Below, one piece after another: positions 1-57,364 of a stretch of 57,364 bases of DNA. The stretch spans positions 1-57,364 of the IMG/VR virus record IMGVR_UViG_3300005807_000014; one strand, written 5' to 3'. The translations under genes and the position numbers were made by a program. Source of the stretch: a virus. Below the pieces are notes generated by a model that searched no databases, had not been told where the DNA came from, and was given only the letters and a program-made list of their open reading frames with translations. Each line of letters opens with the position of its first letter. Positions within the stretch are counted from its first letter, which is position 1.

Positions 1-79
1 GAGAGAGGTACAAGCCGAAATATCAAGGCCGATGAGGATTTTCACAAACAATGGTAAAATAAAGGTAGAAGGGAAAAAG
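1..79. repeat. Terminal direct repeat (left copy), circle overlap
   Basis: The first 79 bases are identical to 57286-57364. The large terminase reading frame continues without interruption across the join, so this is the overlap left when a circular or circularly permuted genome was assembled, not a biological repeat inside the genome. The unit genome is therefore 57285 bp. A physical terminal redundancy cannot be told apart from an assembler overlap by sequence alone. Confidence 0.95.
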
Positions 80-211
80 GAGATGAGATCACGGGGTGTT
101 GCTTCTCCAAATTTAGCAGAGTCTTTGGTGATTGCTATGAGTGTTAAAAAGCCGATTGAGAAAAAGCGTTCTGAGGCGATCTATGAAGAGTGGGATAGTT
201 TAATGCCCTAA
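2..211 (+). CDS. terL: Terminase large subunit (3' end, continued from 55829)
   Basis: This is the last part of the large terminase. The frame entering at position 2 is the one leaving the window at 57364, and it ends with TAA at 209-211. The basic, lysine-rich C-terminal tail (KKPIEKKRSEAIYEEW) is of the sort that contacts the portal in terminases generally. The next gene follows after 13 bases with a good AGAAGG ribosome binding site. Confidence 0.95.
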   Translation, partial: REVQAEISRPMRIFTNNGKIKVEGKKEMRSRGVASPNLAESLVIAMSVKKPIEKKRSEAIYEEWDSLMP

Positions 212-224
212 AGAAGGTGGACAT

Positions 225-635
225 ATGAAATGTTTTGGACCTGGGTGTAAATACCCTAGCAATTCTAACGGCAGTGTCAATTTTATTGATGTTAATGGCA
301 TTTTTGTTGGTTATGAACTGGATCAAGATTGCTGCGAAGAGTTCGGTTGGTTTTTCTCTGACGGTATAGTAACTGATACTGTTTTTAAATATCCTAAAGA
401 TCATCCGTTGAGTAATGATGGAGGTTTAGAGGATTTTTCATTCGACAAGAATTATTGTCAGGAGTATAAGCATGAAGATATGTCAGGTGATCAGCGAAAT
501 ATAATAATATTTAGAGCCTCAAACAAAGATAAGGAATTTAAATATTTACATTTATTCAATCTGCATAACGGTTACTATTCTCATGGGTTTGAAGTGAAAC
601 ATGGGGAATGGATTGTTAAGCGTGGTGACTTGTAA
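225..635 (+). CDS. Conserved phage protein, DUF7448-like
   Basis: A 136-residue protein between the terminase and the portal. It carries the pattern LFNLHNGYYSHGFEVKHG, which is typical of a small phage family often labelled DUF7448. It has no signal peptide, membrane segment or known catalytic motif. The N-terminus has a few cysteines (CFGPGCKYP, DCCEEF). The ATG is preceded by AGAAGG at suitable distance. The function is unknown; its place in the packaging cluster suggests co-expression with late genes. The family name is from memory of the motif. Confidence 0.75.
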   Translation: MKCFGPGCKYPSNSNGSVNFIDVNGIFVGYELDQDCCEEFGWFFSDGIVTDTVFKYPKDHPLSNDGGLEDFSFDKNYCQEYKHEDMSGDQRNIIIFRASNKDKEFKYLHLFNLHNGYYSHGFEVKHGEWIVKRGDL

Positions 636-676
636 TATTTGGGTTAAACATGTAGACGGTGCATTTGAGAGACGCG

Positions 677-2921
677 ATGGAAAACGAAAATTATAGCAGT
701 GATGAAGAAGAAAAAGATCCTGATTCTCTTTTTGAAAGGCTGGACTCATTTGGAGCCTCTCTGATAAAAACCCGAGCTCAAGCTATTGCGTCTCGCCTGG
801 CTTCTGGGGTTGAAACGATTTGGCTAGAGGACGAAGAATATTATGAGGGTTTTGATAATTTAAATCGGCCCGAGGCCAGCTCAAGCTGGCGACAAAAACC
901 GGTTGGCCAGGGAAATATTGCAGTCAGAGCGCGGAAGAAAAAGAACCGTTCGACTATTTTTCCAAATATCACAGCGCAGTTTGTTGACGCGGGAGCGGCG
1001 CGTGTAGCTGATATGTTGTTGCCCACGGACGATCCCGCATTTTCATTAGCGCCAACCCCAGTCCCCGAATTACTGGATTTATCCAATCTACCTATGCGAG
1101 AGGACGGGGTAGAGGAGGCTGAGTTAATACAGGGTATTTTCACTGGTCCCGGAAACGAGCAAATAAAGACCGCGAAAATGGAAATTGGGACGGCTAAAAA
1201 GAAAGCCGATCTGGCGCAAAAAAAAGATAGAAGATTGGCACGTCGAATGTCAATGGCACGCAGAAGTTCGGACTGTCATAGAAAATTCGGCAAGGATTGG
1301 GACTGGAGTGTTAAAAGGTCCGGTCCCTTTTTACAGGAGCAATCCGACATGGGTTGTTGGTCAGGACGGGGTTGGTAAGATGGAGATGAACGCAATAACC
1401 AGCCCTGGATCTAAATCAATAGACCCATGGAATTTTTTCCCTGACCCGTCGTGTGGAGAAAATATCCATAACGGGGCTTACGTGTGGGAGCGTGATTTTA
1501 TCACCCGAAAACAATTACGAGAACTGATTGTATTTGAGGAGGAGGGATATAACGAAATACAAATACTGAAATGTTTGAAAGAAGGGCCGATGATGGCCAC
1601 GTCCACGACGAAAAAAAAACCGGACCCTATTGCTGACTCTAACTACAGTAAAAAATTTGAAATTTGGTACTACCATGGCACGGCGGAAAAAGAGGACATG
1701 ATCGCGGGGGGGTGTGATTGTGGTGAGGAGGAGGATCCCTACGTACACGCGATGGTGACGATAGTTAACAATCACGTTATCAGAGCCTCATTAAATCCAT
1801 TGGTGACAGGAGACTATCCCTACGATGTTCTGCCGTGGAGAAAAAAATCTGGTCATTGGACGGGTATTGGCGTTGCCAGGCAATGCCGTGAGGGACAGAA
1901 AATAGTGGTCGGTGGCACTCGTAATCTGATGGACAATGCGGGTATGGCCGCTGGGCCGATGCTTGTTTTCAAGCAAGGTGTCATTACCCCGGCAGATGGA
2001 GTGGCTGGGATAGGGCCTCGAAAAGTTTTTTACATTGCAGAGGACTCCGGGATAGAGGATGCGACAAAAGCGATTGGAGTCATTAAAGTTCCGATGATAG
2101 TCGATGAGCTGATGGCCATTATCGAGTATGGGAAGAAAGTTGCTGAGGACTCCAGTGGAATCCAGCTATTGATGCAAGGTCAACAGGGTTCGGCTCCTGA
2201 CACGGTTGGCGGGATGATCATATTGAACAATAACGCTAACTCTGTTTTAAGGCGTTTAGCGAAGCTGTTTGATGACAGAATTACTGAGCCACATATCAGG
2301 CGATATTACAAATGGCTGTTGTTAAATACCGACGATGACACCATGAAGGGTGATTTTATGATTGATGCCCGGGGTTCTTCAGCATTACTGGAAAGAGACA
2401 TTCAAAACCAGGAAATGCCGGTATTATTGCAGTTATCGAAGGACCCTACGTACGGTATTGATCCTAAGAAAACAATTGATGAATATTTAAAATCCAGGCG
2501 TTTCGCGCCCAAGAATTTCCAATATGATGATGAAGAGTGGAAGCAAACGGTCGAGCAATTATCGTCTCCCCCGCCAGATTCTGCAGTTGAAGTGGCTACG
2601 CTGCGGGCGCAAACAGAAGAGATAAAAGAACAAAACAAGCAGGCATTAGAACAATTAAAATTGGACCATGACGGCGTGCAGAATGATAGGGATAGAGAGG
2701 TTAAACTCGTTATTGAGACTATGCACCAGGATATTAATTCAATTGTGCAGAATCTGAAAGAGCGTGGTATGGATAATCGATCGCTCGAAGAGGCCAAAAC
2801 CAAGTTGACCGATACGCTGATGAAGTTGGACGTACAAAAACAGTTATCAGGTACCGAAGCACTTACCCCGGCGGTTGAGCCAAGAGGCCGAGCCCCAGAT
2901 GGCGAATCTTTTCAGAAATAG
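677..2921 (+). CDS. Portal protein, reading frame broken at an A8 run
   Basis: Forms the dodecameric head-tail connector through which DNA passes. The gene is in two frames: the first from ATG 677 covers the N-terminal part (NITAQFVDAGAARVADMLLP is a typical podovirus portal stretch), the second covers the remaining 550 or so residues to 2921. The shift is at the eight A residues 1218-1225: removing one A joins the frames and gives a 747-residue protein, close to P22-class portals. The C-terminal 100 residues are charged coiled coil. An essential gene should not be broken, so this is a homopolymer base-call error, slippage, or a programmed shift. In the reported sequence the first frame ends at 1378. 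Confidence 0.85.
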
Positions 2922-2930
2922 GATAATATT

Positions 2931-3188
2931 ATGACAACTGAATCATTTTCTTCGGATCTCAACATTGTTAAGGGTAAAATTTTGGCAACTGTGAACCTCA
3001 TTATACAATCATCTGCAGATGGTGAGGGGAACTGGATTAATCTAATGCCTCTTGATATCCCGGAGTGGGTAAAGGAGGACCAAAACATTGGCAGGATGAT
3101 GTCTGGTGATATGATTTGTTACAACGAAAAGCAGCCCTACCGCTGGTATCGGGCTTATGAAATCCCTGAGTCTGAAAAGCTTAACTAA
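2931..3188 (+). CDS. Hypothetical protein after the portal
   Basis: An 85-residue soluble protein, nine bases after the portal stop. The centre reads WVKEDQNIGRMMSGDMICYN and the end has aromatic YRWYRAYEIP. Proteins of this size and pattern are often found directly after portals in podoviruses, but no function is established. No membrane segment or metal site is visible. Confidence 0.7.
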   Translation: MTTESFSSDLNIVKGKILATVNLIIQSSADGEGNWINLMPLDIPEWVKEDQNIGRMMSGDMICYNEKQPYRWYRAYEIPESEKLN

Positions 3189-3229
3189 TTATTTACACAG
3201 GCCATTATAATTTTTTTATAGGTAATGAA

Positions 3230-3478
3230 ATGAAAGAAAATTCAAAATTTAGTTGGGGTTGGGGTGATACTTATAAGAATATTTTAAAAAAAGGTTTCTG
3301 CGTTGATACGCCGACAACACTCCAGGCAGAAATTGACTTTGAATTAGGTTTTCTAAAGGTGTGTCAAGAAGAAATAAAAAAGGAATTTTTTAGATTAAAT
3401 AAGATTGAGATTGAAAATTTGCGCAAGAGGCATGTTTTATTGTTAAAGCAGGCCTTAAAAGAGCTGAAAAATGATTAA
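3230..3478 (+). CDS. Hypothetical protein
   Basis: An 82-residue protein that is mostly charged helix after residue 30 (repeated E/K/L pattern), so it is probably a coiled coil. It lies in the head cluster with a short 41-base spacer upstream. There is no recognisable family. Confidence 0.6.
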   Translation: MKENSKFSWGWGDTYKNILKKGFCVDTPTTLQAEIDFELGFLKVCQEEIKKEFFRLNKIEIENLRKRHVLLLKQALKELKND

Positions 3479-3496
3479 AATATAGGGTTTTTACAT

Positions 3497-3712
3497 ATGC
3501 CGTTAAATAAGGTAGAATATCAAAGCGCTGTTTGGAAGAAATTGAAGGTTCATATGGAGAGGAGGCTGGATAAATTGAGAAAAGACAATGATACGGTCTC
3601 CCCGGATTCGCTGTTACGAGTTCAGGGTGCGATTATCGAGTTAAAATTGTTGATAGGCCTTGATAATAAGGGATTGGAACAAGAAGCCCTCGAAGACGAT
3701 GACTTTTGTTGA
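3497..3712 (+). CDS. Hypothetical small head-region protein
   Basis: A 71-residue helical protein rich in K, R and L with an acidic end (EQEALEDDDF). It lies 18 bases after the previous gene and 55 before the scaffold gene. There is no recognisable domain. Similar short helical proteins before the scaffold occur in T7-like and N4-gp56-capsid phages. Confidence 0.6.
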   Translation: MPLNKVEYQSAVWKKLKVHMERRLDKLRKDNDTVSPDSLLRVQGAIIELKLLIGLDNKGLEQEALEDDDFC

Positions 3713-3767
3713 TTGCCCTCGTTGATGACAATCAAAAAATTAGCCCTTATTAGAGGAATAATATTTT

Positions 3768-4766
3768 ATGCCTATTGAAAAAGAAGAGGTTGTTGAAGGA
3801 GGAGCTGTTTCGGACGAAAAGGCCGATGGACAAGATGAATTCTCTAAGGGATTCTCTAAGGTTATAAATACCGATGATGAAACGCCTAAAGAACAGGCTG
3901 CACCAGCATCCGCCGCGCCGGCAGCGGCTGAAAAAGAGAAGGAAACTATCAGTGATGAAGCGGTCGAAAAAGAGAAAACAGAGGGGAAAAAGGAAGTAGA
4001 GGAGCAAGGAGAACCACAAAAAAGGATTGCCGAACTTGAGATGGACAAGCGCCGGCTGGAGGGAAAGATCGGCGAGCTTATGATGAATAAGGCATCTGCA
4101 AAAAAAGGGGGTGAGGTCAATAAACCCAAGCCGGAACTGAAAGACCCTAAAGCCATGGGGAGTTTTCTCGAAGAGTTTCCTGATGTGGCCCCTGTACAGG
4201 AAGAGATTTTAGACCTGCGCCAGGGTTTGCTTGATGCCCGGGAAACAATTGGCACGATGAAGACGGATCTTCAGAATCAGATATCCCAAGCGGGTGAGTT
4301 AGCGACGTTCAATATTCGACACCCAGACCATAAGGATATTTTAAAGGAGGAGGATTTCCTGGATTGGACAATAGAGGGAGGACCCTCGAAAGACGATTAC
4401 ATCGAAATGAAAGGGCTTGAGCAGTCTTCGATAGATGACCGGTATACGTCTCAGCAGCAAGAGGGCTTTGACGAAAGAGCGACTAAAATGATAACCTCGT
4501 GGAAAGAGATATACCCGAGGTGGTGGGAAGAAAAGGGATTAGGGCTGTTTAGCGAATCCTCCGTTCCAGCGATGGGTTTATTGGATGGATACAAAGAACA
4601 CAAAAAATCTCTTAACAGTTCTCAAGAGGAGCAAGAGAGAAAGAGGAAAAAACGTATTGTTGGCGCTGTAACCCCTACGGGTAGCGGTGTAGCACCGGTA
4701 AGCGGCATGTCAAACGAAGAGGCTTTTGGTTTAGGCTTTAACAAGATAATACGCCAAAAGATGTAG
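3768..4766 (+). CDS. Scaffolding protein
   Basis: A 332-residue acidic, low-complexity protein placed directly before the major capsid gene, the standard place for a scaffold. Residues 1-90 are E/K/A-rich and disordered (with a PASAAPAAA stretch), residues 90-140 are helical, and the C-terminus is basic (ERKRKKRI followed by a glycine-rich tail), as expected for scaffold-capsid contact. Scaffolds have little sequence conservation, so the call rests on position and composition. Confidence 0.75.
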   Translation: MPIEKEEVVEGGAVSDEKADGQDEFSKGFSKVINTDDETPKEQAAPASAAPAAAEKEKETISDEAVEKEKTEGKKEVEEQGEPQKRIAELEMDKRRLEGKIGELMMNKASAKKGGEVNKPKPELKDPKAMGSFLEEFPDVAPVQEEILDLRQGLLDARETIGTMKTDLQNQISQAGELATFNIRHPDHKDILKEEDFLDWTIEGGPSKDDYIEMKGLEQSSIDDRYTSQQQEGFDERATKMITSWKEIYPRWWEEKGLGLFSESSVPAMGLLDGYKEHKKSLNSSQEEQERKRKKRIVGAVTPTGSGVAPVSGMSNEEAFGLGFNKIIRQKM

Positions 4767-4906
4767 ATAAAAGATGTAGATAAAAAAGAAGCCCTTGGCG
4801 ACAATGACTTCAAGAATTGCCCTCGAAAGACGACATTTCAAGTACCAACAAATGACATTTTAATGCCCTTTGTTAATTCATTTAACAAATTTATGGGAGC
4901 ATTAAA

Positions 4907-5950
4907 ATGCCAACTCAAACGTATGGCGATCCAGCAGGTCGAATTAATGAAGTAAAGGGCGAGATTCTTGCCCACGCTGTCCAGATAGAAGTTTTAGCGC
5001 TGGGCTGTAAAATGAAGGAAATGCCGGCTAAAGCGGGCGATAACATTACCTACCGCCGATATATTCCTTTTGGCGCAACAAGCACCGATGTAAACACACA
5101 AAACAGACCCGCCGTTACGGCCTCAGCCCATATTACGCAGGAAGGTGTAACCCCTGCGGCTGATACGCTCACCCCTGTAGACGTGAATGTTGTTCAACAA
5201 CAATATGCCTGTCTGTATACCTATACGGACCAGGTGGCCGAGATGTACGAAGACGATATCCCGGAAGAGATGATCATTCAGACGGGTGAACGGGTTGGAT
5301 TAATTCGAGAAATGGTTCGCTTTGGCGCGATAAAAGCGGCCACGAATGTTATTTATTCCGGCGGAACTTCGCGCGCGACTGTTGATGAAGCTTTGCAATT
5401 GCAAACATTGCGCAGAATGGCACGTATTTTAAAGCTCAACCATGCAAAGAAAAAGCGTCGTATTCTGGCGCCAAGTCCAAATTACGAGGCATTTGCTATT
5501 GAAGCGGCCTATATTGTTTTTTGTTCAACCGATGCCGAGCCGGACATTCGAGATCTCCCTAATTTTACCCCTCTAGCACGTTATTCAAACCGCAATCCTA
5601 TTAGCGAAGAAGAAATTGGATCTTGTGAAGAGTTCAGGTTTATTACCTCTCCTGAGTTAACTGCATACGCAGATTCCGGTGCGAGTGTTGGCTCTACGGG
5701 GTTAGTTTCTACAACAGGCTCAACCATTGATGTTTATCCGTTTATGGTGATGGGAGAGGACGCCGTCTACGACGTTGCTCTACGCGGTTTGAATTCTTTT
5801 GATGTTAAGCACATTCCGCATAATAGTGGAGACAAAGTGGATCCATTGGACATGCGTGGTTATGTTGGCTGTAAGTTCTACAGTGCCGTAGCTGTTGTTA
5901 ACGGCGGTTGGATGGGTGTTATCGAGGCTGGAACGACTACCCAAACCTAA
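4907..5950 (+). CDS. Major capsid protein, N4-gp56 family
   Basis: A 347-residue protein that forms the icosahedral shell. The N-terminal half (AGDNITYRRYIPFGA, then a run of VTPAADTLTPVDVNV and LYTYTDQVAEMYEDD) and the pattern LRRMARILKLNHAKK match the N4-gp56 capsid family, an HK97-fold group seen in N4-like and several other podoviruses. A 140-base spacer upstream, with an AT-rich stretch and GGGAGC before the ATG, leaves room for a strong ribosome site or a promoter. Confidence 0.92.
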   Translation: MPTQTYGDPAGRINEVKGEILAHAVQIEVLALGCKMKEMPAKAGDNITYRRYIPFGATSTDVNTQNRPAVTASAHITQEGVTPAADTLTPVDVNVVQQQYACLYTYTDQVAEMYEDDIPEEMIIQTGERVGLIREMVRFGAIKAATNVIYSGGTSRATVDEALQLQTLRRMARILKLNHAKKKRRILAPSPNYEAFAIEAAYIVFCSTDAEPDIRDLPNFTPLARYSNRNPISEEEIGSCEEFRFITSPELTAYADSGASVGSTGLVSTTGSTIDVYPFMVMGEDAVYDVALRGLNSFDVKHIPHNSGDKVDPLDMRGYVGCKFYSAVAVVNGGWMGVIEAGTTTQT

Positions 5951-6017
5951 TAAATGACTTATATATCAACAACTTAAAACCCCCCGCTCCATGGGGAAAA
6001 CGTTAGGAGAAAGGAAA

Positions 6018-6491
6018 ATGAGCGGACAAGATTTAATGGCAAATAGTGGATATATAGGTTGTATCACTAATGCTGTTGTAGGCATTGGTTCAACCTCCAC
6101 ACAATTATCGACGGCGTCTACAGTGGGCACTGGAACGGACTATGCAATAGATGGCATCGCCTACAATTTTTCAGATGACGCGACTTTTACAATGACGGCT
6201 ATGGCCCAGCAAGCGGTTTCTACGAGCTGTCTGTATTTATTGCAAGTCAATGCAGCCGGCACCACTTCAACGAAGAAAGGCGTTGAGGCATTAACTGCTG
6301 ATTTGGGTGTGACGAGATCTCTGCAATGGCCTCAGCCTGACGCGGATAACTGCCCGTTGGGGGGGTTTAAGGTAGCACTTGACTCTTCTACTACTTTTAC
6401 CGGGGCAACGACTGCGCTGGATGCAGCGGGTGTTACGGATACGTACTACAGCTTTATTGGTGGGTTACCGTTAGCGCCACAAGTCGCGTAA
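6018..6491 (+). CDS. Probable virion surface or decoration protein
   Basis: A 157-residue protein rich in T, S, A and G with alternating hydrophobics, so mainly beta. It directly follows the capsid gene, where decoration or fibre-attachment proteins often sit. The ATG at 6018 was chosen over the one at 5991 because it has TAGGAGAAAGG upstream. No family is recognised. Confidence 0.6.
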   Translation: MSGQDLMANSGYIGCITNAVVGIGSTSTQLSTASTVGTGTDYAIDGIAYNFSDDATFTMTAMAQQAVSTSCLYLLQVNAAGTTSTKKGVEALTADLGVTRSLQWPQPDADNCPLGGFKVALDSSTTFTGATTALDAAGVTDTYYSFIGGLPLAPQVA

Positions 6492-6552
6492 GTGTTTTTA
6501 AAATATCAGGGGAGGAAACTCCCTCGCCGATAAACTTTTATAGACAACATCG

Positions 6553-8226
6553 ATGGTGAAAAAAATGATTAATTGGAAAGATATCGCCTATTTGCAGATT
6601 TTCAGGAAGATGATTTATAAGAAGGGGGCGCAGATTCTTATCACGGGAGATGATGGGAAGATAACCACGATACAAGCTACTGATTTAGGGATGGATCAAC
6701 CGAACGATAATACCCGATTCGGTGAAAATTCTCTTAACTCGATTACGTTGGGAAGCGGTATTGATAATACGGCCTTTGGTTCTGAAACATTAACTGCTGT
6801 AACGACCGGTGATGAAAATACGGCTGTCGGAGACAAAGCAGGTGATGCGATTACCACGGGCAGTAACAATACTACGGTTGGTTCTTCGGCGGCTTCAGCG
6901 ATTACTACGACAAGTGGAACCACGGCGGTGGGCAAGGATGCATTGGCCCTTTCCACGGCGGCGGGGAATACAGCGGTCGGAGACAGTGCGCTTGATGCGA
7001 ATGTAACGGGATTGCGTAATGTGGGGGTGGGTCAGAATGCCGGTGGTGCACAAGCAGGAGTCACGGATGACGACAATACCTTCATTGGAAACGATGCAGG
7101 CCTCTTAGTCAATGGTACAGCATCTGGCGGGAATACGGTTGTAGGTTCATTGGCTTTGGATGCGGCTGTAACGACTGTTGACGCAACAGCGGTCGGGATT
7201 AGTTCATTAAGTGCTTCAACTGCTGATGGCAACACGGGTGTTGGCGCGAGAAGCTTGGCGGCGAACATAACCGGATTGCGCAATGTGGCGGTGGGTGTGG
7301 ATGCCGGGGCAACGCAAGCGGGGACCACGGATGACGACAACACTTGGGTGGGTAACCTGGCAGGTAATGTTGCCACCGGTAGTGCCTCTGGTGGGAATAC
7401 CGCCATGGGCTCAAATGCCATGCTGGTATCGACGACTTCCATTGATTGCGTGTCGGTTGGATTTAATTCGCTAGCCGCTCAAGTAACCGGGAACAATAAC
7501 GTCGCTGTTGGCTCGGACGCGCTGCTCGTTGCTGCTGGCGCAACCGATGACGATTGTGTCGCTGTCGGAACGGGGGCTCTGGTTGCCATGAATGGTTCCG
7601 GTTCCGGCGAGAATACCGCCATTGGTTCAGATTCCGGATCGGCAATAACGACGGGTGTCAATAATACAAACTTAGGGCGTTCAAGTGGCTTGATTACTAC
7701 TACAGGCAGCGGTAATACCTGTATTGGTGCTGACACCTCAACGAGCGGAACGGGCGCAGTCGATCAGATTGTGATGGGTCGTGGTGTTACCGGTATAGCC
7801 GATAATGCAATCACTCTGGGTGACAGTACCCGAGCGATTACTTGTAACTTCGATGCTGACCAAACATGGGATGCACCCTCAGACTTAAGAATGAAAAATG
7901 TTCTTGGTGAATCTACGCTAGGACTTTCATTTATCAATCGTTTGAAGACTATTGAGTATAATTTTAAGTCAGCTTCCGAATGGCCTGCTGAATGGGATGT
8001 TGACCCTAATGACGATGTTAATACGACTAAAAGGATTTTAGGGATGGGGGCTCAGCATGTCCAAGCCGCACTAAAAGAAGAAGGCGAGACTGTGTTTCAT
8101 GGTTGGACGCTGCTTGATAACGGGCAGCAATTATTGGGTGAATCAGCGTTTGTTTATCCACTTATTCGTGCTGTTAATGAATTGACTGTAAGGCTTGAGA
8201 AGCTGGAAGGAATAATTAACCCTTAA
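6553..8226 (+). CDS. Tail spike/fibre with trimeric head-like repeats and S74 chaperone domain
   Basis: A 557-residue adhesin. Residues about 60-420 are a long series of repeats of the type N-T-A-V-G-x-x-A-L and N-V-A-V-G, the pattern of left-handed trimeric beta-rolls such as the YadA head. The C-terminal part begins SDLRMKN and ends with a helical LTVRLEKLEG, the signature of the Peptidase_S74 intramolecular chaperone that trimerises the fibre and then cuts itself off. The function is host-surface binding. It is unusual to find such a gene between the capsid and the tail adaptor. Confidence 0.85.
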   Translation: MVKKMINWKDIAYLQIFRKMIYKKGAQILITGDDGKITTIQATDLGMDQPNDNTRFGENSLNSITLGSGIDNTAFGSETLTAVTTGDENTAVGDKAGDAITTGSNNTTVGSSAASAITTTSGTTAVGKDALALSTAAGNTAVGDSALDANVTGLRNVGVGQNAGGAQAGVTDDDNTFIGNDAGLLVNGTASGGNTVVGSLALDAAVTTVDATAVGISSLSASTADGNTGVGARSLAANITGLRNVAVGVDAGATQAGTTDDDNTWVGNLAGNVATGSASGGNTAMGSNAMLVSTTSIDCVSVGFNSLAAQVTGNNNVAVGSDALLVAAGATDDDCVAVGTGALVAMNGSGSGENTAIGSDSGSAITTGVNNTNLGRSSGLITTTGSGNTCIGADTSTSGTGAVDQIVMGRGVTGIADNAITLGDSTRAITCNFDADQTWDAPSDLRMKNVLGESTLGLSFINRLKTIEYNFKSASEWPAEWDVDPNDDVNTTKRILGMGAQHVQAALKEEGETVFHGWTLLDNGQQLLGESAFVYPLIRAVNELTVRLEKLEGIINP

Positions 8227-8240
8227 AAGAGAAATTGATT

Positions 8241-8867
8241 ATGGAAACTCAAGAAAAAGATGAGAAGAAAAAGCCGGGCAGACCTTCAGAGTTAAAAGAG
8301 TTAAAGATTAAACTTGCGTCTCTTTTAGAAAGGGTTGACAAACAAAACGATGTGATTTCACATTTAGCGAAGAATAACCCTGTTTCGATTAGGAAGGCGT
8401 ATGAAACAGAAGAGAATGAAACGGGGAATATGGGTCCAAGGACGATGCAGGCCACAGGCCCGGCTGAAATGTCTTTATCTCCCCCTGAGTTTAAGACTGT
8501 TGATCGATACTGTCCTGAAAAAATGGCCTTACTGGCATTCATGGAAGAGTATTTAATCGTTGAAGTGGCTGATACGACAGACGAGATGTGTGTTCCTATT
8601 CCTTCTGTTTTTAATGATGGGAAATCTCAGTTTTTTATTCGAGGGGAAGAACAGAAGGTAAAGCGAAAATTCGTAGAAGTGCTTTCCAGATGTAAGAAAA
8701 CGACATTTACTCAACGCAAGGAAATAAATTTCAACGGTGACCAAGTCTATATTAACGTTCCTCATACGGCCTTGACCTACCCCTTCAGGATTCTCGAAGA
8801 CCCGAGCGGTATCAGCCCTGGTTCGAAAGGGCATGAATGGTTGAAGTCGATACAGATGGAGGCATAA
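8241..8867 (+). CDS. Conserved phage protein of the structural cluster
   Basis: A 208-residue protein. The N-terminal 50 residues are lysine-rich with a PGRPSELKELK stretch and a coiled coil; the rest is a mixed alpha/beta region. The ATG at 8241 follows the spike stop by 14 bases, with AAAAGAGAAA upstream. No catalytic or metal motif is seen. The position suggests a virion or assembly role, which is inference. Confidence 0.6.
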   Translation: METQEKDEKKKPGRPSELKELKIKLASLLERVDKQNDVISHLAKNNPVSIRKAYETEENETGNMGPRTMQATGPAEMSLSPPEFKTVDRYCPEKMALLAFMEEYLIVEVADTTDEMCVPIPSVFNDGKSQFFIRGEEQKVKRKFVEVLSRCKKTTFTQRKEINFNGDQVYINVPHTALTYPFRILEDPSGISPGSKGHEWLKSIQMEA

Positions 8868-8868
8868 A

Positions 8869-9213
8869 ATGCCTGATTATAAATTGCCTGAATTGGAACA
8901 GAAAGAAGATTCTGATGATTCTAAGCCCATTGCTGAGAAACCGGATAAATTTCCTAGCATGTATGACAGAAAGATTAGGATCCCCGTTAATGAAAGCATA
9001 TTGCATGAATTTTCTGTTGGTGATAAGGCGGAGATTACGTTAACCGGGGAAATCGTTGAGGTCTCAAAGAGCCAGGATTATGATGAAAGAGAAGCAAAAA
9101 CCCTCCAATTAGTCATTGAAAAAGTCAGTGCTTATCCTTTTGAACAAAGTAAGGAAATGAAAGAAAAAAGCTTTCATAAGGGATATAAGAAAGGCTATTC
9201 CAAGAATATGTGA
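8869..9213 (+). CDS. Hypothetical protein
   Basis: A 114-residue protein with an acidic N-terminus, a central beta-rich segment (VGDKAEITLTGEIVEVS) that reads like a small barrel, and a basic, repeated C-terminal tail (HKGYKKGYSKN). It starts one base after the previous stop, which suggests translational coupling. The function is unknown. Confidence 0.6.
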   Translation: MPDYKLPELEQKEDSDDSKPIAEKPDKFPSMYDRKIRIPVNESILHEFSVGDKAEITLTGEIVEVSKSQDYDEREAKTLQLVIEKVSAYPFEQSKEMKEKSFHKGYKKGYSKNM

Positions 9214-9220
9214 GGAAATA

Positions 9221-9736
9221 ATGTCAATCAATAGAGTTTACGTACAATACACGCAGACCTTCGATGGTTTCACTCGTCCTAGTAATACGACCACGTATAC
9301 TGCGGGGGATGTGATTGCAGATTCAGCGAGTGCGGCGACCATTTTGAAATTTTCGCGGTGTGCCGGGGAGCCAGGGCAAGGAGGATTTATTAAATCGGCA
9401 ATACTGATTGATAGTAGCGATGAATCGACGAAGTTAAATGCAGACCTTTTCCTTTTCAATGTTTCCCCGGTCACTTACGGAAACGACAACGAGGCCTTTG
9501 CCCCTACAGATGCTGAATTAAGGGATTGTGTCGGGGTTATTACTCTCGATGGTACTGTTGCCGCTAATCTTAAAGCAGGAAGTGGTAATTCCGTTATTAA
9601 TAATTTCGGTATTGATATGGCGTTTACCTGTACGATTAATGAGCGGGCACTCTATGGGGTCCTTGTTGCAAGGAATGCCTATGTGCCCACTTCTGCTGAA
9701 GTATTCAGGATAAAACTTGGGGTTCTTCAATCGTAG
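9221..9736 (+). CDS. Probable head decoration protein family
   Basis: A 171-residue beta-rich protein. The layout (YTAGDVIADSASAATIL, then GGFIKSAILIDSS, then LFLFNVSPVTYGNDNEAF and a C-terminal FRIKLGVLQ) matches a family commonly found in tailed phages beside head genes and thought to be a capsid decoration or stabilising protein. Its stop overlaps the GTG of the next gene. Confidence 0.6.
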   Translation: MSINRVYVQYTQTFDGFTRPSNTTTYTAGDVIADSASAATILKFSRCAGEPGQGGFIKSAILIDSSDESTKLNADLFLFNVSPVTYGNDNEAFAPTDAELRDCVGVITLDGTVAANLKAGSGNSVINNFGIDMAFTCTINERALYGVLVARNAYVPTSAEVFRIKLGVLQS

Positions 9737-9948
9737 TGGATGTTAAAGAGATGACAACGGATGACCTAAGAACTGAGTTTAGGCAACTGGCTAATACCCT
9801 TCAACCGTTGAACGCACGAAGGAAATTAATTAATGACGAGTTAAAGAAGCGTCTTAAATCAGCCGCCGCTAAATTACGTATTAGATCCCTCGAACGTGGA
9901 GAGAAAGTAGTGTTATACCTAGAACTAAAACAAGATCTTGGTCGTTAA
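9736..9948 (+). CDS. Hypothetical small helical protein (GTG start)
   Basis: A 70-residue, highly charged helical protein. The GTG start shares one base with the preceding TAG stop, typical of coupled translation. Residues 7-45 are a coiled-coil stretch (LRTEFRQLANTLQPLNARRK). There is no known family. Confidence 0.55.
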   Translation: MDVKEMTTDDLRTEFRQLANTLQPLNARRKLINDELKKRLKSAAAKLRIRSLERGEKVVLYLELKQDLGR

Positions 9949-9953
9949 GAATT

Positions 9954-10667
9954 ATGTCAACCAATCTCCAGTTATGCCAGGACTTATCCAGGGAATGCGA
10001 TATATCAGGAGGAGACACTGTCCCGGCAGCGGTCACTGATCAGGTGGGCGAATTACAGAGAGTCGTTAACTGGATATCGCAGGCATGGACCGAAATACAG
10101 AATCGGCACACTAATTGGCGATGGATGCGGGTAGGCTTTACTGTCAACACGACCTCTGGAGACGGGTCTTACGCCTTTGGAGATTGCACAGACGATCTAA
10201 CCTCCTCGGCAATTTCAACATTTTCCCGATGGTTGGTTGATGATGAAGAGGATCCCGGGAAGATTTACTTAAGTTCGGGTGGCGTAGGGACCCAAACATG
10301 GCTCACTTACGCCAACTGGAATGATTTTAAAAGTATTTACCGAATTGGCACACAGAATAATGCCTATCCCATCCACGTATCAATAGACCCACAAGATAAT
10401 TTAATTATTGGGCCAAAGCCCAATGACATTTATGTGATTAAGGGTGACTTTCAGCGTGGAGAGCAATCGTTTGCCGCTAATTCAGACACCCCTGACATGC
10501 CTTCCCGGTTTCATAAATTAATTGTTTATGAGGCGATGAAAAAGTACGGTTTTTTTGAGTCTGCTAGCGAGATTCTTGCCAGGAGTAACTATGAGGCGAA
10601 TAAGCTGATGCGGCAATTAGAGGCAAATCAGCTTCCCGACCTTCCCGTGGGGGGCCCCATGGCATGA
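9954..10667 (+). CDS. Head-tail adaptor / tail tubular protein A-like
   Basis: A 237-residue protein. The N-terminal helical region with VVNWISQAWTEIQNRHTNWRWM and the C-terminal FHKLIVYEAMKKYGFFE followed by a helix are the recognisable layout of podovirus adaptor (gp4/gp11 or tail tubular A) proteins, which sit under the portal and start the tail. It overlaps the next gene by four bases (ATGA). Assignment is by pattern and position. Confidence 0.7.
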   Translation: MSTNLQLCQDLSRECDISGGDTVPAAVTDQVGELQRVVNWISQAWTEIQNRHTNWRWMRVGFTVNTTSGDGSYAFGDCTDDLTSSAISTFSRWLVDDEEDPGKIYLSSGGVGTQTWLTYANWNDFKSIYRIGTQNNAYPIHVSIDPQDNLIIGPKPNDIYVIKGDFQRGEQSFAANSDTPDMPSRFHKLIVYEAMKKYGFFESASEILARSNYEANKLMRQLEANQLPDLPVGGPMA

Positions 10668-12745
10668 TGATTCCCAGACAGGACATACAGCAGCGCCCCC
10701 TGGAGAGCTACGAGTTAGTTTTCAAGCAGGGCCTTGATCAGGTAACCCCCTCCAAATACACCATCCCTGGGTCCTTGCGCGAAGCTCAAAATTATGAGAT
10801 AGATATCAATGGCGGGTATGCCAGTATCGAAGGTTATGAGCGCTTTGATGGACAGGCTAAGCCTTCTGCCGCTGTTTATGCAATTTTGGATGTCACCATA
10901 ACGGGTTCTTTTTCAAATGCCGACACCATCACGGGGGTAGACTCCTCCGCGACGGCGGTTATTCTTTCTGTTGTGACCTCTGGCGCCCAAGATTACCTGG
11001 TTATCACTAAAATAGTGGGTACCTTTAATAGCTCTGAGGACCTTCAGGTTAGTGCCGTTACGGAAGGAAATACAGATGCGGCAACCGTAATCGGTGGGGC
11101 ATCGACTAAAAAGCTCAATGCCCAATATAAGAATCTAGCGGCTGATGACTATCGAGACGATATAGCCGCCGTCCCCGGTTCAGGGAATATCCTTGGGATC
11201 TGGATGTTGAGCGATATCAAGTACGCATTCAGGAATAACACCGGTGGTACTGCGGCCGACTTGTATAAATCTACCTCTAGTGGTTGGTCACAGGTGGCTC
11301 TTGGCCGGGAATTGAGCTTTACCTCCGGCGGGACGACAGAGATAGTCGAAGGGAACACCATAACAGGGGCGACCTCATCGGCCACAGCGGTGATTACCCG
11401 GGTAGCCCTTGAATCTGGGTCATGGGCGGCAGGAACTGCAGCAGGGCGCTTTATATTCGCCACTCAGACTGGCACTTTCCAGTCTGAAGACCTTAATGTA
11501 GGTGCGAGCACTAATTTAGCGACCATTGCTGGTGACGCAACGGCTATCACTTTATCGGCGAGTGGTCGGTATGAATTTGTCAATTCCAACTTTGGAGGAC
11601 AAGCCGGTTCAAAACGGATCTATGGGTGTGATACCGTTAACCGTGGCTTTGAATTCGACGGGACTATTTTTGTTCCTATTGCTACGGCAATGACGACTGA
11701 TACCCCTAATCATGTAACCGCCCACGAAAATCATTTATTCTTTTCCTTTGAGGGTACTTCCCAACATTCCGGTATAGGAACCCCCTATATTTGGAGCCCG
11801 ATATTTGGGGCTAGTGAACTTGCTGTGGGTGATACGATTACCGCCTATAAGGTTCAACCGGGTGAGTCAGGGAATTCGACCCTGTTAATATTTTCTAGGA
11901 ATAAGATTAACGTCTTATATGGTACGTCTAGTGCAGACTGGACTTTGGTTGATTACCGCGAGGAAGTGGGTGCCTATAAGTATTCTGTTCAAGAATTTGG
12001 CATGACCATGATGGTGGATGATAGGGGGATTGATAATCTCGTTACCGTACAGGCTTATGGTAATTTCCAGCACAATACCTTATCAAGATTAATACAACCT
12101 TTTATTAATGCCCGTAAAACAAAATTAAAGGCCTCTAATATTTCCAGGGAGAAAAGTCAGTATCGGGTCTTTTTTTCCGACAAGTATGCTGTTTATATGA
12201 CGACCAACAACAGAAAGGTCATTGGCATGACGCCGATACTTTTTAATAATCCGGTTCTTTGTACTTTTTCCCTTGAAGCTGTTGATGGGTCAGAAGAGAT
12301 TTTTTTTGGCTCTGATAACGGGTTTATTTATCAAATGGATAAAGGCACATCCTTTGATGGAGAAAATATAGAAGCTTACTTAACGTTCCATTATCTGCAT
12401 AGCAAAACAGCAAGAAGAAAGAAACGCTATAAAAACTGTACGGTAGAGGTTTCTGGTGGGGGTTATGCAGAATTCAAATTTTCTTATGAGTTAGGTTATT
12501 CAGTAACAGATATTCCTCAACCTGGATCGGTTACTGAAATTGCTGATTTTTCCAATTCTGTTTGGGATTCGGGTAGCTGGGATTCTGGATTTTGGGATGG
12601 CACTAAAATTAAACCCGCTTCGTTTAAATTATCAGGTAGTGCAGAGAATATTTCTTTGTTAATAAGGTCGAATTCTGACTATTTTTGGCCATTGGTTTTT
12701 TCAGGGGCACAAATTCGGTTTCTTTATGGAAGACAATTGAGATGA
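10664..12745 (+). CDS. Tail tube/stabilisation protein, gp10-like
   Basis: A 693-residue beta-rich protein after the adaptor, the place of the tail stabilisation (gp10) or tubular B protein. The N-terminal part (LVFKQGLDQVTPSKYTIPGS, then a motif on sequence-name pattern GGYASIEGYERF) is typical for this class. Residues 80-130 and 215-290 hold two similar inserted copies of a small beta domain (D.ITG..SSATAVI..V). It overlaps the fibre gene by an ATGA. Confidence 0.65.
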   Translation: MMIPRQDIQQRPLESYELVFKQGLDQVTPSKYTIPGSLREAQNYEIDINGGYASIEGYERFDGQAKPSAAVYAILDVTITGSFSNADTITGVDSSATAVILSVVTSGAQDYLVITKIVGTFNSSEDLQVSAVTEGNTDAATVIGGASTKKLNAQYKNLAADDYRDDIAAVPGSGNILGIWMLSDIKYAFRNNTGGTAADLYKSTSSGWSQVALGRELSFTSGGTTEIVEGNTITGATSSATAVITRVALESGSWAAGTAAGRFIFATQTGTFQSEDLNVGASTNLATIAGDATAITLSASGRYEFVNSNFGGQAGSKRIYGCDTVNRGFEFDGTIFVPIATAMTTDTPNHVTAHENHLFFSFEGTSQHSGIGTPYIWSPIFGASELAVGDTITAYKVQPGESGNSTLLIFSRNKINVLYGTSSADWTLVDYREEVGAYKYSVQEFGMTMMVDDRGIDNLVTVQAYGNFQHNTLSRLIQPFINARKTKLKASNISREKSQYRVFFSDKYAVYMTTNNRKVIGMTPILFNNPVLCTFSLEAVDGSEEIFFGSDNGFIYQMDKGTSFDGENIEAYLTFHYLHSKTARRKKRYKNCTVEVSGGGYAEFKFSYELGYSVTDIPQPGSVTEIADFSNSVWDSGSWDSGFWDGTKIKPASFKLSGSAENISLLIRSNSDYFWPLVFSGAQIRFLYGRQLR

Positions 12746-14724
12746 CAGCGCCTTATTATGATGCTACAGGTGTCCCCGCAACGGATTCTTCATTATCATC
12801 CTCGTTGATACGGACAGAGCTTGGATTAATTGAAACATCTTTTGATTTATTCCCTGCTTTTAGTGGGAATGGCTCAAAGGTTCTTCAGGTTAATAGTGGG
12901 GAGACGGCTGTTGAAGCTGTAACTGCCATTACCTTAACAGGGGTTATTACAGGATTAACCTTAGAGGCTACGGGAGATACTGCCAGCGGTGATAATGCGG
13001 CCATTGGGTATACCTCAGCAGAGGGTATAATTATTACCGGGCAGGGTTCCACGAATGATATTACGATAAAAAATGACGCCGACACCACGGTTATTTCTAT
13101 TCCCACAGGAGGGACAGCCGTTACTTTTGCTGGGACCCTTTCTGCAGCGACAGGTTCTACTGTAGGTAATCTAACCCTGGCAAATGGATCTATCACTGAT
13201 TCAAGCGGGGCCATTTCCTTTGGTAATGAAAACATTACTACAACGGGAACATTAGCGTCTGGCGCCTTAACGGTTACAGGTTTAATAACGAGTGGTGACT
13301 TAACGTTAAATGCTGCCAACCCTGAAATTCTCGGTGGGGATACAGATGGGGTTATGTATCTTGCTCCATCAACGACTAACGCCTTGGGTGGAGTAATAAG
13401 ATTATACGGCGATACGCATGCTACGAGGGCGGATGACATAGATTTTTATGGATCGGCTACTTTACAATTGGCTTATGATGATTCTGTGAGTTCATGGAAT
13501 TTTCAAGCAAATGCGATAACAACTACTGGCGCCTTAACTTGTGGTTCTTTAACCTCCACTGGTATCGATGACAATGCAACTAGTACAGCAATTAAAATTA
13601 ACTCCTCTGAGAACGTCGGTATCGGGACGATTAGTCCTGAAACACTGACTCATTTGCATGGCGCAGCTATAGATACACTCACTCTAACAAGCGAAGGCTG
13701 GAGGGCTAGTGCGAATTTATTGATAACCGGAGCTGATCCAGGAAACACGGCAGGCGATGATGGTGTGTTTATAGCACTTAATCCAGTTACAGGTAGAGGT
13801 GGGGCAGCGGCAATCGGAGCTGTATTCAGTCAACCGATTGACAACAAAGATGGTGGAGTAGAATTAGCATTTTATGGAAATGATGGAAATAATACATTGG
13901 CCGAAAGAATGAGAATAGACAAAGCCGGCAACGTCGGCATCGGTACGGCTAACCCGGGAACTAAGTTAGATGTAAATGGGACCCTTTCTGCAACGGGCGT
14001 TATTACAGGATTAACCTTAGAGGCTACGGGAGACACTGCCGCAGGCGATAATTCGGCGATGGGATATACTGCTGCCGAAGGGCTGATACTTACCGGGCAG
14101 GGCTCCACGAATGATATTACGCTAAAGAACGACGCTGATGCCACGGTTATGTCTGTGGCCACTGGGGGGACTGCCATTGTCTTTGCAGGTACTATCTCTG
14201 CCGCTACCGCCTCGACCATTGGAAATCTAACGTTAGCTAACGGATCAATTACAGATTCAAGCGGGGCCATTTCCTTTGGCAATGAAAACATTACTACAAC
14301 GGGTACTTTTAACTGTGGCGCACTAACATCGACAGGTATTGACGATAACGCTACTAGCGTGGCTATTACAATTGATACATCTGAGAACGTGGTGATTGAG
14401 GCAGGACTTATATTACACAAAAAAACTGACTCAATAACTGCCGGTACAACGCAAACACAGGCGGGAGCCACAGCATTAACCTCTGATTTAAACCGAATTA
14501 CCGTATCGGGTACTGATGGGGACGGGGTAAAGCTTCCCAGTGCTGTTGGGGGAGAAGATATTTTAATTATCAACGATGATTCAGCACAAACTGTTCAGAT
14601 ATGGCCCAATACCTCTGATGCAATAGACGGAGGTTCCGCCGATGCGGTTGATTCTAATACACTAGCCGCAGGGGCATCAAGACGGTATGCTGCCTTTGAT
14701 GCTACAAACTGGTACACGACTTAA
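12742..14724 (+). CDS. Tail fibre with duplicated beta repeats
   Basis: A 660-residue probable receptor-binding fibre. I start it at ATG 12742, which overlaps the previous stop as ATGA; the longer frame from 12685 lies inside the tail gene. Two large blocks, about residues 65-180 and 415-520, repeat nearly the same text (GVITGLTLEATGDTA, GQGSTNDITLKNDAD, SSGAISFGNENITTTGT), showing an internal duplication of about 115 residues. ENVGIGT and GNVGIGTANPGTKLDV motifs are typical of phage fibres that precede an S74 domain, but no S74 domain is visible here; the C-terminus is a compact beta domain instead. Confidence 0.8.
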   Translation: MTAPYYDATGVPATDSSLSSSLIRTELGLIETSFDLFPAFSGNGSKVLQVNSGETAVEAVTAITLTGVITGLTLEATGDTASGDNAAIGYTSAEGIIITGQGSTNDITIKNDADTTVISIPTGGTAVTFAGTLSAATGSTVGNLTLANGSITDSSGAISFGNENITTTGTLASGALTVTGLITSGDLTLNAANPEILGGDTDGVMYLAPSTTNALGGVIRLYGDTHATRADDIDFYGSATLQLAYDDSVSSWNFQANAITTTGALTCGSLTSTGIDDNATSTAIKINSSENVGIGTISPETLTHLHGAAIDTLTLTSEGWRASANLLITGADPGNTAGDDGVFIALNPVTGRGGAAAIGAVFSQPIDNKDGGVELAFYGNDGNNTLAERMRIDKAGNVGIGTANPGTKLDVNGTLSATGVITGLTLEATGDTAAGDNSAMGYTAAEGLILTGQGSTNDITLKNDADATVMSVATGGTAIVFAGTISAATASTIGNLTLANGSITDSSGAISFGNENITTTGTFNCGALTSTGIDDNATSVAITIDTSENVVIEAGLILHKKTDSITAGTTQTQAGATALTSDLNRITVSGTDGDGVKLPSAVGGEDILIINDDSAQTVQIWPNTSDAIDGGSADAVDSNTLAAGASRRYAAFDATNWYTT

Positions 14725-14745
14725 CACTAATAATGGGTAATAGCT

Positions 14746-14898
14746 ATGAATTTAGAGATAGAGAAAGATGAATTAGAGTTTCTTTTTACTATTTTGAACA
14801 GTGAGATAATGATTCCCTTGAAAGCTGTGGATGTCGCGGCAAGGACCAAAAAGACATTATCTGATTGTTTAATTAAAGAGAAACGGGACAAAAAATAA
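14746..14898 (+). CDS. Small hypothetical protein, 50 aa
   Basis: This frame encodes a charged helical peptide beginning MNLEIEKDELEFLF. Its TAA shares a base with the ATG of the next gene (TAATG), so it is probably real and coupled. No function is known. Confidence 0.6.
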   Translation: MNLEIEKDELEFLFTILNSEIMIPLKAVDVAARTKKTLSDCLIKEKRDKK

Positions 14899-16940
14899 TG
14901 GCCGGTATTGTCAACTCGCAAATAAGCGCAGATGATCCTCTTTCTTCGATTAAGAATTACGACGCTGCCACAACGACGTTGGATGATCTTGACACTGTAG
15001 AAGGTAGAATTGCCAGTATTACGTCTAAAGACAGCCCAATGATACAGTCTGCCCGGACTCGCGCGGACCAGGCTTCACAGAGAAAGGGCACCTTAAAATC
15101 CTCAATGTCCATAGGGGCTGCGGAAAGGGCTGTGATTGATGCTGCCATGCCAATAGCCGCGCAAGATGCCTCTGCAAGTATCCAAAATAAGCAGTTCAAT
15201 GTGAATTCACTTAATACGGGTGGCCAGTTCAATGTCTCTCAGACGAATCAGGCGGCCCTTAGGGCGTTACAAGGAAATCAGGCTCTGGAACAGATTGGTA
15301 AAACGGGCACTGAATCCAGGCTTAATCTTGCGGCACAAACAGAGGGTGAGTCTCGCCTTGTTCAAGAGCGTGGCGATATTGATCTACAGTTACAGTCCGC
15401 TGATTCTGCAACCCGGGAGGCATTGCTGAAAAAGCAGGGAGAGATTGATTTTGAGTTACAAGAGCTTAGAGGGACACAAGAAACCTCTCAAATAACGCAA
15501 CAAGGTGAGATTCAATCCAGATTGGTTGCTGAGCGTGGCGATATTGATAAAGCGTTACAAACAGCGGATGCGGACACCAGGATGGGTCTTTTGCAGCGTC
15601 AAGGGGAGATCGACACAAATTTAAGAGAGTTACAAGGGCAGATTGAATCGCAATTATTGCAAGAAAAGGGAGTAATTGATCAACAATTAATCAATGCCGA
15701 TGAACAGTCGAAAGCGCGCTTGCTAGAACAGCAGGGCGCGATTGACGTGGAAATCAGGAAGGTCCAAGGGGAGATAGAATCCAGTCTTGTTCAGCAGCGA
15801 GGGAATATCGATAAAGAGCTTCAGACGGCTGATTCTGCGACACGAGAGATGTTATTACAGAACCAAGGGGTTATTGATAATCAGTTACAGGAACTCAGGG
15901 GCCGGCAACAATTAGACGTAGTGGGGGCACAGACTGAGGCCGAATCTCAGTTAATCGCAGAGCGGGGACAGATTGATTTACAATTACAGAGTGCTGATGC
16001 GACCACTCGACAGGCACTATTGGATAAACAGGGACAAATTGATCAACAGATCCAGACATTGAGAGGCGAGCAACAGCTTTCCGCTATTTCAGCACAAGCT
16101 GATTCAGAAGCGAACCTTATTGAGAAGCGTGGTGAAATTGAGCTACAGCTACAAAGCGCAGATGCGGCTACCCGGGAGAGTTTACTTCAACAACAGGGGG
16201 ATATAGACACACAGTTACAGGAATTGAGGGGTGAGCAACAGAAGGAAATTGTCGGTGTTCAGACTCAAGCTGAAATGGAATTGACTCAGGAGCGCGGGCG
16301 GATACAAGCGGAACTCCAGGTTGCTGATGCGGCTACGAGAGAACAGCTAATCACTCGCCAGGGGGAGATTGACACACAGCTACAGAATTTACGCGGTGAA
16401 CAGCTGGGCCAGCAAGCGCAATATGATTATGTCCTTCAAGGACTGCGCGGTGACCAATCCTTGGAGCTTAAAAGAATTGAGACGGAAAGTGCTGAGCTCA
16501 GGCAGGCTAACGCAAATGCTTCACAATTCTTTTCTCAGATTAGCGCGGGGATGGCTGCAATTCTGTCTGAACCGGATATGTCTCCTATCGCCAAAAAGAC
16601 ACAAATTGAAAAAATGAATCTTTTACTAAAAAGTGGATTAGCTGTTATCCAGTCAATAGGCGGCATCGATTTTGTAGGATTGTTGGATTTTGGACCTGCT
16701 CCTGCACCTGCACCTGCTCCTGCACCTGCTCCTGCACCTGCTCCTGGACCTGCTCCTGGACCTGCTCCTGCTCCTGGGGCTCCTGCGCTACCTTCTGGCT
16801 GGACACCTGCACCTGCAGCACCTCCCCCTGGTGTAGCTTTACCCCCTTCTGGCTGGGCATCTATACCTACTTTAGGAGATGACCCTAAAACATTTCCCAG
16901 GGGGCGTGGCAGCCAAGGTTATTGGAGTCAATTCTTATGA
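14898..16940 (+). CDS. Internal virion protein with seven coiled-coil repeats and a Pro-Ala tail
   Basis: A 680-residue protein. Residues about 140-520 hold seven copies of a roughly 55-residue helical unit built on ERG-x-ID-x-QLQ, AD-x-x-TR-x-x-LL and QG-x-ID-x-QL. The C-terminus at about 595-640 is a run of Pro-Ala and Pro-Gly dipeptides. A long helical rod in this position (after the tail genes, before the GNAT-like protein) fits a tape-like internal core protein that is ejected into the cell. The repeats may be prone to copy-number change. This is inference from architecture; no enzyme motif is seen. Confidence 0.6.
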   Translation: MAGIVNSQISADDPLSSIKNYDAATTTLDDLDTVEGRIASITSKDSPMIQSARTRADQASQRKGTLKSSMSIGAAERAVIDAAMPIAAQDASASIQNKQFNVNSLNTGGQFNVSQTNQAALRALQGNQALEQIGKTGTESRLNLAAQTEGESRLVQERGDIDLQLQSADSATREALLKKQGEIDFELQELRGTQETSQITQQGEIQSRLVAERGDIDKALQTADADTRMGLLQRQGEIDTNLRELQGQIESQLLQEKGVIDQQLINADEQSKARLLEQQGAIDVEIRKVQGEIESSLVQQRGNIDKELQTADSATREMLLQNQGVIDNQLQELRGRQQLDVVGAQTEAESQLIAERGQIDLQLQSADATTRQALLDKQGQIDQQIQTLRGEQQLSAISAQADSEANLIEKRGEIELQLQSADAATRESLLQQQGDIDTQLQELRGEQQKEIVGVQTQAEMELTQERGRIQAELQVADAATREQLITRQGEIDTQLQNLRGEQLGQQAQYDYVLQGLRGDQSLELKRIETESAELRQANANASQFFSQISAGMAAILSEPDMSPIAKKTQIEKMNLLLKSGLAVIQSIGGIDFVGLLDFGPAPAPAPAPAPAPAPAPGPAPGPAPAPGAPALPSGWTPAPAAPPPGVALPPSGWASIPTLGDDPKTFPRGRGSQGYWSQFL

Positions 16941-16972
16941 TCAGCTATTGAGATAGATGGAGAGAGAATTAC

Positions 16973-17419
16973 ATGATAAGGGTGGCAAGACCCAGCGATA
17001 TTAACACCATAGTGGCGCTTGGGATTGAATCCCTTGAAAATGATGCCTATCAGACGTTGATTATTGACAAGGAAAAGGTCAGGAATACTGCTATTGAAAG
17101 CGTCAGTTCAGCTGCACACTTTGCATGGGTATCGGAAATAGAGGGAAGGGTGGAGGGAGCTGTTATTGGAATGACTTTTCATCTACAGTTTTATGAAAGG
17201 AAAATGTGTAGTGTGATTATGTTTTATTGCAGAGTCCCTAGGGACGGTGGGTTTTTAATTAAGAGGCTGCTTCAGTGGTACAAGTCTCGCCCTATGTTAA
17301 AAAGGTTGGAATTTACCTTAGAGAGGAATATGGACCCTAAAATAGGACGTTTTTTAGAAAAACTGGGGATCAAGGGAGAATTGCCGGTACATTCTCACAT
17401 TAAAGGTGAAAGTGGTTAA
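16973..17419 (+). CDS. GNAT-like acetyltransferase-fold protein
   Basis: A 148-residue protein that starts IRVARPSDINTIVALG like GNAT acetyltransferases and continues with the central strands HFAWVSEIEGRVEGAVIGM and a following helix LIKRLLQWYKSRP. T7-like phages carry a comparable GNAT-like gene (gp13) beside the internal core genes, where it acts in virion assembly, not in small-molecule acetylation. The acetyl-CoA loop is weak here, so catalysis is uncertain. Confidence 0.65.
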   Translation: MIRVARPSDINTIVALGIESLENDAYQTLIIDKEKVRNTAIESVSSAAHFAWVSEIEGRVEGAVIGMTFHLQFYERKMCSVIMFYCRVPRDGGFLIKRLLQWYKSRPMLKRLEFTLERNMDPKIGRFLEKLGIKGELPVHSHIKGESG

Positions 17420-17420
17420 T

Positions 17421-18146
17421 ATGAGTAAGATAGTCAAGAGAGTTGGAAAAGGTGTCAGTAAGATTTTTAAGGGGATTGGGAAAGCCTTTAAGAAGATTAT
17501 TAAATCGAAGATAGTCAAAGTAGTGCTGGTTATCGCCGCTATTTATTTAGGGGGCGCAGCGCTGGGGGCGTGGAACAGTAGTTTCGCGTCGGTGAACGGG
17601 GCCTGGACAGCAGCCGGGTCCCAAGCATCACAAGCTGCTGCCACAGGTGTTACAACAGCAGTCACTCCTGGTGCTGGTGGTGCAGTCACTCCCGGTGCTG
17701 GCGCTGGTGCTGGTGGTGCAGTCACTCCCGGTGCTGGCGCTGGTGCTGGTGGTGCAGTCACTCCCGGTGCTGGCGCTGGTGCTGGTCCTGGTGGTGGCCT
17801 TGGTCCTGGTTTTAATGTTGGTAGTGGTGGTGGCGGGTCTGGTATAGGAAGCACCATTGGTAAGGCTGGAAGTAAGATAGGTGAAGCTCTTGGTTCAGCT
17901 GGCAAATTTGTTAAGGCTAACCCAGGAATTTCTCTCATGGGATTAAGCGCCGCGTCCAGTGCTTTGTCACCGGATGAAATAGATGTTCTTAGGGAAGAGG
18001 AGGAACAACGGCAACGAGATAGGGAGAGAAGGAATAGGAACCTGATGGTTGGCGACATTAACTTAGGTATCAGTCCCGCAAGGAATGGGGCGTCTTTTTC
18101 ACAACAGCCTGGAAGTAGTAGGGGCCTGATTAACCGGAGAATTTAA
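17421..18146 (+). CDS. Gly-Ala repeat internal virion or membrane-active protein
   Basis: A 241-residue protein. The N-terminal 30 residues are basic (VGKGVSKIFKGIGKAFKK), followed by one hydrophobic segment (VVLVIAAIYLGGAALGAW), then a Gly-Ala-Pro region with three DNA-level repeats encoding VTPGAGAGAGGA, and a charged C-terminus. I chose ATG 17421 because it follows the previous stop by one base; GTG 17406 is possible. A basic amphipathic N-terminus plus a membrane segment suggests membrane interaction during DNA ejection. Confidence 0.6.
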   Translation: MSKIVKRVGKGVSKIFKGIGKAFKKIIKSKIVKVVLVIAAIYLGGAALGAWNSSFASVNGAWTAAGSQASQAAATGVTTAVTPGAGGAVTPGAGAGAGGAVTPGAGAGAGGAVTPGAGAGAGPGGGLGPGFNVGSGGGGSGIGSTIGKAGSKIGEALGSAGKFVKANPGISLMGLSAASSALSPDEIDVLREEEEQRQRDRERRNRNLMVGDINLGISPARNGASFSQQPGSSRGLINRRI

Positions 18147-18148
18147 CC

Positions 18149-18679
18149 ATGGCTGGACTGATAAACGAGTCGATGCCTCAACAGAAACCGGGGATGGCCC
18201 AGAAAAAGGCTCAACCAGGTTCTTTGAAAAACATGCCTGAAGAGAAGGCCACCGACGAGGAGCAGGAAGCGTTTGATCGTGTTGTTTATGCAGGGATGGA
18301 TGTACTTCACAGTGAAGAGACAAAGCCTAAAATACTTGAAATGCTGGAGACAGGGAAGGAAAACCCTGGCCAAATTTTGGCTCAGATAGCCGTCATGATC
18401 CTAAAGGAGCTGGATCAGAAATCGGGTGGTAGCATTCCTGAAGAAGTGATTCTTCAAAGTGCTGAACAGATTCTTTCTTTAACGGCTGAATTGGCCGAAA
18501 ATTCTGGTATTTTTCAGGTTGACGATAAAGTGAGTAATTCTGCCGCGCAGAATCTTCTTGCGCAAATTTCAGAATCCTATGATATTGATCAATCAGAGGT
18601 CGAAGAGCTCATGAAAACTGTCAATGAGGATGAAATTAAAGGCATTGTGACTGAACAACAAGGATACGATTTAGGCTAA
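18149..18679 (+). CDS. Hypothetical helical virion-cluster protein
   Basis: A 176-residue, acidic, largely helical protein with no signal or membrane segment. Its start is two bases after the previous stop and its stop codon overlaps the next ATG (TAATG), so it is in a tight translational chain with the internal virion genes. There is no known family. Confidence 0.6.
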   Translation: MAGLINESMPQQKPGMAQKKAQPGSLKNMPEEKATDEEQEAFDRVVYAGMDVLHSEETKPKILEMLETGKENPGQILAQIAVMILKELDQKSGGSIPEEVILQSAEQILSLTAELAENSGIFQVDDKVSNSAAQNLLAQISESYDIDQSEVEELMKTVNEDEIKGIVTEQQGYDLG

Positions 18680-19374
18680 TGGCAATTCGAGGTCTTTTAG
18701 GTAAACTGTTAAAGGGCGCCAAAGAAGTGGCGGTGCCCATGGCTATGGCTGCCCAGAAAGAAAGGATACAAGCTAAGCGTGATACTACTTTTCGTGACTT
18801 TCAAAAAAAGGAATCTGAAAAGCAGCGCACTTTTACTGCCGAACAAAATATTATTTCAAGGGGTGACAGTAAACTTAAAGATGAGTTAACACGTAAAAAC
18901 ATTGAGCAAATGGAACTTGCAATAGAGTCATCAGGAATTGATCTTAAAGAAAAGAAGGAGCTGGAAACTCTTAGAAATACATATCTTAACGCACCGGAAG
19001 GAGAAGAAAAGAAAGCTCTACTAGAATCTTATCTAGGTATGCAGGGTAAGGGCCAGGGTTCTTTCGCTGGACATATTATAGAAAGCCCAGATCCTAATAA
19101 TCCCTTTGGGGCAATTAGGAGTATGCTTGTTCTTGATAAGAAAAAAGGGACTGTAGTTTATGTTGGTGATGTTAAAGACTTTAAGGAAAAGAAATTACAA
19201 GAATCAGCTAAAGCTAAAAAATCTAGATCTATTGGAATGCAATCGGAGAAGATTAAAAGCCTATCCAGAGAAGAAAAGATAAAAATGATTATGAAATCAA
19301 ATCCAAAAAGCACAAAAAAAGATGCCATCAGGTACCTTGATAAACTAGAAGGTAAAATAAGTCCAGAAATCTAA
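18679..19374 (+). CDS. Hypothetical internal virion protein
   Basis: A 231-residue basic protein. Residues 1-25 could form an amphipathic helix (LLGKLLKGAKEVAVPMAMAA), residues 25-115 are charged coiled coil, and the C-terminus is a basic helix. It overlaps its neighbours by one base on each side. The location just before the giant internal protein suggests a role in the ejection complex (inference). Confidence 0.55.
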   Translation: MAIRGLLGKLLKGAKEVAVPMAMAAQKERIQAKRDTTFRDFQKKESEKQRTFTAEQNIISRGDSKLKDELTRKNIEQMELAIESSGIDLKEKKELETLRNTYLNAPEGEEKKALLESYLGMQGKGQGSFAGHIIESPDPNNPFGAIRSMLVLDKKKGTVVYVGDVKDFKEKKLQESAKAKKSRSIGMQSEKIKSLSREEKIKMIMKSNPKSTKKDAIRYLDKLEGKISPEI

Positions 19375-22300
19375 TGAAGATGCCAAACCAATTAAGTGGC
19401 GAATTTGCAGATTGGGTAAATCCTTTTGAAGACATTGATCTATCAGAAAATACCAACGAATTTTCAGATTGGGTAAATCCTTTTGAAGTAGAACCTGTTA
19501 TTGAGAAATCTATTCCTGAGCCTGTCGAAAAACAGAAAGGCAATACCGCAAGTGAGCTTTTTTCAGCGTATGGTGTTGGATCTAATTCATTATTAAAAAT
19601 TGCTGGTGATATCTATGGATTGACTTTTGATGATATGGACAATTGGGCCTCTAATGCAGGTAAGTCTGGCATTGATTATTGGGAGAAAAGAAAATCTAAA
19701 AATGCAAAAGACCTTGAAAAACAAAGAAAAGATAGGATAGATTTTGCTGATGGAATGTTATCAAAAGCGGGTGTTGCTTTCTGGGAGACAATAACATCCC
19801 CTACTTTGTTGACTATGTTTGCCTTTGAACAAGCTCCCATGTTAATTACAACAGGAGGAGTGGGTAAACTTGCTGGCGCTTTAACGAAAACTACTGGAGC
19901 ATTAAAAACCACACAAGCTACAGCGGCTGTTGGTGGTGCCATAGGCGCAGGTGCTGTCATGCACGGCGCCGATTCTGGAGCCGATTCTTATGATCAGCTT
20001 TTAGCACTGCCTGACAATATATGGTTAGCTAACCCTAGGGTTAAGTCGCGTGTGGACGCAGGAGAGCCGCTGGGGGCCGTTAAAGAGGATATCGCTATTG
20101 GCTTATCAAGGAATACCGCGATTGCAGCAGGGATCACCTCAATTGGGTTAAACATGGTCCCGGGGGCCAGATATCTTGAAAAGTCACTTGTTGGTGTCAA
20201 AATCCCAGGTTCAAAAGGATTAAATGCCGCGATCGGTTTTGCCGGCGGCGCTCTTGCCGAAGGAATTGAAGAGGGTAGCGGTAAGTTCTTTGCCAATCTT
20301 GCTTCTAAAACAATAGATCCCTCCACTGATTTATCTAAAGGCGTGGGTGAAGCGTCAGGGATGGGCGCGGTATTAGGTGGATTTGCCGGTGGTGGCGCTG
20401 GCTATATTGCATCCAGCAATAAGACCCAGAATGCTGTTGATAAAATAGCCGTAGCCAAGACAAATGAGGAGGTTATAGAAGCGGCCAGAGAAGGTGTTTC
20501 TGAAGAAAGTAAAGAGGTCCCGTTAAGTGAAGCTGATAGAATAAACAGGAATAGAGGGATTATTGAAAGCGATATCGCTGAGAATAAGTCCATTGAAGAT
20601 TATCAACTAACGCAAACAATTGAAGATCAAGGAAGAGCAAGCGCCCAGGATTTATCCGCGAAACGTTATGAACAATCCCCATATTTTAATGAAAGTGAAG
20701 CTGAAATAGAAAGACAGAAAGCGGCTGATTATGATAGTGCCGTTAATCAAGTTGCTGATCGTCAAATAGAGAGTTCTCTAGAAGAGAGTACCAGAGAAGA
20801 TCCCTATACTGCTAATCCGGTTATGCGAGAAGCCTTTCAAGAGGCCCTTAACAGAAAATCCGCTATAGAAGAAAAGAAAACTGCTGATCTTGCTGAGCAA
20901 GACAGGCTACGTTACCAGGAAGCACCAGAGGAGGCTGTTCCTGAGTTATCCACGATAATGGACAAAGACCCTATCCCTTTGGATGATTCCATATCAAAGA
21001 AAGATACCGCCCAGGATGAAGTCATAGAGGATCAGACACCACTATCTATCTTAACAAATTACGCAAAAACTGCGGACAACAAAGATAAGCTCCTGAGCTA
21101 TGCCCGTGGTCGATTCCCTAAGTCTGATTTGTCTAAAGAGATTGATTTGGCATGGAGAGCTAAAACAGAGGGAAAAGAAGACGTACTTTTTTCAAGCACT
21201 ATGGTTTCTGAAGAAGGTCAGTCTGGAATTTCCGTTGATAAAGTGACTTCTGCTATCAAACCCGCTCTTAAAAATCTTAATGTGGAAGTTGGTATAGATT
21301 TGGAGATAGTCTCTAAGCCTGAAGATTTAGGACTTAAAAAGAGTAATGCAAAAGGAGCATTCTATAAGGGTAAAATTTATTTATTCTCAGATAACATAAA
21401 GGACGAAAAAGATGCAAATTTAGTGTTGGCACATGAGTTGGTTGGGCATAAAGGTGTAATAGAAATGTCCTCAAAGGAACAGTGGGAAGACATTACAAAC
21501 ACGGTTAATCGATTAACAACGCTAAAGAATAAAATGTCTTTGGATATAATGGCAGAAGTTGATGAAAGATATCCCGGTGCGAATTCAGAGACAAGAGTAA
21601 AGGAATTTTTAGCCATTGCGGCTGAGCGCAGAATAGAAAGAGGACCAATCGCTAAGTTAATCGCTAAGTTCAGAGAGATAACTAGAAGTTTCTTGAAAAA
21701 AGTAGGGATTAAAAAAATATTCTCAGAATCAGAAATAGATATAATTTTAAGCAATTCTGAAAGATATATAAGAGGAAAATCTGAAATTGAATCCGTTAAC
21801 GACCAATTAAGTCAAGCTAAAGAAACTGGGTTTCAAGGTGAAGACATTACAGAAGCGAATGAGTGGCAGCAAGCGTTTGAGAAGTTTGGCCCCGAGGGAA
21901 TGACCGAAAAAGCTCGCTTGTCTCGCGCTAAGGAAATGGGTTTTGATACTGAAAAGGTTTATTACCATGGGACTAGCGATGATTTCACTGAATTTCAGGA
22001 TAGTGATATGTCAGGAATGTTTACGGATAGGAGGGTCAGTTTTTTTACAACTGATACAAAATATGCCTCAAGCATTGGAGATAGGGTTATACCAGTCTAC
22101 TTGAGTGTTGATCAATTTAAGGAAGTTGGCCGTGACGGGTATTCAATCAGTAAAGATCCAGAATTTATAGAAGCATTGATTAAAAATGGCGATACAGGTG
22201 TTTTTACAAATGACGGAATGGCCATAGCCTTCTATCCCTCAAAAATTCGCTCAACAAACGCCGCCTTCGACCCGGACTTCAGAGAAAGCGAAAATCTATT

Positions 22301-24842
22301 GTACTCTAAGGATAAAGAAGTTACTGCAAATAAACAAAGTTTTTCAAAAAAGGAGCTGGATGTAATTAAAAAGGGGGGTTTTGGAAAGAAGAGCTTCAAG
22401 AATAACTTCACGGATCAATACAATCAAACGAGAGAACACCTTAACACAAAATTTAGACAAGGTTTTGTTGATCAATACGCTAGCTTTAAAGATATATTGA
22501 AAGATGAAGATGCATGGATGCTTGGCCACCTGACTAAATCAAACACGGGTGCAATAGAATCTCTGGTGGAAGATGGATCTCTAGTTTTGCGGGGAGGAGT
22601 TATAGGAGTTGACACGAAATCAAAATCTCTAAAGGAGATATTAATTCCTTTAGGGGAAGACCTTGATAGATGGACTTATTGGATAGCGGGAAATAGAGCT
22701 AATAAGCTAAAAAAGGAGGGTAAAGAAAATCTTTTCTCAGATAAAGATATTTCCATAATGATGGCTATGAACAAGGGAAAAGAGCAGCTATTTGACAGCG
22801 TCAAGGAAGAGTTCGAGCTATTAGCTGACAGTGTTAGTCGTATCGCCGTTGACACAGGTCTTCTTTCTAAGGAGGAAGTTGACTCTTGGCTTCAAGAAGG
22901 GTTCTATCTGCCATTTTACAGGGTGTCAGAAGACGACGTTTCTTTTGCTGGTCCACACATAGGGAGTAGCGGCTTAGTTAGACAGCAGGCCTATAAGAAG
23001 CTTAAGGGCGGCACACAGAAGATAGATGACTTGCTTGGAAATGCTCTGCTTAACTGGAACCATCTAATATCTGCCTCGCTGAATAACCAGGCGGCACGTA
23101 AAGCGATGGAATCCGCAGAGAAAATGGGGTTAGCAAGTCGTGCTAGCAAGAGGACAAAAGGCAAGAAAGCAGTTTATGTTCGTGTTGACGGAAAGGAGCA
23201 ATGGTGGGATCTGGACGAAAGCCAGGAGGGAAGGATTGTTTTAGATTCTCTGAAAGCACTTAACTGGCAGGGGCTTAATGGCAGGACTATGAGAGCAGGC
23301 AGAGCCTTCAAGCGCGTTTTGACTTTTAGTGTTACAGTTAACCCTGAATTTAAAATTAGAAACCTGATGAGAGATACTGTCCAAGCCATTGCCGTTGCAG
23401 ACATGAGCACACAAATTCATAAAAACCTTTATCAGGGTTTTAAAGAAACGGCAAAAAACAGCGAGGCAAGAAAGCAGGCACTAGCGGGTGGCGCTATTTT
23501 TGGTGATTCAGGCTATATCCATGGTGCTGACCCGGAAGCAATTAAATATTTGGTTAACCAGGGAGTAAAACGAGACACAATCCTTGATACCAGGTGGAGG
23601 GTTAAAAAAGTTTTTGATGCTTACCAAGATTTTGGTGCCAGACTTGAAAATTTAAACAGAATGGCTAATTATGTTCAGGATATGGAAAAGGTTAAAGAGG
23701 GCAAGAAAACCATATTAGAGGCAACTTTCAATGCTAGGGATCACCTTGATTTTACTCGCACAGGTTCGTTCCTTGTAGTCAGGGGGATAGCACAACTGGC
23801 TCCTTTCCTGAATGCCAGGATGCAAGGAATGGACAAAATGATTAGAGCTGGAATGTCCACCAAGCAAAGAGCACAGTTTTTTGCAGTGCAAGGAGTTTAT
23901 TCATCTTTGTCCGTTTTATTGTACTTGTCTATAAGGGGCGATAAAGATTACGAAGAGGCAGAGGAGTGGGAAAGGGACTCCTATCATATGTTTAAAGTCC
24001 CCGGATCTGAAATTCTTTACAAATATCCTAGGCCTTTCGAGTCAGGAGCAATTGCGGCTTTGGCAGAAAGGGTCGTGGAGCAAATGGTTAATGATGAGGC
24101 CCATGGCGAGTTGTTTGCAGAAAGATTGTCCCATATTTTAGCAGAAAACCTTTCTATGAATCCCACGCCACAGGCGCTAAAGCCTGCGCTTGAGTTGGCA
24201 ATGAATAAAAACTGGTTCACAGGACGCGCCATAGAAAGCATGGGGATGAGAAACCTTTCAAACAAGAACAAGAAAAGCGCATGGACCAGCGAAACAGCCA
24301 TAGCTTTTAGCCAAGGAATGGACAAAATTACTTGGGGCCAGGTGGTGCTGTCTCCGGTACAGATTGAGCATTTAGTTAGGGGTTATCTTGGTTGGCTAGG
24401 ATCGAACAGCCTGGCGGCAGCAGACATGCTTGTATCCAGGCCGCTTACTGATGCTCCATCACCTCCTGCGAAGAGGTTCACCGACTACCCTATTATAAAG
24501 GCATTTGCCAAAAGCGGACCCACAAGGAATACGAAGTACAACACGGTTTTTTATGAAAGGCTAAAACAGGTTGATCAGGCTTTTGCGGACATACAGCAAG
24601 CCCGGAAGCTTGGTGATATTGAGGAGCAACAGCGCGTTATTGAAAAGAGCGGCAAACTGATTCCTCTGAGGAAATATTACAATGCCCGGCGAAAGGATCT
24701 TTCAAAAATCAATTTACAGATGAAGCTTATCCGGTTAAGTAAATTAACGCCTGAAGAAAAGCGGCTTGAAATGGATAGAATGCTTATAATGAAAAACAGG
24801 TTAACTAAAATCATTGATGAAAAAACCAAGGATCTGTTTTAA
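19374..24842 (+). CDS. Large polyvalent internal virion protein
   Basis: An 1822-residue multidomain protein, the last late gene. The N-terminus has two copies of an FxDWVNPFE motif (encoded by near-identical 30-bp repeats at 19401 and 19458). A hydrophobic region follows (about 140-330), then a charged linker. Near residue 686 AHELVGHKGV resembles the metallopeptidase-like motif of polyvalent proteins. About 862-980 begins VYYHGTSDDFTEF with a later VSFFTTDTKYASS, the pattern of ART-like polyvalent domains. The final 600 residues, with PEFKIRNLMRDTVQA, resemble a large polyvalent-associated (LPD38-like) domain. Such proteins are packaged and delivered into the host with the DNA. Enzyme activity of either motif is unproven. 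Confidence 0.75.
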   Translation: MKMPNQLSGEFADWVNPFEDIDLSENTNEFSDWVNPFEVEPVIEKSIPEPVEKQKGNTASELFSAYGVGSNSLLKIAGDIYGLTFDDMDNWASNAGKSGIDYWEKRKSKNAKDLEKQRKDRIDFADGMLSKAGVAFWETITSPTLLTMFAFEQAPMLITTGGVGKLAGALTKTTGALKTTQATAAVGGAIGAGAVMHGADSGADSYDQLLALPDNIWLANPRVKSRVDAGEPLGAVKEDIAIGLSRNTAIAAGITSIGLNMVPGARYLEKSLVGVKIPGSKGLNAAIGFAGGALAEGIEEGSGKFFANLASKTIDPSTDLSKGVGEASGMGAVLGGFAGGGAGYIASSNKTQNAVDKIAVAKTNEEVIEAAREGVSEESKEVPLSEADRINRNRGIIESDIAENKSIEDYQLTQTIEDQGRASAQDLSAKRYEQSPYFNESEAEIERQKAADYDSAVNQVADRQIESSLEESTREDPYTANPVMREAFQEALNRKSAIEEKKTADLAEQDRLRYQEAPEEAVPELSTIMDKDPIPLDDSISKKDTAQDEVIEDQTPLSILTNYAKTADNKDKLLSYARGRFPKSDLSKEIDLAWRAKTEGKEDVLFSSTMVSEEGQSGISVDKVTSAIKPALKNLNVEVGIDLEIVSKPEDLGLKKSNAKGAFYKGKIYLFSDNIKDEKDANLVLAHELVGHKGVIEMSSKEQWEDITNTVNRLTTLKNKMSLDIMAEVDERYPGANSETRVKEFLAIAAERRIERGPIAKLIAKFREITRSFLKKVGIKKIFSESEIDIILSNSERYIRGKSEIESVNDQLSQAKETGFQGEDITEANEWQQAFEKFGPEGMTEKARLSRAKEMGFDTEKVYYHGTSDDFTEFQDSDMSGMFTDRRVSFFTTDTKYASSIGDRVIPVYLSVDQFKEVGRDGYSISKDPEFIEALIKNGDTGVFTNDGMAIAFYPSKIRSTNAAFDPDFRESENLLYSKDKEVTANKQSFSKKELDVIKKGGFGKKSFKNNFTDQYNQTREHLNTKFRQGFVDQYASFKDILKDEDAWMLGHLTKSNTGAIESLVEDGSLVLRGGVIGVDTKSKSLKEILIPLGEDLDRWTYWIAGNRANKLKKEGKENLFSDKDISIMMAMNKGKEQLFDSVKEEFELLADSVSRIAVDTGLLSKEEVDSWLQEGFYLPFYRVSEDDVSFAGPHIGSSGLVRQQAYKKLKGGTQKIDDLLGNALLNWNHLISASLNNQAARKAMESAEKMGLASRASKRTKGKKAVYVRVDGKEQWWDLDESQEGRIVLDSLKALNWQGLNGRTMRAGRAFKRVLTFSVTVNPEFKIRNLMRDTVQAIAVADMSTQIHKNLYQGFKETAKNSEARKQALAGGAIFGDSGYIHGADPEAIKYLVNQGVKRDTILDTRWRVKKVFDAYQDFGARLENLNRMANYVQDMEKVKEGKKTILEATFNARDHLDFTRTGSFLVVRGIAQLAPFLNARMQGMDKMIRAGMSTKQRAQFFAVQGVYSSLSVLLYLSIRGDKDYEEAEEWERDSYHMFKVPGSEILYKYPRPFESGAIAALAERVVEQMVNDEAHGELFAERLSHILAENLSMNPTPQALKPALELAMNKNWFTGRAIESMGMRNLSNKNKKSAWTSETAIAFSQGMDKITWGQVVLSPVQIEHLVRGYLGWLGSNSLAAADMLVSRPLTDAPSPPAKRFTDYPIIKAFAKSGPTRNTKYNTVFYERLKQVDQAFADIQQARKLGDIEEQQRVIEKSGKLIPLRKYYNARRKDLSKINLQMKLIRLSKLTPEEKRLEMDRMLIMKNRLTKIIDEKTKDLF

Positions 24843-24932
24843 TGTCAGTGAGTATATCCCCGTGATTTTTGACACCTAATCCTAGTTTTGCTCAGAATAA
24901 TGAGCATTATTGGAAATACTCACACTGGAAAA
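24843..24932. other. Convergent spacer between the late module and the left early operon
   Basis: No gene fits here. The spacer holds the left copy of the 37-bp inverted repeat and the hairpin TGCTCA-gaataa-TGAGCA (24889-24906), and separates two converging transcription units. Confidence 0.7.
24858..24894 (-). repeat. Left copy of the 37-bp repeat flanking the late module
   Basis: The reverse complement of this segment matches 55741-55777 at 35 of 37 positions. It is 16 bases after the last late gene. It ends in the 5' arm of a small hairpin whose loop (gaataa) is inverted relative to the right copy. Possible roles are a bidirectional terminator, a recombination site, or the scar of module exchange. 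Confidence 0.8.
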
Positions 24933-25163
24933 TCACTCCTTGTGGGATGAAGGCCCCGATCTGTATCCGCTGACAAACTTAACCTCAGAGCCTATATTGA
25001 TTTTTGTTAAATCTGATCGGTCTATATCATCAACAGCTAACAAGACATGAGTAAAAATGTCGGGTGAGTCGTAACTCATCGCTTGCACCTGGAACTCCTG
25101 TTTTCCGATGCTGATAATTTTACCAGGAAGAATTAACCTTATATCCTCAATTTCTGTATCCAT
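24933..25163 (-). CDS. Hypothetical protein, end of the left early operon
   Basis: A 76-residue beta-rich protein beginning MDTEIEDIRLILPGKII. No membrane or metal motif is visible. It is the last gene of the leftward operon, ending 91 bases from the convergent late gene. Confidence 0.6.
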   Translation of the reverse strand: MDTEIEDIRLILPGKIISIGKQEFQVQAMSYDSPDIFTHVLLAVDDIDRSDLTKINIGSEVKFVSGYRSGPSSHKE

Positions 25164-25197
25164 ATTTACCTGTTTCCTTGCAACGTGTCATTTACAT

Positions 25198-25422
25198 TTA
25201 TCCAGCCTTCCATGTTTTTTCCCCTGGGTTTGGTTTTCTAAAATTTTCAACGTATTCCCACGGCGATTTATTATTATCCAATTGGATATAACCATCTTTA
25301 TAATAACCCATTATAGAAAAAACCACTCTTTCCATTTTATAAGGATCGTTACGTTCGATAACAATTGTCCCCTCAACAAAACAGTGCATATCTGTATGAT
25401 GTCTAACGTCATAAAGTACCAT
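25198..25422 (-). CDS. Hypothetical protein
   Basis: A 74-residue protein with aromatic residues (VVFSIMGYYKDGYIQLD, WEYVENF). It has GGAGATG before the start and is 20 bases from its upstream neighbour. No family is recognised. Confidence 0.6.
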   Translation of the reverse strand: MVLYDVRHHTDMHCFVEGTIVIERNDPYKMERVVFSIMGYYKDGYIQLDNNKSPWEYVENFRKPNPGEKTWKAG

Positions 25423-25442
25423 TTTTCATCTCCAAATTCAAA

Positions 25443-25655
25443 TTACTCCTCTAAATCAATAAAATAACCATTATTATATATTCTACCCTTTAACATGATA
25501 GGTCCAGTAACAACGCCATTAATACTCAGCTCTTTTTCCAGGGCATTGATGGCTCTCCTTATTTGGGCCGTCCTGTTTTGTTTTTTTAATCCTTCTTCTG
25601 ATTGCCCAAATGTTTTTTCATCTTCTCTTTTCTCCTCTAAATCTTTCATCGTCAT
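25443..25655 (-). CDS. Hypothetical protein behind a terminator-like leader
   Basis: A 70-residue protein with a charged helical first half and a beta second half (VTGPIMLKGRIYNNGYFI). Its ribosome site TGGAGATGAA directly follows the T8 tract of the hairpin 25665-25735, so its expression must pass or start after that structure. The function is unknown. Confidence 0.6.
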   Translation of the reverse strand: MTMKDLEEKREDEKTFGQSEEGLKKQNRTAQIRRAINALEKELSINGVVTGPIMLKGRIYNNGYFIDLEE

Positions 25656-25664
25656 TTCATCTCC

Positions 25665-25735
25665 AAAAAAAAGATCTGGCCCTTATCCTCTTTGGTTGTT
25701 GCTCACAAGTAAGCTAGGGGATAAAGACCAGATCT
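25665..25735 (-). terminator. Intrinsic terminator or attenuator before the 25655 gene
   Basis: On the - strand an imperfect 19-bp stem with an 8-bp perfect outer arm (CCAGATCT with AGATCTGG) closes a loop of roughly 35 nt and runs straight into eight T residues. This is the form of an intrinsic terminator. It lies nine bases before the ribosome site of the next gene, so it may act as an attenuator. Confidence 0.65.
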
Positions 25736-25912
25736 ATTTTTACTTGTGTCATAGGTCAACCAAAACCTTTTAGAATACTAACTCTCTTTATTTATTGGGT
25801 CAAGAATTTTTTTAACTCTAATGCAAATCTAGGCTACCGTGCGGTTACCGGCCATTTTCAATGCTGCGCTTTAGGTTCTCCCTCCCAACACATTGGTTAA
25901 ATACCGGTCAAA
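25736..25912. other. Spacer without a gene
   Basis: There is no convincing reading frame in this stretch. It contains an AT-rich run and a GGTTACCGGCC region of mild dyad symmetry, and probably forms the long 3' tail of the 25913-26341 transcript before the terminator. Confidence 0.5.
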
Positions 25913-26341
25913 TTACACTGCTTTAATACTTTTAGGGTTCATAACCAGCACACTCTCGCAGTCCCAACCATATAATGACTTAGGGCGAGAATCCCTAGTT
26001 TTTTTCTCACCATTAACAGTTAAATGTATAGCATCGTATATAAACTCAATACCGCACAAAGTTTGAAAGGATACAAAGTGCATATTGTCACATTCTATCC
26101 ACGACAATTTCTCCATATCTTCCGCACTGTCTATTTTAAGGACGGTACCATTAAACTGAACCTGGAAAAAGTTATTTAGCTCACCAAAGGATTCATATTC
26201 ACACCATTCGCGCCACCCATATTTTGAGTCTACGGGGGAGGTCCATAAGCCACCGTGTGGTTTATTTCTAAAGGGTATATCTGAAATCTGGTTAAACTTA
26301 AGCGGATCATACCGAGCTGATCCAAAATGAATAAGCTGCAT
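25913..26341 (-). CDS. Conserved phage protein with a GLWTSP-YGW-WC motif
   Basis: A 142-residue protein. It begins QLIHFGS and has KPHGGLWTSPVDSKYGWREW, ending with SLYGWDCESVLVMNP. This pattern recurs in an uncharacterised phage family whose opening His and later Ser/Tyr spacing faintly resemble ADP-ribosyltransferase-fold proteins. I cannot assign activity. It lies 59 bases after the deoxyribosyltransferase-like gene and probably shares its promoter. Confidence 0.6.
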   Translation of the reverse strand: MQLIHFGSARYDPLKFNQISDIPFRNKPHGGLWTSPVDSKYGWREWCEYESFGELNNFFQVQFNGTVLKIDSAEDMEKLSWIECDNMHFVSFQTLCGIEFIYDAIHLTVNGEKKTRDSRPKSLYGWDCESVLVMNPKSIKAV

Positions 26342-26400
26342 TTTGATTTTATCGATTACACTAAACTCCTTTGGTTAAATACCGAAAAAATTATACAGCT

Positions 26401-26814
26401 TTAACTGCCTTCACATAGCCCGCTGTTATATGCATATTCAAGCCAATCAGCTACTTTTATGAGAGAGGAAAAAACCATTGCTCCATTATCTTCGATAAGT
26501 TCTTCAACAAAATAAAGAGATCGAAGCTGACCTTCAGTAAACATTTCTACACCGTCTGAAGGAATAAGACAGAAAATAGTTTTTCCTGGCCGTTTGTTAC
26601 TATCGTCTACAACTTCTGCAATTGCATAAACGTCGGTCATTGCAGGAGTAATGACATACAAGCAAAAATCACATTCTTCTCGTTGCCGAAGCTCTTCTGC
26701 CTGGCACTCTGGTGTCCAATCCTCTATGACAGGGTTGAAGTAATCGCATTTGAGCATAGGAATAAGTTCATCCCGCCATTTGCTATCGAAAGTACCGCCT
26801 AAAAAAACTTTCAT
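26401..26814 (-). CDS. Nucleoside 2-deoxyribosyltransferase-like protein
   Basis: A 137-residue protein that begins MKVFLGGTFDSKWRDEL, the phosphate-loop start of the Nuc_deoxyri_tr2 family, followed by acidic residues in EECDFCLYVITPAMT and VYAIAEVV. Such enzymes exchange bases on deoxynucleosides or hydrolyse nucleotides, and phages use them in nucleotide salvage or as effectors. I chose ATG 26814 for fit to the family start, with AGGAG upstream. An in-frame TTG at 26865 with a perfect AAGGAG would add 17 residues. Confidence 0.65.
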   Translation of the reverse strand: MKVFLGGTFDSKWRDELIPMLKCDYFNPVIEDWTPECQAEELRQREECDFCLYVITPAMTDVYAIAEVVDDSNKRPGKTIFCLIPSDGVEMFTEGQLRSLYFVEELIEDNGAMVFSSLIKVADWLEYAYNSGLCEGS

Positions 26815-26897
26815 TTCGACTCCTGTTCGTATTTTTTGACAACTTTTTTTATCAGTGTTACTCAACGTCTGTCTCCTTTTGCTTAAAAATCGACCAA

Positions 26898-26903
26898 ATT
26901 ATA
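26898..26903 (-). promoter_or_regulatory. Probable -10 element for the 26814 gene
   Basis: On the - strand the sequence reads AGTATAAT, a perfect TATAAT preceded by an AT-rich (T-run) -35 region. It is about 30 bases before the AAGGAG ribosome site. It faces away from the + strand gene at 27033. Confidence 0.5.
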
Positions 26904-27032
26904 CTAGTAAGATGATCAGTTAAAAAAGTGTATCTATTTGATATTATTGGGGTTTAAAATCAATACCATATTAATACCTCGTTTATGCTAAAATGGAGTC
27001 GTCAAAATGACTTAACCAAAAAGGTTTAAATT

Positions 27033-27362
27033 ATGCGCCATGTACAAAAAGCACTAAATCAGTACTTCGAAAATTACGGTGAAACAGCGTTTATTTCCTT
27101 AACTAACGCCGAAGAAAACGGCCTACCGCCTAAAGTTGAATTCACCATTCAATCAGATCCTATTGGCGACGTTGGTGTAAACGGCGTCCAATGCGAAGAC
27201 ATCATCAAATATTCTTTATGCCTTCTGAGATCGCTTAATCAAGCCTTTCCTTGCCGTGAGAATTCTCTGTCTATCACCAAGCTGGAAGAAGCTCTACACT
27301 GGCAACAGGCCAGGACCCGAGACCGCACAAGTCGTAATGTCGAGGGCTCAAATAAAGACTAA
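27033..27362 (+). CDS. Acb2/Tad1 hairpin-like small phage protein
   Basis: A 109-residue protein standing alone on the + strand within a - strand operon. The C-terminal half reads CRENSLSITKLEEALHW, then RTRDRTSRNVEG. This matches a widespread phage family with the C/SRE-x-SL-x-x-TKLEEA-x-x-W pattern, which I recall as grouped with the Acb2/Tad1 hairpin domain of cyclic-nucleotide sponges that counter CBASS and Thoeris. Activity is inference from the motif. It has its own terminator at 27377 and so is its own transcription unit. Confidence 0.6.
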   Translation: MRHVQKALNQYFENYGETAFISLTNAEENGLPPKVEFTIQSDPIGDVGVNGVQCEDIIKYSLCLLRSLNQAFPCRENSLSITKLEEALHWQQARTRDRTSRNVEGSNKD

Positions 27363-27375
27363 TCAAGCAAAAGAA

Positions 27376-27395
27376 GGGCCTTTTCTAAGGCCTTT
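27376..27395 (+). terminator. Terminator of the 27033 gene
   Basis: GGCCTT-ttct-AAGGCC followed by TTT. A perfect 6-bp stem with a tetraloop begins about 14 bases after the stop codon. The T tract is short, so strength is uncertain. Confidence 0.6.
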
Positions 27396-27449
27396 CGTAA
27401 ATCACGTTTTCCCCAAAACGTCACGGCACTGGAGTCGTCATCTCCTGGC

Positions 27450-27620
27450 CTATGAATTTTTGACAAATTTCTCATTGAGAAAAATATCTTCTATCTCTTT
27501 ACGAGTAAAATTCTTAAAAACATCTTTTTCATCAGCCGTTAGAGGACCATTATGGAATAGCACCACTGTGCCGTCCCTGGCCTCAACTTCTGTTTTGTAG
27601 TTAGCTTTGCATTCAATCAT
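27450..27620 (-). CDS. Hypothetical protein, 56 aa
   Basis: This frame (begins MIECKANYKTEVEAR, ends NEKFVKNS) has GGGGGAGAG upstream and starts three bases beyond the previous stop. The second half, PLTADEKDVFKNFTRKEIEDIF, is helical. No family is known. Confidence 0.6.
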   Translation of the reverse strand: MIECKANYKTEVEARDGTVVLFHNGPLTADEKDVFKNFTRKEIEDIFLNEKFVKNS

Positions 27621-27623
27621 TCA

Positions 27624-27914
27624 TCAACTCTCCCCCTTATAGTCAAGGGCCTTCAAAGCACGCTCAAGCTGGCCCAGTAAAATGAAAAATTCAGTGAAAT
27701 TGTCATCGCCAACATTAGGCCAGTCACGAGTTTTAAAAAAGAGATTGACTTGTTGTGCTCTGCCTATAAGTTCGCGTATTTTTTCCTTATTTTCAGGTCT
27801 GCAATCTGGGCAGATTTCATCTACAAGGCAGCCAATAGCGTTTTCTTTATTAATAATCTTAACTCCAATATGGTTATTGAGAATTTCTCTGAAAATAGGG
27901 TGTAGGTTATTCAT
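27624..27914 (-). CDS. Hypothetical protein
   Basis: A 96-residue mainly helical protein with a CPDC pair (residues 35-38). It lies 14 bases downstream of the next gene in the operon. The function is unknown. Confidence 0.6.
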   Translation of the reverse strand: MNNLHPIFREILNNHIGVKIINKENAIGCLVDEICPDCRPENKEKIRELIGRAQQVNLFFKTRDWPNVGDDNFTEFFILLGQLERALKALDYKGES

Positions 27915-27928
27915 GCTTTATTTCTCAT

Positions 27929-28108
27929 TTAAATACAGAAATCTCTATTCTTTAACCAAAGAATTACACGAGTGTAAGCTATTATCTCGCCAGCACACAT
28001 TGCTCTTCCGTGAGGTCCATCTTCAAATGTATCGTTATCGCTACTGTTTGTTCTTGCCTCTTGGATAAACTCATCCAGCTTATCTAATAATGCTCTATCA
28101 TAGATCAT
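27929..28108 (-). CDS. Hypothetical protein, 59 aa
   Basis: This frame starts MIYDRALLDKLDEFIQEA with CAGGGAGAT upstream. A helical N-terminus and an aromatic C-terminus are seen. It sits in the chain of small leftward genes and is probably real because of the strong ribosome site and tight spacing. Confidence 0.6.
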   Translation of the reverse strand: MIYDRALLDKLDEFIQEARTNSSDNDTFEDGPHGRAMCAGEIIAYTRVILWLKNRDFCI

Positions 28109-28122
28109 TCTTTATCTCCCTG

Positions 28123-28563
28123 TTAAGTCAGGCGGAAGACGGGAAAAAGACTAATTTCGTTTTCGTATTCCCAAGAAACGTATATTGTACCGTCTTCCAT
28201 TTTTTTAGCGGCCACGTTTATGTGATTGTCACTGCTCCAAAAGCGAATGGCAGCTTCGATTTCATCTTTTTCATTTGCTGCGCGGTAATGGCAATCTCCT
28301 TTCTTGCATGTAGAGCCTACCTTGAACCCAAAAATGGCTCTGTGACTCCACCCATACCATTTGTCATCCTTAGGGCTAAACCCAATGCCATGGGTCAGGT
28401 CTTTCGTTATCTCTCTGTCAGCAAGGAACTGCAGCTTATCTTCCATTCCTTTATGCGTCATATAGCTGCCATCAAATTTGCTTTTATAGACAGTGCAGGA
28501 CTTTCCACAGATTTCCATAGTGCTCAAATAAGCAGTCTTTTTTAAAAAATCTTTAATATACAT
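28123..28563 (-). CDS. Conserved phage protein with a WYGWSHRA motif
   Basis: A 146-residue protein. DDKWYGWSHRAIFGFKVGS followed by CKKGDCHY marks a family frequent in early regions of phages of Gram-negative hosts; the function is not known. ATG 28563 was chosen; an in-frame GTG two codons earlier is possible. Confidence 0.65.
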   Translation of the reverse strand: MYIKDFLKKTAYLSTMEICGKSCTVYKSKFDGSYMTHKGMEDKLQFLADREITKDLTHGIGFSPKDDKWYGWSHRAIFGFKVGSTCKKGDCHYRAANEKDEIEAAIRFWSSDNHINVAAKKMEDGTIYVSWEYENEISLFPVFRLT

Positions 28564-28589
28564 AATCACACTCTAGTATTGAAATAAGT

Positions 28590-28766
28590 TCATCTCTCCA
28601 TTTTCAATAATAATTTTTCGTACTCTTCAAACCGTATATACTTTTCCCAACTTTTTCCGTCTTCACAATCCTCTGGATCTGGGTCTTCACACCATAACCG
28701 ACCGACCCCAAACTCAGCACAGCATTCTGGCTGTAAATAAATATATTTAAGTTTATCGTCTGCCAT
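28590..28766 (-). CDS. Small acidic conserved phage protein
   Basis: 58 residues: YIYLQPECCAE, then GRLWCEDPDPEDCEDG. This is a recurrent small phage protein with a cysteine-rich, acidic centre that may bind metal. Its ATG overlaps the stop of the 89-residue gene upstream, which supports coupled translation. Confidence 0.7.
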   Translation of the reverse strand: MADDKLKYIYLQPECCAEFGVGRLWCEDPDPEDCEDGKSWEKYIRFEEYEKLLLKMER

Positions 28767-29035
28767 TATTCTTCAACCTCCAATCTGCTCTTGGGATCTG
28801 CAATTCTAAGTCTAAACTGCTCGGACCATCCATTATTTGGAATTGCTTCAGAAATTTTAATCCCAGCGTCGTACCATTCCCACCCCTCAATCACTGGCAA
28901 CAAGTCTTTATCTACATAGTCTCGCGTTAGGCAGATTGACTTCAAGGCAACAGACAATAAGGATTCCAAATCTGGCGTGTCTGTCAGTTTACCCATTTCT
29001 CTTTGAATCTCATCGTTTGGCTTGTCACTACTCAT
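28766..29035 (-). CDS. Conserved phage protein with a GWEWYDAG motif
   Basis: An 89-residue protein with VIEGWEWYDAGIKISE and a C-terminal WSEQFRLRI. It is a known but uncharacterised early phage family. It overlaps both neighbours by a few bases. Confidence 0.65.
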   Translation of the reverse strand: MSSDKPNDEIQREMGKLTDTPDLESLLSVALKSICLTRDYVDKDLLPVIEGWEWYDAGIKISEAIPNNGWSEQFRLRIADPKSRLEVEE

Positions 29036-29264
29036 CTAACACCTCATCGCAAATTTTGTAAATTTTTTTCAAAGCTGAGCTGCAATTTTTGAAGTCCTCA
29101 TATCTTGTTCTGGTTATACTCTCAAGAGCATCTTCAAGCTCCTGGATGCGCTCTTCTGCCTGTGTCATGATGTTCGGGGTGCTAAGGATCTGTTGCCCAA
29201 TCGGAATGTAATGCTTGCCTTGGTATCTCAGTCGCTTTTTCAATTTTTCGTTATCTATTTTCAT
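29028..29264 (-). CDS. Hypothetical helical protein
   Basis: 78 residues, coiled coil in the second half (TQAEERIQELEDALESI). I start it at ATG 29264, which overlaps the previous stop as ATGA; the earlier in-frame ATG at 29279 lies inside the upstream gene. Confidence 0.6.
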   Translation of the reverse strand: MKIDNEKLKKRLRYQGKHYIPIGQQILSTPNIMTQAEERIQELEDALESITRTRYEDFKNCSSALKKIYKICDEVLDE

Positions 29265-29512
29265 CTTGTTTTTCTGCATTCTATCTTAGTAATAAAATCT
29301 TTTACGTTATGTATCTGAAACCCAACAATCTCATCAGTATCAGCTTTTTTTAAGACGTAAAATAGTTCGTCCACAGGATGTGCTACCATGATGCAGTCAC
29401 TTATACAGTACTCCAGCGTATCAAGATTTTCTTGATACGTTACTTGCTTAACAAAATCCGGCGATAGCGCTGCGTCAAATGTCTCTTTAATAATTTTAGA
29501 CAATCTATCCAT
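29261..29512 (-). CDS. Hypothetical protein
   Basis: 83 residues beginning MDRLSKIIKETFDAAL with GGAGAAAAGAG upstream. The end (ADTDEIVGFQIHNVKDF) is a short beta-alpha unit. The start overlaps the end of the 57-residue gene. Function unknown. Confidence 0.6.
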   Translation of the reverse strand: MDRLSKIIKETFDAALSPDFVKQVTYQENLDTLEYCISDCIMVAHPVDELFYVLKKADTDEIVGFQIHNVKDFITKIECRKTR

Positions 29513-29678
29513 TTCTCTTTTCTCCAGACTTCCCGTAAGGTATTTTCTTAATAACACCCCCTTTAGCCAGGAAAGCTTCAATGTCTGATTGCATGTTACT
29601 GATTATATCGGCTATCAGTCTTTTATTTCTTGACCTTTCAGGGTTGATTGAAATAGATTGCCATTTTTCTGGTCGCAT
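29505..29678 (-). CDS. Hypothetical basic protein, 57 aa
   Basis: Ends with FLAKGGVIKKIPYGKSGE, a glycine-lysine pattern that recurs in small phage proteins of unknown role (some are proposed to bind nucleic acid). It starts five bases after the 87-residue gene upstream of it and overlaps the next start. Confidence 0.6.
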   Translation of the reverse strand: MRPEKWQSISINPERSRNKRLIADIISNMQSDIEAFLAKGGVIKKIPYGKSGEKRNG

Positions 29679-29682
29679 AATC

Positions 29683-29946
29683 TTAATGTCCTTTTAAAAC
29701 GCTGTTAATCTTTTTTAATGTTTCTTCTTTTGTGTACGGCGGAGCTAGATCAGAAAGCAGGCGCTTTGCTTCTATCCACGGGCTTCCTTCTACCTTTGTT
29801 CCAATCCCTTCTAGGAAATCTGTATGTGATTTTGTAGACACGATTGCACAAAAAGGACAATATCCACCATGTTCTGAATATATCCCTTCTAATGGCCCTA
29901 ACTCCAATATTTCTTTTACTCTTCTTAGCACATCGAGCTTATTCAT
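29683..29946 (-). CDS. Hypothetical protein with a CPFC pair
   Basis: 87 residues, HGGYCPFCAIVSTKSHTDF, possibly a half zinc site, with helices on both sides. Its ATG overlaps the end of the upstream membrane peptide gene. Function unknown. Confidence 0.6.
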   Translation of the reverse strand: MNKLDVLRRVKEILELGPLEGIYSEHGGYCPFCAIVSTKSHTDFLEGIGTKVEGSPWIEAKRLLSDLAPPYTKEETLKKINSVLKGH

Positions 29947-30100
29947 AATGAATTCCTAGAAAAATAGGCCAAAATAGCATAGCTAAAAATACGCTTATAC
30001 TTTCATTCTTTTTACATCCATTCTCAGCTAAAATTATCCCTGTTGTAAACATCCATCCCAATATCCAAATAAATAGCATGATGCCTATATAACTCTCCAT
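29939..30100 (-). CDS. Small two-helix membrane protein, copy 1
   Basis: 53 residues: IGIMLFIWILGWMFTTGIILAENGC, then SISVFLAMLFWPIFLGI, two membrane segments joined by a short polar turn. It is a recent duplicate of the 30727 gene; the DNA of the two copies is nearly identical apart from a short insertion. It might be a membrane peptide altering the host envelope; the role is unknown. Confidence 0.65.
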   Translation of the reverse strand: MESYIGIMLFIWILGWMFTTGIILAENGCKKNESISVFLAMLFWPIFLGIHYE

Positions 30101-30367
30101 TTAATTTCCCTCTAAATTTATTTTGATAGAACGCTCATTAATTTCACAGAAACCTAGCGGAATATTTGATGAGATTATAAATCTAACATTCTCTATCTTT
30201 CCGATTTCTGGAATCAAATTATTTCCCATCGTTGCAAAGTATTTACCGTCATCAGTTTTTAAATATCTTTCAAATGAACGATCAAAATAATATATTTGCT
30301 TTGGCGTAAAAAATTCCCGATCAGTATTGCGGCATAGTTTTGGTACGATGTGTAATCTAATCCACAT
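30101..30367 (-). CDS. Hypothetical protein
   Basis: 88 residues, basic, starting MWIRLHIVPKLCRN. Mainly beta in the second half. It ends directly at the start of membrane copy 1. No family recognised. Confidence 0.55.
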   Translation of the reverse strand: MWIRLHIVPKLCRNTDREFFTPKQIYYFDRSFERYLKTDDGKYFATMGNNLIPEIGKIENVRFIISSNIPLGFCEINERSIKINLEGN

Positions 30368-30417
30368 AACAATTCACTCCAGTTGATTGCTCTTTCGCTT
30401 TGCTCAGTCGCAACAAA

Positions 30418-30642
30418 TTAGCTATGCCGCGTGTCTGCTCCGCAATTTGGGCAATTCCAGTGAACGCCAGAACCATCGCCAGAACCCATCACTGAAAACC
30501 ATATAATTTGATCAGAAGCAGGACATTTTTTTAAGGCTTGCCTACGCCTACATTTTTGGCATGCCCTCTTTATGTGGATAGGGTGACCTCTAACGTTATA
30601 ATATTTCCAGTCGTGAAAACCAAAAAAACACTTCCAATTCAT
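30418..30642 (-). CDS. Small zinc-ribbon-like phage protein
   Basis: 74 residues. FGFHDWKYY, then RACQKCRRRQ and a C-terminal CPNCG, giving two CxxC pairs that can bind one zinc ion. The ATG 30642 with CGAGGAGAG upstream is preferred over 30702. The family is common in phages; nucleic-acid binding is likely but not shown. Confidence 0.65.
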   Translation of the reverse strand: MNWKCFFGFHDWKYYNVRGHPIHIKRACQKCRRRQALKKCPASDQIIWFSVMGSGDGSGVHWNCPNCGADTRHS

Positions 30643-30726
30643 AATTGCACTCTCCTCGCTTTCCAGTGATTTTTTTAAATCATGATTAATCAGTTTTTTC
30701 ATTATTTTACCTATTTATCTTATCCA

Positions 30727-30927
30727 TTATTTTATTCTCCCTGTATATCGAACTTGTCCATAATAAATTCCTAGAAAAATAGGCCAAAATAGCATAGCTA
30801 AAAATACGCTTATACTTGCATTCATTTCACATCCATTCTCAGCTAAAATTATCCCTGCTGTAAACATCCATCCCAACACCCATCCCAACATCCAAATAAA
30901 TAGCATGATGCCTATATAAATCTTCAT
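30727..30927 (-). CDS. Small two-helix membrane protein, copy 2
   Basis: 66 residues and paralogous to 29939-30100. It has a longer first hydrophobic segment (a GWVLGW insert made by a 15-bp tandem duplication) and a longer C-terminus (YYGQVRYTGRIK). Upstream spacers are also similar (CCTCTAAA-TTATTT), so the duplication included the leader. Confidence 0.65.
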   Translation of the reverse strand: MKIYIGIMLFIWMLGWVLGWMFTAGIILAENGCEMNASISVFLAMLFWPIFLGIYYGQVRYTGRIK

Positions 30928-31128
30928 TTAATTTTCCTCTAAAGTTATTTCGATAAAAAATCCCCTCTGTCGCAACCGTCGGGGCGCCGGCATGAAAGGC
31001 AAACAAACCCTTGCTTGCATTTAACCTCTCTACCCGTTTTTTGATGGGATGTGCGCCCAAAAGCTCAAAAGGGAACGGCACTAAAGTAAAGTTCGGGCCT
31101 TGGCTTTAGCTGTACCGACAATGCCAGG
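30928..31128. other. Non-coding leader and possible terminator
   Basis: A 200-base stretch between the Sak4-like gene and the membrane peptide without a convincing gene. On the - strand, CCCC...GGGG followed by ATTTTTT (about 30959-30989) looks like a weak intrinsic terminator. An open - strand frame at 30839-31081 overlaps the membrane gene and is probably chance. Confidence 0.5.
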
Positions 31129-32034
31129 TCATTTTTTAATAACGCTCTTAACTTCTTCAGTTTCTATAACTTCAGGCCTTTGGCTGTCAAACTCCATAGC
31201 AGCTTCTTCGTACTGCGGCCAAAAAGGTTTCATTTCCTTGATGATATCCCTCGGCATTTCAAGCCACGCTTCTTTTAATGCCTCTATCCCTTCGGATGTT
31301 TTCATCTGCATTTCTGAGCGGTATTTGCTAAGGTGTGATTCGGAATTATCACCAGTATTAACCCAAGAAATAATTTCTTTTCCTGTCTGGATCCCAAGGT
31401 AGCTGTTTCCATCACCAAAAGCATTTCGAAGACCTTTTGGTATTTTGATCGCGGATTGGTTTTTCCCTTCATTCCACATTGTTATACTGGCGGTCATTTC
31501 AAAGATAAAGTTTTTTTCGCAGACTGGCTGTATCCCTAGGTCCACGGGTTTATTTGGGTTTTTAAAATCCATTTTTTGCCGCGCTCTGATACAGCAAATT
31601 ATATGCATGCTACTTTGTAATAAAACGTTCATGTAGCGTTTATGCTGCATCTTTGCGACATTCCAGCCAACAATCTGGCCTAGGTTGTCAGCTATCTCCA
31701 TACAGCCTCCTGTCCCCTCCCACTCGTGAGTAACGGAGTCTATCACTAGAACTTTAACCCCCGCATCTTGAAACTCTTTAATCGCATGTGCGTATCGATC
31801 AGGGCTGAATGGCGCAAATAGATCCGCTATCATAAACGGGCCATCCAGCTCATCAGAATAATAGCTGCCGCGCTGATTTTCAGTGTCTAGGAAGCCGATT
31901 TGTTCAGCCCTATCGACCATACCTCTAGCAATGTAAAGAGCTGTCAGGGTCTTCCCTGTACCGCTCTGGCCTGAGATCCCTATAATAACCGGGGCGCCAC
32001 AGCGCTTCGCTGGACGAATGCGTAAAATACTCAT
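31129..32034 (-). CDS. Sak4-like RecA-fold ATPase (recombination)
   Basis: A 301-residue AAA/RecA-fold ATPase. Walker A GQSGTGKT at residues 22-29 and Walker B VKVLVIDS near 97; SVTHEWEG follows, as in phage Sak4-like proteins that assist single-strand annealing recombination with a partner nuclease. It is translationally coupled (ATGA) to the RecE-like nuclease upstream, which supports a recombination pair. No separate Erf/RecT-type annealing protein was found nearby. Confidence 0.8.
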   Translation of the reverse strand: MSILRIRPAKRCGAPVIIGISGQSGTGKTLTALYIARGMVDRAEQIGFLDTENQRGSYYSDELDGPFMIADLFAPFSPDRYAHAIKEFQDAGVKVLVIDSVTHEWEGTGGCMEIADNLGQIVGWNVAKMQHKRYMNVLLQSSMHIICCIRARQKMDFKNPNKPVDLGIQPVCEKNFIFEMTASITMWNEGKNQSAIKIPKGLRNAFGDGNSYLGIQTGKEIISWVNTGDNSESHLSKYRSEMQMKTSEGIEALKEAWLEMPRDIIKEMKPFWPQYEEAAMEFDSQRPEVIETEEVKSVIKK

Positions 32035-32972
32035 ATTTTCGATAACTCCATTTCATAGTGGAAATATGGGGGTAGTTGAGTTTCAATGGCAACATCACTG
32101 TTGTATCCAGGCCATTCCTTTTTTTTTCGAGCTGTCTTTATTGCGTTTAATGCTCTACGGCGAATCCAGAATCCCAGCTCTAAATCCTTTTCGCTAACCA
32201 AATAAACAGCCACCATATATGGCGGGATTTTTTCAGCGGCTACGAAAATGAATTGTCGGTGATCGGTACCTTTGCAAGCTGCATCTCCAGCCAAATAATG
32301 AGCAGCCGATATGTGGTAGCCCAGATTCCCGATAGCCTTGTTAAAACCATCTTTTGAGGCGTCAATACAGGATTTCAGATCGAGAATATAGTTGTCTGTT
32401 CTGTAATCTGGCCTGTATCGGCACAGCATATTTGTTCCTTCCCCATGCGCGAAGTCCTGATCGAGATAGTATCCAGATGATTCCGCCTCGCCATTTTGAA
32501 ACAAATCTTTAGCTTCAGGATGGACCATAATTGAGTCACGAACTCGGCAGGCACAATCGTACATTTTCGTACTGATTATAATTTTACCAGTATTCTCGTT
32601 ATCGAAACGCTCCCAAAATTCAATTTGTTCAAGAGTTTTCACGGCTGGATTTTTTGCAGTTAGCTGGGTTTTTGTTGGCCTTTTGATGTCTGGCGGAGAT
32701 ATAGCGTATTCGTCGTCAAATTTGTTAGGCTCCAGCACGATAGAATGGATAGCAGTGCCCATTTCCGTCGCTTCAGTTTCTTTGAATTTTATCTCACCAT
32801 CCCTGTAGGATTTATAAATTTTCAGCGCCTTTGCGGCATGTTTAACAGTGCTTGAGCTTTCGCCAGGGCCATTCTGGTAGTCCTCATTGCTAATGCCGGG
32901 GAACAATCCAAGCCTCTGTTTGGGCTTTTCTTCAACAGTGACTTGGCTTTCACTTTCAATCAGTTCACTCAT
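32031..32972 (-). CDS. RecE-like PD-(D/E)xK exonuclease
   Basis: A 313-residue nuclease. CRYRPDYR, then NYILDLKSC gives the catalytic D...DxK of the PD-(D/E)xK fold, with the later helix NLGYHISAAHYLAGD at the place of the family QxxxY motif. It resembles the exonuclease VIII C-terminal domain, which resects dsDNA ends. I chose ATG 32972 with GGGAGGG upstream over 33044, whose extra residues look like membrane-gene shadow. Confidence 0.8.
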   Translation of the reverse strand: MSELIESESQVTVEEKPKQRLGLFPGISNEDYQNGPGESSSTVKHAAKALKIYKSYRDGEIKFKETEATEMGTAIHSIVLEPNKFDDEYAISPPDIKRPTKTQLTAKNPAVKTLEQIEFWERFDNENTGKIIISTKMYDCACRVRDSIMVHPEAKDLFQNGEAESSGYYLDQDFAHGEGTNMLCRYRPDYRTDNYILDLKSCIDASKDGFNKAIGNLGYHISAAHYLAGDAACKGTDHRQFIFVAAEKIPPYMVAVYLVSEKDLELGFWIRRRALNAIKTARKKKEWPGYNSDVAIETQLPPYFHYEMELSKI

Positions 32973-32986
32973 AATTACCCTCCCAG

Positions 32987-33142
32987 TTATCTCAAAAAAA
33001 TATACGCAAAAACAGGAATCAAAACACCCAGCACAGATATCCATGAACCTAAAATATATTTAGATTTAAAATTTATGTAACAGCTAAATATTGCAAACAT
33101 AAAAACTACAAATAAACTTGTTGTGGAAATATCAGATTCCAT
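32987..33142 (-). CDS. Small two-helix membrane protein
   Basis: 51 residues: SLFVVFMFAIFSCYI, then WISVLGVLIPVFAYIFL, two membrane segments separated by a basic turn. It lies between the nuclease gene and the 118-residue gene with short spacers. Function unknown; no similarity to known holins is claimed. Confidence 0.6.
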   Translation of the reverse strand: MESDISTTSLFVVFMFAIFSCYINFKSKYILGSWISVLGVLIPVFAYIFLR

Positions 33143-33144
33143 AT

Positions 33145-33501
33145 CTACCTCCTCTCCCACCACAATTCTTCGGCCTTTTCGCGCACATCATTTTGTGCTG
33201 AAAGATCAATCAGATCTACTATATTAAGCCATGTTTCAGCATGAATCCTAACATCATCAATGGAAATATTACCGATGGTTGGCTTTATGTTCATATTTTG
33301 TATACTTAAATAAAAATATTTTATCAGGTTTGAATTATCCAAAAGCCAACATATAAAAGGATCGTTATCTTTATTAAATTTACCATTTAATAGCTCTTGC
33401 TTTGCTTGAAATAAAAAGCTTGATATTTCAACTTCCTGCTCTACTGTTAGCCCGGTTGCCTGGTCATGCCGAAGCTCGTCAATTAAAACTGGATCTTTCA
33501 T
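33145..33501 (-). CDS. Hypothetical protein
   Basis: 118 residues, helical, acidic. It ends two bases before the small membrane gene. No motif is recognised. Confidence 0.55.
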   Translation of the reverse strand: MKDPVLIDELRHDQATGLTVEQEVEISSFLFQAKQELLNGKFNKDNDPFICWLLDNSNLIKYFYLSIQNMNIKPTIGNISIDDVRIHAETWLNIVDLIDLSAQNDVREKAEELWWERR

Positions 33502-33533
33502 TTTTAGTTCTCGTGTTTTTTAATAAGTCATTA

Positions 33534-33620
33534 TTACTCTGGGTTTTTAATTCTCTGCCACCGTATATATAAATATTCATATTCTAAACAATCGAAACAC
33601 GGTTTTTTTGCCTGTTTCAA
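33534..33620 (-). CDS. Possible 28-aa cysteine-pair peptide (TTG start)
   Basis: A short frame with CFDCLEYEYLYIRW. Its TTG overlaps the sigma factor stop (TTGA), as if coupled. The CxxC and aromatic content look protein-like, but the length and rare start make it tentative. Confidence 0.35.
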   Translation of the reverse strand: MKQAKKPCFDCLEYEYLYIRWQRIKNPE

Positions 33621-34132
33621 CGTAAATCCCCCACTACAGCGAAAATTTGCTTGGCACGCATAATGTGTTTTTCAACACACGCCGTCGAGATCCCCACTAT
33701 TTGTGCGATCTCTTTGTGACTATACCCCTTAAATGTGAACAAGGTGAAGACTACACGCATTTTTGTAGGCAGTCTTTCAATCGCTTTTAATTTGTGATGC
33801 ATTATTTCCTGTGCTTCCAATTGCCGTTCCGGACTTTCCCCACAGTGATCCCACATTGTCACTCTGTCGTGCAAATCGCACTGAAAATTATTGCGTATTT
33901 TCCCATGTTTCAATTTATCTTTTAGATGGTTACAGCACATTTTATACAGATACGCCCGCGGCTGTTCCAGGGCCTCGAAAGAGTCACGCCGCAGACATTT
34001 GATAAATACCTCCTGTATAATGTCCTCAGGATCATAGTTACACCTGTCATCGCACCGCCACAATGTTATTTTCAGGGCATGATAGTGATCTCGATACAGC
34101 CGCTCAATGTTTGCATTGCCTGCCTGTGTCAT
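33617..34132 (-). CDS. ECF sigma factor, FecI-like
   Basis: A 171-residue RNA polymerase sigma factor. Region 2 holds DPEDIIQEVFIKCLRR and PRAYLYKMCCNHLKD; region 4 has GYSHKEIAQIVGISTACVEKHIMRAK, a complete helix-turn-helix. No region 1 or 3 is present, so it is group 4 (ECF), closest in look to FecI-type factors. It should redirect host RNA polymerase to phage promoters, most simply the late module. It is the last strong gene of a coupled three-gene operon. Confidence 0.85.
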   Translation of the reverse strand: MTQAGNANIERLYRDHYHALKITLWRCDDRCNYDPEDIIQEVFIKCLRRDSFEALEQPRAYLYKMCCNHLKDKLKHGKIRNNFQCDLHDRVTMWDHCGESPERQLEAQEIMHHKLKAIERLPTKMRVVFTLFTFKGYSHKEIAQIVGISTACVEKHIMRAKQIFAVVGDLR

Positions 34133-34361
34133 CGTCTACGAACTCCTCAAAAAATGCGTGTATTTCCATCTCTAAGTCTCTCAATATTTTTTTTCTATCA
34201 TTGAGACTAAGACCCTTCTTTTCGATCTGTCCCTGTGCTTTGTATAGCGTATACGCGCCGATGTAAAAAAACAGACGCATCTCTTTTAACTGGGTCTCCG
34301 TGGTCGATTTCGGCACTGTGTTTTTTTGAATCTGATCCCAAAATAACGCCATCGTTTTCAT
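34104..34361 (-). CDS. Protein coupled to the sigma factor
   Basis: 85 residues starting MKTMALFWDQIQKNTVP. Its ATG overlaps the previous stop (ATGA) and its end overlaps the sigma start by 29 bases. FFYIGAYTLYKAQGQIEKKG then ILRDLEMEIHAFFEEF are amphipathic helices. It resembles a small uncharacterised phage family. A role as co-regulator or anti-sigma is only suggested by coupling. Confidence 0.6.
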   Translation of the reverse strand: MKTMALFWDQIQKNTVPKSTTETQLKEMRLFFYIGAYTLYKAQGQIEKKGLSLNDRKKILRDLEMEIHAFFEEFVDDDTGRQCKH

Positions 34362-34549
34362 TGCGGCCGTGCACTCCGTATCGTCTGTGCATTGCGTAAA
34401 AACACAACAGTGCCTTGATGTCTGCCCGTATACACACAATGGCCGCCACATTGTGTGTGGTATTCATTCATACTGATTTCATGGTCCGGTATCAAACCGC
34501 ACTCTGCACACGTCCATACCAATTGATATTGTCCTGGAGAATTTTTCAT
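34358..34549 (-). CDS. Small zinc-finger-like protein, first gene of the sigma operon
   Basis: 63 residues: WTCAECGLIPDHEISMNEYH, then CGGHC. CxxC plus a later His/Cys set could bind zinc. Tight ATGA coupling with the next gene supports that it is expressed. Function unknown. Confidence 0.6.
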   Translation of the reverse strand: MKNSPGQYQLVWTCAECGLIPDHEISMNEYHTQCGGHCVYTGRHQGTVVFLRNAQTIRSARPQ

Positions 34550-34646
34550 TAATAAACCCTCTTAGCAAATCCCGAGAAAAAAACAATCATTGTATTCAAT
34601 TGTGCTGACTATTAAATAGCTTATAATAACAATTATTGCTAATGAA
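34550..34646. other. Upstream region of the sigma operon
   Basis: AT-rich spacer of 97 bases without a gene. It probably holds the promoter of the sigma operon (several TTGTTA / TATTTAAT-like words on the - strand) but no box pair has convincing spacing. Confidence 0.35.
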
Positions 34647-35030
34647 TTATTCATGTTCATTGATAATTCCAGCTATTTTTTCAAATGAATTAAGCGTAGA
34701 TTTCTCACCGTATATTTTTTCATCATTCAACCATGCCAAATCGTTACCACCTACTATTGGGTTACTGGATTTAAAACCAGCCCATTTTATTACGGCGCTA
34801 GGCAAAACTTCTGTCTCACCCAAATAACAAAATTTTCCATCTTCATCTTCATCTTCCCAGTTTTTGTTTCCCATGGTTGTTCGCCTCTGTATATCGCATA
34901 GTACACCTAGACAACAAAACCCCGTGTCGTCCTTGAGGTGTTTTGTAGTCTTTTTATATGGCTCACCATCTTCTGTGAGATATATACCTATTAGCGCGTC
35001 TACCAATATTTTTTTAATGTCTTTTTTCAT
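34647..35030 (-). CDS. Conserved phage protein with a CCLGVLCD motif
   Basis: 127 residues. GFCCLGVLCDI, LPSAVIKWAGFKSSNPIV, LAWLNDE and FEKIAGIINE form the known layout of a widely spread, uncharacterised phage family. Its first 8 residues, MKKDIKKI, are shared with the gene upstream, along with the leader DNA, so this 5' segment has been duplicated. Confidence 0.7.
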   Translation of the reverse strand: MKKDIKKILVDALIGIYLTEDGEPYKKTTKHLKDDTGFCCLGVLCDIQRRTTMGNKNWEDEDEDGKFCYLGETEVLPSAVIKWAGFKSSNPIVGGNDLAWLNDEKIYGEKSTLNSFEKIAGIINEHE

Positions 35031-35040
35031 TGCTTATGTC

Positions 35041-35520
35041 TCAACCGTCAAAAGTAGAGCTGCCACCAAATTCATAAATTACCAGATATTTTTGTCCTTT
35101 TTTTACATATTTTTTCTGCCTCAAAAAGTGTATCAGGTCAACTTCAAATTTTTCAATCTCGACATCCTTTTCCTCAATCGGCCCAAATTTTTCTACCCAT
35201 TTTTCTTTACTTATCCCTCTCGTGGTCATCTTTGGCACAAGACAAAACCAATCCACCATTTGAAAATTAACTGGGAGGTCACCTCCGAAGCAAAAATCAT
35301 TGGGGTATTCTTTTGGCAGTTCAAAAACGCGGCAAAAATTATTCCATCCGTCCACTTTATATTTCATTAGTGTTTCCTTAACTAGACGCTCGTAAAACAG
35401 TGGGGTTATTGCCTGTTTTTGGCGCTCTCTATCCAGATTAATTTGCGTATAAAACCAAACATATTCAGCGATAACGTTTGAGTATGGGCACGCCGTTATT
35501 TTTTTAATGTCTTTTTTCAT
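35041..35520 (-). CDS. Hypothetical protein, paralog pair member A
   Basis: 159 residues from ATG 35520. YSNVIAEYVWFYTQINLDRERQK and LFYERLVKETLMK are shared with the frameshifted neighbour 35520-35886 (LLAKYVWYRTQFKLEDER and FYERLAKEILMN). The ATG overlaps the restored TAA of that neighbour. No function known. Confidence 0.6.
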   Translation of the reverse strand: MKKDIKKITACPYSNVIAEYVWFYTQINLDRERQKQAITPLFYERLVKETLMKYKVDGWNNFCRVFELPKEYPNDFCFGGDLPVNFQMVDWFCLVPKMTTRGISKEKWVEKFGPIEEKDVEIEKFEVDLIHFLRQKKYVKKGQKYLVIYEFGGSSTFDG

Positions 35521-35886
35521 TACATTATCTCCATGATATAGTCGGACATAATCAGATGAAGAATGTACGCAACTAGAAGACTTTGCCAAATAATAGCATC
35601 ATCAGATGGGGTAGGTGTATTCATTAGTATTTCCTTAGCTAGACGCTCGTAAAAACCTTGGTTTCATTTTGTTGCGCTCATCTTCTAATTTAAACTGTGT
35701 TCGATACCAAACATATTTGGCTAAGAGACCTGGATACAGACAATCTGTTACCGTTTTGTTTTGGAGAAATTCATATTTTGCTTTGCCTTTAATCAGGCTG
35801 ACATAGATTTTTTGTTCTTCGGTAAGCTCCTCTAAGCCTATAGATTTTGCTATGTCTTTGTGCCAGGTGTCTCTCCAATGATTCAT
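35520..35886 (-). pseudogene. Frameshifted paralog (pair member B)
   Basis: As written the frame ends at 35635 after 83 residues (ends KPRFLRASS). Removing one base from the A5 run 35651-35655 (T5 on the coding strand) continues FYERLAKEILMN and gives 121 residues, ending at a TAA that shares a base with the next ATG (TAATG). Paralogy plus the junction show that the restored frame is the original. The shift is either a real mutation or a homopolymer call error. Confidence 0.6.
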
Positions 35887-36200
35887 AATTTCATTCCTAT
35901 AGCTTCAGCCATTAGATTAGTGCCGTCTCTTTCAGTATACTCATGAACCCATGATTTTAGATGACCAATGGCTGGGCCGTCTTCATAAAAAAGTTCAAGT
36001 TCCACGCATTCTAGCCTAGCTTTTTTTACTAAATCTGCACAATTTAAATCCATTTTAAAATCGGCAGGTTCCCCGTCCCAGATGCCTGATACATACAAAT
36101 ATTTTTCTCTTGGCTGTATCCTATACCCACACTCACAACAGCTATGCGCTTTACGCGCCAGCCTGATTTTTTCCGTGTAGCAAGAGGGCTGAGAAATCAT
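35883..36200 (-). CDS. Zinc-binding conserved phage protein
   Basis: 105 residues from ATG 36200. CYTEKIRLARKAHSCCECGYRI then a C-terminal HEYTERDGTN; the CCEC with preceding Cys/His pattern is common in a phage family with one zinc site. The upstream 11 residues of the longer frame are a membrane-gene shadow. It overlaps the next start by an ATGA-like junction. Confidence 0.65.
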   Translation of the reverse strand: MISQPSCYTEKIRLARKAHSCCECGYRIQPREKYLYVSGIWDGEPADFKMDLNCADLVKKARLECVELELFYEDGPAIGHLKSWVHEYTERDGTNLMAEAIGMKL

Positions 36201-36202
36201 AA

Positions 36203-36310
36203 TTAATCGCCTTTGAAAAATAAATAAGCACAAATAACCACAAAAGAAAATATGAGGAAAACCCCGATTGGGTCAGTCGCCAAGTCGAATAAAATTTCTG
36301 ATTTGTTCAT
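36203..36310 (-). CDS. Small single-helix membrane protein, 35 aa
   Basis: One hydrophobic segment, PIGVFLIFSFVVICAYLFF, with short polar ends. First gene of the left early operon, directly downstream of a strong terminator hairpin. A ribosome site (AGTAGGTAATAAGCG) precedes it. Role unknown. Confidence 0.5.
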   Translation of the reverse strand: MNKSEILFDLATDPIGVFLIFSFVVICAYLFFKGD

Positions 36311-36324
36311 CGCTTATTACCTAC

Positions 36325-36350
36325 TTAAAAAGAGCGGGGCGGACCCCGCT
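36325..36350 (-). terminator. Intrinsic terminator in the left operon leader
   Basis: On the - strand AGCGGGG-tccg-CCCCGCT-C-TTTTT: a perfect 7-bp GC-rich stem, tetraloop and T5. It stands between the probable leftward promoter and the first gene, so early leftward transcription must read through it. Confidence 0.75.
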
Positions 36351-36521
36351 AAAGGTTGGGTGACTTGAAATCGGTTGCCCCTAATAATTCTTTCAGGGCT
36401 GTGTGGGTCAGTCCAGTGCCGCCGGCACACCCGTCTAGAGACTTCTGTTACTTCACAAGACCATGATTTTTTCCTCTGTTTAATTTTTTAAAAGCTCTTA
36501 TTTATATGTTAACCACGCCAA
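36351..36521 (-). other. Leader of the left operon
   Basis: About 170 bases without a normal gene. On the - strand it has a GAGGAAAAAATC-ATG ribosome site followed by only three codons (MVL and stop), then GTGCC/GGCAC dyad sequence (about 36417-36431) and the terminator. It may be a regulatory leader. The remaining frame lacks a start codon. Confidence 0.45.
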
Positions 36522-36550
36522 AATATAACATTGCTAATACCGCCAAGCAA
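36522..36550 (-). promoter_or_regulatory. Leftward early promoter (PL-like)
   Basis: On the - strand TTGCTT (36550-36545), 17 bases, TATATT (36527-36522). It faces the rightward promoter at 36607. An imperfect inverted repeat CGCCAAAATATAAC (516-529 of this kilobase) and GTTATATGCTTTTGGTG (36561-36577) overlaps it and is a candidate operator. Confidence 0.55.
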
Positions 36551-36606
36551 CAACTATAAAGTTATATGCTTTTGGTGTTTAATTCTATTAATTTATATTG
36601 ATTTTG

Positions 36607-36635
36607 TTGACAGAATATTACTTAGCTAATATATT
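36607..36635 (+). promoter_or_regulatory. Rightward promoter with near-zero leader
   Basis: TTGACA, a 17-base spacer, TATATT: nearly consensus sigma-70. The ATG of the first gene at 36636/36642 is where transcription should start, so the mRNA is probably leaderless. Confidence 0.75.
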
Positions 36636-36641
36636 ATGGGG

Positions 36642-36857
36642 ATGAAATATTGTAATGTTTATGCAAAGTTAGTCAAATTTTTGGGTGGGCAATTAAACAC
36701 CGCAGAGGCCCTGGGCGTGACCCAGGCGGCGGTGAGCCATTGGGTGTCTGGTAGGAACAAAATGGGGGCATACCCAGCCATAAGGGCTGAAGAAGCGACA
36801 AATGGCAGGTTTAAAGCTAATCGGCTATGTCCTGATTTGAACAAATTTAGAGCCTAA
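36642..36857 (+). CDS. YdaS-like Cro/CI-type repressor, copy 1
   Basis: 71 residues. LNTAEALGVTQAAVSHWVSGRN is the helix-turn-helix of the YdaS family of Cro-like regulators; RAEEATNGRFKANRLCPDL follows as usual. ATG 36642 coincides with the predicted transcription start (36636 is an in-frame alternative), as for lambda cI from PRM. It probably controls the divergent promoters. It is paralogous to 39129-39341. Confidence 0.8.
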   Translation: MKYCNVYAKLVKFLGGQLNTAEALGVTQAAVSHWVSGRNKMGAYPAIRAEEATNGRFKANRLCPDLNKFRA

Positions 36858-36858
36858 T

Positions 36859-37062
36859 ATGGAAGAAATTAGCATTAAAAAACATTTGGAATATTTTGAA
36901 CAGCTTTATGGTGGGGTTAGGCCAGCCTGTAGGATGCTAAAAATAGATCCAGGATATTGGGTCAGAATGCGAAATAAACAAAAAACAAATCCAAGTAATA
37001 ATACTTTGTTAAAATTGGGATTGGTTAAAAAAGTTTCCATAGTTTATATGAGAAGACCATGA
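36859..37062 (+). CDS. Small phage regulator-like protein
   Basis: 67 residues beginning one base after the repressor stop. RPACRMLKIDPGYWVRMRNKQKTNPSNNTLLKLGL reads as a helix-turn-helix fold of a family that regularly follows YdaS-like genes (ends LGLVKKVSIVY). Likely a DNA-binding regulator of the early region; CII-like action is only a guess. Confidence 0.65.
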   Translation: MEEISIKKHLEYFEQLYGGVRPACRMLKIDPGYWVRMRNKQKTNPSNNTLLKLGLVKKVSIVYMRRP

Positions 37063-37106
37063 ATCCAATAATATGCGTAGATTTTGATGGAGTAATACAT
37101 AGCTAA
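37059..37106 (+). pseudogene. Remnant of a HAD-family hydrolase, first 15 codons
   Basis: An ATG overlapping the previous stop opens NPIICVDFDGVIHS and then a stop. VDFDGVIH is the catalytic DxDG loop that starts HAD phosphatases of phages. The rest of the domain is missing; 37107-37214 has no matching frame. It is a relic of a deleted gene, or a very unlikely coincidence. Confidence 0.5.
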
Positions 37107-37214
37107 AGAAATGTTGGACTTCAGGCCCTGGTATAAAAAATAGTGTGATTACGCGGGGGTATCAATGGAACTCGTCGGCAATTGATGAGGCGGTCAAAAT
37201 ATTGGTAGGTAGAT

Positions 37215-37418
37215 ATGACATTTGGTGAATGGATAAAAATAGCACGAAAATTCCATGGGATGACACTGGAAGAGGTAGCTGATCGAGCCGAGACTAGCAA
37301 GAGCTATGTTTGGGAAGTGGAGAGAGGGAAATCGAATCCATCTATGAGATCCGCACAAAGATTAGCCGCGGTTTTTGGTATGGAGTTATGGAGAGTACTA
37401 AAGACGATTGATTATTAA
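37215..37418 (+). CDS. XRE-family HTH regulator
   Basis: 67 residues. EWIKIARKFHGMTLEEVADRAETSKSYVWEVERGKS is a textbook Cro/CI-type helix-turn-helix, with the C-terminal SAQRLAAVFGMELW of the same fold and no extra dimer domain. Acts as an early transcription regulator, probably on the local operators. Confidence 0.85.
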   Translation: MTFGEWIKIARKFHGMTLEEVADRAETSKSYVWEVERGKSNPSMRSAQRLAAVFGMELWRVLKTIDY

Positions 37419-37511
37419 ATGGTGATGTTTATGAGCTTAAATTCGTGCCCTCATTACGATAGCGACTATACAGAGACGCCTGATATCTGTTGTCCAGCCT
37501 GTATCGTTTAA
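37419..37511 (+). CDS. Possible 30-aa cysteine peptide
   Basis: Starts one base after the XRE stop. It reads SLNSCPHYDSDY and ICCPACIV, with a possible Cys4 site. The chain of in-frame ATG and GTG codons at its start makes the true start unclear. Tentative. Confidence 0.35.
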   Translation: MVMFMSLNSCPHYDSDYTETPDICCPACIV

Positions 37512-37535
37512 AGATATTTGGACTGAGAAATAACG

Positions 37536-37712
37536 ATGAAAGACCGGACGGCAACATTAATATTGTTGAGCGTACTTATATTGATAGATAACTTTGGCTA
37601 TCAGATACAACTATCTGAACCGGATTATTCATTCGCTGCCGTAATGTCTGTCACGTATATTTCAATTATATCGTTTATTTGGTGGGTGCTTGGGAATACT
37701 TTGGAGAAATGA
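37536..37712 (+). CDS. Small two-helix membrane protein, 58 aa
   Basis: TLILLSVLILIDNF and SVTYISIISFIWWVLG are two membrane segments around a polar loop. Three bases separate it from the next ATG. Unknown role; size and shape fit superinfection-exclusion or other membrane morons but nothing proves it. Confidence 0.55.
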   Translation: MKDRTATLILLSVLILIDNFGYQIQLSEPDYSFAAVMSVTYISIISFIWWVLGNTLEK

Positions 37713-37715
37713 ATC

Positions 37716-37970
37716 ATGACAGAACACGAAAAAAGAATGCGGGTTCAAAAGGCTGTAAAAAAAGTGTTATCAAACCCGTTAAAAAGCAAAAAGGCTGTAA
37801 TGGCTAAGTTTACTAAAACTAAGGACGTTGATTTTCCGATAAACGAAGAACTGTTCGAAAGATTGTTAAACCTGATCCATGAATACGATGGTAAAATTTC
37901 AGTAGCTGCTGTTTTGGGGATATTAGATATATTGAAAGACGATTTATTGGAAGACCGCTCCAAGGACTAA
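37716..37970 (+). CDS. Hypothetical helical protein
   Basis: 84 residues, basic N-terminal half (VQKAVKKVLSNPLKSKKAVM) and acidic C-terminal half. Its TAA is three bases before the long closing stem of the structured RNA. No family known. Confidence 0.6.
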   Translation: MTEHEKRMRVQKAVKKVLSNPLKSKKAVMAKFTKTKDVDFPINEELFERLLNLIHEYDGKISVAAVLGILDILKDDLLEDRSKD

Positions 37971-37972
37971 GT

Positions 37973-38252
37973 AATCATTGCGGTAGGGCGGTGTGGAGAG
38001 GCATAGGTTTAGCTCAAATTAACTATATAGGCATATACGAAATGAAGGTTAAATCTTTGCCAGCGCAGACACACAGGCTATGAGTCTAGTCTATACGGGC
38101 CGTGATACCCTAAATCATAAGTGAGACTCAATGGGTATCCAGGGGAGGCGTTAACAGCGTTAAATGCAGATCTAACCTGCCCCGGTAATCGGACAGACAA
38201 CCGTGGAAATCGGGTATATCTGGTTTAGCGTCCAGACTCTACCGCAATGATT
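37973..38252 (+). ncRNA. Candidate structured RNA, about 280 nt, with pseudoknot
   Basis: The ends form a perfect 14-bp helix (37973-37986 with 38239-38252). Inside, TGAGTCT 38081-38087 pairs with AGACTCA 38124-38130, and GATACCC 38104-38110 pairs with GGGTATC 38133-38139, two perfect 7-bp helices in a crossed order, a pseudoknot. Smaller hairpins are GCAG/CTGC (38166-38180), CGGT/ACCG (38183-38203) and TCTGG/CCAGA (38219-38236). No gene lies here. The 3' stem is followed by CTTTTTG. It does not match tmRNA, RNase P RNA, 6S, SRP RNA or group I introns that I know. The + strand is assumed from the flanking genes. Confidence 0.65.
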
Positions 38253-38293
38253 CTTTTTGAAAGGTGTGAAATGAAAATTTGGAACTGATTGTT

Positions 38294-38578
38294 ATGCCTT
38301 GCTACAGAAAATACCAAGACGGTGGGAATATGTTTTTTTGCGGCAGATTCGGGCAGCACTGCAACGTAACAGACTGTGGCTGGGTATCTGACTATTTATG
38401 TGATTATCCTATAGGCGAAGGCAAGACGTGTGACCGCACTCTATGCACAGATCATGCTTATGAAGTTGCGCCAGATATACATTACTGCGGGGCGCACTAT
38501 AACGAGAGGGCAAAGTTTCGTACTAACGGTGGCGTAAAGAAAGAGTTAGAAAATGTAGTGCCTTACAAGAGGGTATAA
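38294..38578 (+). CDS. Cysteine-rich zinc-binding phage protein
   Basis: 94 residues. CGRFGQHC, CDYPIGEGKTCDRTLC then HYCGAHY provide at least eight Cys/His ligands; the PIGEGKTCDR-x-LC pattern is a known early phage family. ATG 38294 was chosen over the TTG 38279; an ATG at 38271 with a good ribosome site opens only five codons. Probably binds nucleic acid or protein (inference). Confidence 0.65.
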   Translation: MPCYRKYQDGGNMFFCGRFGQHCNVTDCGWVSDYLCDYPIGEGKTCDRTLCTDHAYEVAPDIHYCGAHYNERAKFRTNGGVKKELENVVPYKRV

Positions 38579-38580
38579 AA

Positions 38581-38832
38581 GTGCAAAATTTAACGGTAAA
38601 AGTGCAAAATTTAACGGTAATTGATGTAAACGGCGATGAACACGTTTATGAAAATGAATTGGGAGATAGAGAATCAAGTATAGGAAACGAATATTGTTAT
38701 ATATACGGATATGATATAAATAATGATGAAAAGCCAGATCAATTATTTATATATATTTTAGGTGATCATCCGGCTAAATTAGTGGCTGTGTTTTATAATC
38801 CTAGATACATTAAGCTTTTTCATGAATTTTAA
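38581..38832 (+). CDS. Hypothetical protein with a duplicated start
   Basis: 83 residues from GTG 38581, with AGAGGG upstream. A 21-bp tandem repeat at the very start duplicates the GTG and encodes QNLTVK twice, so a second start exists at 38602. The rest is acidic and beta-rich. Unknown function. Confidence 0.6.
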   Translation: MQNLTVKVQNLTVIDVNGDEHVYENELGDRESSIGNEYCYIYGYDINNDEKPDQLFIYILGDHPAKLVAVFYNPRYIKLFHEF

Positions 38833-38848
38833 TTTTAGGAAAATAATT

Positions 38849-39132
38849 ATGAAAGAACCATACGGAAGATGTCCTGTTTGTGATGCCCCAGGAGGGTGAG
38901 AGAACGACGCTTGAATGGTAATGATAGATGCGAGAATGGCCATACTTACCCAAGCTGCAAAGCTATTATGTCGGTTCAAAAAGATGTTTTCGCCGGAATG
39001 TTGATAGCAATATCCGATGCGTTCATAAGTGAGCGCAAACAAAAAATAACCGCACAAAGGCTGTGGATTAAACCCTGCTGCCGGTCACGCTTATTGACAG
39101 CGCTCAAGAATACTTATACCTTACCCGTATGA
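38849..39132 (+). pseudogene. Zinc-ribbon phage protein split by a frameshift
   Basis: The first frame (38849-38899) encodes GRCPVCDAPGG and stops. The -1 frame continues RERRLNGNDRCENGHTYPS, together making the CPVC...NG-x-x-C-x-NGHTYP zinc-ribbon family. One more G at the GGG run 38894-38896 would rejoin them. Downstream the second frame runs on to 39132, longer than relatives I know, so the natural end is uncertain. Confidence 0.55.
39094..39120 (+). promoter_or_regulatory. Possible promoter of the second YdaS gene
   Basis: TTGACA (39094-39099), 15 bases, TATACC (39115-39120). The ATG is 8 bases later, so again almost no leader. The spacing is one or two bases shorter than ideal. Confidence 0.45.
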
Positions 39133-39341
39133 CTAAACCTAACATATTTGTAGCTCTAATCGACCATTTTGATGGACAGGTAAACACCGCAGCGGCCTTA
39201 GGCGTTACTCAGGCGGCGGTATCTTACTGGATAACACAAAAAAACGGCATGTCTGAATTGATGGCACTGAGGGTTGAAAATTTAACTAATGGCCTTTTTA
39301 AGGCCTCTGAGCTATGCCCACGGTTGGCCGAGGTTATGTAG
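39129..39341 (+). CDS. YdaS-like Cro/CI-type regulator, copy 2
   Basis: 70 residues. VNTAAALGVTQAAVSYWITQKNG and TNGLFKASELCPRL align with copy 1 at 36642, including the identical ALGVTQAAVS recognition helix start. The pair may share operators, giving two inputs to one switch. Its start overlaps the stop of the frame before it. Confidence 0.75.
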   Translation: MTKPNIFVALIDHFDGQVNTAAALGVTQAAVSYWITQKNGMSELMALRVENLTNGLFKASELCPRLAEVM

Positions 39342-39379
39342 GGGTTTTTATGACTAATCTGTGAGACGCGGAATATTTA

Positions 39380-40534
39380 ATGCATTATTACAAAAAAAAT
39401 ATAGGGGATTATCACAAAAAAGCAGGAAGACTGTCAATGCTTCAGCACGGAGCGTACATGCTTTTGATGGATTCGTGCTATGACCGTGAGCAATTTCCAA
39501 CTTTGGAAGAAGCAATAGACTGGTGCTGGGCGTCAAATCAAGACGAAATAGGTGCCGTTAAATTTGTTTTGGCTAAGTTTTTTACGAAGGAAAATGATGT
39601 TTTTGTCCAGCAACGGATTAAAGATGCGTTAGACCAATATCATAGGAACTCAGGAACTAACAAACGAATTGCGATAGAAAGAGAAGCAAAGCGTAAGGAA
39701 AATAGCACGAAGCGTTCACGAAGCGTGAAAAAGCGTGAACGGTTAGACCACGAAGCTCCACCTAACCAAGAACCACTAACCATAAACCAAGAACCACTAA
39801 CCATAAACCAAGAACCGTTAAAAGATATTCGCGCTCCGCGCTCCTGTGCCCCAGATTGGGCAGAAAGCGTTATCGAAAAAATTTGGGCCGCATATCCGAG
39901 AAAGACCAACAAGAAAAAATCACTCGAAATGCTCATGGCGGCGATCATAGAAAAACCGGATAAAGCATTTTTCGATCAAATGCTTAATTTAATCAACATA
40001 AAAATTCAATCCACTGACAAACAAATTTGGATCCCGCTGGATCATTATCTTCTCGGCGATAGTTGGGCTGACGGGGCTAAGAAAATTTGGGCAAAATATT
40101 TTATCGACGTATTTTGGAATGCCTATCCAAAAAAGGTCGACAGAAAAAAAACCGTAGCTCGGCTCAAGGCGATGATTATCAAGAATCCTGATAAACTGTT
40201 TTTTGATCACATTCTGGATTGCATCAACCGAAAAGCTCTGGTTACCGAAAAAGAATTCTGGCCGAGCCCAGATCGATATCTACGTGACGAAAAGTGGACA
40301 GACGAAATTATCCAGTACACCGGAGGAACCAGTGGAACATATCAACAAGCTGATAAACAAACCCCGCTTGAGCGCATCAACGAGCAAGCAAGAAACCTAC
40401 TCACAGGCGCAGTGGTCCCCAAGGGTTCAATTATTGGTAACGGCTCTTTGGAGCAGGATGACGTCGCTGTACCGGCACAAGTGGACCAGCACCGAGGGGA
40501 ACATCTACAGCGAGGTGGAGACGATACAGGGTAA
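39380..40534 (+). CDS. DUF1376 (YdaU-like) replication initiator with duplicated domain
   Basis: 384 residues. The N-terminus (IGDYHKKAGRLSMLQHGAYMLLMD) is DUF1376, found in phage replication genes. Residues 125-150 are low complexity (NQEPLTI twice plus part) encoded by iterons. Then two copies of one domain: WAAYPRKTNKKKSLEMLMA and WNAYPKKVDRKKTVARLKA, each followed by a helix and a W/Y-rich end. An ATG at 39350 with a better ribosome site is cut off by an in-frame TGA. It probably binds the origin and recruits the loader encoded next. Confidence 0.75.
   Translation: MHYYKKNIGDYHKKAGRLSMLQHGAYMLLMDSCYDREQFPTLEEAIDWCWASNQDEIGAVKFVLAKFFTKENDVFVQQRIKDALDQYHRNSGTNKRIAIEREAKRKENSTKRSRSVKKRERLDHEAPPNQEPLTINQEPLTINQEPLKDIRAPRSCAPDWAESVIEKIWAAYPRKTNKKKSLEMLMAAIIEKPDKAFFDQMLNLINIKIQSTDKQIWIPLDHYLLGDSWADGAKKIWAKYFIDVFWNAYPKKVDRKKTVARLKAMIIKNPDKLFFDHILDCINRKALVTEKEFWPSPDRYLRDEKWTDEIIQYTGGTSGTYQQADKQTPLERINEQARNLLTGAVVPKGSIIGNGSLEQDDVAVPAQVDQHRGEHLQRGGDDTG
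39706..39820 (+). other. Candidate replication origin inside the initiator gene
   Basis: Three imperfect GAAGCGT words with a GTTCACG/CGTGAAC inverted pair (39706-39742) precede two exact 21-bp tandem repeats (39764-39784, 39785-39805) and a 15-bp third part. AT-rich sequence follows. Phage lambda has its origin as iterons within gene O, so the arrangement fits. Confidence 0.55.
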
Positions 40535-40835
40535 GCAAAAAATACTAACTGACAATTTCACATTGTGGTGTAAAAAACTTAATCACTTGACCGATGAGGA
40601 ATTTAAACGCGGGGTGGATCAGGTTGAATACAATATTCGGGAAGCTGCAAAATTTGCAGATGATATCTGGCCTCCGAGTTACGCCGCATTTTTAGGGTAT
40701 TGTGAAAAGCCACACGGCCACCAGGCGTACAAATCATTTAAGCCGGTGCCACGGATAACAGATAAAAATATGATTAACCGAAGGAAAAAAGCAGGTAGGT
40801 TAGAGCTGGGAAAAATGAGGTCGATGTTTGAGTGA
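40458..40835 (+). CDS. Helicase loader, lambda P-like
   Basis: 125 residues from ATG 40458, which has GGAGCAGG upstream and overlaps the initiator by 77 bases. LWCKKLNHLTDEEFKRGVDQV then WPPSYAAFLGYCEKP is the recognisable end of phage P-like proteins that load the host replicative helicase. With DUF1376 upstream this forms the replication pair; no phage polymerase is present, so host enzymes must do synthesis. Confidence 0.7.
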   Translation: MTSLYRHKWTSTEGNIYSEVETIQGKQKILTDNFTLWCKKLNHLTDEEFKRGVDQVEYNIREAAKFADDIWPPSYAAFLGYCEKPHGHQAYKSFKPVPRITDKNMINRRKKAGRLELGKMRSMFE

Positions 40836-40874
40836 TGGATCATTCCGAAAACACAAAATTTCTAGGTGGAGGCA

Positions 40875-41120
40875 ATGAAAATAAACCAAAAATCAGATTT
40901 CGTTACAAAAACTAATTTTGATCCAATTAAAAAATTAGAATTTAGTTTATTTATTTCAAATAATGGGGTTATTGAAGAAATTCAACCTTGTAAAAAATTT
41001 GACCATCTTGAAAAAGCAGTTCAAGAACGATACGCTTTGTTGGAATCTACGGCTTTTATGGACGCTGATATCAGAATACGTGAGGAACAATATAAAGTTT
41101 CCTGGTGGAAATTTATGTAG
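40875..41120 (+). CDS. Hypothetical protein
   Basis: 81 residues from ATG 40875 with GGTGGAGG upstream. Mixed alpha/beta, no motif. It lies between the loader and the right-operon small genes. Confidence 0.55.
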   Translation: MKINQKSDFVTKTNFDPIKKLEFSLFISNNGVIEEIQPCKKFDHLEKAVQERYALLESTAFMDADIRIREEQYKVSWWKFM

Positions 41121-41166
41121 ACAGCTAACTACTTTTTTTATATTTTATTTTTGATGAGATGAAGTT

Positions 41167-41367
41167 ATGGATAATCTTGATAGAATTAAAATTGGCGATA
41201 AGGTCAAGGTTTATTTTAACAAGCAGACTGCAATAGCCGGGGTAGTGGAATATATCCCAGTCGCTACTGGAGACTGTTGGCTGTTATCAGCACAGGGATT
41301 TGAAGAGGGGTTGGTTTATATACAGCAATTTGATTTCATGATGCGTGTAAATTCGGATGAACAGTAA
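41167..41367 (+). CDS. Hypothetical small beta protein
   Basis: 66 residues beginning MDNLDRIKIGDKVKVYFN, a small barrel-like opening with GDCWLLSAQG later. No family recognised. Confidence 0.55.
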   Translation: MDNLDRIKIGDKVKVYFNKQTAIAGVVEYIPVATGDCWLLSAQGFEEGLVYIQQFDFMMRVNSDEQ

Positions 41368-41369
41368 TT

Positions 41370-41825
41370 ATGGAAATAATTTTGGAGAAACAGCCGGGAG
41401 GATTATTAAGAGCATCTAATGATGAAGATGCAGAAAAAATCCTTAAAATGAAAAATGGCGTAGGGTTGCGTGTTGAGATTAAAAAGATCCGTAATTATGA
41501 GTTTCATAAAAAATTCTTTGCAATGTTGGGAATAGGATTTGATGCATTTTCTCCGCCTGAAAGATTTTATAAAAAGTTACCTGTGCAGAAAAACTTTGAA
41601 CGCTTTCGCAAGGACTGTATTATCGCCGCAGGTTATTATGACGTAGTGGTGAATTTAAAAGGGGAAGTTAGAGCGGAAGCAAATTCGATTAGTTTTGGAA
41701 GTATGAAGACAGATGATTTTGAAAAATTGTATACTGCTGTTTGCAATGTTTTGCTACAGAAGGTGTTGGCAAATTATACGAGAGACGACTTGGATGAGGT
41801 TGTTGACCAATTGATTAATTTTTAA
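41370..41825 (+). CDS. DUF1367 family protein
   Basis: 151 residues. IRNYEFHKKFFAMLGIGFDAF, then FRKDCIIAAGYYDVVVNLKGEV and SISFGSMKTDDFEKLYTAVCN match DUF1367, a lambdoid early-region family associated with recombination genes (NinB neighbourhood). Biochemical role not established. Confidence 0.8.
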   Translation: MEIILEKQPGGLLRASNDEDAEKILKMKNGVGLRVEIKKIRNYEFHKKFFAMLGIGFDAFSPPERFYKKLPVQKNFERFRKDCIIAAGYYDVVVNLKGEVRAEANSISFGSMKTDDFEKLYTAVCNVLLQKVLANYTRDDLDEVVDQLINF

Positions 41826-41841
41826 ATGGGTTGATTTATAA

Positions 41842-42147
41842 ATGAAATCAAGAGCATTACGCAATGGAGCTAAAGGAGAGGATTGCTCAGTACAGATATT
41901 CCCATACTGCAACTTTGATCCGAGAACCACAGTATTTGCCCATGCTCCTAGCGAAGACAAAGGGACAGGTATAAAAAGCCCAGACTGGTGGGGAGCCTAT
42001 ATGTGTAGCGATTGCCACGACATTGTAGACGGAAGAAGGGCAGTAAAGGATATATCGAAGGAGGAAATATACCGTTGTTTAATGCGCGGCGTGTACCGGA
42101 CATTGAGGCGCCGCATAGAGCAAGAACTTTTGGTATTTAGGGATTAA
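41842..42147 (+). CDS. YbcO-like HNH-type nuclease (DUF1364)
   Basis: 101 residues. EDCSVQIFPYCNFDPRTTV, then GTGIKSPDWWGAYMCSDCHDIVDGR: the Cys and His residues form the zinc site and DCHD the nuclease centre of the YbcO/DUF1364 family. Lambdoid phages carry it in the nin region, where it helps recombination or DNA processing. Confidence 0.8.
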   Translation: MKSRALRNGAKGEDCSVQIFPYCNFDPRTTVFAHAPSEDKGTGIKSPDWWGAYMCSDCHDIVDGRRAVKDISKEEIYRCLMRGVYRTLRRRIEQELLVFRD

Positions 42148-42153
42148 ATATAA

Positions 42154-42462
42154 ATGCGTAGAGTGGCAAAGGTGGATGCTAACCAGCCGGAAATAGTTGC
42201 AGCTTTTAGAAAAGTTGGCGCGTCTGTTTTGCATCTTCACCAAGTTGGTTCAGGTTGTCCAGACATTTTAATAGGTTACCACGGATTTAATATTTTAGTC
42301 GAAATTAAGGATGGCTCAAAACCGCCAAGCGAAAGAAGGCTAACAGAGGATGAGGAAGTTTTTTTTGATAACTGGATTGGGAAAATTTATATTATTGAAA
42401 ACATAACACAGGTATTAAATTTAATAGCATTAATAAATTCTTGGAAAGGTACATACAAATGA
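42154..42462 (+). CDS. VRR-NUC / PD-(D/E)xK small nuclease
   Basis: 102 residues. VGSGCPDILIGYHGFNILVEIKDG contains the PD...ExK catalytic signature, followed by PSERRLTEDEEVFFDNW. Phage VRR-NUC proteins act as junction or flap nucleases, perhaps in place of a Holliday-junction resolvase, none of which is otherwise present. It overlaps the next gene as ATGA. Confidence 0.75.
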   Translation: MRRVAKVDANQPEIVAAFRKVGASVLHLHQVGSGCPDILIGYHGFNILVEIKDGSKPPSERRLTEDEEVFFDNWIGKIYIIENITQVLNLIALINSWKGTYK

Positions 42463-42833
42463 GTAAATTTTTAATAATACCGCCATTGAATATAGGAAAA
42501 TCCAGTAAGTGGATACTGGATGGATTGCTGATTTACCAATCAACATTGCTAAATAAAGAAATCCAGATCACCGCTGGATTTGAAACTGATTTAGCAAGCA
42601 TTCCAAGGCTATCACGATGGCTAATTCCTGTGAACGGAAAACATAGAGCGGCGGCTATTGTCCATGATTATATTTATAGCCGTGGAGGAAGGATGAATTG
42701 GGGCATAATTACTAGAAAAAGAGCTGACAAGGTTTTCCGTGAGGCTATGGAGATTTTAAAAGTAAAATCATGGCGAATCAAAGCTATGTATTACTCAGTA
42801 CGATTATTTGGATGGAATGCTTGGGGTAAATAG
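42459..42833 (+). CDS. DUF1353 family protein
   Basis: 124 residues from ATG 42459 (coupled to the previous stop). AGFETDLASIPRLSRWLIP, AAAIVHDYIYSR and KVFREAME match DUF1353, commonly seen in phage lysis or tail neighbourhoods. The His-Asp in VHDYIY may be catalytic; activity is not known. Confidence 0.75.
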   Translation: MSKFLIIPPLNIGKSSKWILDGLLIYQSTLLNKEIQITAGFETDLASIPRLSRWLIPVNGKHRAAAIVHDYIYSRGGRMNWGIITRKRADKVFREAMEILKVKSWRIKAMYYSVRLFGWNAWGK

Positions 42834-42837
42834 TGAT

Positions 42838-42999
42838 ATGGGGATTAAAGATATATTATCTTTAATAGAAATTGGATTAAGCCCAGAAGAGGCATGGTGT
42901 TCGGTTGAGCTAGGCCCATGGTTTTACGATTACATTCAACGAAACGAAACAGAGGTTAGTAATGTTACAGAAGAAAGAAAAAATAAAAATCAAGTTTGA
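42838..42999 (+). CDS. Small conserved early protein
   Basis: 53 residues: MGIKDILSLIEIGLSPEEAW, a short phage protein class with IGLSPEEA. It overlaps the next start by 38 bases in another frame. Function unknown. Confidence 0.5.
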   Translation: MGIKDILSLIEIGLSPEEAWCSVELGPWFYDYIQRNETEVSNVTEERKNKNQV

Positions 43000-43243
43000 C
43001 ACTACTGTTAACCTAACCAATCTTATTGGAGCGTTAGTTATCTCTGCATCAATAGTCTCGTCATGGGTGTCTATGGATAAACGAATTAATAAAAATGAGC
43101 TGGGGATTTTTTACTTAGCAAACCAGCAAAAAAAAGATGAAGAGCGCTTAGAGCAAACACGAATAGACATTAAATCAGATTCTGATTCTATGGGCAGAAA
43201 GTTAGACCGGTTTATTGAAAAATTCATAGGATCTAAAAATTGA
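42962..43243 (+). CDS. Membrane-anchored coiled-coil protein, lysis candidate
   Basis: 93 residues. A basic start, one membrane segment (LTNLIGALVISASIVSSWV) and a charged coiled coil to the end. This layout is seen for inner-membrane spanins and small lysis regulators; its place before DUF5675 and near the holin supports lysis, but no lipoprotein spanin partner is adjacent. Confidence 0.5.
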   Translation: MLQKKEKIKIKFDTTVNLTNLIGALVISASIVSSWVSMDKRINKNELGIFYLANQQKKDEERLEQTRIDIKSDSDSMGRKLDRFIEKFIGSKN

Positions 43244-43641
43244 ACGCGGTACTTATTAGATACCTGCAGACATCTGCATATACGCGCAGCGCCTTTGTAA
43301 TAGACGGCCATACGTTTTATACAATAGAGCGCCCCTGGTTAGATAACGCCACAAATATTTCCTGTATCCCTACAGGAGATTACCGTTGTGTGTTTTTGCC
43401 TCGCTCTGGCAGCGGAAAGTACAAAAAAGTTTTTCATATTCTTGATGTGCCAAAGCGTTCTGGGATCCTGATACACAACGGAAATTTGGTGCGTCATAGC
43501 AAGGGATGTATTATTATTGGTTGGCGTACAGGGCTACTAGGTGGTTCGCCAGCGGTATTATACAGTATGAAGGCGCTTAGGTTGTTAAGAGAAATAACTA
43601 ATTGCGGACCATTCAATTTAAAAATTATTGGAGGTTTATAA
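43240..43641 (+). CDS. DUF5675 family protein (TTG start)
   Basis: 133 residues. FYTIERPWLDNATNISCIPTG, HILDVPKRSGILIHNGN and KGCIIIGW are the layout of DUF5675, an L,D-transpeptidase-like fold proposed for phage lysis regions, with His and Cys at the expected catalytic place. The TTG overlaps the previous stop (TTGA). No other endolysin candidate was found, so this may be the cell-wall enzyme. Confidence 0.7.
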   Translation: MNAVLIRYLQTSAYTRSAFVIDGHTFYTIERPWLDNATNISCIPTGDYRCVFLPRSGSGKYKKVFHILDVPKRSGILIHNGNLVRHSKGCIIIGWRTGLLGGSPAVLYSMKALRLLREITNCGPFNLKIIGGL

Positions 43642-44003
43642 TGGATCAAAAAAAGTTAACTAAGTTTGCTATTGAAGATCTTGTTAAAGAGGTTAAATAT
43701 GCGAGAGAAAAATTTCATGACCCAGTCGATTTATTAGCCGCGTTAATGGAAGAAGTAGGTGAACTTTCACAATCACTTTTGCGACAAAAACATGAGCCTC
43801 TTCAAAAGATCTATGATCTTGATATACGAAAAGAGGCGATACGAGTGGCCTCTGTAGCTATACGTATAGCTACAGAAGGAGACGAACAGTTCCCTGGATT
43901 TTATCCTGCAAGTAGCTTGGCTTTTTGTTTAGAATGTAATGCTCGGATTGATGATGAATATGAAAAATGTAAAAAATGCGGAAGTCAAGATCTACCGTTT
44001 TAA
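43641..44003 (+). CDS. MazG-like protein with C-terminal zinc ribbon
   Basis: 120 residues from ATG 43641 (TAATG coupling). FHDPVDLLAALMEEVGELSQSL has the EExxE helix of MazG-type NTP pyrophosphohydrolases; RVASVAIRIA follows. The end CLECNARIDDEYEKCKKCG is a zinc ribbon. It could hydrolyse nucleotides or alarmones. The second metal-binding ExxD motif is weak. Confidence 0.7.
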   Translation: MDQKKLTKFAIEDLVKEVKYAREKFHDPVDLLAALMEEVGELSQSLLRQKHEPLQKIYDLDIRKEAIRVASVAIRIATEGDEQFPGFYPASSLAFCLECNARIDDEYEKCKKCGSQDLPF

Positions 44004-44022
44004 TTTATAAGGAAAAACAACG

Positions 44023-44559
44023 ATGTTAGATTCTATTATAGGCATAATGAGTAGCGGCGGGGTAGGTGCTATTGTTGGTGTTTTGGGAGGATTCCTTACA
44101 AAAATACAAGAAGCAAAACTTGAAAAAATACGGCATAAAAATAGAAAAGATATGCGAGAGCTGGACTTAAAAGAATTAATGCTTGAGCAAAAACAGCAGG
44201 TGCTTATGATTGATAAAAATATTGATCTTGCAGAGGCTGAGGGAAATTTAAAGGTCGATCTCGAAGAGGCTGTAGGTTTTTCCTTTTCACAAAAGGACGG
44301 GGGGAGCTGGATGGATATTGCTAAATCTTTAATGAGACCAGTTCTAACGCTCTATATCATTGCGTTTAGCACCTATATTTTTTACGTTATACACCAGCGT
44401 TTAGGCGGTTTTGAGTCGTTGCCGGTAGATGACCTCATGGAAATTTATAAACACATTATTATGCAAGTGATTTTTTTATCAGTGCTAGGGTTTTCATGGT
44501 GGTTTGCGGCCCGGCCTTCAAGCTCTCGAAGACTAACCCGTGCGGAAAGGAATACATAA
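44023..44559 (+). CDS. Holin-like membrane protein
   Basis: 178 residues. A short hydrophobic N-terminus (GGVGAIVGVLGGFL), a long charged coiled coil (30-85), then two membrane segments (LYIIAFSTYIFYVI and IIMQVIFLSVLGFSWWF). This layout recurs in three-segment phage holins. Follows DUF5675 and MazG-like genes. Confidence 0.65.
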   Translation: MLDSIIGIMSSGGVGAIVGVLGGFLTKIQEAKLEKIRHKNRKDMRELDLKELMLEQKQQVLMIDKNIDLAEAEGNLKVDLEEAVGFSFSQKDGGSWMDIAKSLMRPVLTLYIIAFSTYIFYVIHQRLGGFESLPVDDLMEIYKHIIMQVIFLSVLGFSWWFAARPSSSRRLTRAERNT

Positions 44560-44680
44560 AATTGACGATACTTGTATAGTATGCAGCGGAAGCATTGAAG
44601 ATGAACATCTTTTTTTGAACTGGATTAAAAATGGCAGCAACAAAAAGCCCGCACGGGGCGGGCCTTGTATTAAAGCTTAG
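44540..44680 (+). CDS. Small zinc-site protein, end of the right operon (GTG start)
   Basis: 46 residues. DDTCIVCSGSIEDEHLFLNW and RGGPCIKA; CxxC plus His/Cys. It overlaps the holin gene. The GC-rich hairpin at 44646-44665 lies within its codons (KPARGG), so protein and terminator may share this DNA. Confidence 0.5.
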   Translation: MRKGIHKIDDTCIVCSGSIEDEHLFLNWIKNGSNKKPARGGPCIKA

Positions 44681-44712
44681 GCCAGCACGTTATAAAAATT
44701 GTTTCCACGTAA

Positions 44713-44784
44713 TCACACATCGACAATCAGCCTTGCTATAACAACAACTATCAAGCCAATGAAATATGGACCAGCATCAACCAT
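44713..44784 (-). CDS. Possible 23-aa membrane peptide
   Basis: YFIGLIVVVIARLIV is one hydrophobic segment. It lies between the converging right operon and Gp49. The ribosome site is weak, so this is tentative. Confidence 0.3.
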   Translation of the reverse strand: MVDAGPYFIGLIVVVIARLIVDV

Positions 44785-44804
44785 CGAGATATTCTAAATG
44801 TTCG

Positions 44805-45143
44805 TTATTTACTCTGCCTGTGCTGTACGGTGTGAATTTTCTGTCTCAGCAAATAACCTTCAAGCGCCCAGATTTTGTTAACGGCATTGCTTCGAGAAAT
44901 CTTTCTGCCTAAAGAAGCATCGAAATTCTCAGGGCTAGCGCACGCACTTTCCCCGATAACTGTATAGCCATTAGCTAGAGTTAACAGACAGGCTGTAAAC
45001 GTAGTACCAGGAAATACATGGTATTGCTCTGAAGAAATAACTTCTTCTAGACGCTCTGGAGTAACCCTAGGAGCGGTAAGGCCTTTTTCTTGGATCTCTA
45101 CTTCGATTTCACTATCCATAATATTAGTCTCATATTCAGTCAT
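44805..45143 (-). CDS. Gp49-like phage protein
   Basis: 112 residues. SEQYHVFPGTTFTACLLTLANG, GESACASPENFDASLGRK and NKIWALEGYLL are the full signature of the Gp49-like family, common in phages of Gram-negative bacteria and without a known activity. Last solid gene of the second leftward operon. Confidence 0.85.
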   Translation of the reverse strand: MTEYETNIMDSEIEVEIQEKGLTAPRVTPERLEEVISSEQYHVFPGTTFTACLLTLANGYTVIGESACASPENFDASLGRKISRSNAVNKIWALEGYLLRQKIHTVQHRQSK

Positions 45144-45184
45144 GCCGAAATTGGCAAAGGCATCATAACAACTATTGGGATAAA

Positions 45185-45994
45185 TTACCCAGTGTTGCGG
45201 TTATTGGTAGGAGGTAGTCCGCAGCGGTCGGTAGATGTTACTCCGCGATCCATGAGCATTTTCCGAACAGTGCTCGGTGTAAGTCGTAGCTCATTCCAGA
45301 TCTGGTTGTCGAGGATGTTTGCAGGAATGCCGATGCCCTCGGCCAATCTAACAAAGTATTCTTCCATTCGGAGATAATCTTTTGTGACATTGTCGTTTGG
45401 TGTGAAGATTCCGGCGAGAATGCCAGCCCGATGGATGTGGATATCAAGAATTGCTACATCTTGCGCATCTAGCCAATTACGGGCGACCCAAGAGGCAGTT
45501 TTATAGCCGATTCCCGGTATTGCGGTGAGCCAGTCTCTAAGCGTTTTTCCGCAATCTTCCGGGGGGTTATTGGCGTTCAAATACGCAATGGCAGCTGATA
45601 TATACTTTGCCTTTTGTCGTGGGTATCGGTATTTAACCGATTTTCCATGAACGTTAAGGGGGTCACTCAATAGTTGTTCTATGGATTCTTCAGTATGGGG
45701 GTAGTCCAGCACGTGATTTGATCGTAAATGGTTATATGCAGCGAGTCCCAACTCCCCTGTGATCCCATGACCTCCAAGAAGACATGCGATTACTTCCTCT
45801 TTTAATGATGTACCTAAGTGATAGCGACTCTGATCAAGAGTCGCACCATTTGCGATGCATGAGAGACGCCAAAAAGCTGGTGTGAATGGTGTGCCAGCAC
45901 ATCCCCAGGGAACACCAGGCATGAGCTCAATATCCTCATTCGGAATATTACATTCGAAATGTTTTCCATCCTCACAGTGAGTTTTAATTTGCAT
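45185..45994 (-). CDS. HhH-GPD DNA glycosylase, OGG-like
   Basis: 269 residues. LTAIPGIGYKTASWVARN is the helix-hairpin-helix, and the catalytic Lys sits at GYKTA; VAILDIHIHRAGIL carries the GPD aspartate. Such enzymes excise modified bases, with beta-lyase activity where the lysine is present. Before it, YRYPRQKAKYISAAI resembles the OGG family helix. In a phage it might repair its own DNA or remove modified bases. ATG 45994 was chosen; 46018 is possible. It overlaps the 53-residue gene upstream. Confidence 0.75.
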   Translation of the reverse strand: MQIKTHCEDGKHFECNIPNEDIELMPGVPWGCAGTPFTPAFWRLSCIANGATLDQSRYHLGTSLKEEVIACLLGGHGITGELGLAAYNHLRSNHVLDYPHTEESIEQLLSDPLNVHGKSVKYRYPRQKAKYISAAIAYLNANNPPEDCGKTLRDWLTAIPGIGYKTASWVARNWLDAQDVAILDIHIHRAGILAGIFTPNDNVTKDYLRMEEYFVRLAEGIGIPANILDNQIWNELRLTPSTVRKMLMDRGVTSTDRCGLPPTNNRNTG

Positions 45995-46145
45995 TTTGCA
46001 GTTTTTTCTCAAGGTCATGAATTAGTTTTTTGTGTTCTGGATGACCTTTTAGATACCAGAATACAGCAGGAACAAGGTTGCTATTATATTTTTTAGCTCT
46101 AAATATTTGTCCTTTTTCTGTGCTTGTCAATGGCGGTTTATTCAC
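45984..46145 (-). CDS. Small hypothetical protein, 53 aa (GTG start)
   Basis: MNKPPLTSTEKGQIFRAKKY, then VPAVFWYLKGHPEH. It overlaps the stop of the previous gene and the start of the glycosylase, so it is probably a coupled small gene. Function unknown. Confidence 0.5.
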   Translation of the reverse strand: MNKPPLTSTEKGQIFRAKKYNSNLVPAVFWYLKGHPEHKKLIHDLEKKLQNAN

Positions 46146-46611
46146 CTTTCTCCTCCTTAAAGATTGAGCCTGTATCTCTGAGCCGGACCAGGGCTTCGAT
46201 GACCATTTCGTATTTTACCTCTGAAGGTTTAACCCTATATAATAGTTTTGAGTAAGGAGATGAAGAACACAGTAAACATTTGCCCTCATTTGTAGATATT
46301 CCAAGCCAATCACTGACCGCCGCAGTACCACCTGAATTCCCCATAAGTGGAAATCCCCTATTTATAGAAATCCCAGATCCTACATGGACACTGCCCCCAT
46401 CCTCGATCCATTTTGGACTAACGGCAATAAACCCAGCCAGGCAGCAAGGTGTCCCACAAGAAAAAACTTCTTCCAAAGTGGTTTTTGCTCCATCTTTTTC
46501 ATAATGTTGGAAACAACAATCCATATCCAACCGGAGTTTATTTTTCCTTGCCTCTTGCAGCAGTTCAATTGAGTACTGCACGTTTTCTTTATTGATAATA
46601 ATATTGCTCAC
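46138..46611 (-). CDS. Conserved phage protein, paralog of 50161-50634
   Basis: 157 residues. LRLDMDCCFQHYEKDG, CGTPCCLAGFIAVSPKWI and SDWLGISTNEG match the other copy (TRLDMSAWQQF, CGMAACFGGLIAISPEWL, REWLGLSSKDA). The Cys-rich centre is typical of an uncharacterised early family. Divergence is high, so the duplication is old or both were acquired separately. Confidence 0.65.
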   Translation of the reverse strand: MSNIIINKENVQYSIELLQEARKNKLRLDMDCCFQHYEKDGAKTTLEEVFSCGTPCCLAGFIAVSPKWIEDGGSVHVGSGISINRGFPLMGNSGGTAAVSDWLGISTNEGKCLLCSSSPYSKLLYRVKPSEVKYEMVIEALVRLRDTGSIFKEEKGE

Positions 46612-46621
46612 CTTTTCATTA

Positions 46622-47107
46622 CTATTTGCAATTTGTATATACCGATTTACCGATTGGCCTACTGGTACATTTAATTTTATTTTCTTGGCTTGCTGCCCAC
46701 GCAGACCAAAATCTTGCAGATTCTGCTTGTTCTTTCTGGGCTCTCATTGATTGAATTTGTAATTCAATTTGTAGGTCTTTATATAAGTTTGGCGATGATA
46801 TATCACGCTGGATTGAAATAGTATTATTACCTGGAGATCTACATATTTTTATAGGATCTTGTATCGTCGCAGAGGCCCCGCTGGCCCATGTCGCGGTGAA
46901 TCCTTTAACAAGATAACACCCATCAGGCGTTTTATTCAACGTTAAAACATCATATGTGACTATAGTAGGGGTCATTCCAAACTGGGTTCCGGTATCTACT
47001 TCTGTTATATAAGCCCCTTCTGGTGTGGACGATACCGTAAGCGTTGTTTGTGTTTCGCACCCCACACAAAAGGAAATTAAAATTAGAGCGAATGTTTTTT
47101 GGTACAT
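46622..47107 (-). CDS. PEGA-domain lipoprotein
   Basis: 161 residues. A short basic start and hydrophobic KTFALILISFCVGC ends in a lipobox-like VGC, so a lipoprotein signal peptide is likely. TTLTVSSTPEGAYITEVDTG is a PEGA domain, a surface fold. Phage-encoded lipoproteins often block superinfection or alter the host surface. I chose ATG 47107 over 47125. Confidence 0.65.
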   Translation of the reverse strand: MYQKTFALILISFCVGCETQTTLTVSSTPEGAYITEVDTGTQFGMTPTIVTYDVLTLNKTPDGCYLVKGFTATWASGASATIQDPIKICRSPGNNTISIQRDISSPNLYKDLQIELQIQSMRAQKEQAESARFWSAWAASQENKIKCTSRPIGKSVYTNCK

Positions 47108-47162
47108 TGCTGTTTTCCTATTCAAAAGAGTTTTAATTTATTTAAAGATAAGGGAGATAAAA

Positions 47163-47213
47163 AAACCCGCCTCGAATGCTACAATAGCAGCAAGCTGGTA
47201 CATGAGGCGGGTA
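47163..47213 (-). terminator. Terminator after the HigA-like gene
   Basis: On the - strand ACCCGCCTC...GAGGCGGGT followed by seven T. A perfect 9-bp GC-rich stem with a 33-base loop. It ends the transcript of 47245-48282 and separates it from the lipoprotein gene. Confidence 0.75.
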
Positions 47214-47244
47214 AAACGACACAGGCGTGTCGCGCTTGGGTGAA

Positions 47245-47745
47245 CTATAGAGTATCAGTTTTGGCTGCCTTTTTCAACATAGAGAATTTCCATTCTGCAA
47301 TGGCATAATCAGCGGCCTTTACAGTCGTAGACCCTGCGCGTATTTTTTCAGTGTATGAAGCCAATATTTGAACCCCCATTGTTTTTTTGGCTATAATATC
47401 CGCCATTTTCTCTAAAGATTTATAATTTTTTTGGATTTTCCCTATGGTATCTCTTATTCTTAATTCTTTCTTGGAAAGTTCTTTCCTTCTTTTCTCCGGA
47501 CTAGGTTCTTTAGCTTGAGACAGGTCATATAACACCTGCAATCTAATGAATTTCTCTGCTGGCACGTCTAAGGCTATTCCTAAAGATTTTGCCATGTCTG
47601 GACTAATGCCTTTTTTCCCGTTAATTATAAGACTTATCGTTTGCTCATAGGTGTTTAAAACGTAACCAAGGTCACGTTGACTCCAATTTTTATCCCGAAT
47701 TTTTTGTTTAAGGAAAACTCCAGGGTGATCAACTTTTAAAGTCAT
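47245..47745 (-). CDS. HigA-like XRE antitoxin or regulator
   Basis: 166 residues. HPGVFLKQKIRDKNWSQRDLGYVLN and SLIINGKKGISPDMAKSLG are the HigA/VapI-type HTH. The rest is helical and without a peptidase motif. A HigB-type toxin is not visible: its overlapping neighbour (58 aa) lacks the RelE fold pattern. It could regulate its own operon from the promoter at 48311-48339. Confidence 0.75.
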   Translation of the reverse strand: MTLKVDHPGVFLKQKIRDKNWSQRDLGYVLNTYEQTISLIINGKKGISPDMAKSLGIALDVPAEKFIRLQVLYDLSQAKEPSPEKRRKELSKKELRIRDTIGKIQKNYKSLEKMADIIAKKTMGVQILASYTEKIRAGSTTVKAADYAIAEWKFSMLKKAAKTDTL

Positions 47746-47905
47746 GTTTATTCCTTAAAATTTTGTTATTCTTTAAAATTCTGCGCGCCCGCTGAAAAAG
47801 CGCTTCTTTTGAAATCCTGTCAGTTATTATTTCAATCGGAGTATTCCCATGAGCCATTTTGTATAGCTCATACTGATTCATAATGGGTTTTCCTTTGGTT
47901 TTCAT
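47729..47905 (-). CDS. Hypothetical protein overlapping the HigA-like gene
   Basis: 58 residues from ATG 47905 with GAGGGAAAAATT upstream. YELYKMAHGNTPIEIITDRISKEALFQRARRIL is basic and helical. It overlaps the HigA-like gene by 17 bases, as toxin-antitoxin partners do, but its sequence does not look like a known toxin. Confidence 0.5.
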   Translation of the reverse strand: MKTKGKPIMNQYELYKMAHGNTPIEIITDRISKEALFQRARRILKNNKILRNKHDFKS

Positions 47906-47955
47906 AATTTTTCCCTCTATCTCACTTTGAATACGGCCCAAGGTAAGTGGTTGAA

Positions 47956-48282
47956 CTACACCTCGCACAACTCTAAAATTTCACAGATTAACCACTCGCT
48001 CTGCGGCACACCCAATATTGCCAGCGCATAATTAATTAAAAATACAATGGAAAAGAAAAAAATACAGAGGAAGCCTATTTCTAAATACTGTTTCACGTGG
48101 AACTTGCGTAATTTTTTCTGCCGCATAACATCAACGCACTGCGGATAGGTACGGTCATAGCCGGCAACGGAAAAAGTGCCTACAAAAGTCCGGGTTTTGT
48201 TGTGGAGACGGTAGACATCAAAGATTGTGATTTTTTCGTCATTTAATAGCATATTTTCTTTATTTTCGGCTATGTATTCCAT
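47956..48282 (-). CDS. Membrane protein of the HigA-like operon
   Basis: 108 residues. A beta N-terminal region, then YLEIGFLCIFFFSIVFLINYALAI, a membrane segment. The codons for KFHVKQ contain the parS-like site 48089-48104. Start preceded by AGAGGGTGAATC, the same leader as the 22-residue peptide at 48612. Confidence 0.6.
   Translation of the reverse strand: MEYIAENKENMLLNDEKITIFDVYRLHNKTRTFVGTFSVAGYDRTYPQCVDVMRQKKLRKFHVKQYLEIGFLCIFFFSIVFLINYALAILGVPQSEWLICEILELCEV
48089..48104. promoter_or_regulatory. parS-like ParB site 2
   Basis: TGTTTCACGTGGAACT agrees with the ParB consensus tGTTnCACGTGnAACa at all but the last base. It is inside a coding region, so selection for protein does not explain it fully. 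Confidence 0.6.
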
Positions 48283-48310
48283 GATTCACCCTCTATTTAT
48301 TTATTGAATA

Positions 48311-48339
48311 TGTATACATCATATCACGGTTTGCTCCAA
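48311..48339 (-). promoter_or_regulatory. Promoter of the membrane/HigA-like operon
   Basis: On the - strand TTGGAG (48339-48334), 17 bases, TATACA (48316-48311), followed by an AT-rich leader and AGAGGG. Spacing is ideal. Confidence 0.6.
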
Positions 48340-48367
48340 CCTAATAGAGGGAAGGGAAAGGTCGTCC

Positions 48368-48547
48368 CTATACCGCGAGGGATTTAAGTTGAAAAAGCTC
48401 AAAAAAGGCACGATGCATTTTCCTGTCGCCAGCTTCCCATTGCTGCCAGGTACGCAGGCCACAGTAGATCAACTCAGCGGCCTCCGTTTGAGTCAGCCCA
48501 GCGTCTAGCCGGGCTTGTTTGATAACACGTGGGGTTGGATTATTCAT
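48368..48547 (-). CDS. Small HTH protein
   Basis: 59 residues. PRVIKQARLDAGLTQTEAAELIYCGLRTWQQWEAGDR is a complete XRE-type helix-turn-helix of the short type found in phages and next to them. Its ATG overlaps the stop of a 22-codon leader peptide, so translation is coupled. It may regulate the leftward operon. Confidence 0.75.
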   Translation of the reverse strand: MNNPTPRVIKQARLDAGLTQTEAAELIYCGLRTWQQWEAGDRKMHRAFFELFQLKSLAV

Positions 48548-48612
48548 GACGACAGCCCCATTGGGTAGCTGTGTTGCTGGGTAGTAGGCAGTAGATCATG
48601 GTTGCTTTCCAT
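48544..48612 (-). CDS. 22-aa leader peptide coupled to the HTH gene
   Basis: MESNHDLLPTTQQHSYPMGL and two more residues, with AGAGGGTGAATC upstream and an ATGA overlap into the HTH gene. The leader bases are shared with the start of 48282. Short but well supported by signals. Confidence 0.45.
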   Translation of the reverse strand: MESNHDLLPTTQQHSYPMGLSS

Positions 48613-48615
48613 GAT

Positions 48616-49074
48616 TCACCCTCTATTTAAAAGTTTGGATGTTATATTGTTTGTACGTAGCCACAATGCAGCAGCGTTTAAATTGATAAAATCGTGTATC
48701 TCATTTGTCTGATTATTGACGATATAAATGTCGTCACTGCCATCGTCACGAGAACGGGCATTCTGGTGGAGACAATAAGAATCTTTGTTTTTGCTATAAA
48801 AATACCGCCTCTCATGATTTTTCAGTTGTATAATTTCGTTAGTGTGAGGATTGCCGCAAGGTTTTATTTCCTTTAATATTGCGTTTATTGCAGCTAAACG
48901 TTCCGCTAATATTGCCATTTCACACAGTTTTGTTATTACATAGTGTGTTTTTTCAGCCTCTTTTTTATCGCCGCCTTTGTTAACTGCTGCGCGGTTTATA
49001 GATTCGTTGATTGCGTCGTAAAGTGTGTCAATTGCGTCATCATGTATCGCTACATCAATATATTTAAGTTTCAT
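48616..49074 (-). CDS. Hypothetical protein
   Basis: 152 residues, helical first half (LYDAINESINRAAVNKGGDK, LAERLAAINAILKEI) and a mixed second half ending LNAAALWLRTNN. It follows 49085 by 10 bases. No family recognised. Confidence 0.6.
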   Translation of the reverse strand: MKLKYIDVAIHDDAIDTLYDAINESINRAAVNKGGDKKEAEKTHYVITKLCEMAILAERLAAINAILKEIKPCGNPHTNEIIQLKNHERRYFYSKNKDSYCLHQNARSRDDGSDDIYIVNNQTNEIHDFINLNAAALWLRTNNITSKLLNRG

Positions 49075-49084
49075 GATTTTTCCG

Positions 49085-49300
49085 TTATAGATCGCTGGGT
49101 TGGTTTTTAATTAATTTGATTATTTCATCGTTGATGTCGATGTAAGCGCTGTGCGTGTCATGGCACGTTGTATGCACAACCTCGCCATTTTTTTCAATTG
49201 TGTCGTCTGATTTAACGATGGACCGCAAACAATATCGACACACTGATGTTGCATAATATCGGTCGGCACGATCACGGAGAGTGTAGTCTGATGGATTCAT
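49085..49300 (-). CDS. Cysteine-rich small protein, duplicate 1
   Basis: 71 residues. CRYCLRSIVKSDD and HTTCHDTH, a Cys3His site. It differs from 52808-53023 at only 9 of 71 residues, with matching leaders and tails, so one copied the other recently. Overlaps the end of the upstream gene by 29 bases. Confidence 0.7.
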   Translation of the reverse strand: MNPSDYTLRDRADRYYATSVCRYCLRSIVKSDDTIEKNGEVVHTTCHDTHSAYIDINDEIIKLIKNQPSDL

Positions 49301-49637
49301 AAGTTTTTTCCCTATTTGGCTCTGAGTTGAGGGTTTCAGCTAGCGCTAACACCGGCATTTTGTCGCTGCCTGACACCAGCTGCGGTCTGCCTGATGAGTG
49401 CATAACTATTGCGCAGTGGCCACCTTGGGCATCAAAAATAGCGGGCCGGCCGTCGATGTCGGACTTGAGCGCATAGCCGTGCGGTAGTACGTAGTTTTTC
49501 CCGCCATCATCATTCCCTTTGTAGCGGTCAGTGTCATTGCCCCAACCGACTAAGCTAAATCCGGTACCTTGCTCGCTCATCATATATGCTTCAGAGCATG
49601 TAATTTCATAGATGTTGACTATAGTTGTGGCTTTCAT
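49272..49637 (-). CDS. Conserved phage protein with an HSSGRPQLVS motif
   Basis: 121 residues from ATG 49637 (GGAAAAAACC upstream). YVLPHGYALKSDIDGRPAIFD and CAIVMHSSGRPQLVSGSDKMPVL identify an uncharacterised early phage family. The upstream 34 codons of the longer frame cover the spacer hairpin and are not preferred. Confidence 0.65.
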   Translation of the reverse strand: MKATTIVNIYEITCSEAYMMSEQGTGFSLVGWGNDTDRYKGNDDGGKNYVLPHGYALKSDIDGRPAIFDAQGGHCAIVMHSSGRPQLVSGSDKMPVLALAETLNSEPNREKTYESIRLHSP

Positions 49638-49654
49638 GGTTTTTTCCTTTGTTT

Positions 49655-49667
49655 GGCCGTCCTTGGC
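49655..49667 (-). repeat. Spacer hairpin, shortened copy
   Basis: On the - strand GCC-AAGGAC-GGC, the loop of the family seen at 51579, 52560 and 53302 with a shorter stem. It lies 18 bases before the start of 49637. Confidence 0.5.
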
Positions 49668-49683
49668 AGGTTGATTTTTATTT

Positions 49684-49947
49684 TCAGCGGTAGTCCCTGA
49701 GCCCACATCGCGCAAAAACATATTGTTTGGCTTGGCCAAGGGACATGCGGGTGCCGTCTATAATCACCACTTTTTGGGGCGCATAAGTACTTCCACAGGG
49801 ATGATGACGTCGATAACTGGGCTTTGCACGCTCAATGACAGCGGCCTCCAGGCCTAGCAACAGGGCCCGCTGAACAATGTTTTTAGCGGCGTTGATACAA
49901 TGATTATTTGTTTTTTCCAGCTGTTCTTCTGATTTAGTTTTTCTCAT
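49684..49947 (-). CDS. Hypothetical basic protein
   Basis: 87 residues. Helical N-terminal half, then APQKVVIIDGTRMSLGQAKQYV. Coupled by overlap to 49944-50153. Unknown function. Confidence 0.6.
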   Translation of the reverse strand: MRKTKSEEQLEKTNNHCINAAKNIVQRALLLGLEAAVIERAKPSYRRHHPCGSTYAPQKVVIIDGTRMSLGQAKQYVFARCGLRDYR

Positions 49948-50153
49948 AATTTTTCTCCAGTTGTTAATGGGTGCCCGTAGGGCAATATCACATATCTTGG
50001 AGCAAGGTTACTTCGTAGAGGGCGGGTAGAAAATACAGTTGGTGTGCCGTCCGGTACAGTCTCATTTTCTATTAATTTTACTGTATGATTACACTCTGAC
50101 CGGCGATAATAAAAGGCACCAATACCCGTGATTTGGATAGCTATTTTTGCAGC
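49944..50153 (-). CDS. Hypothetical protein
   Basis: 69 residues from ATG 50153, beginning MAAKIAIQITGIGAFYYRR. Starts next to the stop of the 157-residue gene (GAGGATTAAAAAA leader). Beta-rich, no known family. Confidence 0.55.
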   Translation of the reverse strand, partial: AAKIAIQITGIGAFYYRRSECNHTVKLIENETVPDGTPTVFSTRPLRSNLAPRYVILPYGHPLTTGEKL

Positions 50154-50160
50154 CATTTTT

Positions 50161-50634
50161 TTAATCCTCTGTTTTGATTTCAATAAAGTTATCGAGATGT
50201 CCCTCTTTTTCCAGGTAGAGTGATACTCTCACAACGTCGGCCAGGGTGATTTCACTTGTTTGTTTTGACCCGTAAATGTCACCCTTTTTATCGGTGCTAC
50301 GTTCCATAGCGCATAAATTAACAGCATCTTTGGATGATAAGCCCAGCCACTCTCGTATAGCATAAGACCCTTTGGTTTCTCTGTTTTTATGATCAATATA
50401 AATAGGTGCTCCCCTACTAGAGATAGTATGCCCCTGTCCTAACCACTCCGGACTAATAGCAATTAGCCCTCCAAAACAAGCGGCCATACCGCAATCATTC
50501 AATTCTTTTTCTGTTTGACAGCACCCTTCCGCTTTAAATTGCTGCCAGGCGCTCATATCCAACCGGGTTTTGTTTTCAATCGCGCGTTGAATAATAGTAA
50601 CAGCAAGTTGGCGGTTGAGTTCTGGATCATTCAT
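50161..50634 (-). CDS. Conserved phage protein, paralog of 46138-46611
   Basis: 157 residues with TRLDMSAWQQFKAEGCCQTE, CGMAACFGGLIAISPEWL and IREWLGLSSKDAVNL. Its mRNA leader follows hammerhead ribozyme 1, so its transcript should start with the 5'-hydroxyl end made by cleavage at 50662/50661. Confidence 0.65.
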   Translation of the reverse strand: MNDPELNRQLAVTIIQRAIENKTRLDMSAWQQFKAEGCCQTEKELNDCGMAACFGGLIAISPEWLGQGHTISSRGAPIYIDHKNRETKGSYAIREWLGLSSKDAVNLCAMERSTDKKGDIYGSKQTSEITLADVVRVSLYLEKEGHLDNFIEIKTED

Positions 50635-50656
50635 GATTCTATCCTCTGTTTGGTTT

Positions 50657-50710
50657 ACTTGGACCCCCGAAGGGGTTTCGCTCGGTTACCAGCCGGGCTC
50701 ATCAGCAGAC
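50657..50710 (-). ncRNA. Hammerhead ribozyme 1 (type I)
   Basis: On the - strand: CUGAUGA core (50705-50699), stem II with GCCCGG and CCGAGC, GAAA (50679-50676), stem III ACCCC-uucg-GGGGU with a UUCG tetraloop, then the cleavage triplet GUC (50664-50662). Cleavage falls between 50662 and 50661. Stem I is weak (GUCUG with CAAGU). All invariant core bases are present. It lies between the 51099 and 50634 genes. Confidence 0.88.
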
Positions 50711-50745
50711 TATTAGAAAGAAATTCAGTCACTCAATTTTAATAA

Positions 50746-51099
50746 CTACTCACTGTCACTATACCCCTGACCAATCCCTCGACAATATTCTGATCCAGTT
50801 TTCGTAAAATGCGGAGGCTCTTCATCAGCTATTTCGTCAGGATTATCAGTAACTAATATTTCATAACACGTTTTCGCTGAATAACCCCCAGCGTCAGACC
50901 GGATCATTTCAATACCAGGATTGTCAAAACTGGTAGTTTCATTCGCTATTATTTCATCACGATATTTATCAAATAACGAAATATTCGTTTGTTTTTCGAG
51001 ATAATTAAACACTAAATCCCAATCCGTAAAATGAATCCTTTGGAGTAACATCATTCCGGCAATAGTTTTTTCGGCGCGTGTAATTTGTATTGTTTTCAT
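50746..51099 (-). CDS. Hypothetical protein between two ribozymes
   Basis: 117 residues. MKTIQITRAEKTIAGMMLLQ, later DAGGYSAKTCYEILVTDNPDE. Flanked by hammerheads 3 (upstream) and 1 (downstream), so its mRNA could be released as a single-gene RNA. No family recognised. Confidence 0.6.
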   Translation of the reverse strand: MKTIQITRAEKTIAGMMLLQRIHFTDWDLVFNYLEKQTNISLFDKYRDEIIANETTSFDNPGIEMIRSDAGGYSAKTCYEILVTDNPDEIADEEPPHFTKTGSEYCRGIGQGYSDSE

Positions 51100-51126
51100 A
51101 ATTTTTTTCCTATGTTTCCTTAGTTT

Positions 51127-51184
51127 ACCTGGACCCCCTAAAAAGAGGGTTTCGGCCCGGCACCACCGGGCCTCGTCAGCAGGT
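51127..51184 (-). ncRNA. Hammerhead ribozyme 3 (type I)
   Basis: On the - strand: stem I ACCUG with CAGGU (five perfect pairs), core CUGACGA (51179-51173; the U to C is at the one position free to vary), stem II GGCCCGG-uggug-CCGGGCC (seven pairs), GAAA, stem III ACCCUC-uuuuua-GGGGGU, GUC. Cleavage between 51132 and 51131. The first stem base is the last base of the TAA stop of the gene at 51184. Confidence 0.92.
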
Positions 51185-51558
51185 TATTTGATTATTTTAT
51201 CGGCATCCAGCTCACTGTGATTAAATATCGGGATGGGTTTTTGATTTAAATATTCTCTATTACGCCAATAAACCCAGAGGGTTTCCCGATATATTTTGGC
51301 ATCTCGGGATTTTACATGTTTAGAATCTATAAGATCAGATACTTTGTCCCTTAACAACATACATTCGTGTACATAGTCAATGATGCCGGCGTAACTCACG
51401 TCATCACGTTTCCACAATTTAAACACTGATAATGCATTGGCTCTAACTCCACCAAAATAAACGTATTCGCGAGAATAAAAAAATGTTTGAAAAGGGACAT
51501 AAAATTCGCTTATAGATTTATTTTTTATCATCTCCAATTCTTTTTTGTTAATACCCAT
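51184..51558 (-). CDS. Hypothetical protein
   Basis: 124 residues. FYVPFQTFFYSREYVYFGG, then YVHECMLLRDKVSDLI and WVYWRNREYLNQK. A spacer hairpin lies before its start and a hammerhead directly after its stop. Function unknown. Confidence 0.6.
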   Translation of the reverse strand: MGINKKELEMIKNKSISEFYVPFQTFFYSREYVYFGGVRANALSVFKLWKRDDVSYAGIIDYVHECMLLRDKVSDLIDSKHVKSRDAKIYRETLWVYWRNREYLNQKPIPIFNHSELDADKIIK

Positions 51559-51578
51559 TTTTGTTTGCTCCAGTTAGT

Positions 51579-51594
51579 GCGCCGTCCTTGGCGC
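51579..51594 (-). repeat. Spacer hairpin GCGCC/GGCGC, copy
   Basis: On the - strand GCGCC-AAGGAC-GGCGC, preceded by CCCC. It is before the ribosome site of 51558. Confidence 0.6.
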
Positions 51595-51600
51595 GGGGTT

Positions 51601-51819
51601 TTAGAATCCGCCCATTTCCGCTCTGTCAGCACACTCGTTGCACTGATAGCCAAGGCGTCTGTCTGCCGGCGTGATCCTATTTTGCTGCTTACACGTCGGG
51701 CAGGGCAGGTTGCGCGGGTTGCGCGTGGTCGCGGCGCGGAGTGCACTGTTGCCGCCTGGGTCAGCAAACATCAGGTCTCTCTCTCTCGTCTCGTCACAGA
51801 AATCGTCATAGTCATTCAT
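51601..51819 (-). CDS. Zinc-ribbon protein
   Basis: 72 residues. LPCPTCKQQNRITPADRRLGYQCNECADRAE has CxxC twice with the usual spacing of a zinc ribbon. N-terminus acidic. Likely nucleic-acid or protein binding. Confidence 0.7.
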   Translation of the reverse strand: MNDYDDFCDETRERDLMFADPGGNSALRAATTRNPRNLPCPTCKQQNRITPADRRLGYQCNECADRAEMGGF

Positions 51820-51843
51820 AATATTTTCCTCTGTTTGTGCTGA

Positions 51844-52074
51844 TTAGTCAGAGCGATTATTGTATAATTCAAGGGCATTTTCTCGCATGTCATCAATCGA
51901 TCCGACAAAAAAGCCATGAACAATAATTTTTGCTTGAGCTTGACCCATTTCATGACCGTCGAGGGCGATGAATCGATTCGCCTCAATTTCTGTATCGCAA
52001 ATTCCGCCCTCGCTGTCAATATAAAAACAGGCCGTGTTGTCGTCATTTTTATTCGTAAAATCATATGTTTTCAT
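51844..52074 (-). CDS. Hypothetical protein released by ribozyme 2
   Basis: 76 residues from ATG 52074, MKTYDFTNKNDDNTACFYID; then EANRFIALDGHEMGQAQAKI. Its leader after the cleavage site (TAAACCAAAAACAAAGGGAAA) is shared with several other genes in this operon. Confidence 0.6.
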   Translation of the reverse strand: MKTYDFTNKNDDNTACFYIDSEGGICDTEIEANRFIALDGHEMGQAQAKIIVHGFFVGSIDDMRENALELYNNRSD

Positions 52075-52099
52075 AATTTTTTCCCTTTGTTTTTGGTTT

Positions 52100-52158
52100 A
52101 CCTGGACCCCCAACCTGAGGGTTTCGGCCCGGTACCACCGGGCAACTCATCAGCAGAT
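52100..52158 (-). ncRNA. Hammerhead ribozyme 2 (type I)
   Basis: On the - strand: stem I AUCUG with CAGGU (one U-G), core CUGAUGA (52153-52147), stem II GCCCGG-uggua-CCGGGC with a UU bulge, GAAA, stem III ACCCUC-agguu-GGGGGU, GUC. Cleavage between 52105 and 52104. It begins at the TAA stop of the 52158 gene. Confidence 0.92.
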
Positions 52159-52541
52159 TATTGAGCATCTAATATCGCGTCTATTTCAGCTAAACGGTCT
52201 ACTAATCGTTGTTTCTCCGTTTTTAAATCGTCTACACTGGTAGTGTTATTTTTATAGTGCGTGTAGGCTGTGGCTTTTGAGACTGGGTCGTTGAGTTTTC
52301 CGTTTTCGCCGACTATGTAAAATGCAGGAGCGCTATTGGCGGGTTTCCGATTGTCCTTTTGTCCTTTTGCAACAATATCGCGTGGATTGATGTCAATCTC
52401 TAACAATCCCTGAGATCCTGGTTGTCCAACCCAGTCACCCCAGTGCATGTCGCCGCGGGAATCGCTAAATTCAACACGTGCAATCCACGGTTTTCCGTAA
52501 CGGCGCTCGTTATAACTCGATGTTTCAATTTGTAATTTCAT
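52158..52541 (-). CDS. Conserved phage protein with a YGKPWIARVEF motif
   Basis: 127 residues. RRYGKPWIARVEFSD, WGDWVGQPGSQGLLEI and IVAKGQKDNRK define an uncharacterised early family; the last 25 residues are coiled coil. A spacer hairpin precedes it and ribozyme 2 follows its stop. Confidence 0.65.
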   Translation of the reverse strand: MKLQIETSSYNERRYGKPWIARVEFSDSRGDMHWGDWVGQPGSQGLLEIDINPRDIVAKGQKDNRKPANSAPAFYIVGENGKLNDPVSKATAYTHYKNNTTSVDDLKTEKQRLVDRLAEIDAILDAQ

Positions 52542-52559
52542 AAGTTTTTTCTCTGTTGG

Positions 52560-52575
52560 GCGCCGTCCTTGGCGC
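52560..52575 (-). repeat. Spacer hairpin GCGCC/GGCGC, copy
   Basis: On the - strand CCCC-GCGCC-AAGGAC-GGCGC, identical in the core to 51579 and 53302. Located between 52587 and 52541. Confidence 0.6.
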
Positions 52576-52586
52576 GGGGTGGGTTG

Positions 52587-52796
52587 CTATTCATCCATGG
52601 ATATATACCCTACAATGTTACCGTTGATGTCACGCAAGGGAAAATTTTCATTGGGTAAACCAAAGGCTTCAACATGATCGGCTGCGGTCCTTAAAATTCT
52701 GGTGATTTCGTCTCGCGCTGAAGCATCGATAAATGCAGCTGCACCAAACCAAGGAAAAGTACTTAATTCAGTGATTTTTAGAGTAAATGGTTTCAT
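52587..52796 (-). CDS. Conserved small phage protein
   Basis: 69 residues. ITRILRTAADHVEAFG and LRDINGNIVGYISM fit a common small family with an RILR-x-AAD helix and a DINGN-x-VG end. Unknown role; 11 bases from the upstream gene. Confidence 0.65.
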   Translation of the reverse strand: MKPFTLKITELSTFPWFGAAAFIDASARDEITRILRTAADHVEAFGLPNENFPLRDINGNIVGYISMDE

Positions 52797-52807
52797 GATT
52801 TTTTCCT

Positions 52808-53023
52808 TTATAGCTCACTGGGTTGGTTTTTAATCAGCTTGATTATCTCATCGTTGATGTCGATATAGGCGCTGTGTTTGGCATGACAAGTCGTGTGCGC
52901 AACTTCGCCATTTTTTTCAGTTGTGTCGTCTGATTTAACAATGGACCGTAAACAATATCGACATACTAATGTTGCATAATATCGATCGACACGATCACTG
53001 AGAGTGTAGTTTGATGGATTCAT
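52808..53023 (-). CDS. Cysteine-rich small protein, duplicate 2
   Basis: 71 residues, 62 identical to 49085-49300 (CRYCLRSIVKSDD retained). Both copies keep all Cys and His, so both are probably functional. Confidence 0.7.
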   Translation of the reverse strand: MNPSNYTLSDRVDRYYATLVCRYCLRSIVKSDDTTEKNGEVAHTTCHAKHSAYIDINDEIIKLIKNQPSEL

Positions 53024-53041
53024 AAGTTTTTCCCTGGTTGT

Positions 53042-53056
53042 GCGCCGTCCCTGAGC
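53042..53056 (-). repeat. Spacer hairpin, diverged copy
   Basis: On the - strand GCTC-AGGGAC-GGCGC before ACAACCAGGG. The loop and 3' arm are kept but the 5' arm no longer pairs well. Confidence 0.4.
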
Positions 53057-53064
53057 TGGTGAAT

Positions 53065-53283
53065 TTATTTGATAGGATCTATTTGATTTGCTACCATTCT
53101 CAATGTTGTATTTACTGCCATCATTACTACCGCAATATCTAACCCGCGCACATTTTGAGCTGCAATTAATTCATCGATACTGTTGAAAGTTGCGAATAAA
53201 TTACTACGACCTTTATTAACCTCACGCGCTATTTCGCGTCTAAGTTCACGTTCGTGATTTTTGGCTAAGATTGGTGTTTTCAT
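53065..53283 (-). CDS. Hypothetical helical protein
   Basis: 72 residues. HERELRREIAREVNKGRSNLF then LDIAVVMMAVNTTLRMV. Flanked by spacer hairpins on both sides. Unknown function. Confidence 0.6.
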   Translation of the reverse strand: MKTPILAKNHERELRREIAREVNKGRSNLFATFNSIDELIAAQNVRGLDIAVVMMAVNTTLRMVANQIDPIK

Positions 53284-53301
53284 GGTTTTTGTCCTGGTTA
53301 G

Positions 53302-53317
53302 GCGCCGTCCTTGGCGC
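53302..53317 (-). repeat. Spacer hairpin GCGCC/GGCGC, copy
   Basis: On the - strand CCCC-GCGCC-AAGGAC-GGCGC, then CTAACCAGGA as ribosome site of 53283. An outer CCGGT/ACCAGG helix may extend it. Confidence 0.6.
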
Positions 53318-53331
53318 GGGGTTTTGACCGG

Positions 53332-53715
53332 TTATTTTAATTTACGTGAATAGTCTAAATCATGCCCGCAATTAGAGCATAAATTCTCAGCCGGTTTTTC
53401 CCGATGAATCTCCCCACAAACTGAGCACGCATTATTTTCATAATCAGTTTTAGGCGTAGAAAACTTAACCAGTGTGCGCGCATGGCCATATACTTTTGTT
53501 ATTGCACAGTCGCACGCTAGTCCAAAAGCAGGTTGATGAAAAAAATCGCTGTTGTCGCTACAACTATATGTAATTGATTCATGGTCTAGCAATATAAGCC
53601 AATCATCGATAATTCTTACTTCGGGGTCATTAAGGCCTGATGAATCACCGTTTATTAAATATGATAACGCGTAGGTCGGAATATTGTAGGTCCCAATTAA
53701 TTGTAGTTGACTCAT
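53332..53715 (-). CDS. Protein with C-terminal zinc ribbon
   Basis: 127 residues. ACSVCGEIHREKPAENLCSNCGHDLDYSR is a C-terminal zinc ribbon; the N-terminal 90 residues are beta-rich. Start four bases from the stop of the gene before it. Confidence 0.65.
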   Translation of the reverse strand: MSQLQLIGTYNIPTYALSYLINGDSSGLNDPEVRIIDDWLILLDHESITYSCSDNSDFFHQPAFGLACDCAITKVYGHARTLVKFSTPKTDYENNACSVCGEIHREKPAENLCSNCGHDLDYSRKLK

Positions 53716-53718
53716 TAT

Positions 53719-53973
53719 CTATCTCCGGGTTAAGCGCTCATCCCTGAGCGTGCAATTAATGCTGGAACACAAATGTGCCCGTTGCTCACTAAGCGTCATC
53801 GCAATATCGACTGTAACCGTCTCGTAACTCAACGGATTTCCATTGCCCGCCGCCGCCGCCGCCGTTTTCATTTGCGCAAAAATATTGTCATTTGGGTGAA
53901 TAATTGTTTCAATTTCACCGTTCGGCCGCCTGATTTTTATCTCTAATTTTTCCTGCGATTGAGTAGTTCTCAT
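53719..53973 (-). CDS. Hypothetical protein
   Basis: 84 residues from ATG 53973 with CAGAGGAAAAAATC. EIKIRRPNGEIETIIHPND then an Ala-rich helix AQMKTAAAAAGN. Its last codons (LRDERLTRR) run through a CGCTC/GAGCG hairpin related to the spacer family. Confidence 0.6.
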   Translation of the reverse strand: MRTTQSQEKLEIKIRRPNGEIETIIHPNDNIFAQMKTAAAAAGNGNPLSYETVTVDIAMTLSEQRAHLCSSINCTLRDERLTRR

Positions 53974-54001
53974 GATTTTTTCCTCTGTTTTTGGTTTATC
54001 A

Positions 54002-54301
54002 TTAGATCTCGCTAATACAGCATCCCCCGGTAAACGCATCTACTGTAGCGTGCATGGTTTTGCCGCGAAATGCATTAAATGCATACGTAGTCGTGTCGTT
54101 TTTATTGCTATTATCAACGACACAGATATCGCGTTGCCTATTATTTTTTGTAGCTAGCTGTAATGCACGCAGTATCTCAATAGAGGGTAGCGCATTCGCG
54201 TCAGAAAAATGAGTTTTGAAAATTTCGGCGGCTTCGCAAACGTCAATGTTTGCCCAGCAAATAAGCGGTGTTTTTGCGATCATTTTGAGTTCAGTTTTCA
54301 T
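54002..54301 (-). CDS. Hypothetical protein, first gene of the second leftward operon
   Basis: 99 residues from ATG 54301 with AGAGGGC upstream and the strong promoter 33 bases further. KTPLICWANIDVCEAAEIF, RALQLATKNNRQRDICVVDN. First gene from this promoter, so probably the most abundant early product. No family recognised. Confidence 0.65.
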   Translation of the reverse strand: MKTELKMIAKTPLICWANIDVCEAAEIFKTHFSDANALPSIEILRALQLATKNNRQRDICVVDNSNKNDTTTYAFNAFRGKTMHATVDAFTGGCCISEI

Positions 54302-54333
54302 TTTTTTGCCCTCTGTGTTGATTTGATAGTTAC

Positions 54334-54362
54334 AATATACGCGCATTGAGCATGATTGTAAA
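54334..54362 (-). promoter_or_regulatory. Strong promoter of the second leftward operon
   Basis: On the - strand TTTACA (54362-54357), 17 bases, TATATT (54339-54334). The leader to ATG 54301 is about 28 bases with AGAGGG. Confidence 0.7.
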
Positions 54363-54469
54363 GAGCCCTTATAGAGTTGTTTTAAATTAAAGCCAGCTTT
54401 TAAATAGCTAAACCTGATATAGATCAACGGATGTTATGTCGTATAGAGTTTATGTCCGTAAAATGGTAA

Positions 54470-54493
54470 AATTGGACAATTACAATTGGACAA
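54470..54493 (+). promoter_or_regulatory. Tandem AATTGGACAA repeat, candidate late control site
   Basis: Two exact 10-bp copies 14 bp apart, 21 bases before the ATG of the first late gene. They could be the -35 type element for the phage sigma factor or an activator site. Confidence 0.45.
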
Positions 54494-54513
54494 AAACTGC
54501 AGAGGACTGCTAA

Positions 54514-54663
54514 ATGCCTGGTTTTTTATCTCGACTGACCAAAAAAAACCCTCAACTGGGCGGCTCAAACCCTAAAAACATCGACAGTATGGTAGCCGCA
54601 GGGATATTGACTAAAAAGGAAGGCGAGCGCGCAAAAAAACGTTTGGCAAAAAACAAAAAATGA
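54514..54663 (+). CDS. Small basic protein before the terminase
   Basis: 49 residues with AGAGGACTGCTAA upstream. IDSMVAAGILTKKEGERAKKRLAKNKK is a basic helix-turn. First gene of the late unit. Possibly DNA binding; unknown. Confidence 0.55.
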   Translation: MPGFLSRLTKKNPQLGGSNPKNIDSMVAAGILTKKEGERAKKRLAKNKK

Positions 54664-54674
54664 AATGAATAGAG

Positions 54675-54690
54675 TGTTCCACGTGGAACA
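54675..54690. promoter_or_regulatory. parS-like ParB site 1
   Basis: TGTTCCACGTGGAACA, a perfect 16-bp palindrome equal to the bacterial ParB consensus tGTTnCACGTGnAACa. It lies between two genes, 13 bases before the small terminase start, overlapping no codons. Confidence 0.75.
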
Positions 54691-54702
54691 ATAGGGGAGT
54701 AC

Positions 54703-55194
54703 ATGCGCGAAGGCAGGCCATCAATATATACCAAGGACCTGGCTGATCTCATATGCGAGAGACTAGCTGCTGGTGAGTCTATGCGTAGTATAAGCCGCGA
54801 TCCAGATATGCCAGCAATGTCCACACTTTTTAAATGGATTAGGGAAAAAGAAGAATTTTCGGCGCAGTACGATAGAGCAAAAATTGAATCTGCGGATGCT
54901 TTAGTAGAGGATATGCTAGATATAGCTGACAATGCGACTAACGACTGGATGGAACATCATGATCCTGATAACTCTGGTTACAAGCTCAACGGTGAGCATA
55001 TCCAGCGCTCAAAACTCAGGGTTGATGTCCGTAAATGGTCTGCTTCTAAGCAAAATCAAAAAAAGTACGGAGATCGGGTCATGCAAGAGCACACAGGCCC
55101 TGGCGGCGGTCCTATTGTTGCTATCTCTAGCGAGATGACGGCAGAGGAGGCGGCTCGGATCTACAATTCAAACATTGATAAAGATCGGAATTAA
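54703..55194 (+). CDS. terS: Terminase small subunit
   Basis: 163 residues. GRPSIYTKDLADLICERLAAGESMRSISRDPDMPAMSTLFKWI is the N-terminal HTH of phage small terminases, followed by a coiled coil with DNATNDWMEHHD and KYGDRVMQEHTGPGGGP, as in this family. It selects phage DNA and regulates the large subunit, which lies four genes on. Confidence 0.85.
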   Translation: MREGRPSIYTKDLADLICERLAAGESMRSISRDPDMPAMSTLFKWIREKEEFSAQYDRAKIESADALVEDMLDIADNATNDWMEHHDPDNSGYKLNGEHIQRSKLRVDVRKWSASKQNQKKYGDRVMQEHTGPGGGPIVAISSEMTAEEAARIYNSNIDKDRN

Positions 55195-55195
55195 A

Positions 55196-55375
55196 ATGAA
55201 GATGGGCTGTTCTTTTAAATATAAAGAAATTAATAATTTTATTGATAAATATCAAATTCCTATGCCTCATGCAATGGGTCAAGATTTCGTTTTAGACACA
55301 TTAATAAAAATTATTATGGCCCAGCAAGAGCAAATACAAAGCATAAAGTCCGATATTCAAGCAGACCGGCCATGA
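55196..55375 (+). CDS. Hypothetical protein, 59 aa
   Basis: Begins MKMGCSFKYKEINNFIDKY; the end is a helix rich in Q and I. Starts one base after the small terminase stop and overlaps the next ATG. Unknown. Confidence 0.55.
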   Translation: MKMGCSFKYKEINNFIDKYQIPMPHAMGQDFVLDTLIKIIMAQQEQIQSIKSDIQADRP

Positions 55376-55539
55376 CTGAATCAGACAGAAACCCAAGCAG
55401 ATTAAACGCCGGGCAAAGCAAACTGGAAGGAGACAACTCACTTATTCAAGAAGAGACGCTGGCTGACCGGATTCGAGCCGCCGAAAAGCTAGCTAAAGAG
55501 TACGCTGATTTCTTATTCGGGCCGCTGAAAAATGACTAA
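55372..55539 (+). CDS. Hypothetical protein, 55 aa
   Basis: Reads [19 protein letters not shown], then [24 protein letters not shown] overlap in front and an 8-base overlap with the HicB-like gene behind, so strongly coupled. Unknown function. Confidence 0.55.
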
Positions 55540-55753
55540 AGTGCTCATTCACGAAGAAGAGAAAGGGTATTGGGCAGAAGTGCCTGCGATTCCAGGATGC
55601 GTTACCCAAGGCGATAACTTTGAAGAGTTATTAAAGAATTTGTATGAAGCGGTAGAAGGTTGTTTATCCGTCGATATTGCGCCTGTTGATGTCAAGCCAA
55701 CAGACCGATTGATTGAAATTGCTATAAATGTTCAGAATAATGAGCAAAACTAG
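55532..55753 (+). CDS. HicB-like protein without HicA
   Basis: 73 residues. [38 protein letters not shown] is the HicB partial RNase-H fold. No HicA toxin (dsRBD-like) and no added DNA-binding domain is present. Its C-terminal codons overlap the 37-bp repeat. It may neutralise a host HicA, which is inference. Confidence 0.75.
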
Positions 55754-55777
55754 GCTTAGGTGCCAAAAATCACGGGG
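55741..55777 (+). repeat. Right copy of the 37-bp repeat flanking the late module
   Basis: It is inverted relative to 24858-24894 with two mismatches (35/37). It starts inside the end of the HicB-like gene and finishes 51 bases before the large terminase. A matching hairpin arm, TGTTCA-gaataa-TGAGCA, precedes it at 55729-55746. Confidence 0.8.
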
Positions 55778-55828
55778 TTTAACCAGAAAGTGTTCGTTAT
55801 TCTGATCACTGATGAGAATTTGACCTAA

Positions 55829-57364
55829 ATGGACTACAAAAACCCGGATTATGCTCAAATATTTGCTAAACGCAACGACGCGCTAACTCGGATAGCCCGG
55901 GATCCGCAATACCTCGCAGCCTGCAAAATACATTACAAAACTAACCCCTGGGATTTTATCAACGATTGGGCATTTACGTTCGAGCCGAGAAATATTGAGC
56001 GCGGGCTGATTGCGTCGATACCGTTTGTTCTGTGGGATAGACAAATAGATTATCTAAAATGGCTCTATAAGCGCTGGCGACTGGGAGAGCGCGGGTTAGT
56101 CGAGAAATCACGCGATTGCGGCGTCACATGGCTGAGCGTAGGTTTTGCGGTTTCTATGTTTCTGTTTATCGATGGATTTTCTGTGGGTTTTGGATCGAGA
56201 AAAGAGGATCTCGTCGACAAAAAGGGGGATCCTGACTCAATTTTTGAAAAAATACGGCATCTAATATCGACAATTCCTGCTCAATTTTTACCTGATGGAT
56301 TTAACGGAAGAGACCACTCATCACATATGCGGCTCACAAATGCGATGAGCGGGGCATCGATAACGGGTGAGGCCGGTGACAACATTGGGCGTGGTGGGCG
56401 CAAGTCTCTCTATATAGTAGATGAGGCGGCGTTTATCGATCATCAGGATATTGTTGACAAAGCTCTATCTCAAAATACCAACTGTCAGATCGACATATCA
56501 ACGCCCAACGGCAACGGCAACACGTTTTACAAAAAACGGCAGAGGTTCAATAACACAGATAGGGTTTTCATTTTTGATTGGCGTGATGACCCCAGAAAAG
56601 ACGACGCCTGGTATAAAAAACAGGTTGAGGAGCAGGATGAGGTGACTGTTGCCCAAGAGATTGACCGCGATTACAACGCATCGCAGGAGGATGTGTTTAT
56701 CCCAGCAAAATGGGTTGCAGCGTCTATTGATGCGCATATTACGCTAGGATTTCGCGCTGAGGGGATTAGGACTACTGGATTTGACCCAGCCGATACCGGT
56801 GATGCAAAAGCGATCACTAACCGGCACGGGTCCGTAATCGTTGAGTGCAAACAAAAAACCGATGGGGATATTACACAAGCAATTCCATGGGCGTTCCACG
56901 AGGCGGACCGTTTCCGGGCTGATATTTTTGGATATGACGCTGACGGGATGGGTGCCCCGTCCATGAAAATGCAGTTGACTACAATGTCAGTCGATAGAGT
57001 TAAAATCGTGCCGTATTACGGCAGTGCGGGGGTCAGCGAACCCGGGAAACGGATTAAACAGGTGCGTAGAGAGAAATCCGAGTTCCGTGCCGGCACTCAT
57101 AATCTGCTGGAAACACAGATTAAAAACAACGCTGATACGTATCTGAATTTCCGTGCTCAGACCTGGATGTGGCTAAGAGACCGTTTCGAGGCAACGTATA
57201 TTGCTATTACACGGTCCAGGCAGGGCCAGGTAGTCAATTTCAGCGTTGAGGACCTGATTAGCCTCAGTTCAGAGTGTGAGAATTTGAGAGAGGTACAAGC
57301 CGAAATATCAAGGCCGATGAGGATTTTCACAAACAATGGTAAAATAAAGGTAGAAGGGAAAAAG
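55829..57364 (+). CDS. terL: Terminase large subunit (5' part, runs off the window end)
   Basis: ATPase-nuclease motor that packages DNA into the prohead through the portal. Joined with 2-211 the protein has 555 residues. Visible motifs: a deviant Walker A around residues 92-101 (EKSRDCGVTW), Walker B with catalytic acid in SLYIVDEAAF (about 193-202), the coupling motif STPNGNG (about 224-230), and a nuclease half with acidic clusters GFDPADTG and GYDADGMG. The ATG follows the HicB-like gene and the 37-bp inverted repeat by about 50 bases. The TerL family assignment is firm; the packaging type (headful or cos) cannot be read from sequence alone. Confidence 0.95.
   Translation, partial: MDYKNPDYAQIFAKRNDALTRIARDPQYLAACKIHYKTNPWDFINDWAFTFEPRNIERGLIASIPFVLWDRQIDYLKWLYKRWRLGERGLVEKSRDCGVTWLSVGFAVSMFLFIDGFSVGFGSRKEDLVDKKGDPDSIFEKIRHLISTIPAQFLPDGFNGRDHSSHMRLTNAMSGASITGEAGDNIGRGGRKSLYIVDEAAFIDHQDIVDKALSQNTNCQIDISTPNGNGNTFYKKRQRFNNTDRVFIFDWRDDPRKDDAWYKKQVEEQDEVTVAQEIDRDYNASQEDVFIPAKWVAASIDAHITLGFRAEGIRTTGFDPADTGDAKAITNRHGSVIVECKQKTDGDITQAIPWAFHEADRFRADIFGYDADGMGAPSMKMQLTTMSVDRVKIVPYYGSAGVSEPGKRIKQVRREKSEFRAGTHNLLETQIKNNADTYLNFRAQTWMWLRDRFEATYIAITRSRQGQVVNFSVEDLISLSSECENLREVQAEISRPMRIFTNNGKIKVEGKK
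57286..57364. repeat. Terminal direct repeat (right copy), circle overlap
   Basis: Exact copy of positions 1-79. It lies inside the large terminase gene, which is complete only when the two ends are joined. Confidence 0.95.

Follow-up and report, generated by a model that had tools for sequence, protein, structure and literature searches.

Three spacers in a phage gene cluster hold sequences that resemble hammerhead ribozymes, which raises the question of whether RNA from this cluster cuts itself between genes. The window, meaning the whole stretch of DNA that was analysed, comprises 57.4 kb out of a 58.1-kb IMG/VR virus record. Judging from a major head protein match, its source is a tailed phage. 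From ~54.4 to 45.2 kb all genes lie on the minus strand, head to tail with short gaps, and the hammerhead-like elements occupy three of the longer gaps. They span 1.5 kb and lie on the strand of the cluster genes. The features are listed in minus-strand order, with scores from R1, a covariance model of the phage family.

52158-52541, minus strand: gene upstream of copy 1; stem I starts at the final A of its UAA
52100-52158, minus strand: hammerhead copy 1, from one stem I strand to the other; core read directly; R1 37.1 bits, E 7e-8
52094-52097, minus strand: tail of copy 1 (ACCA), predicted partner of UGGU in loop II (52134-52137)
51844-52074, minus strand: gene 1 of the block of three that separates copies 1 and 2; start codon 30 nt past the cut
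51601-51819, minus strand: gene 2 of this block
51184-51558, minus strand: gene 3 of this block; stem I of copy 2 starts at the final A of its UAA
51127-51184, minus strand: hammerhead copy 2, the most canonical; R1 52.2 bits, E 4e-12
51121-51124, minus strand: tail of copy 2 (ACUA), predicted partner of UGGU in loop II (51162-51165), one G-U
50746-51099, minus strand: sole gene separating copies 2 and 3; start codon 32 nt past the cut
50657-50710, minus strand: hammerhead copy 3; R1 48.2 bits, E 5e-11
50651-50654, minus strand: tail of copy 3 (ACCA), predicted partner of UGGU in loop II (50688-50691)
50161-50634, minus strand: gene that follows copy 3; start codon 27 nt past the cut; weak phrog_889 match

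The ATG at 52074, which opens the first gene of the block, is preceded by GGGAAAAAAUU; the mechanical open reading frame is longer and runs from an upstream TTG. Genes flanking the hammerheads gave no informative family match, and the label "early" that the first-pass annotation had attached to them was not borne out. The family phrog_889 is of unknown function. The product of the gene that follows copy 3 had no relatives in a protein search of viral contigs, and a nucleotide search with the region found no match among named phages. By eye, 50161-50634 and 46138-46611 (minus strand) look like distant paralogues. A small gene (71 aa) is duplicated at 49077-49311 and 52800-53034; the two copies are 3.7 kb apart, 88% identical in DNA, and flank the hammerhead region, one on either side. 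An 8-oxoguanine DNA glycosylase-like protein (Ogg-HhH, E 5e-15) is encoded by the phage at 45185-46018 (minus strand).

The full hammerhead core was found in each of the three spacers, confirming the first-pass annotation, which had placed three minus-strand hammerheads here. The twelve core letters, C3 U4 G5 A6. G8 A9 / G12 A13 A14 A15.1 / U16.1 C17, surround a three-way junction and are identical in 3/3 copies. Outside the core 24/60 columns vary among the copies, and the probability that no variable column would fall in the core is 0.0045 (hypergeometric). On the minus strand copy 1 reads AUCUG-CUGAUGA-[stem II]-GAA-[ACCCUC AGGUU GGGGGU]-C/CAGGU, copy 2 ACCUG-CUGACGA-...-C/CAGGU and copy 3 GUCUG-CUGAUGA-...-C/CAAGU. 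The C of copy 2 at position 7 (CUGACGA) occupies a position that is free to vary. Three helices surround the core, with flaws in copies 1 and 3 and with covariation in relatives. Stems II and III are closed by loops and stem I is open with 5 bp in all three copies, which is the type I layout. Core, layout and R1 matches support the annotation's view of type I hammerheads in series inside a phage gene cluster.

The covariance check that the annotation had proposed gave a split result. Rfam, run over the window at gathering cut-offs and relaxed thresholds, yielded no match above cut-off, and a family-specific model was decisive. The best match below cut-off, RF03152 (RAGATH-1 hammerhead), reached 23.5 bits (copy 2) and 19.1 bits, its cut-off being 56.3. 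RF00163 (Hammerhead_1) gave 16.3 bits for copy 2 and nothing for copies 1 and 3 (cut-off 34). Read literally, the Rfam miss is the outcome that the annotation had named as refuting its claim; it was not taken as a refutation because the hammerhead models of Rfam release 15, at gathering cut-off, also miss other members of the phage family (five phage loci, L028-L032, and Faecalibacterium phage FP_Brigit) and the element of phage PaP3. Phage hammerheads with a 5-bp stem I are likely to be under-annotated.

A BLASTN search with copy 2 returned only chance matches, in Mycobacterium phages. Viral contigs were then searched for the core plus neighbouring letters. These patterns prescribed the core and some of the 3' strand of stem I; the 5' strand of stem I and the pairing of stems II and III were left free. 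The exact tail pattern had no match in the contigs, and loosened patterns recovered a large family from other phages, with ~170 distinct elements across the loci read and up to four per record. R1 was built from 23 sequences of other phages and no window sequence, because MAFFT had aligned copies 1 and 3 wrongly in stem II. Run unfiltered over the window, R1 ranked the three copies highest, at the scores listed above, and the fourth-best place reached 11.6 bits. In the seed (n=23) 97.3% of cells pair and 12/16 pairs show changes on both sides; the covariation score is 0.592, compared with 0.160 for shuffles and at most 0.111 for slid controls. Among 90 R1 matches both-sided changes appear in 14/16 pairs and the score is 0.678 vs 0.160, in an alignment fitted to the model; the seed, which was not so fitted, tests the pairing more cleanly. 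The three elements are almost certainly hammerhead ribozymes.

The copies differ in quality. Helices of copy 2 are perfect and its unconstrained folding yields the hammerhead (z -2.48); this middle copy looks the best of the three. Copy 1 carries a UU bulge, in which two additional U follow the first pair of stem II, and similar bulges are present in three relatives (L187, L248 and L240). In copy 3 stem I (GUCUG/CAAGU) has one C-A mismatch and two G-U pairs, stem II has one C-A mismatch, and the hammerhead fold (-6.4 kcal/mol) lies ~8 kcal/mol above the minimum free energy structure (-14.7). The annotation's account was too favourable to copy 3. Copies 2 and 1 should cut well and copy 3 weakly; on its own, copy 3 is expected to be slow or inactive. 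Cleavage of copy 1, copy 2 or both is very probable. With strong, bulged and weak copies in one cluster, the locus is a compact test case.

A further interaction is predicted between loop II and the tail 3' of stem I. UGGU in loop II is complementary to ACCA or ACUA in 3/3 copies, which would provide the contact of loop II with stem I that fast cleavage calls for. Among relatives with the same layout as the window's subfamily, the loop II/tail combinations were UGGU-ACC in 34, UGGU-ACU (wobble) in 6, UAGU-ACC (mismatch) in 0 and UAGU-ACU in 12 (Fisher p 9e-8, a statistic that ignores relatedness). This covariation supports a putative pseudoknot. It matches the loop II/stem I pseudoknot that PMC3088659 predicts for ~40% of hammerheads and demonstrated to be critical for fast cleavage.

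Placement of the elements relative to genes is regular. Stem I of copies 1 and 2 opens with the final A of the upstream UAA, as the annotation had noted for two elements; copy 3 makes no contact, following the preceding stop codon after a 35-nt gap. The distance of about 30 bases to the next start was also upheld, with cut-to-start distances of 30, 32 and 27 nt for copies 1, 2 and 3. A stop triplet adjoins stem I in 119/170 distinct elements of the family. 89/119 of these stops close a frame of at least 40 codons, compared with 12.8% of random occurrences of the same triplets. In a set of 79 elements, 70 sit between a stop and a start, compared with 10.8% of random places, and the cut mostly falls 23-42 nt before the start. 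Automatic calls of a "stop at +9" represent the UGA inside CUGAUGA and are partly artefacts of the nearest-stop rule; the placement claim therefore rests on the test of abutting stops. The layout leaves all reading frames and ribosome-binding sites intact. Motif, conserved pairing and placement of the three elements are direct observations. At the hammerhead spacers, scans for intrinsic terminators and for promoters gave chance levels, and no U tract was seen.

A second intergenic element was noticed in the same cluster. It is a GCGCC-AAGGAC-GGCGC hairpin that follows a stop codon and precedes the next ribosome-binding site, at 53302-53317, 52560-52575 and 51579-51594 on the minus strand of the window, with degenerate forms in the gaps 53024-53064 and 49641-49683. 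Its 17-base exact form occurs in 70 stretches of viral contigs, many with the same stop-hairpin-start position before different genes. The element has no match in Rfam. No stem variants were seen, in data that had been selected by the stem, and the element may be a conserved sequence rather than a conserved structure.

Hammerheads are patchily distributed among related phages. One genome with a major head protein 46% identical to that of the window (L024/G010) has two elements. In record G010, at L155 1141-1301 (minus strand), two hammerhead matches lie only 24 nt apart with no gene between them. Two relatives of similar genome size, G005 (58 kb) and G008 (61 kb), have the major head protein in common with the window and may be fragments; neither contains a convincing element, and so the lineage can do without it. 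Single elements were matched by R1 in PaP3 (46.1 bits; NC_004466 44031-44114, minus strand) and in FP_Brigit (44.6 bits). UAA adjoins stem I in both.

What would these elements do? Hammerhead cleavage leaves a 2',3'-cyclic phosphate on the upstream product and a 5'-hydroxyl on the downstream product. In the reading that we favour, with a probability of about 0.82, the phage's polycistronic RNA cuts itself after stop codons and ~30 nt before start codons by means of three type I hammerheads, which belong to a widespread family of tailed phages. The minus-strand cluster would be transcribed as one RNA. Each ribozyme would fold once transcribed, the loop II-tail pairing aligning stems I and II, and would cut after GUC. 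Predicted cleavage sites on the minus strand are 52105/52104 (copy 1), 51132/51131 (copy 2) and 50662/50661 (copy 3). Cutting would yield a leading segment to 52105, a three-gene piece (52104-51132), a one-gene piece (51131-50662) and the remainder from 50661. The single-gene messages that had been proposed are thus retained for the piece between sites 2 and 3 only, since sites 1 and 2 bracket three genes.

Every upstream message would end just past its stop codon with two ribozyme hairpins and the cyclic phosphate; every downstream message would start with the 5'-hydroxyl and a leader of ~30 nt holding the whole ribosome-binding site. The 3' hairpin would slow exonucleases, and the 5'-OH end would escape the RNase E decay that a 5'-monophosphate stimulates. 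The likely use is that neighbouring cistrons are split into messages with protected ends and independent decay. From established hammerhead chemistry we infer cleavage and the nature of the ends, and we only infer an effect on message stability and dose. That the hammerheads serve to separate cistrons is probable.

We wondered whether the fixed layout might make the hammerhead a standard intercistronic processing part of many phages, with cleavage gated by upstream translation. During termination the ribosome would lie over stem I and the CUGAUGA strand, covering the 5' half of the core, and the cut would fall just outside the ribosome-binding site of the next gene. We regard this extension as unlikely; if true, message separation would be coupled to ribosome traffic.

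Other explanations were weighed against self-processing. True hammerheads by descent might spread as small repeats, passive passengers that cut RNA with no benefit to the phage. Copies in the same genome are alike outside the core, as in the window and in L048, where they are nearly identical; presence among relatives is patchy, and purifying selection against harmful cuts would explain part of the placement pattern. This account has to accommodate a placement far from random, with cuts kept between stop codon and ribosome-binding site, and a core and pairing preserved over wide divergence. We consider it improbable, at perhaps one chance in five. Stable G+C-rich stems II and III directly after stop codons, together with a copy 3 that may be inactive, would also suit elements that act chiefly as hairpins, for 3'-end protection, transcription pausing or protein binding. 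Against such a role, twelve catalytic letters are invariant while stems and loops vary, loop III varies freely among family members, and the spacers have neither a U tract nor a terminator-like site. A pure hairpin function is very unlikely.

The loose core pattern alone is weak evidence, giving ~1 match per shuffled window, a point in favour of accidental resemblance. When the stems are required, in the strict form of the copy 2 type, ~0.02 matches are expected per window. Chance resemblance was ruled out by the R1 scores (E 4e-12 to 7e-8, from an independent model) and by the covariation in the 90 matches, leaving it a negligible probability.

Serial hammerheads in phages have been described before, first in 2011. 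According to Perreault et al. 2011 (PMC3088659), multiple hammerheads flank single genes or gene blocks in prophages, and processing of long phage transcripts was proposed for them. The arrays named there are from Agrobacterium tumefaciens (triple), Azorhizobium caulinodans and Clostridium scindens; all ribozymes of three tandem arrays cleave in vitro, and the A. tumefaciens triple array also does so in E. coli. The first-pass claim that serial use in a phage operon is not described was therefore wrong. Like those arrays, the window has at least two same-strand hammerheads flanking genes of a phage cluster, three in this case. Compared by description, it differs from them in the phage and the genes; its three copies share the type I form and a 5-bp stem I and are close relatives of one another. 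The window phage is a further example of known serial phage hammerheads, not a new kind.

The regular layout of stop codon, stem I and 30 nt to the start across phages is possibly new; no statement of this placement rule was found in the available text of PMC3088659. That paper leaves the function of bacterial and phage hammerheads open, and in 2023 the reason for their gene associations was still called unknown (PMC10085705). The 2023 paper also recalls an enrichment of self-cleaving ribozymes close to one another and to Mu-like phage genes. The paper on HDV-like theta ribozymes does not mention hammerheads. A regular layout over ~170 elements, in a large phage family that current Rfam models miss, turns the question of hammerhead function into a testable one.

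Among known models, RF00163 shares the core and the type I order with the window. RF03152 shares a hammerhead with a short open stem I, and its 5' hairpin domain is only poorly matched in the window. PaP3 shares the R1 match, the stop adjoining stem I and the Rfam miss at cut-offs, and a start-like codon with an upstream AAGGA lies downstream of its element. Unlike the window, PaP3 has a single copy with a longer stem III. The element that R1 finds there is probably the active intergenic PaP3 hammerhead reported in PMC3088659.
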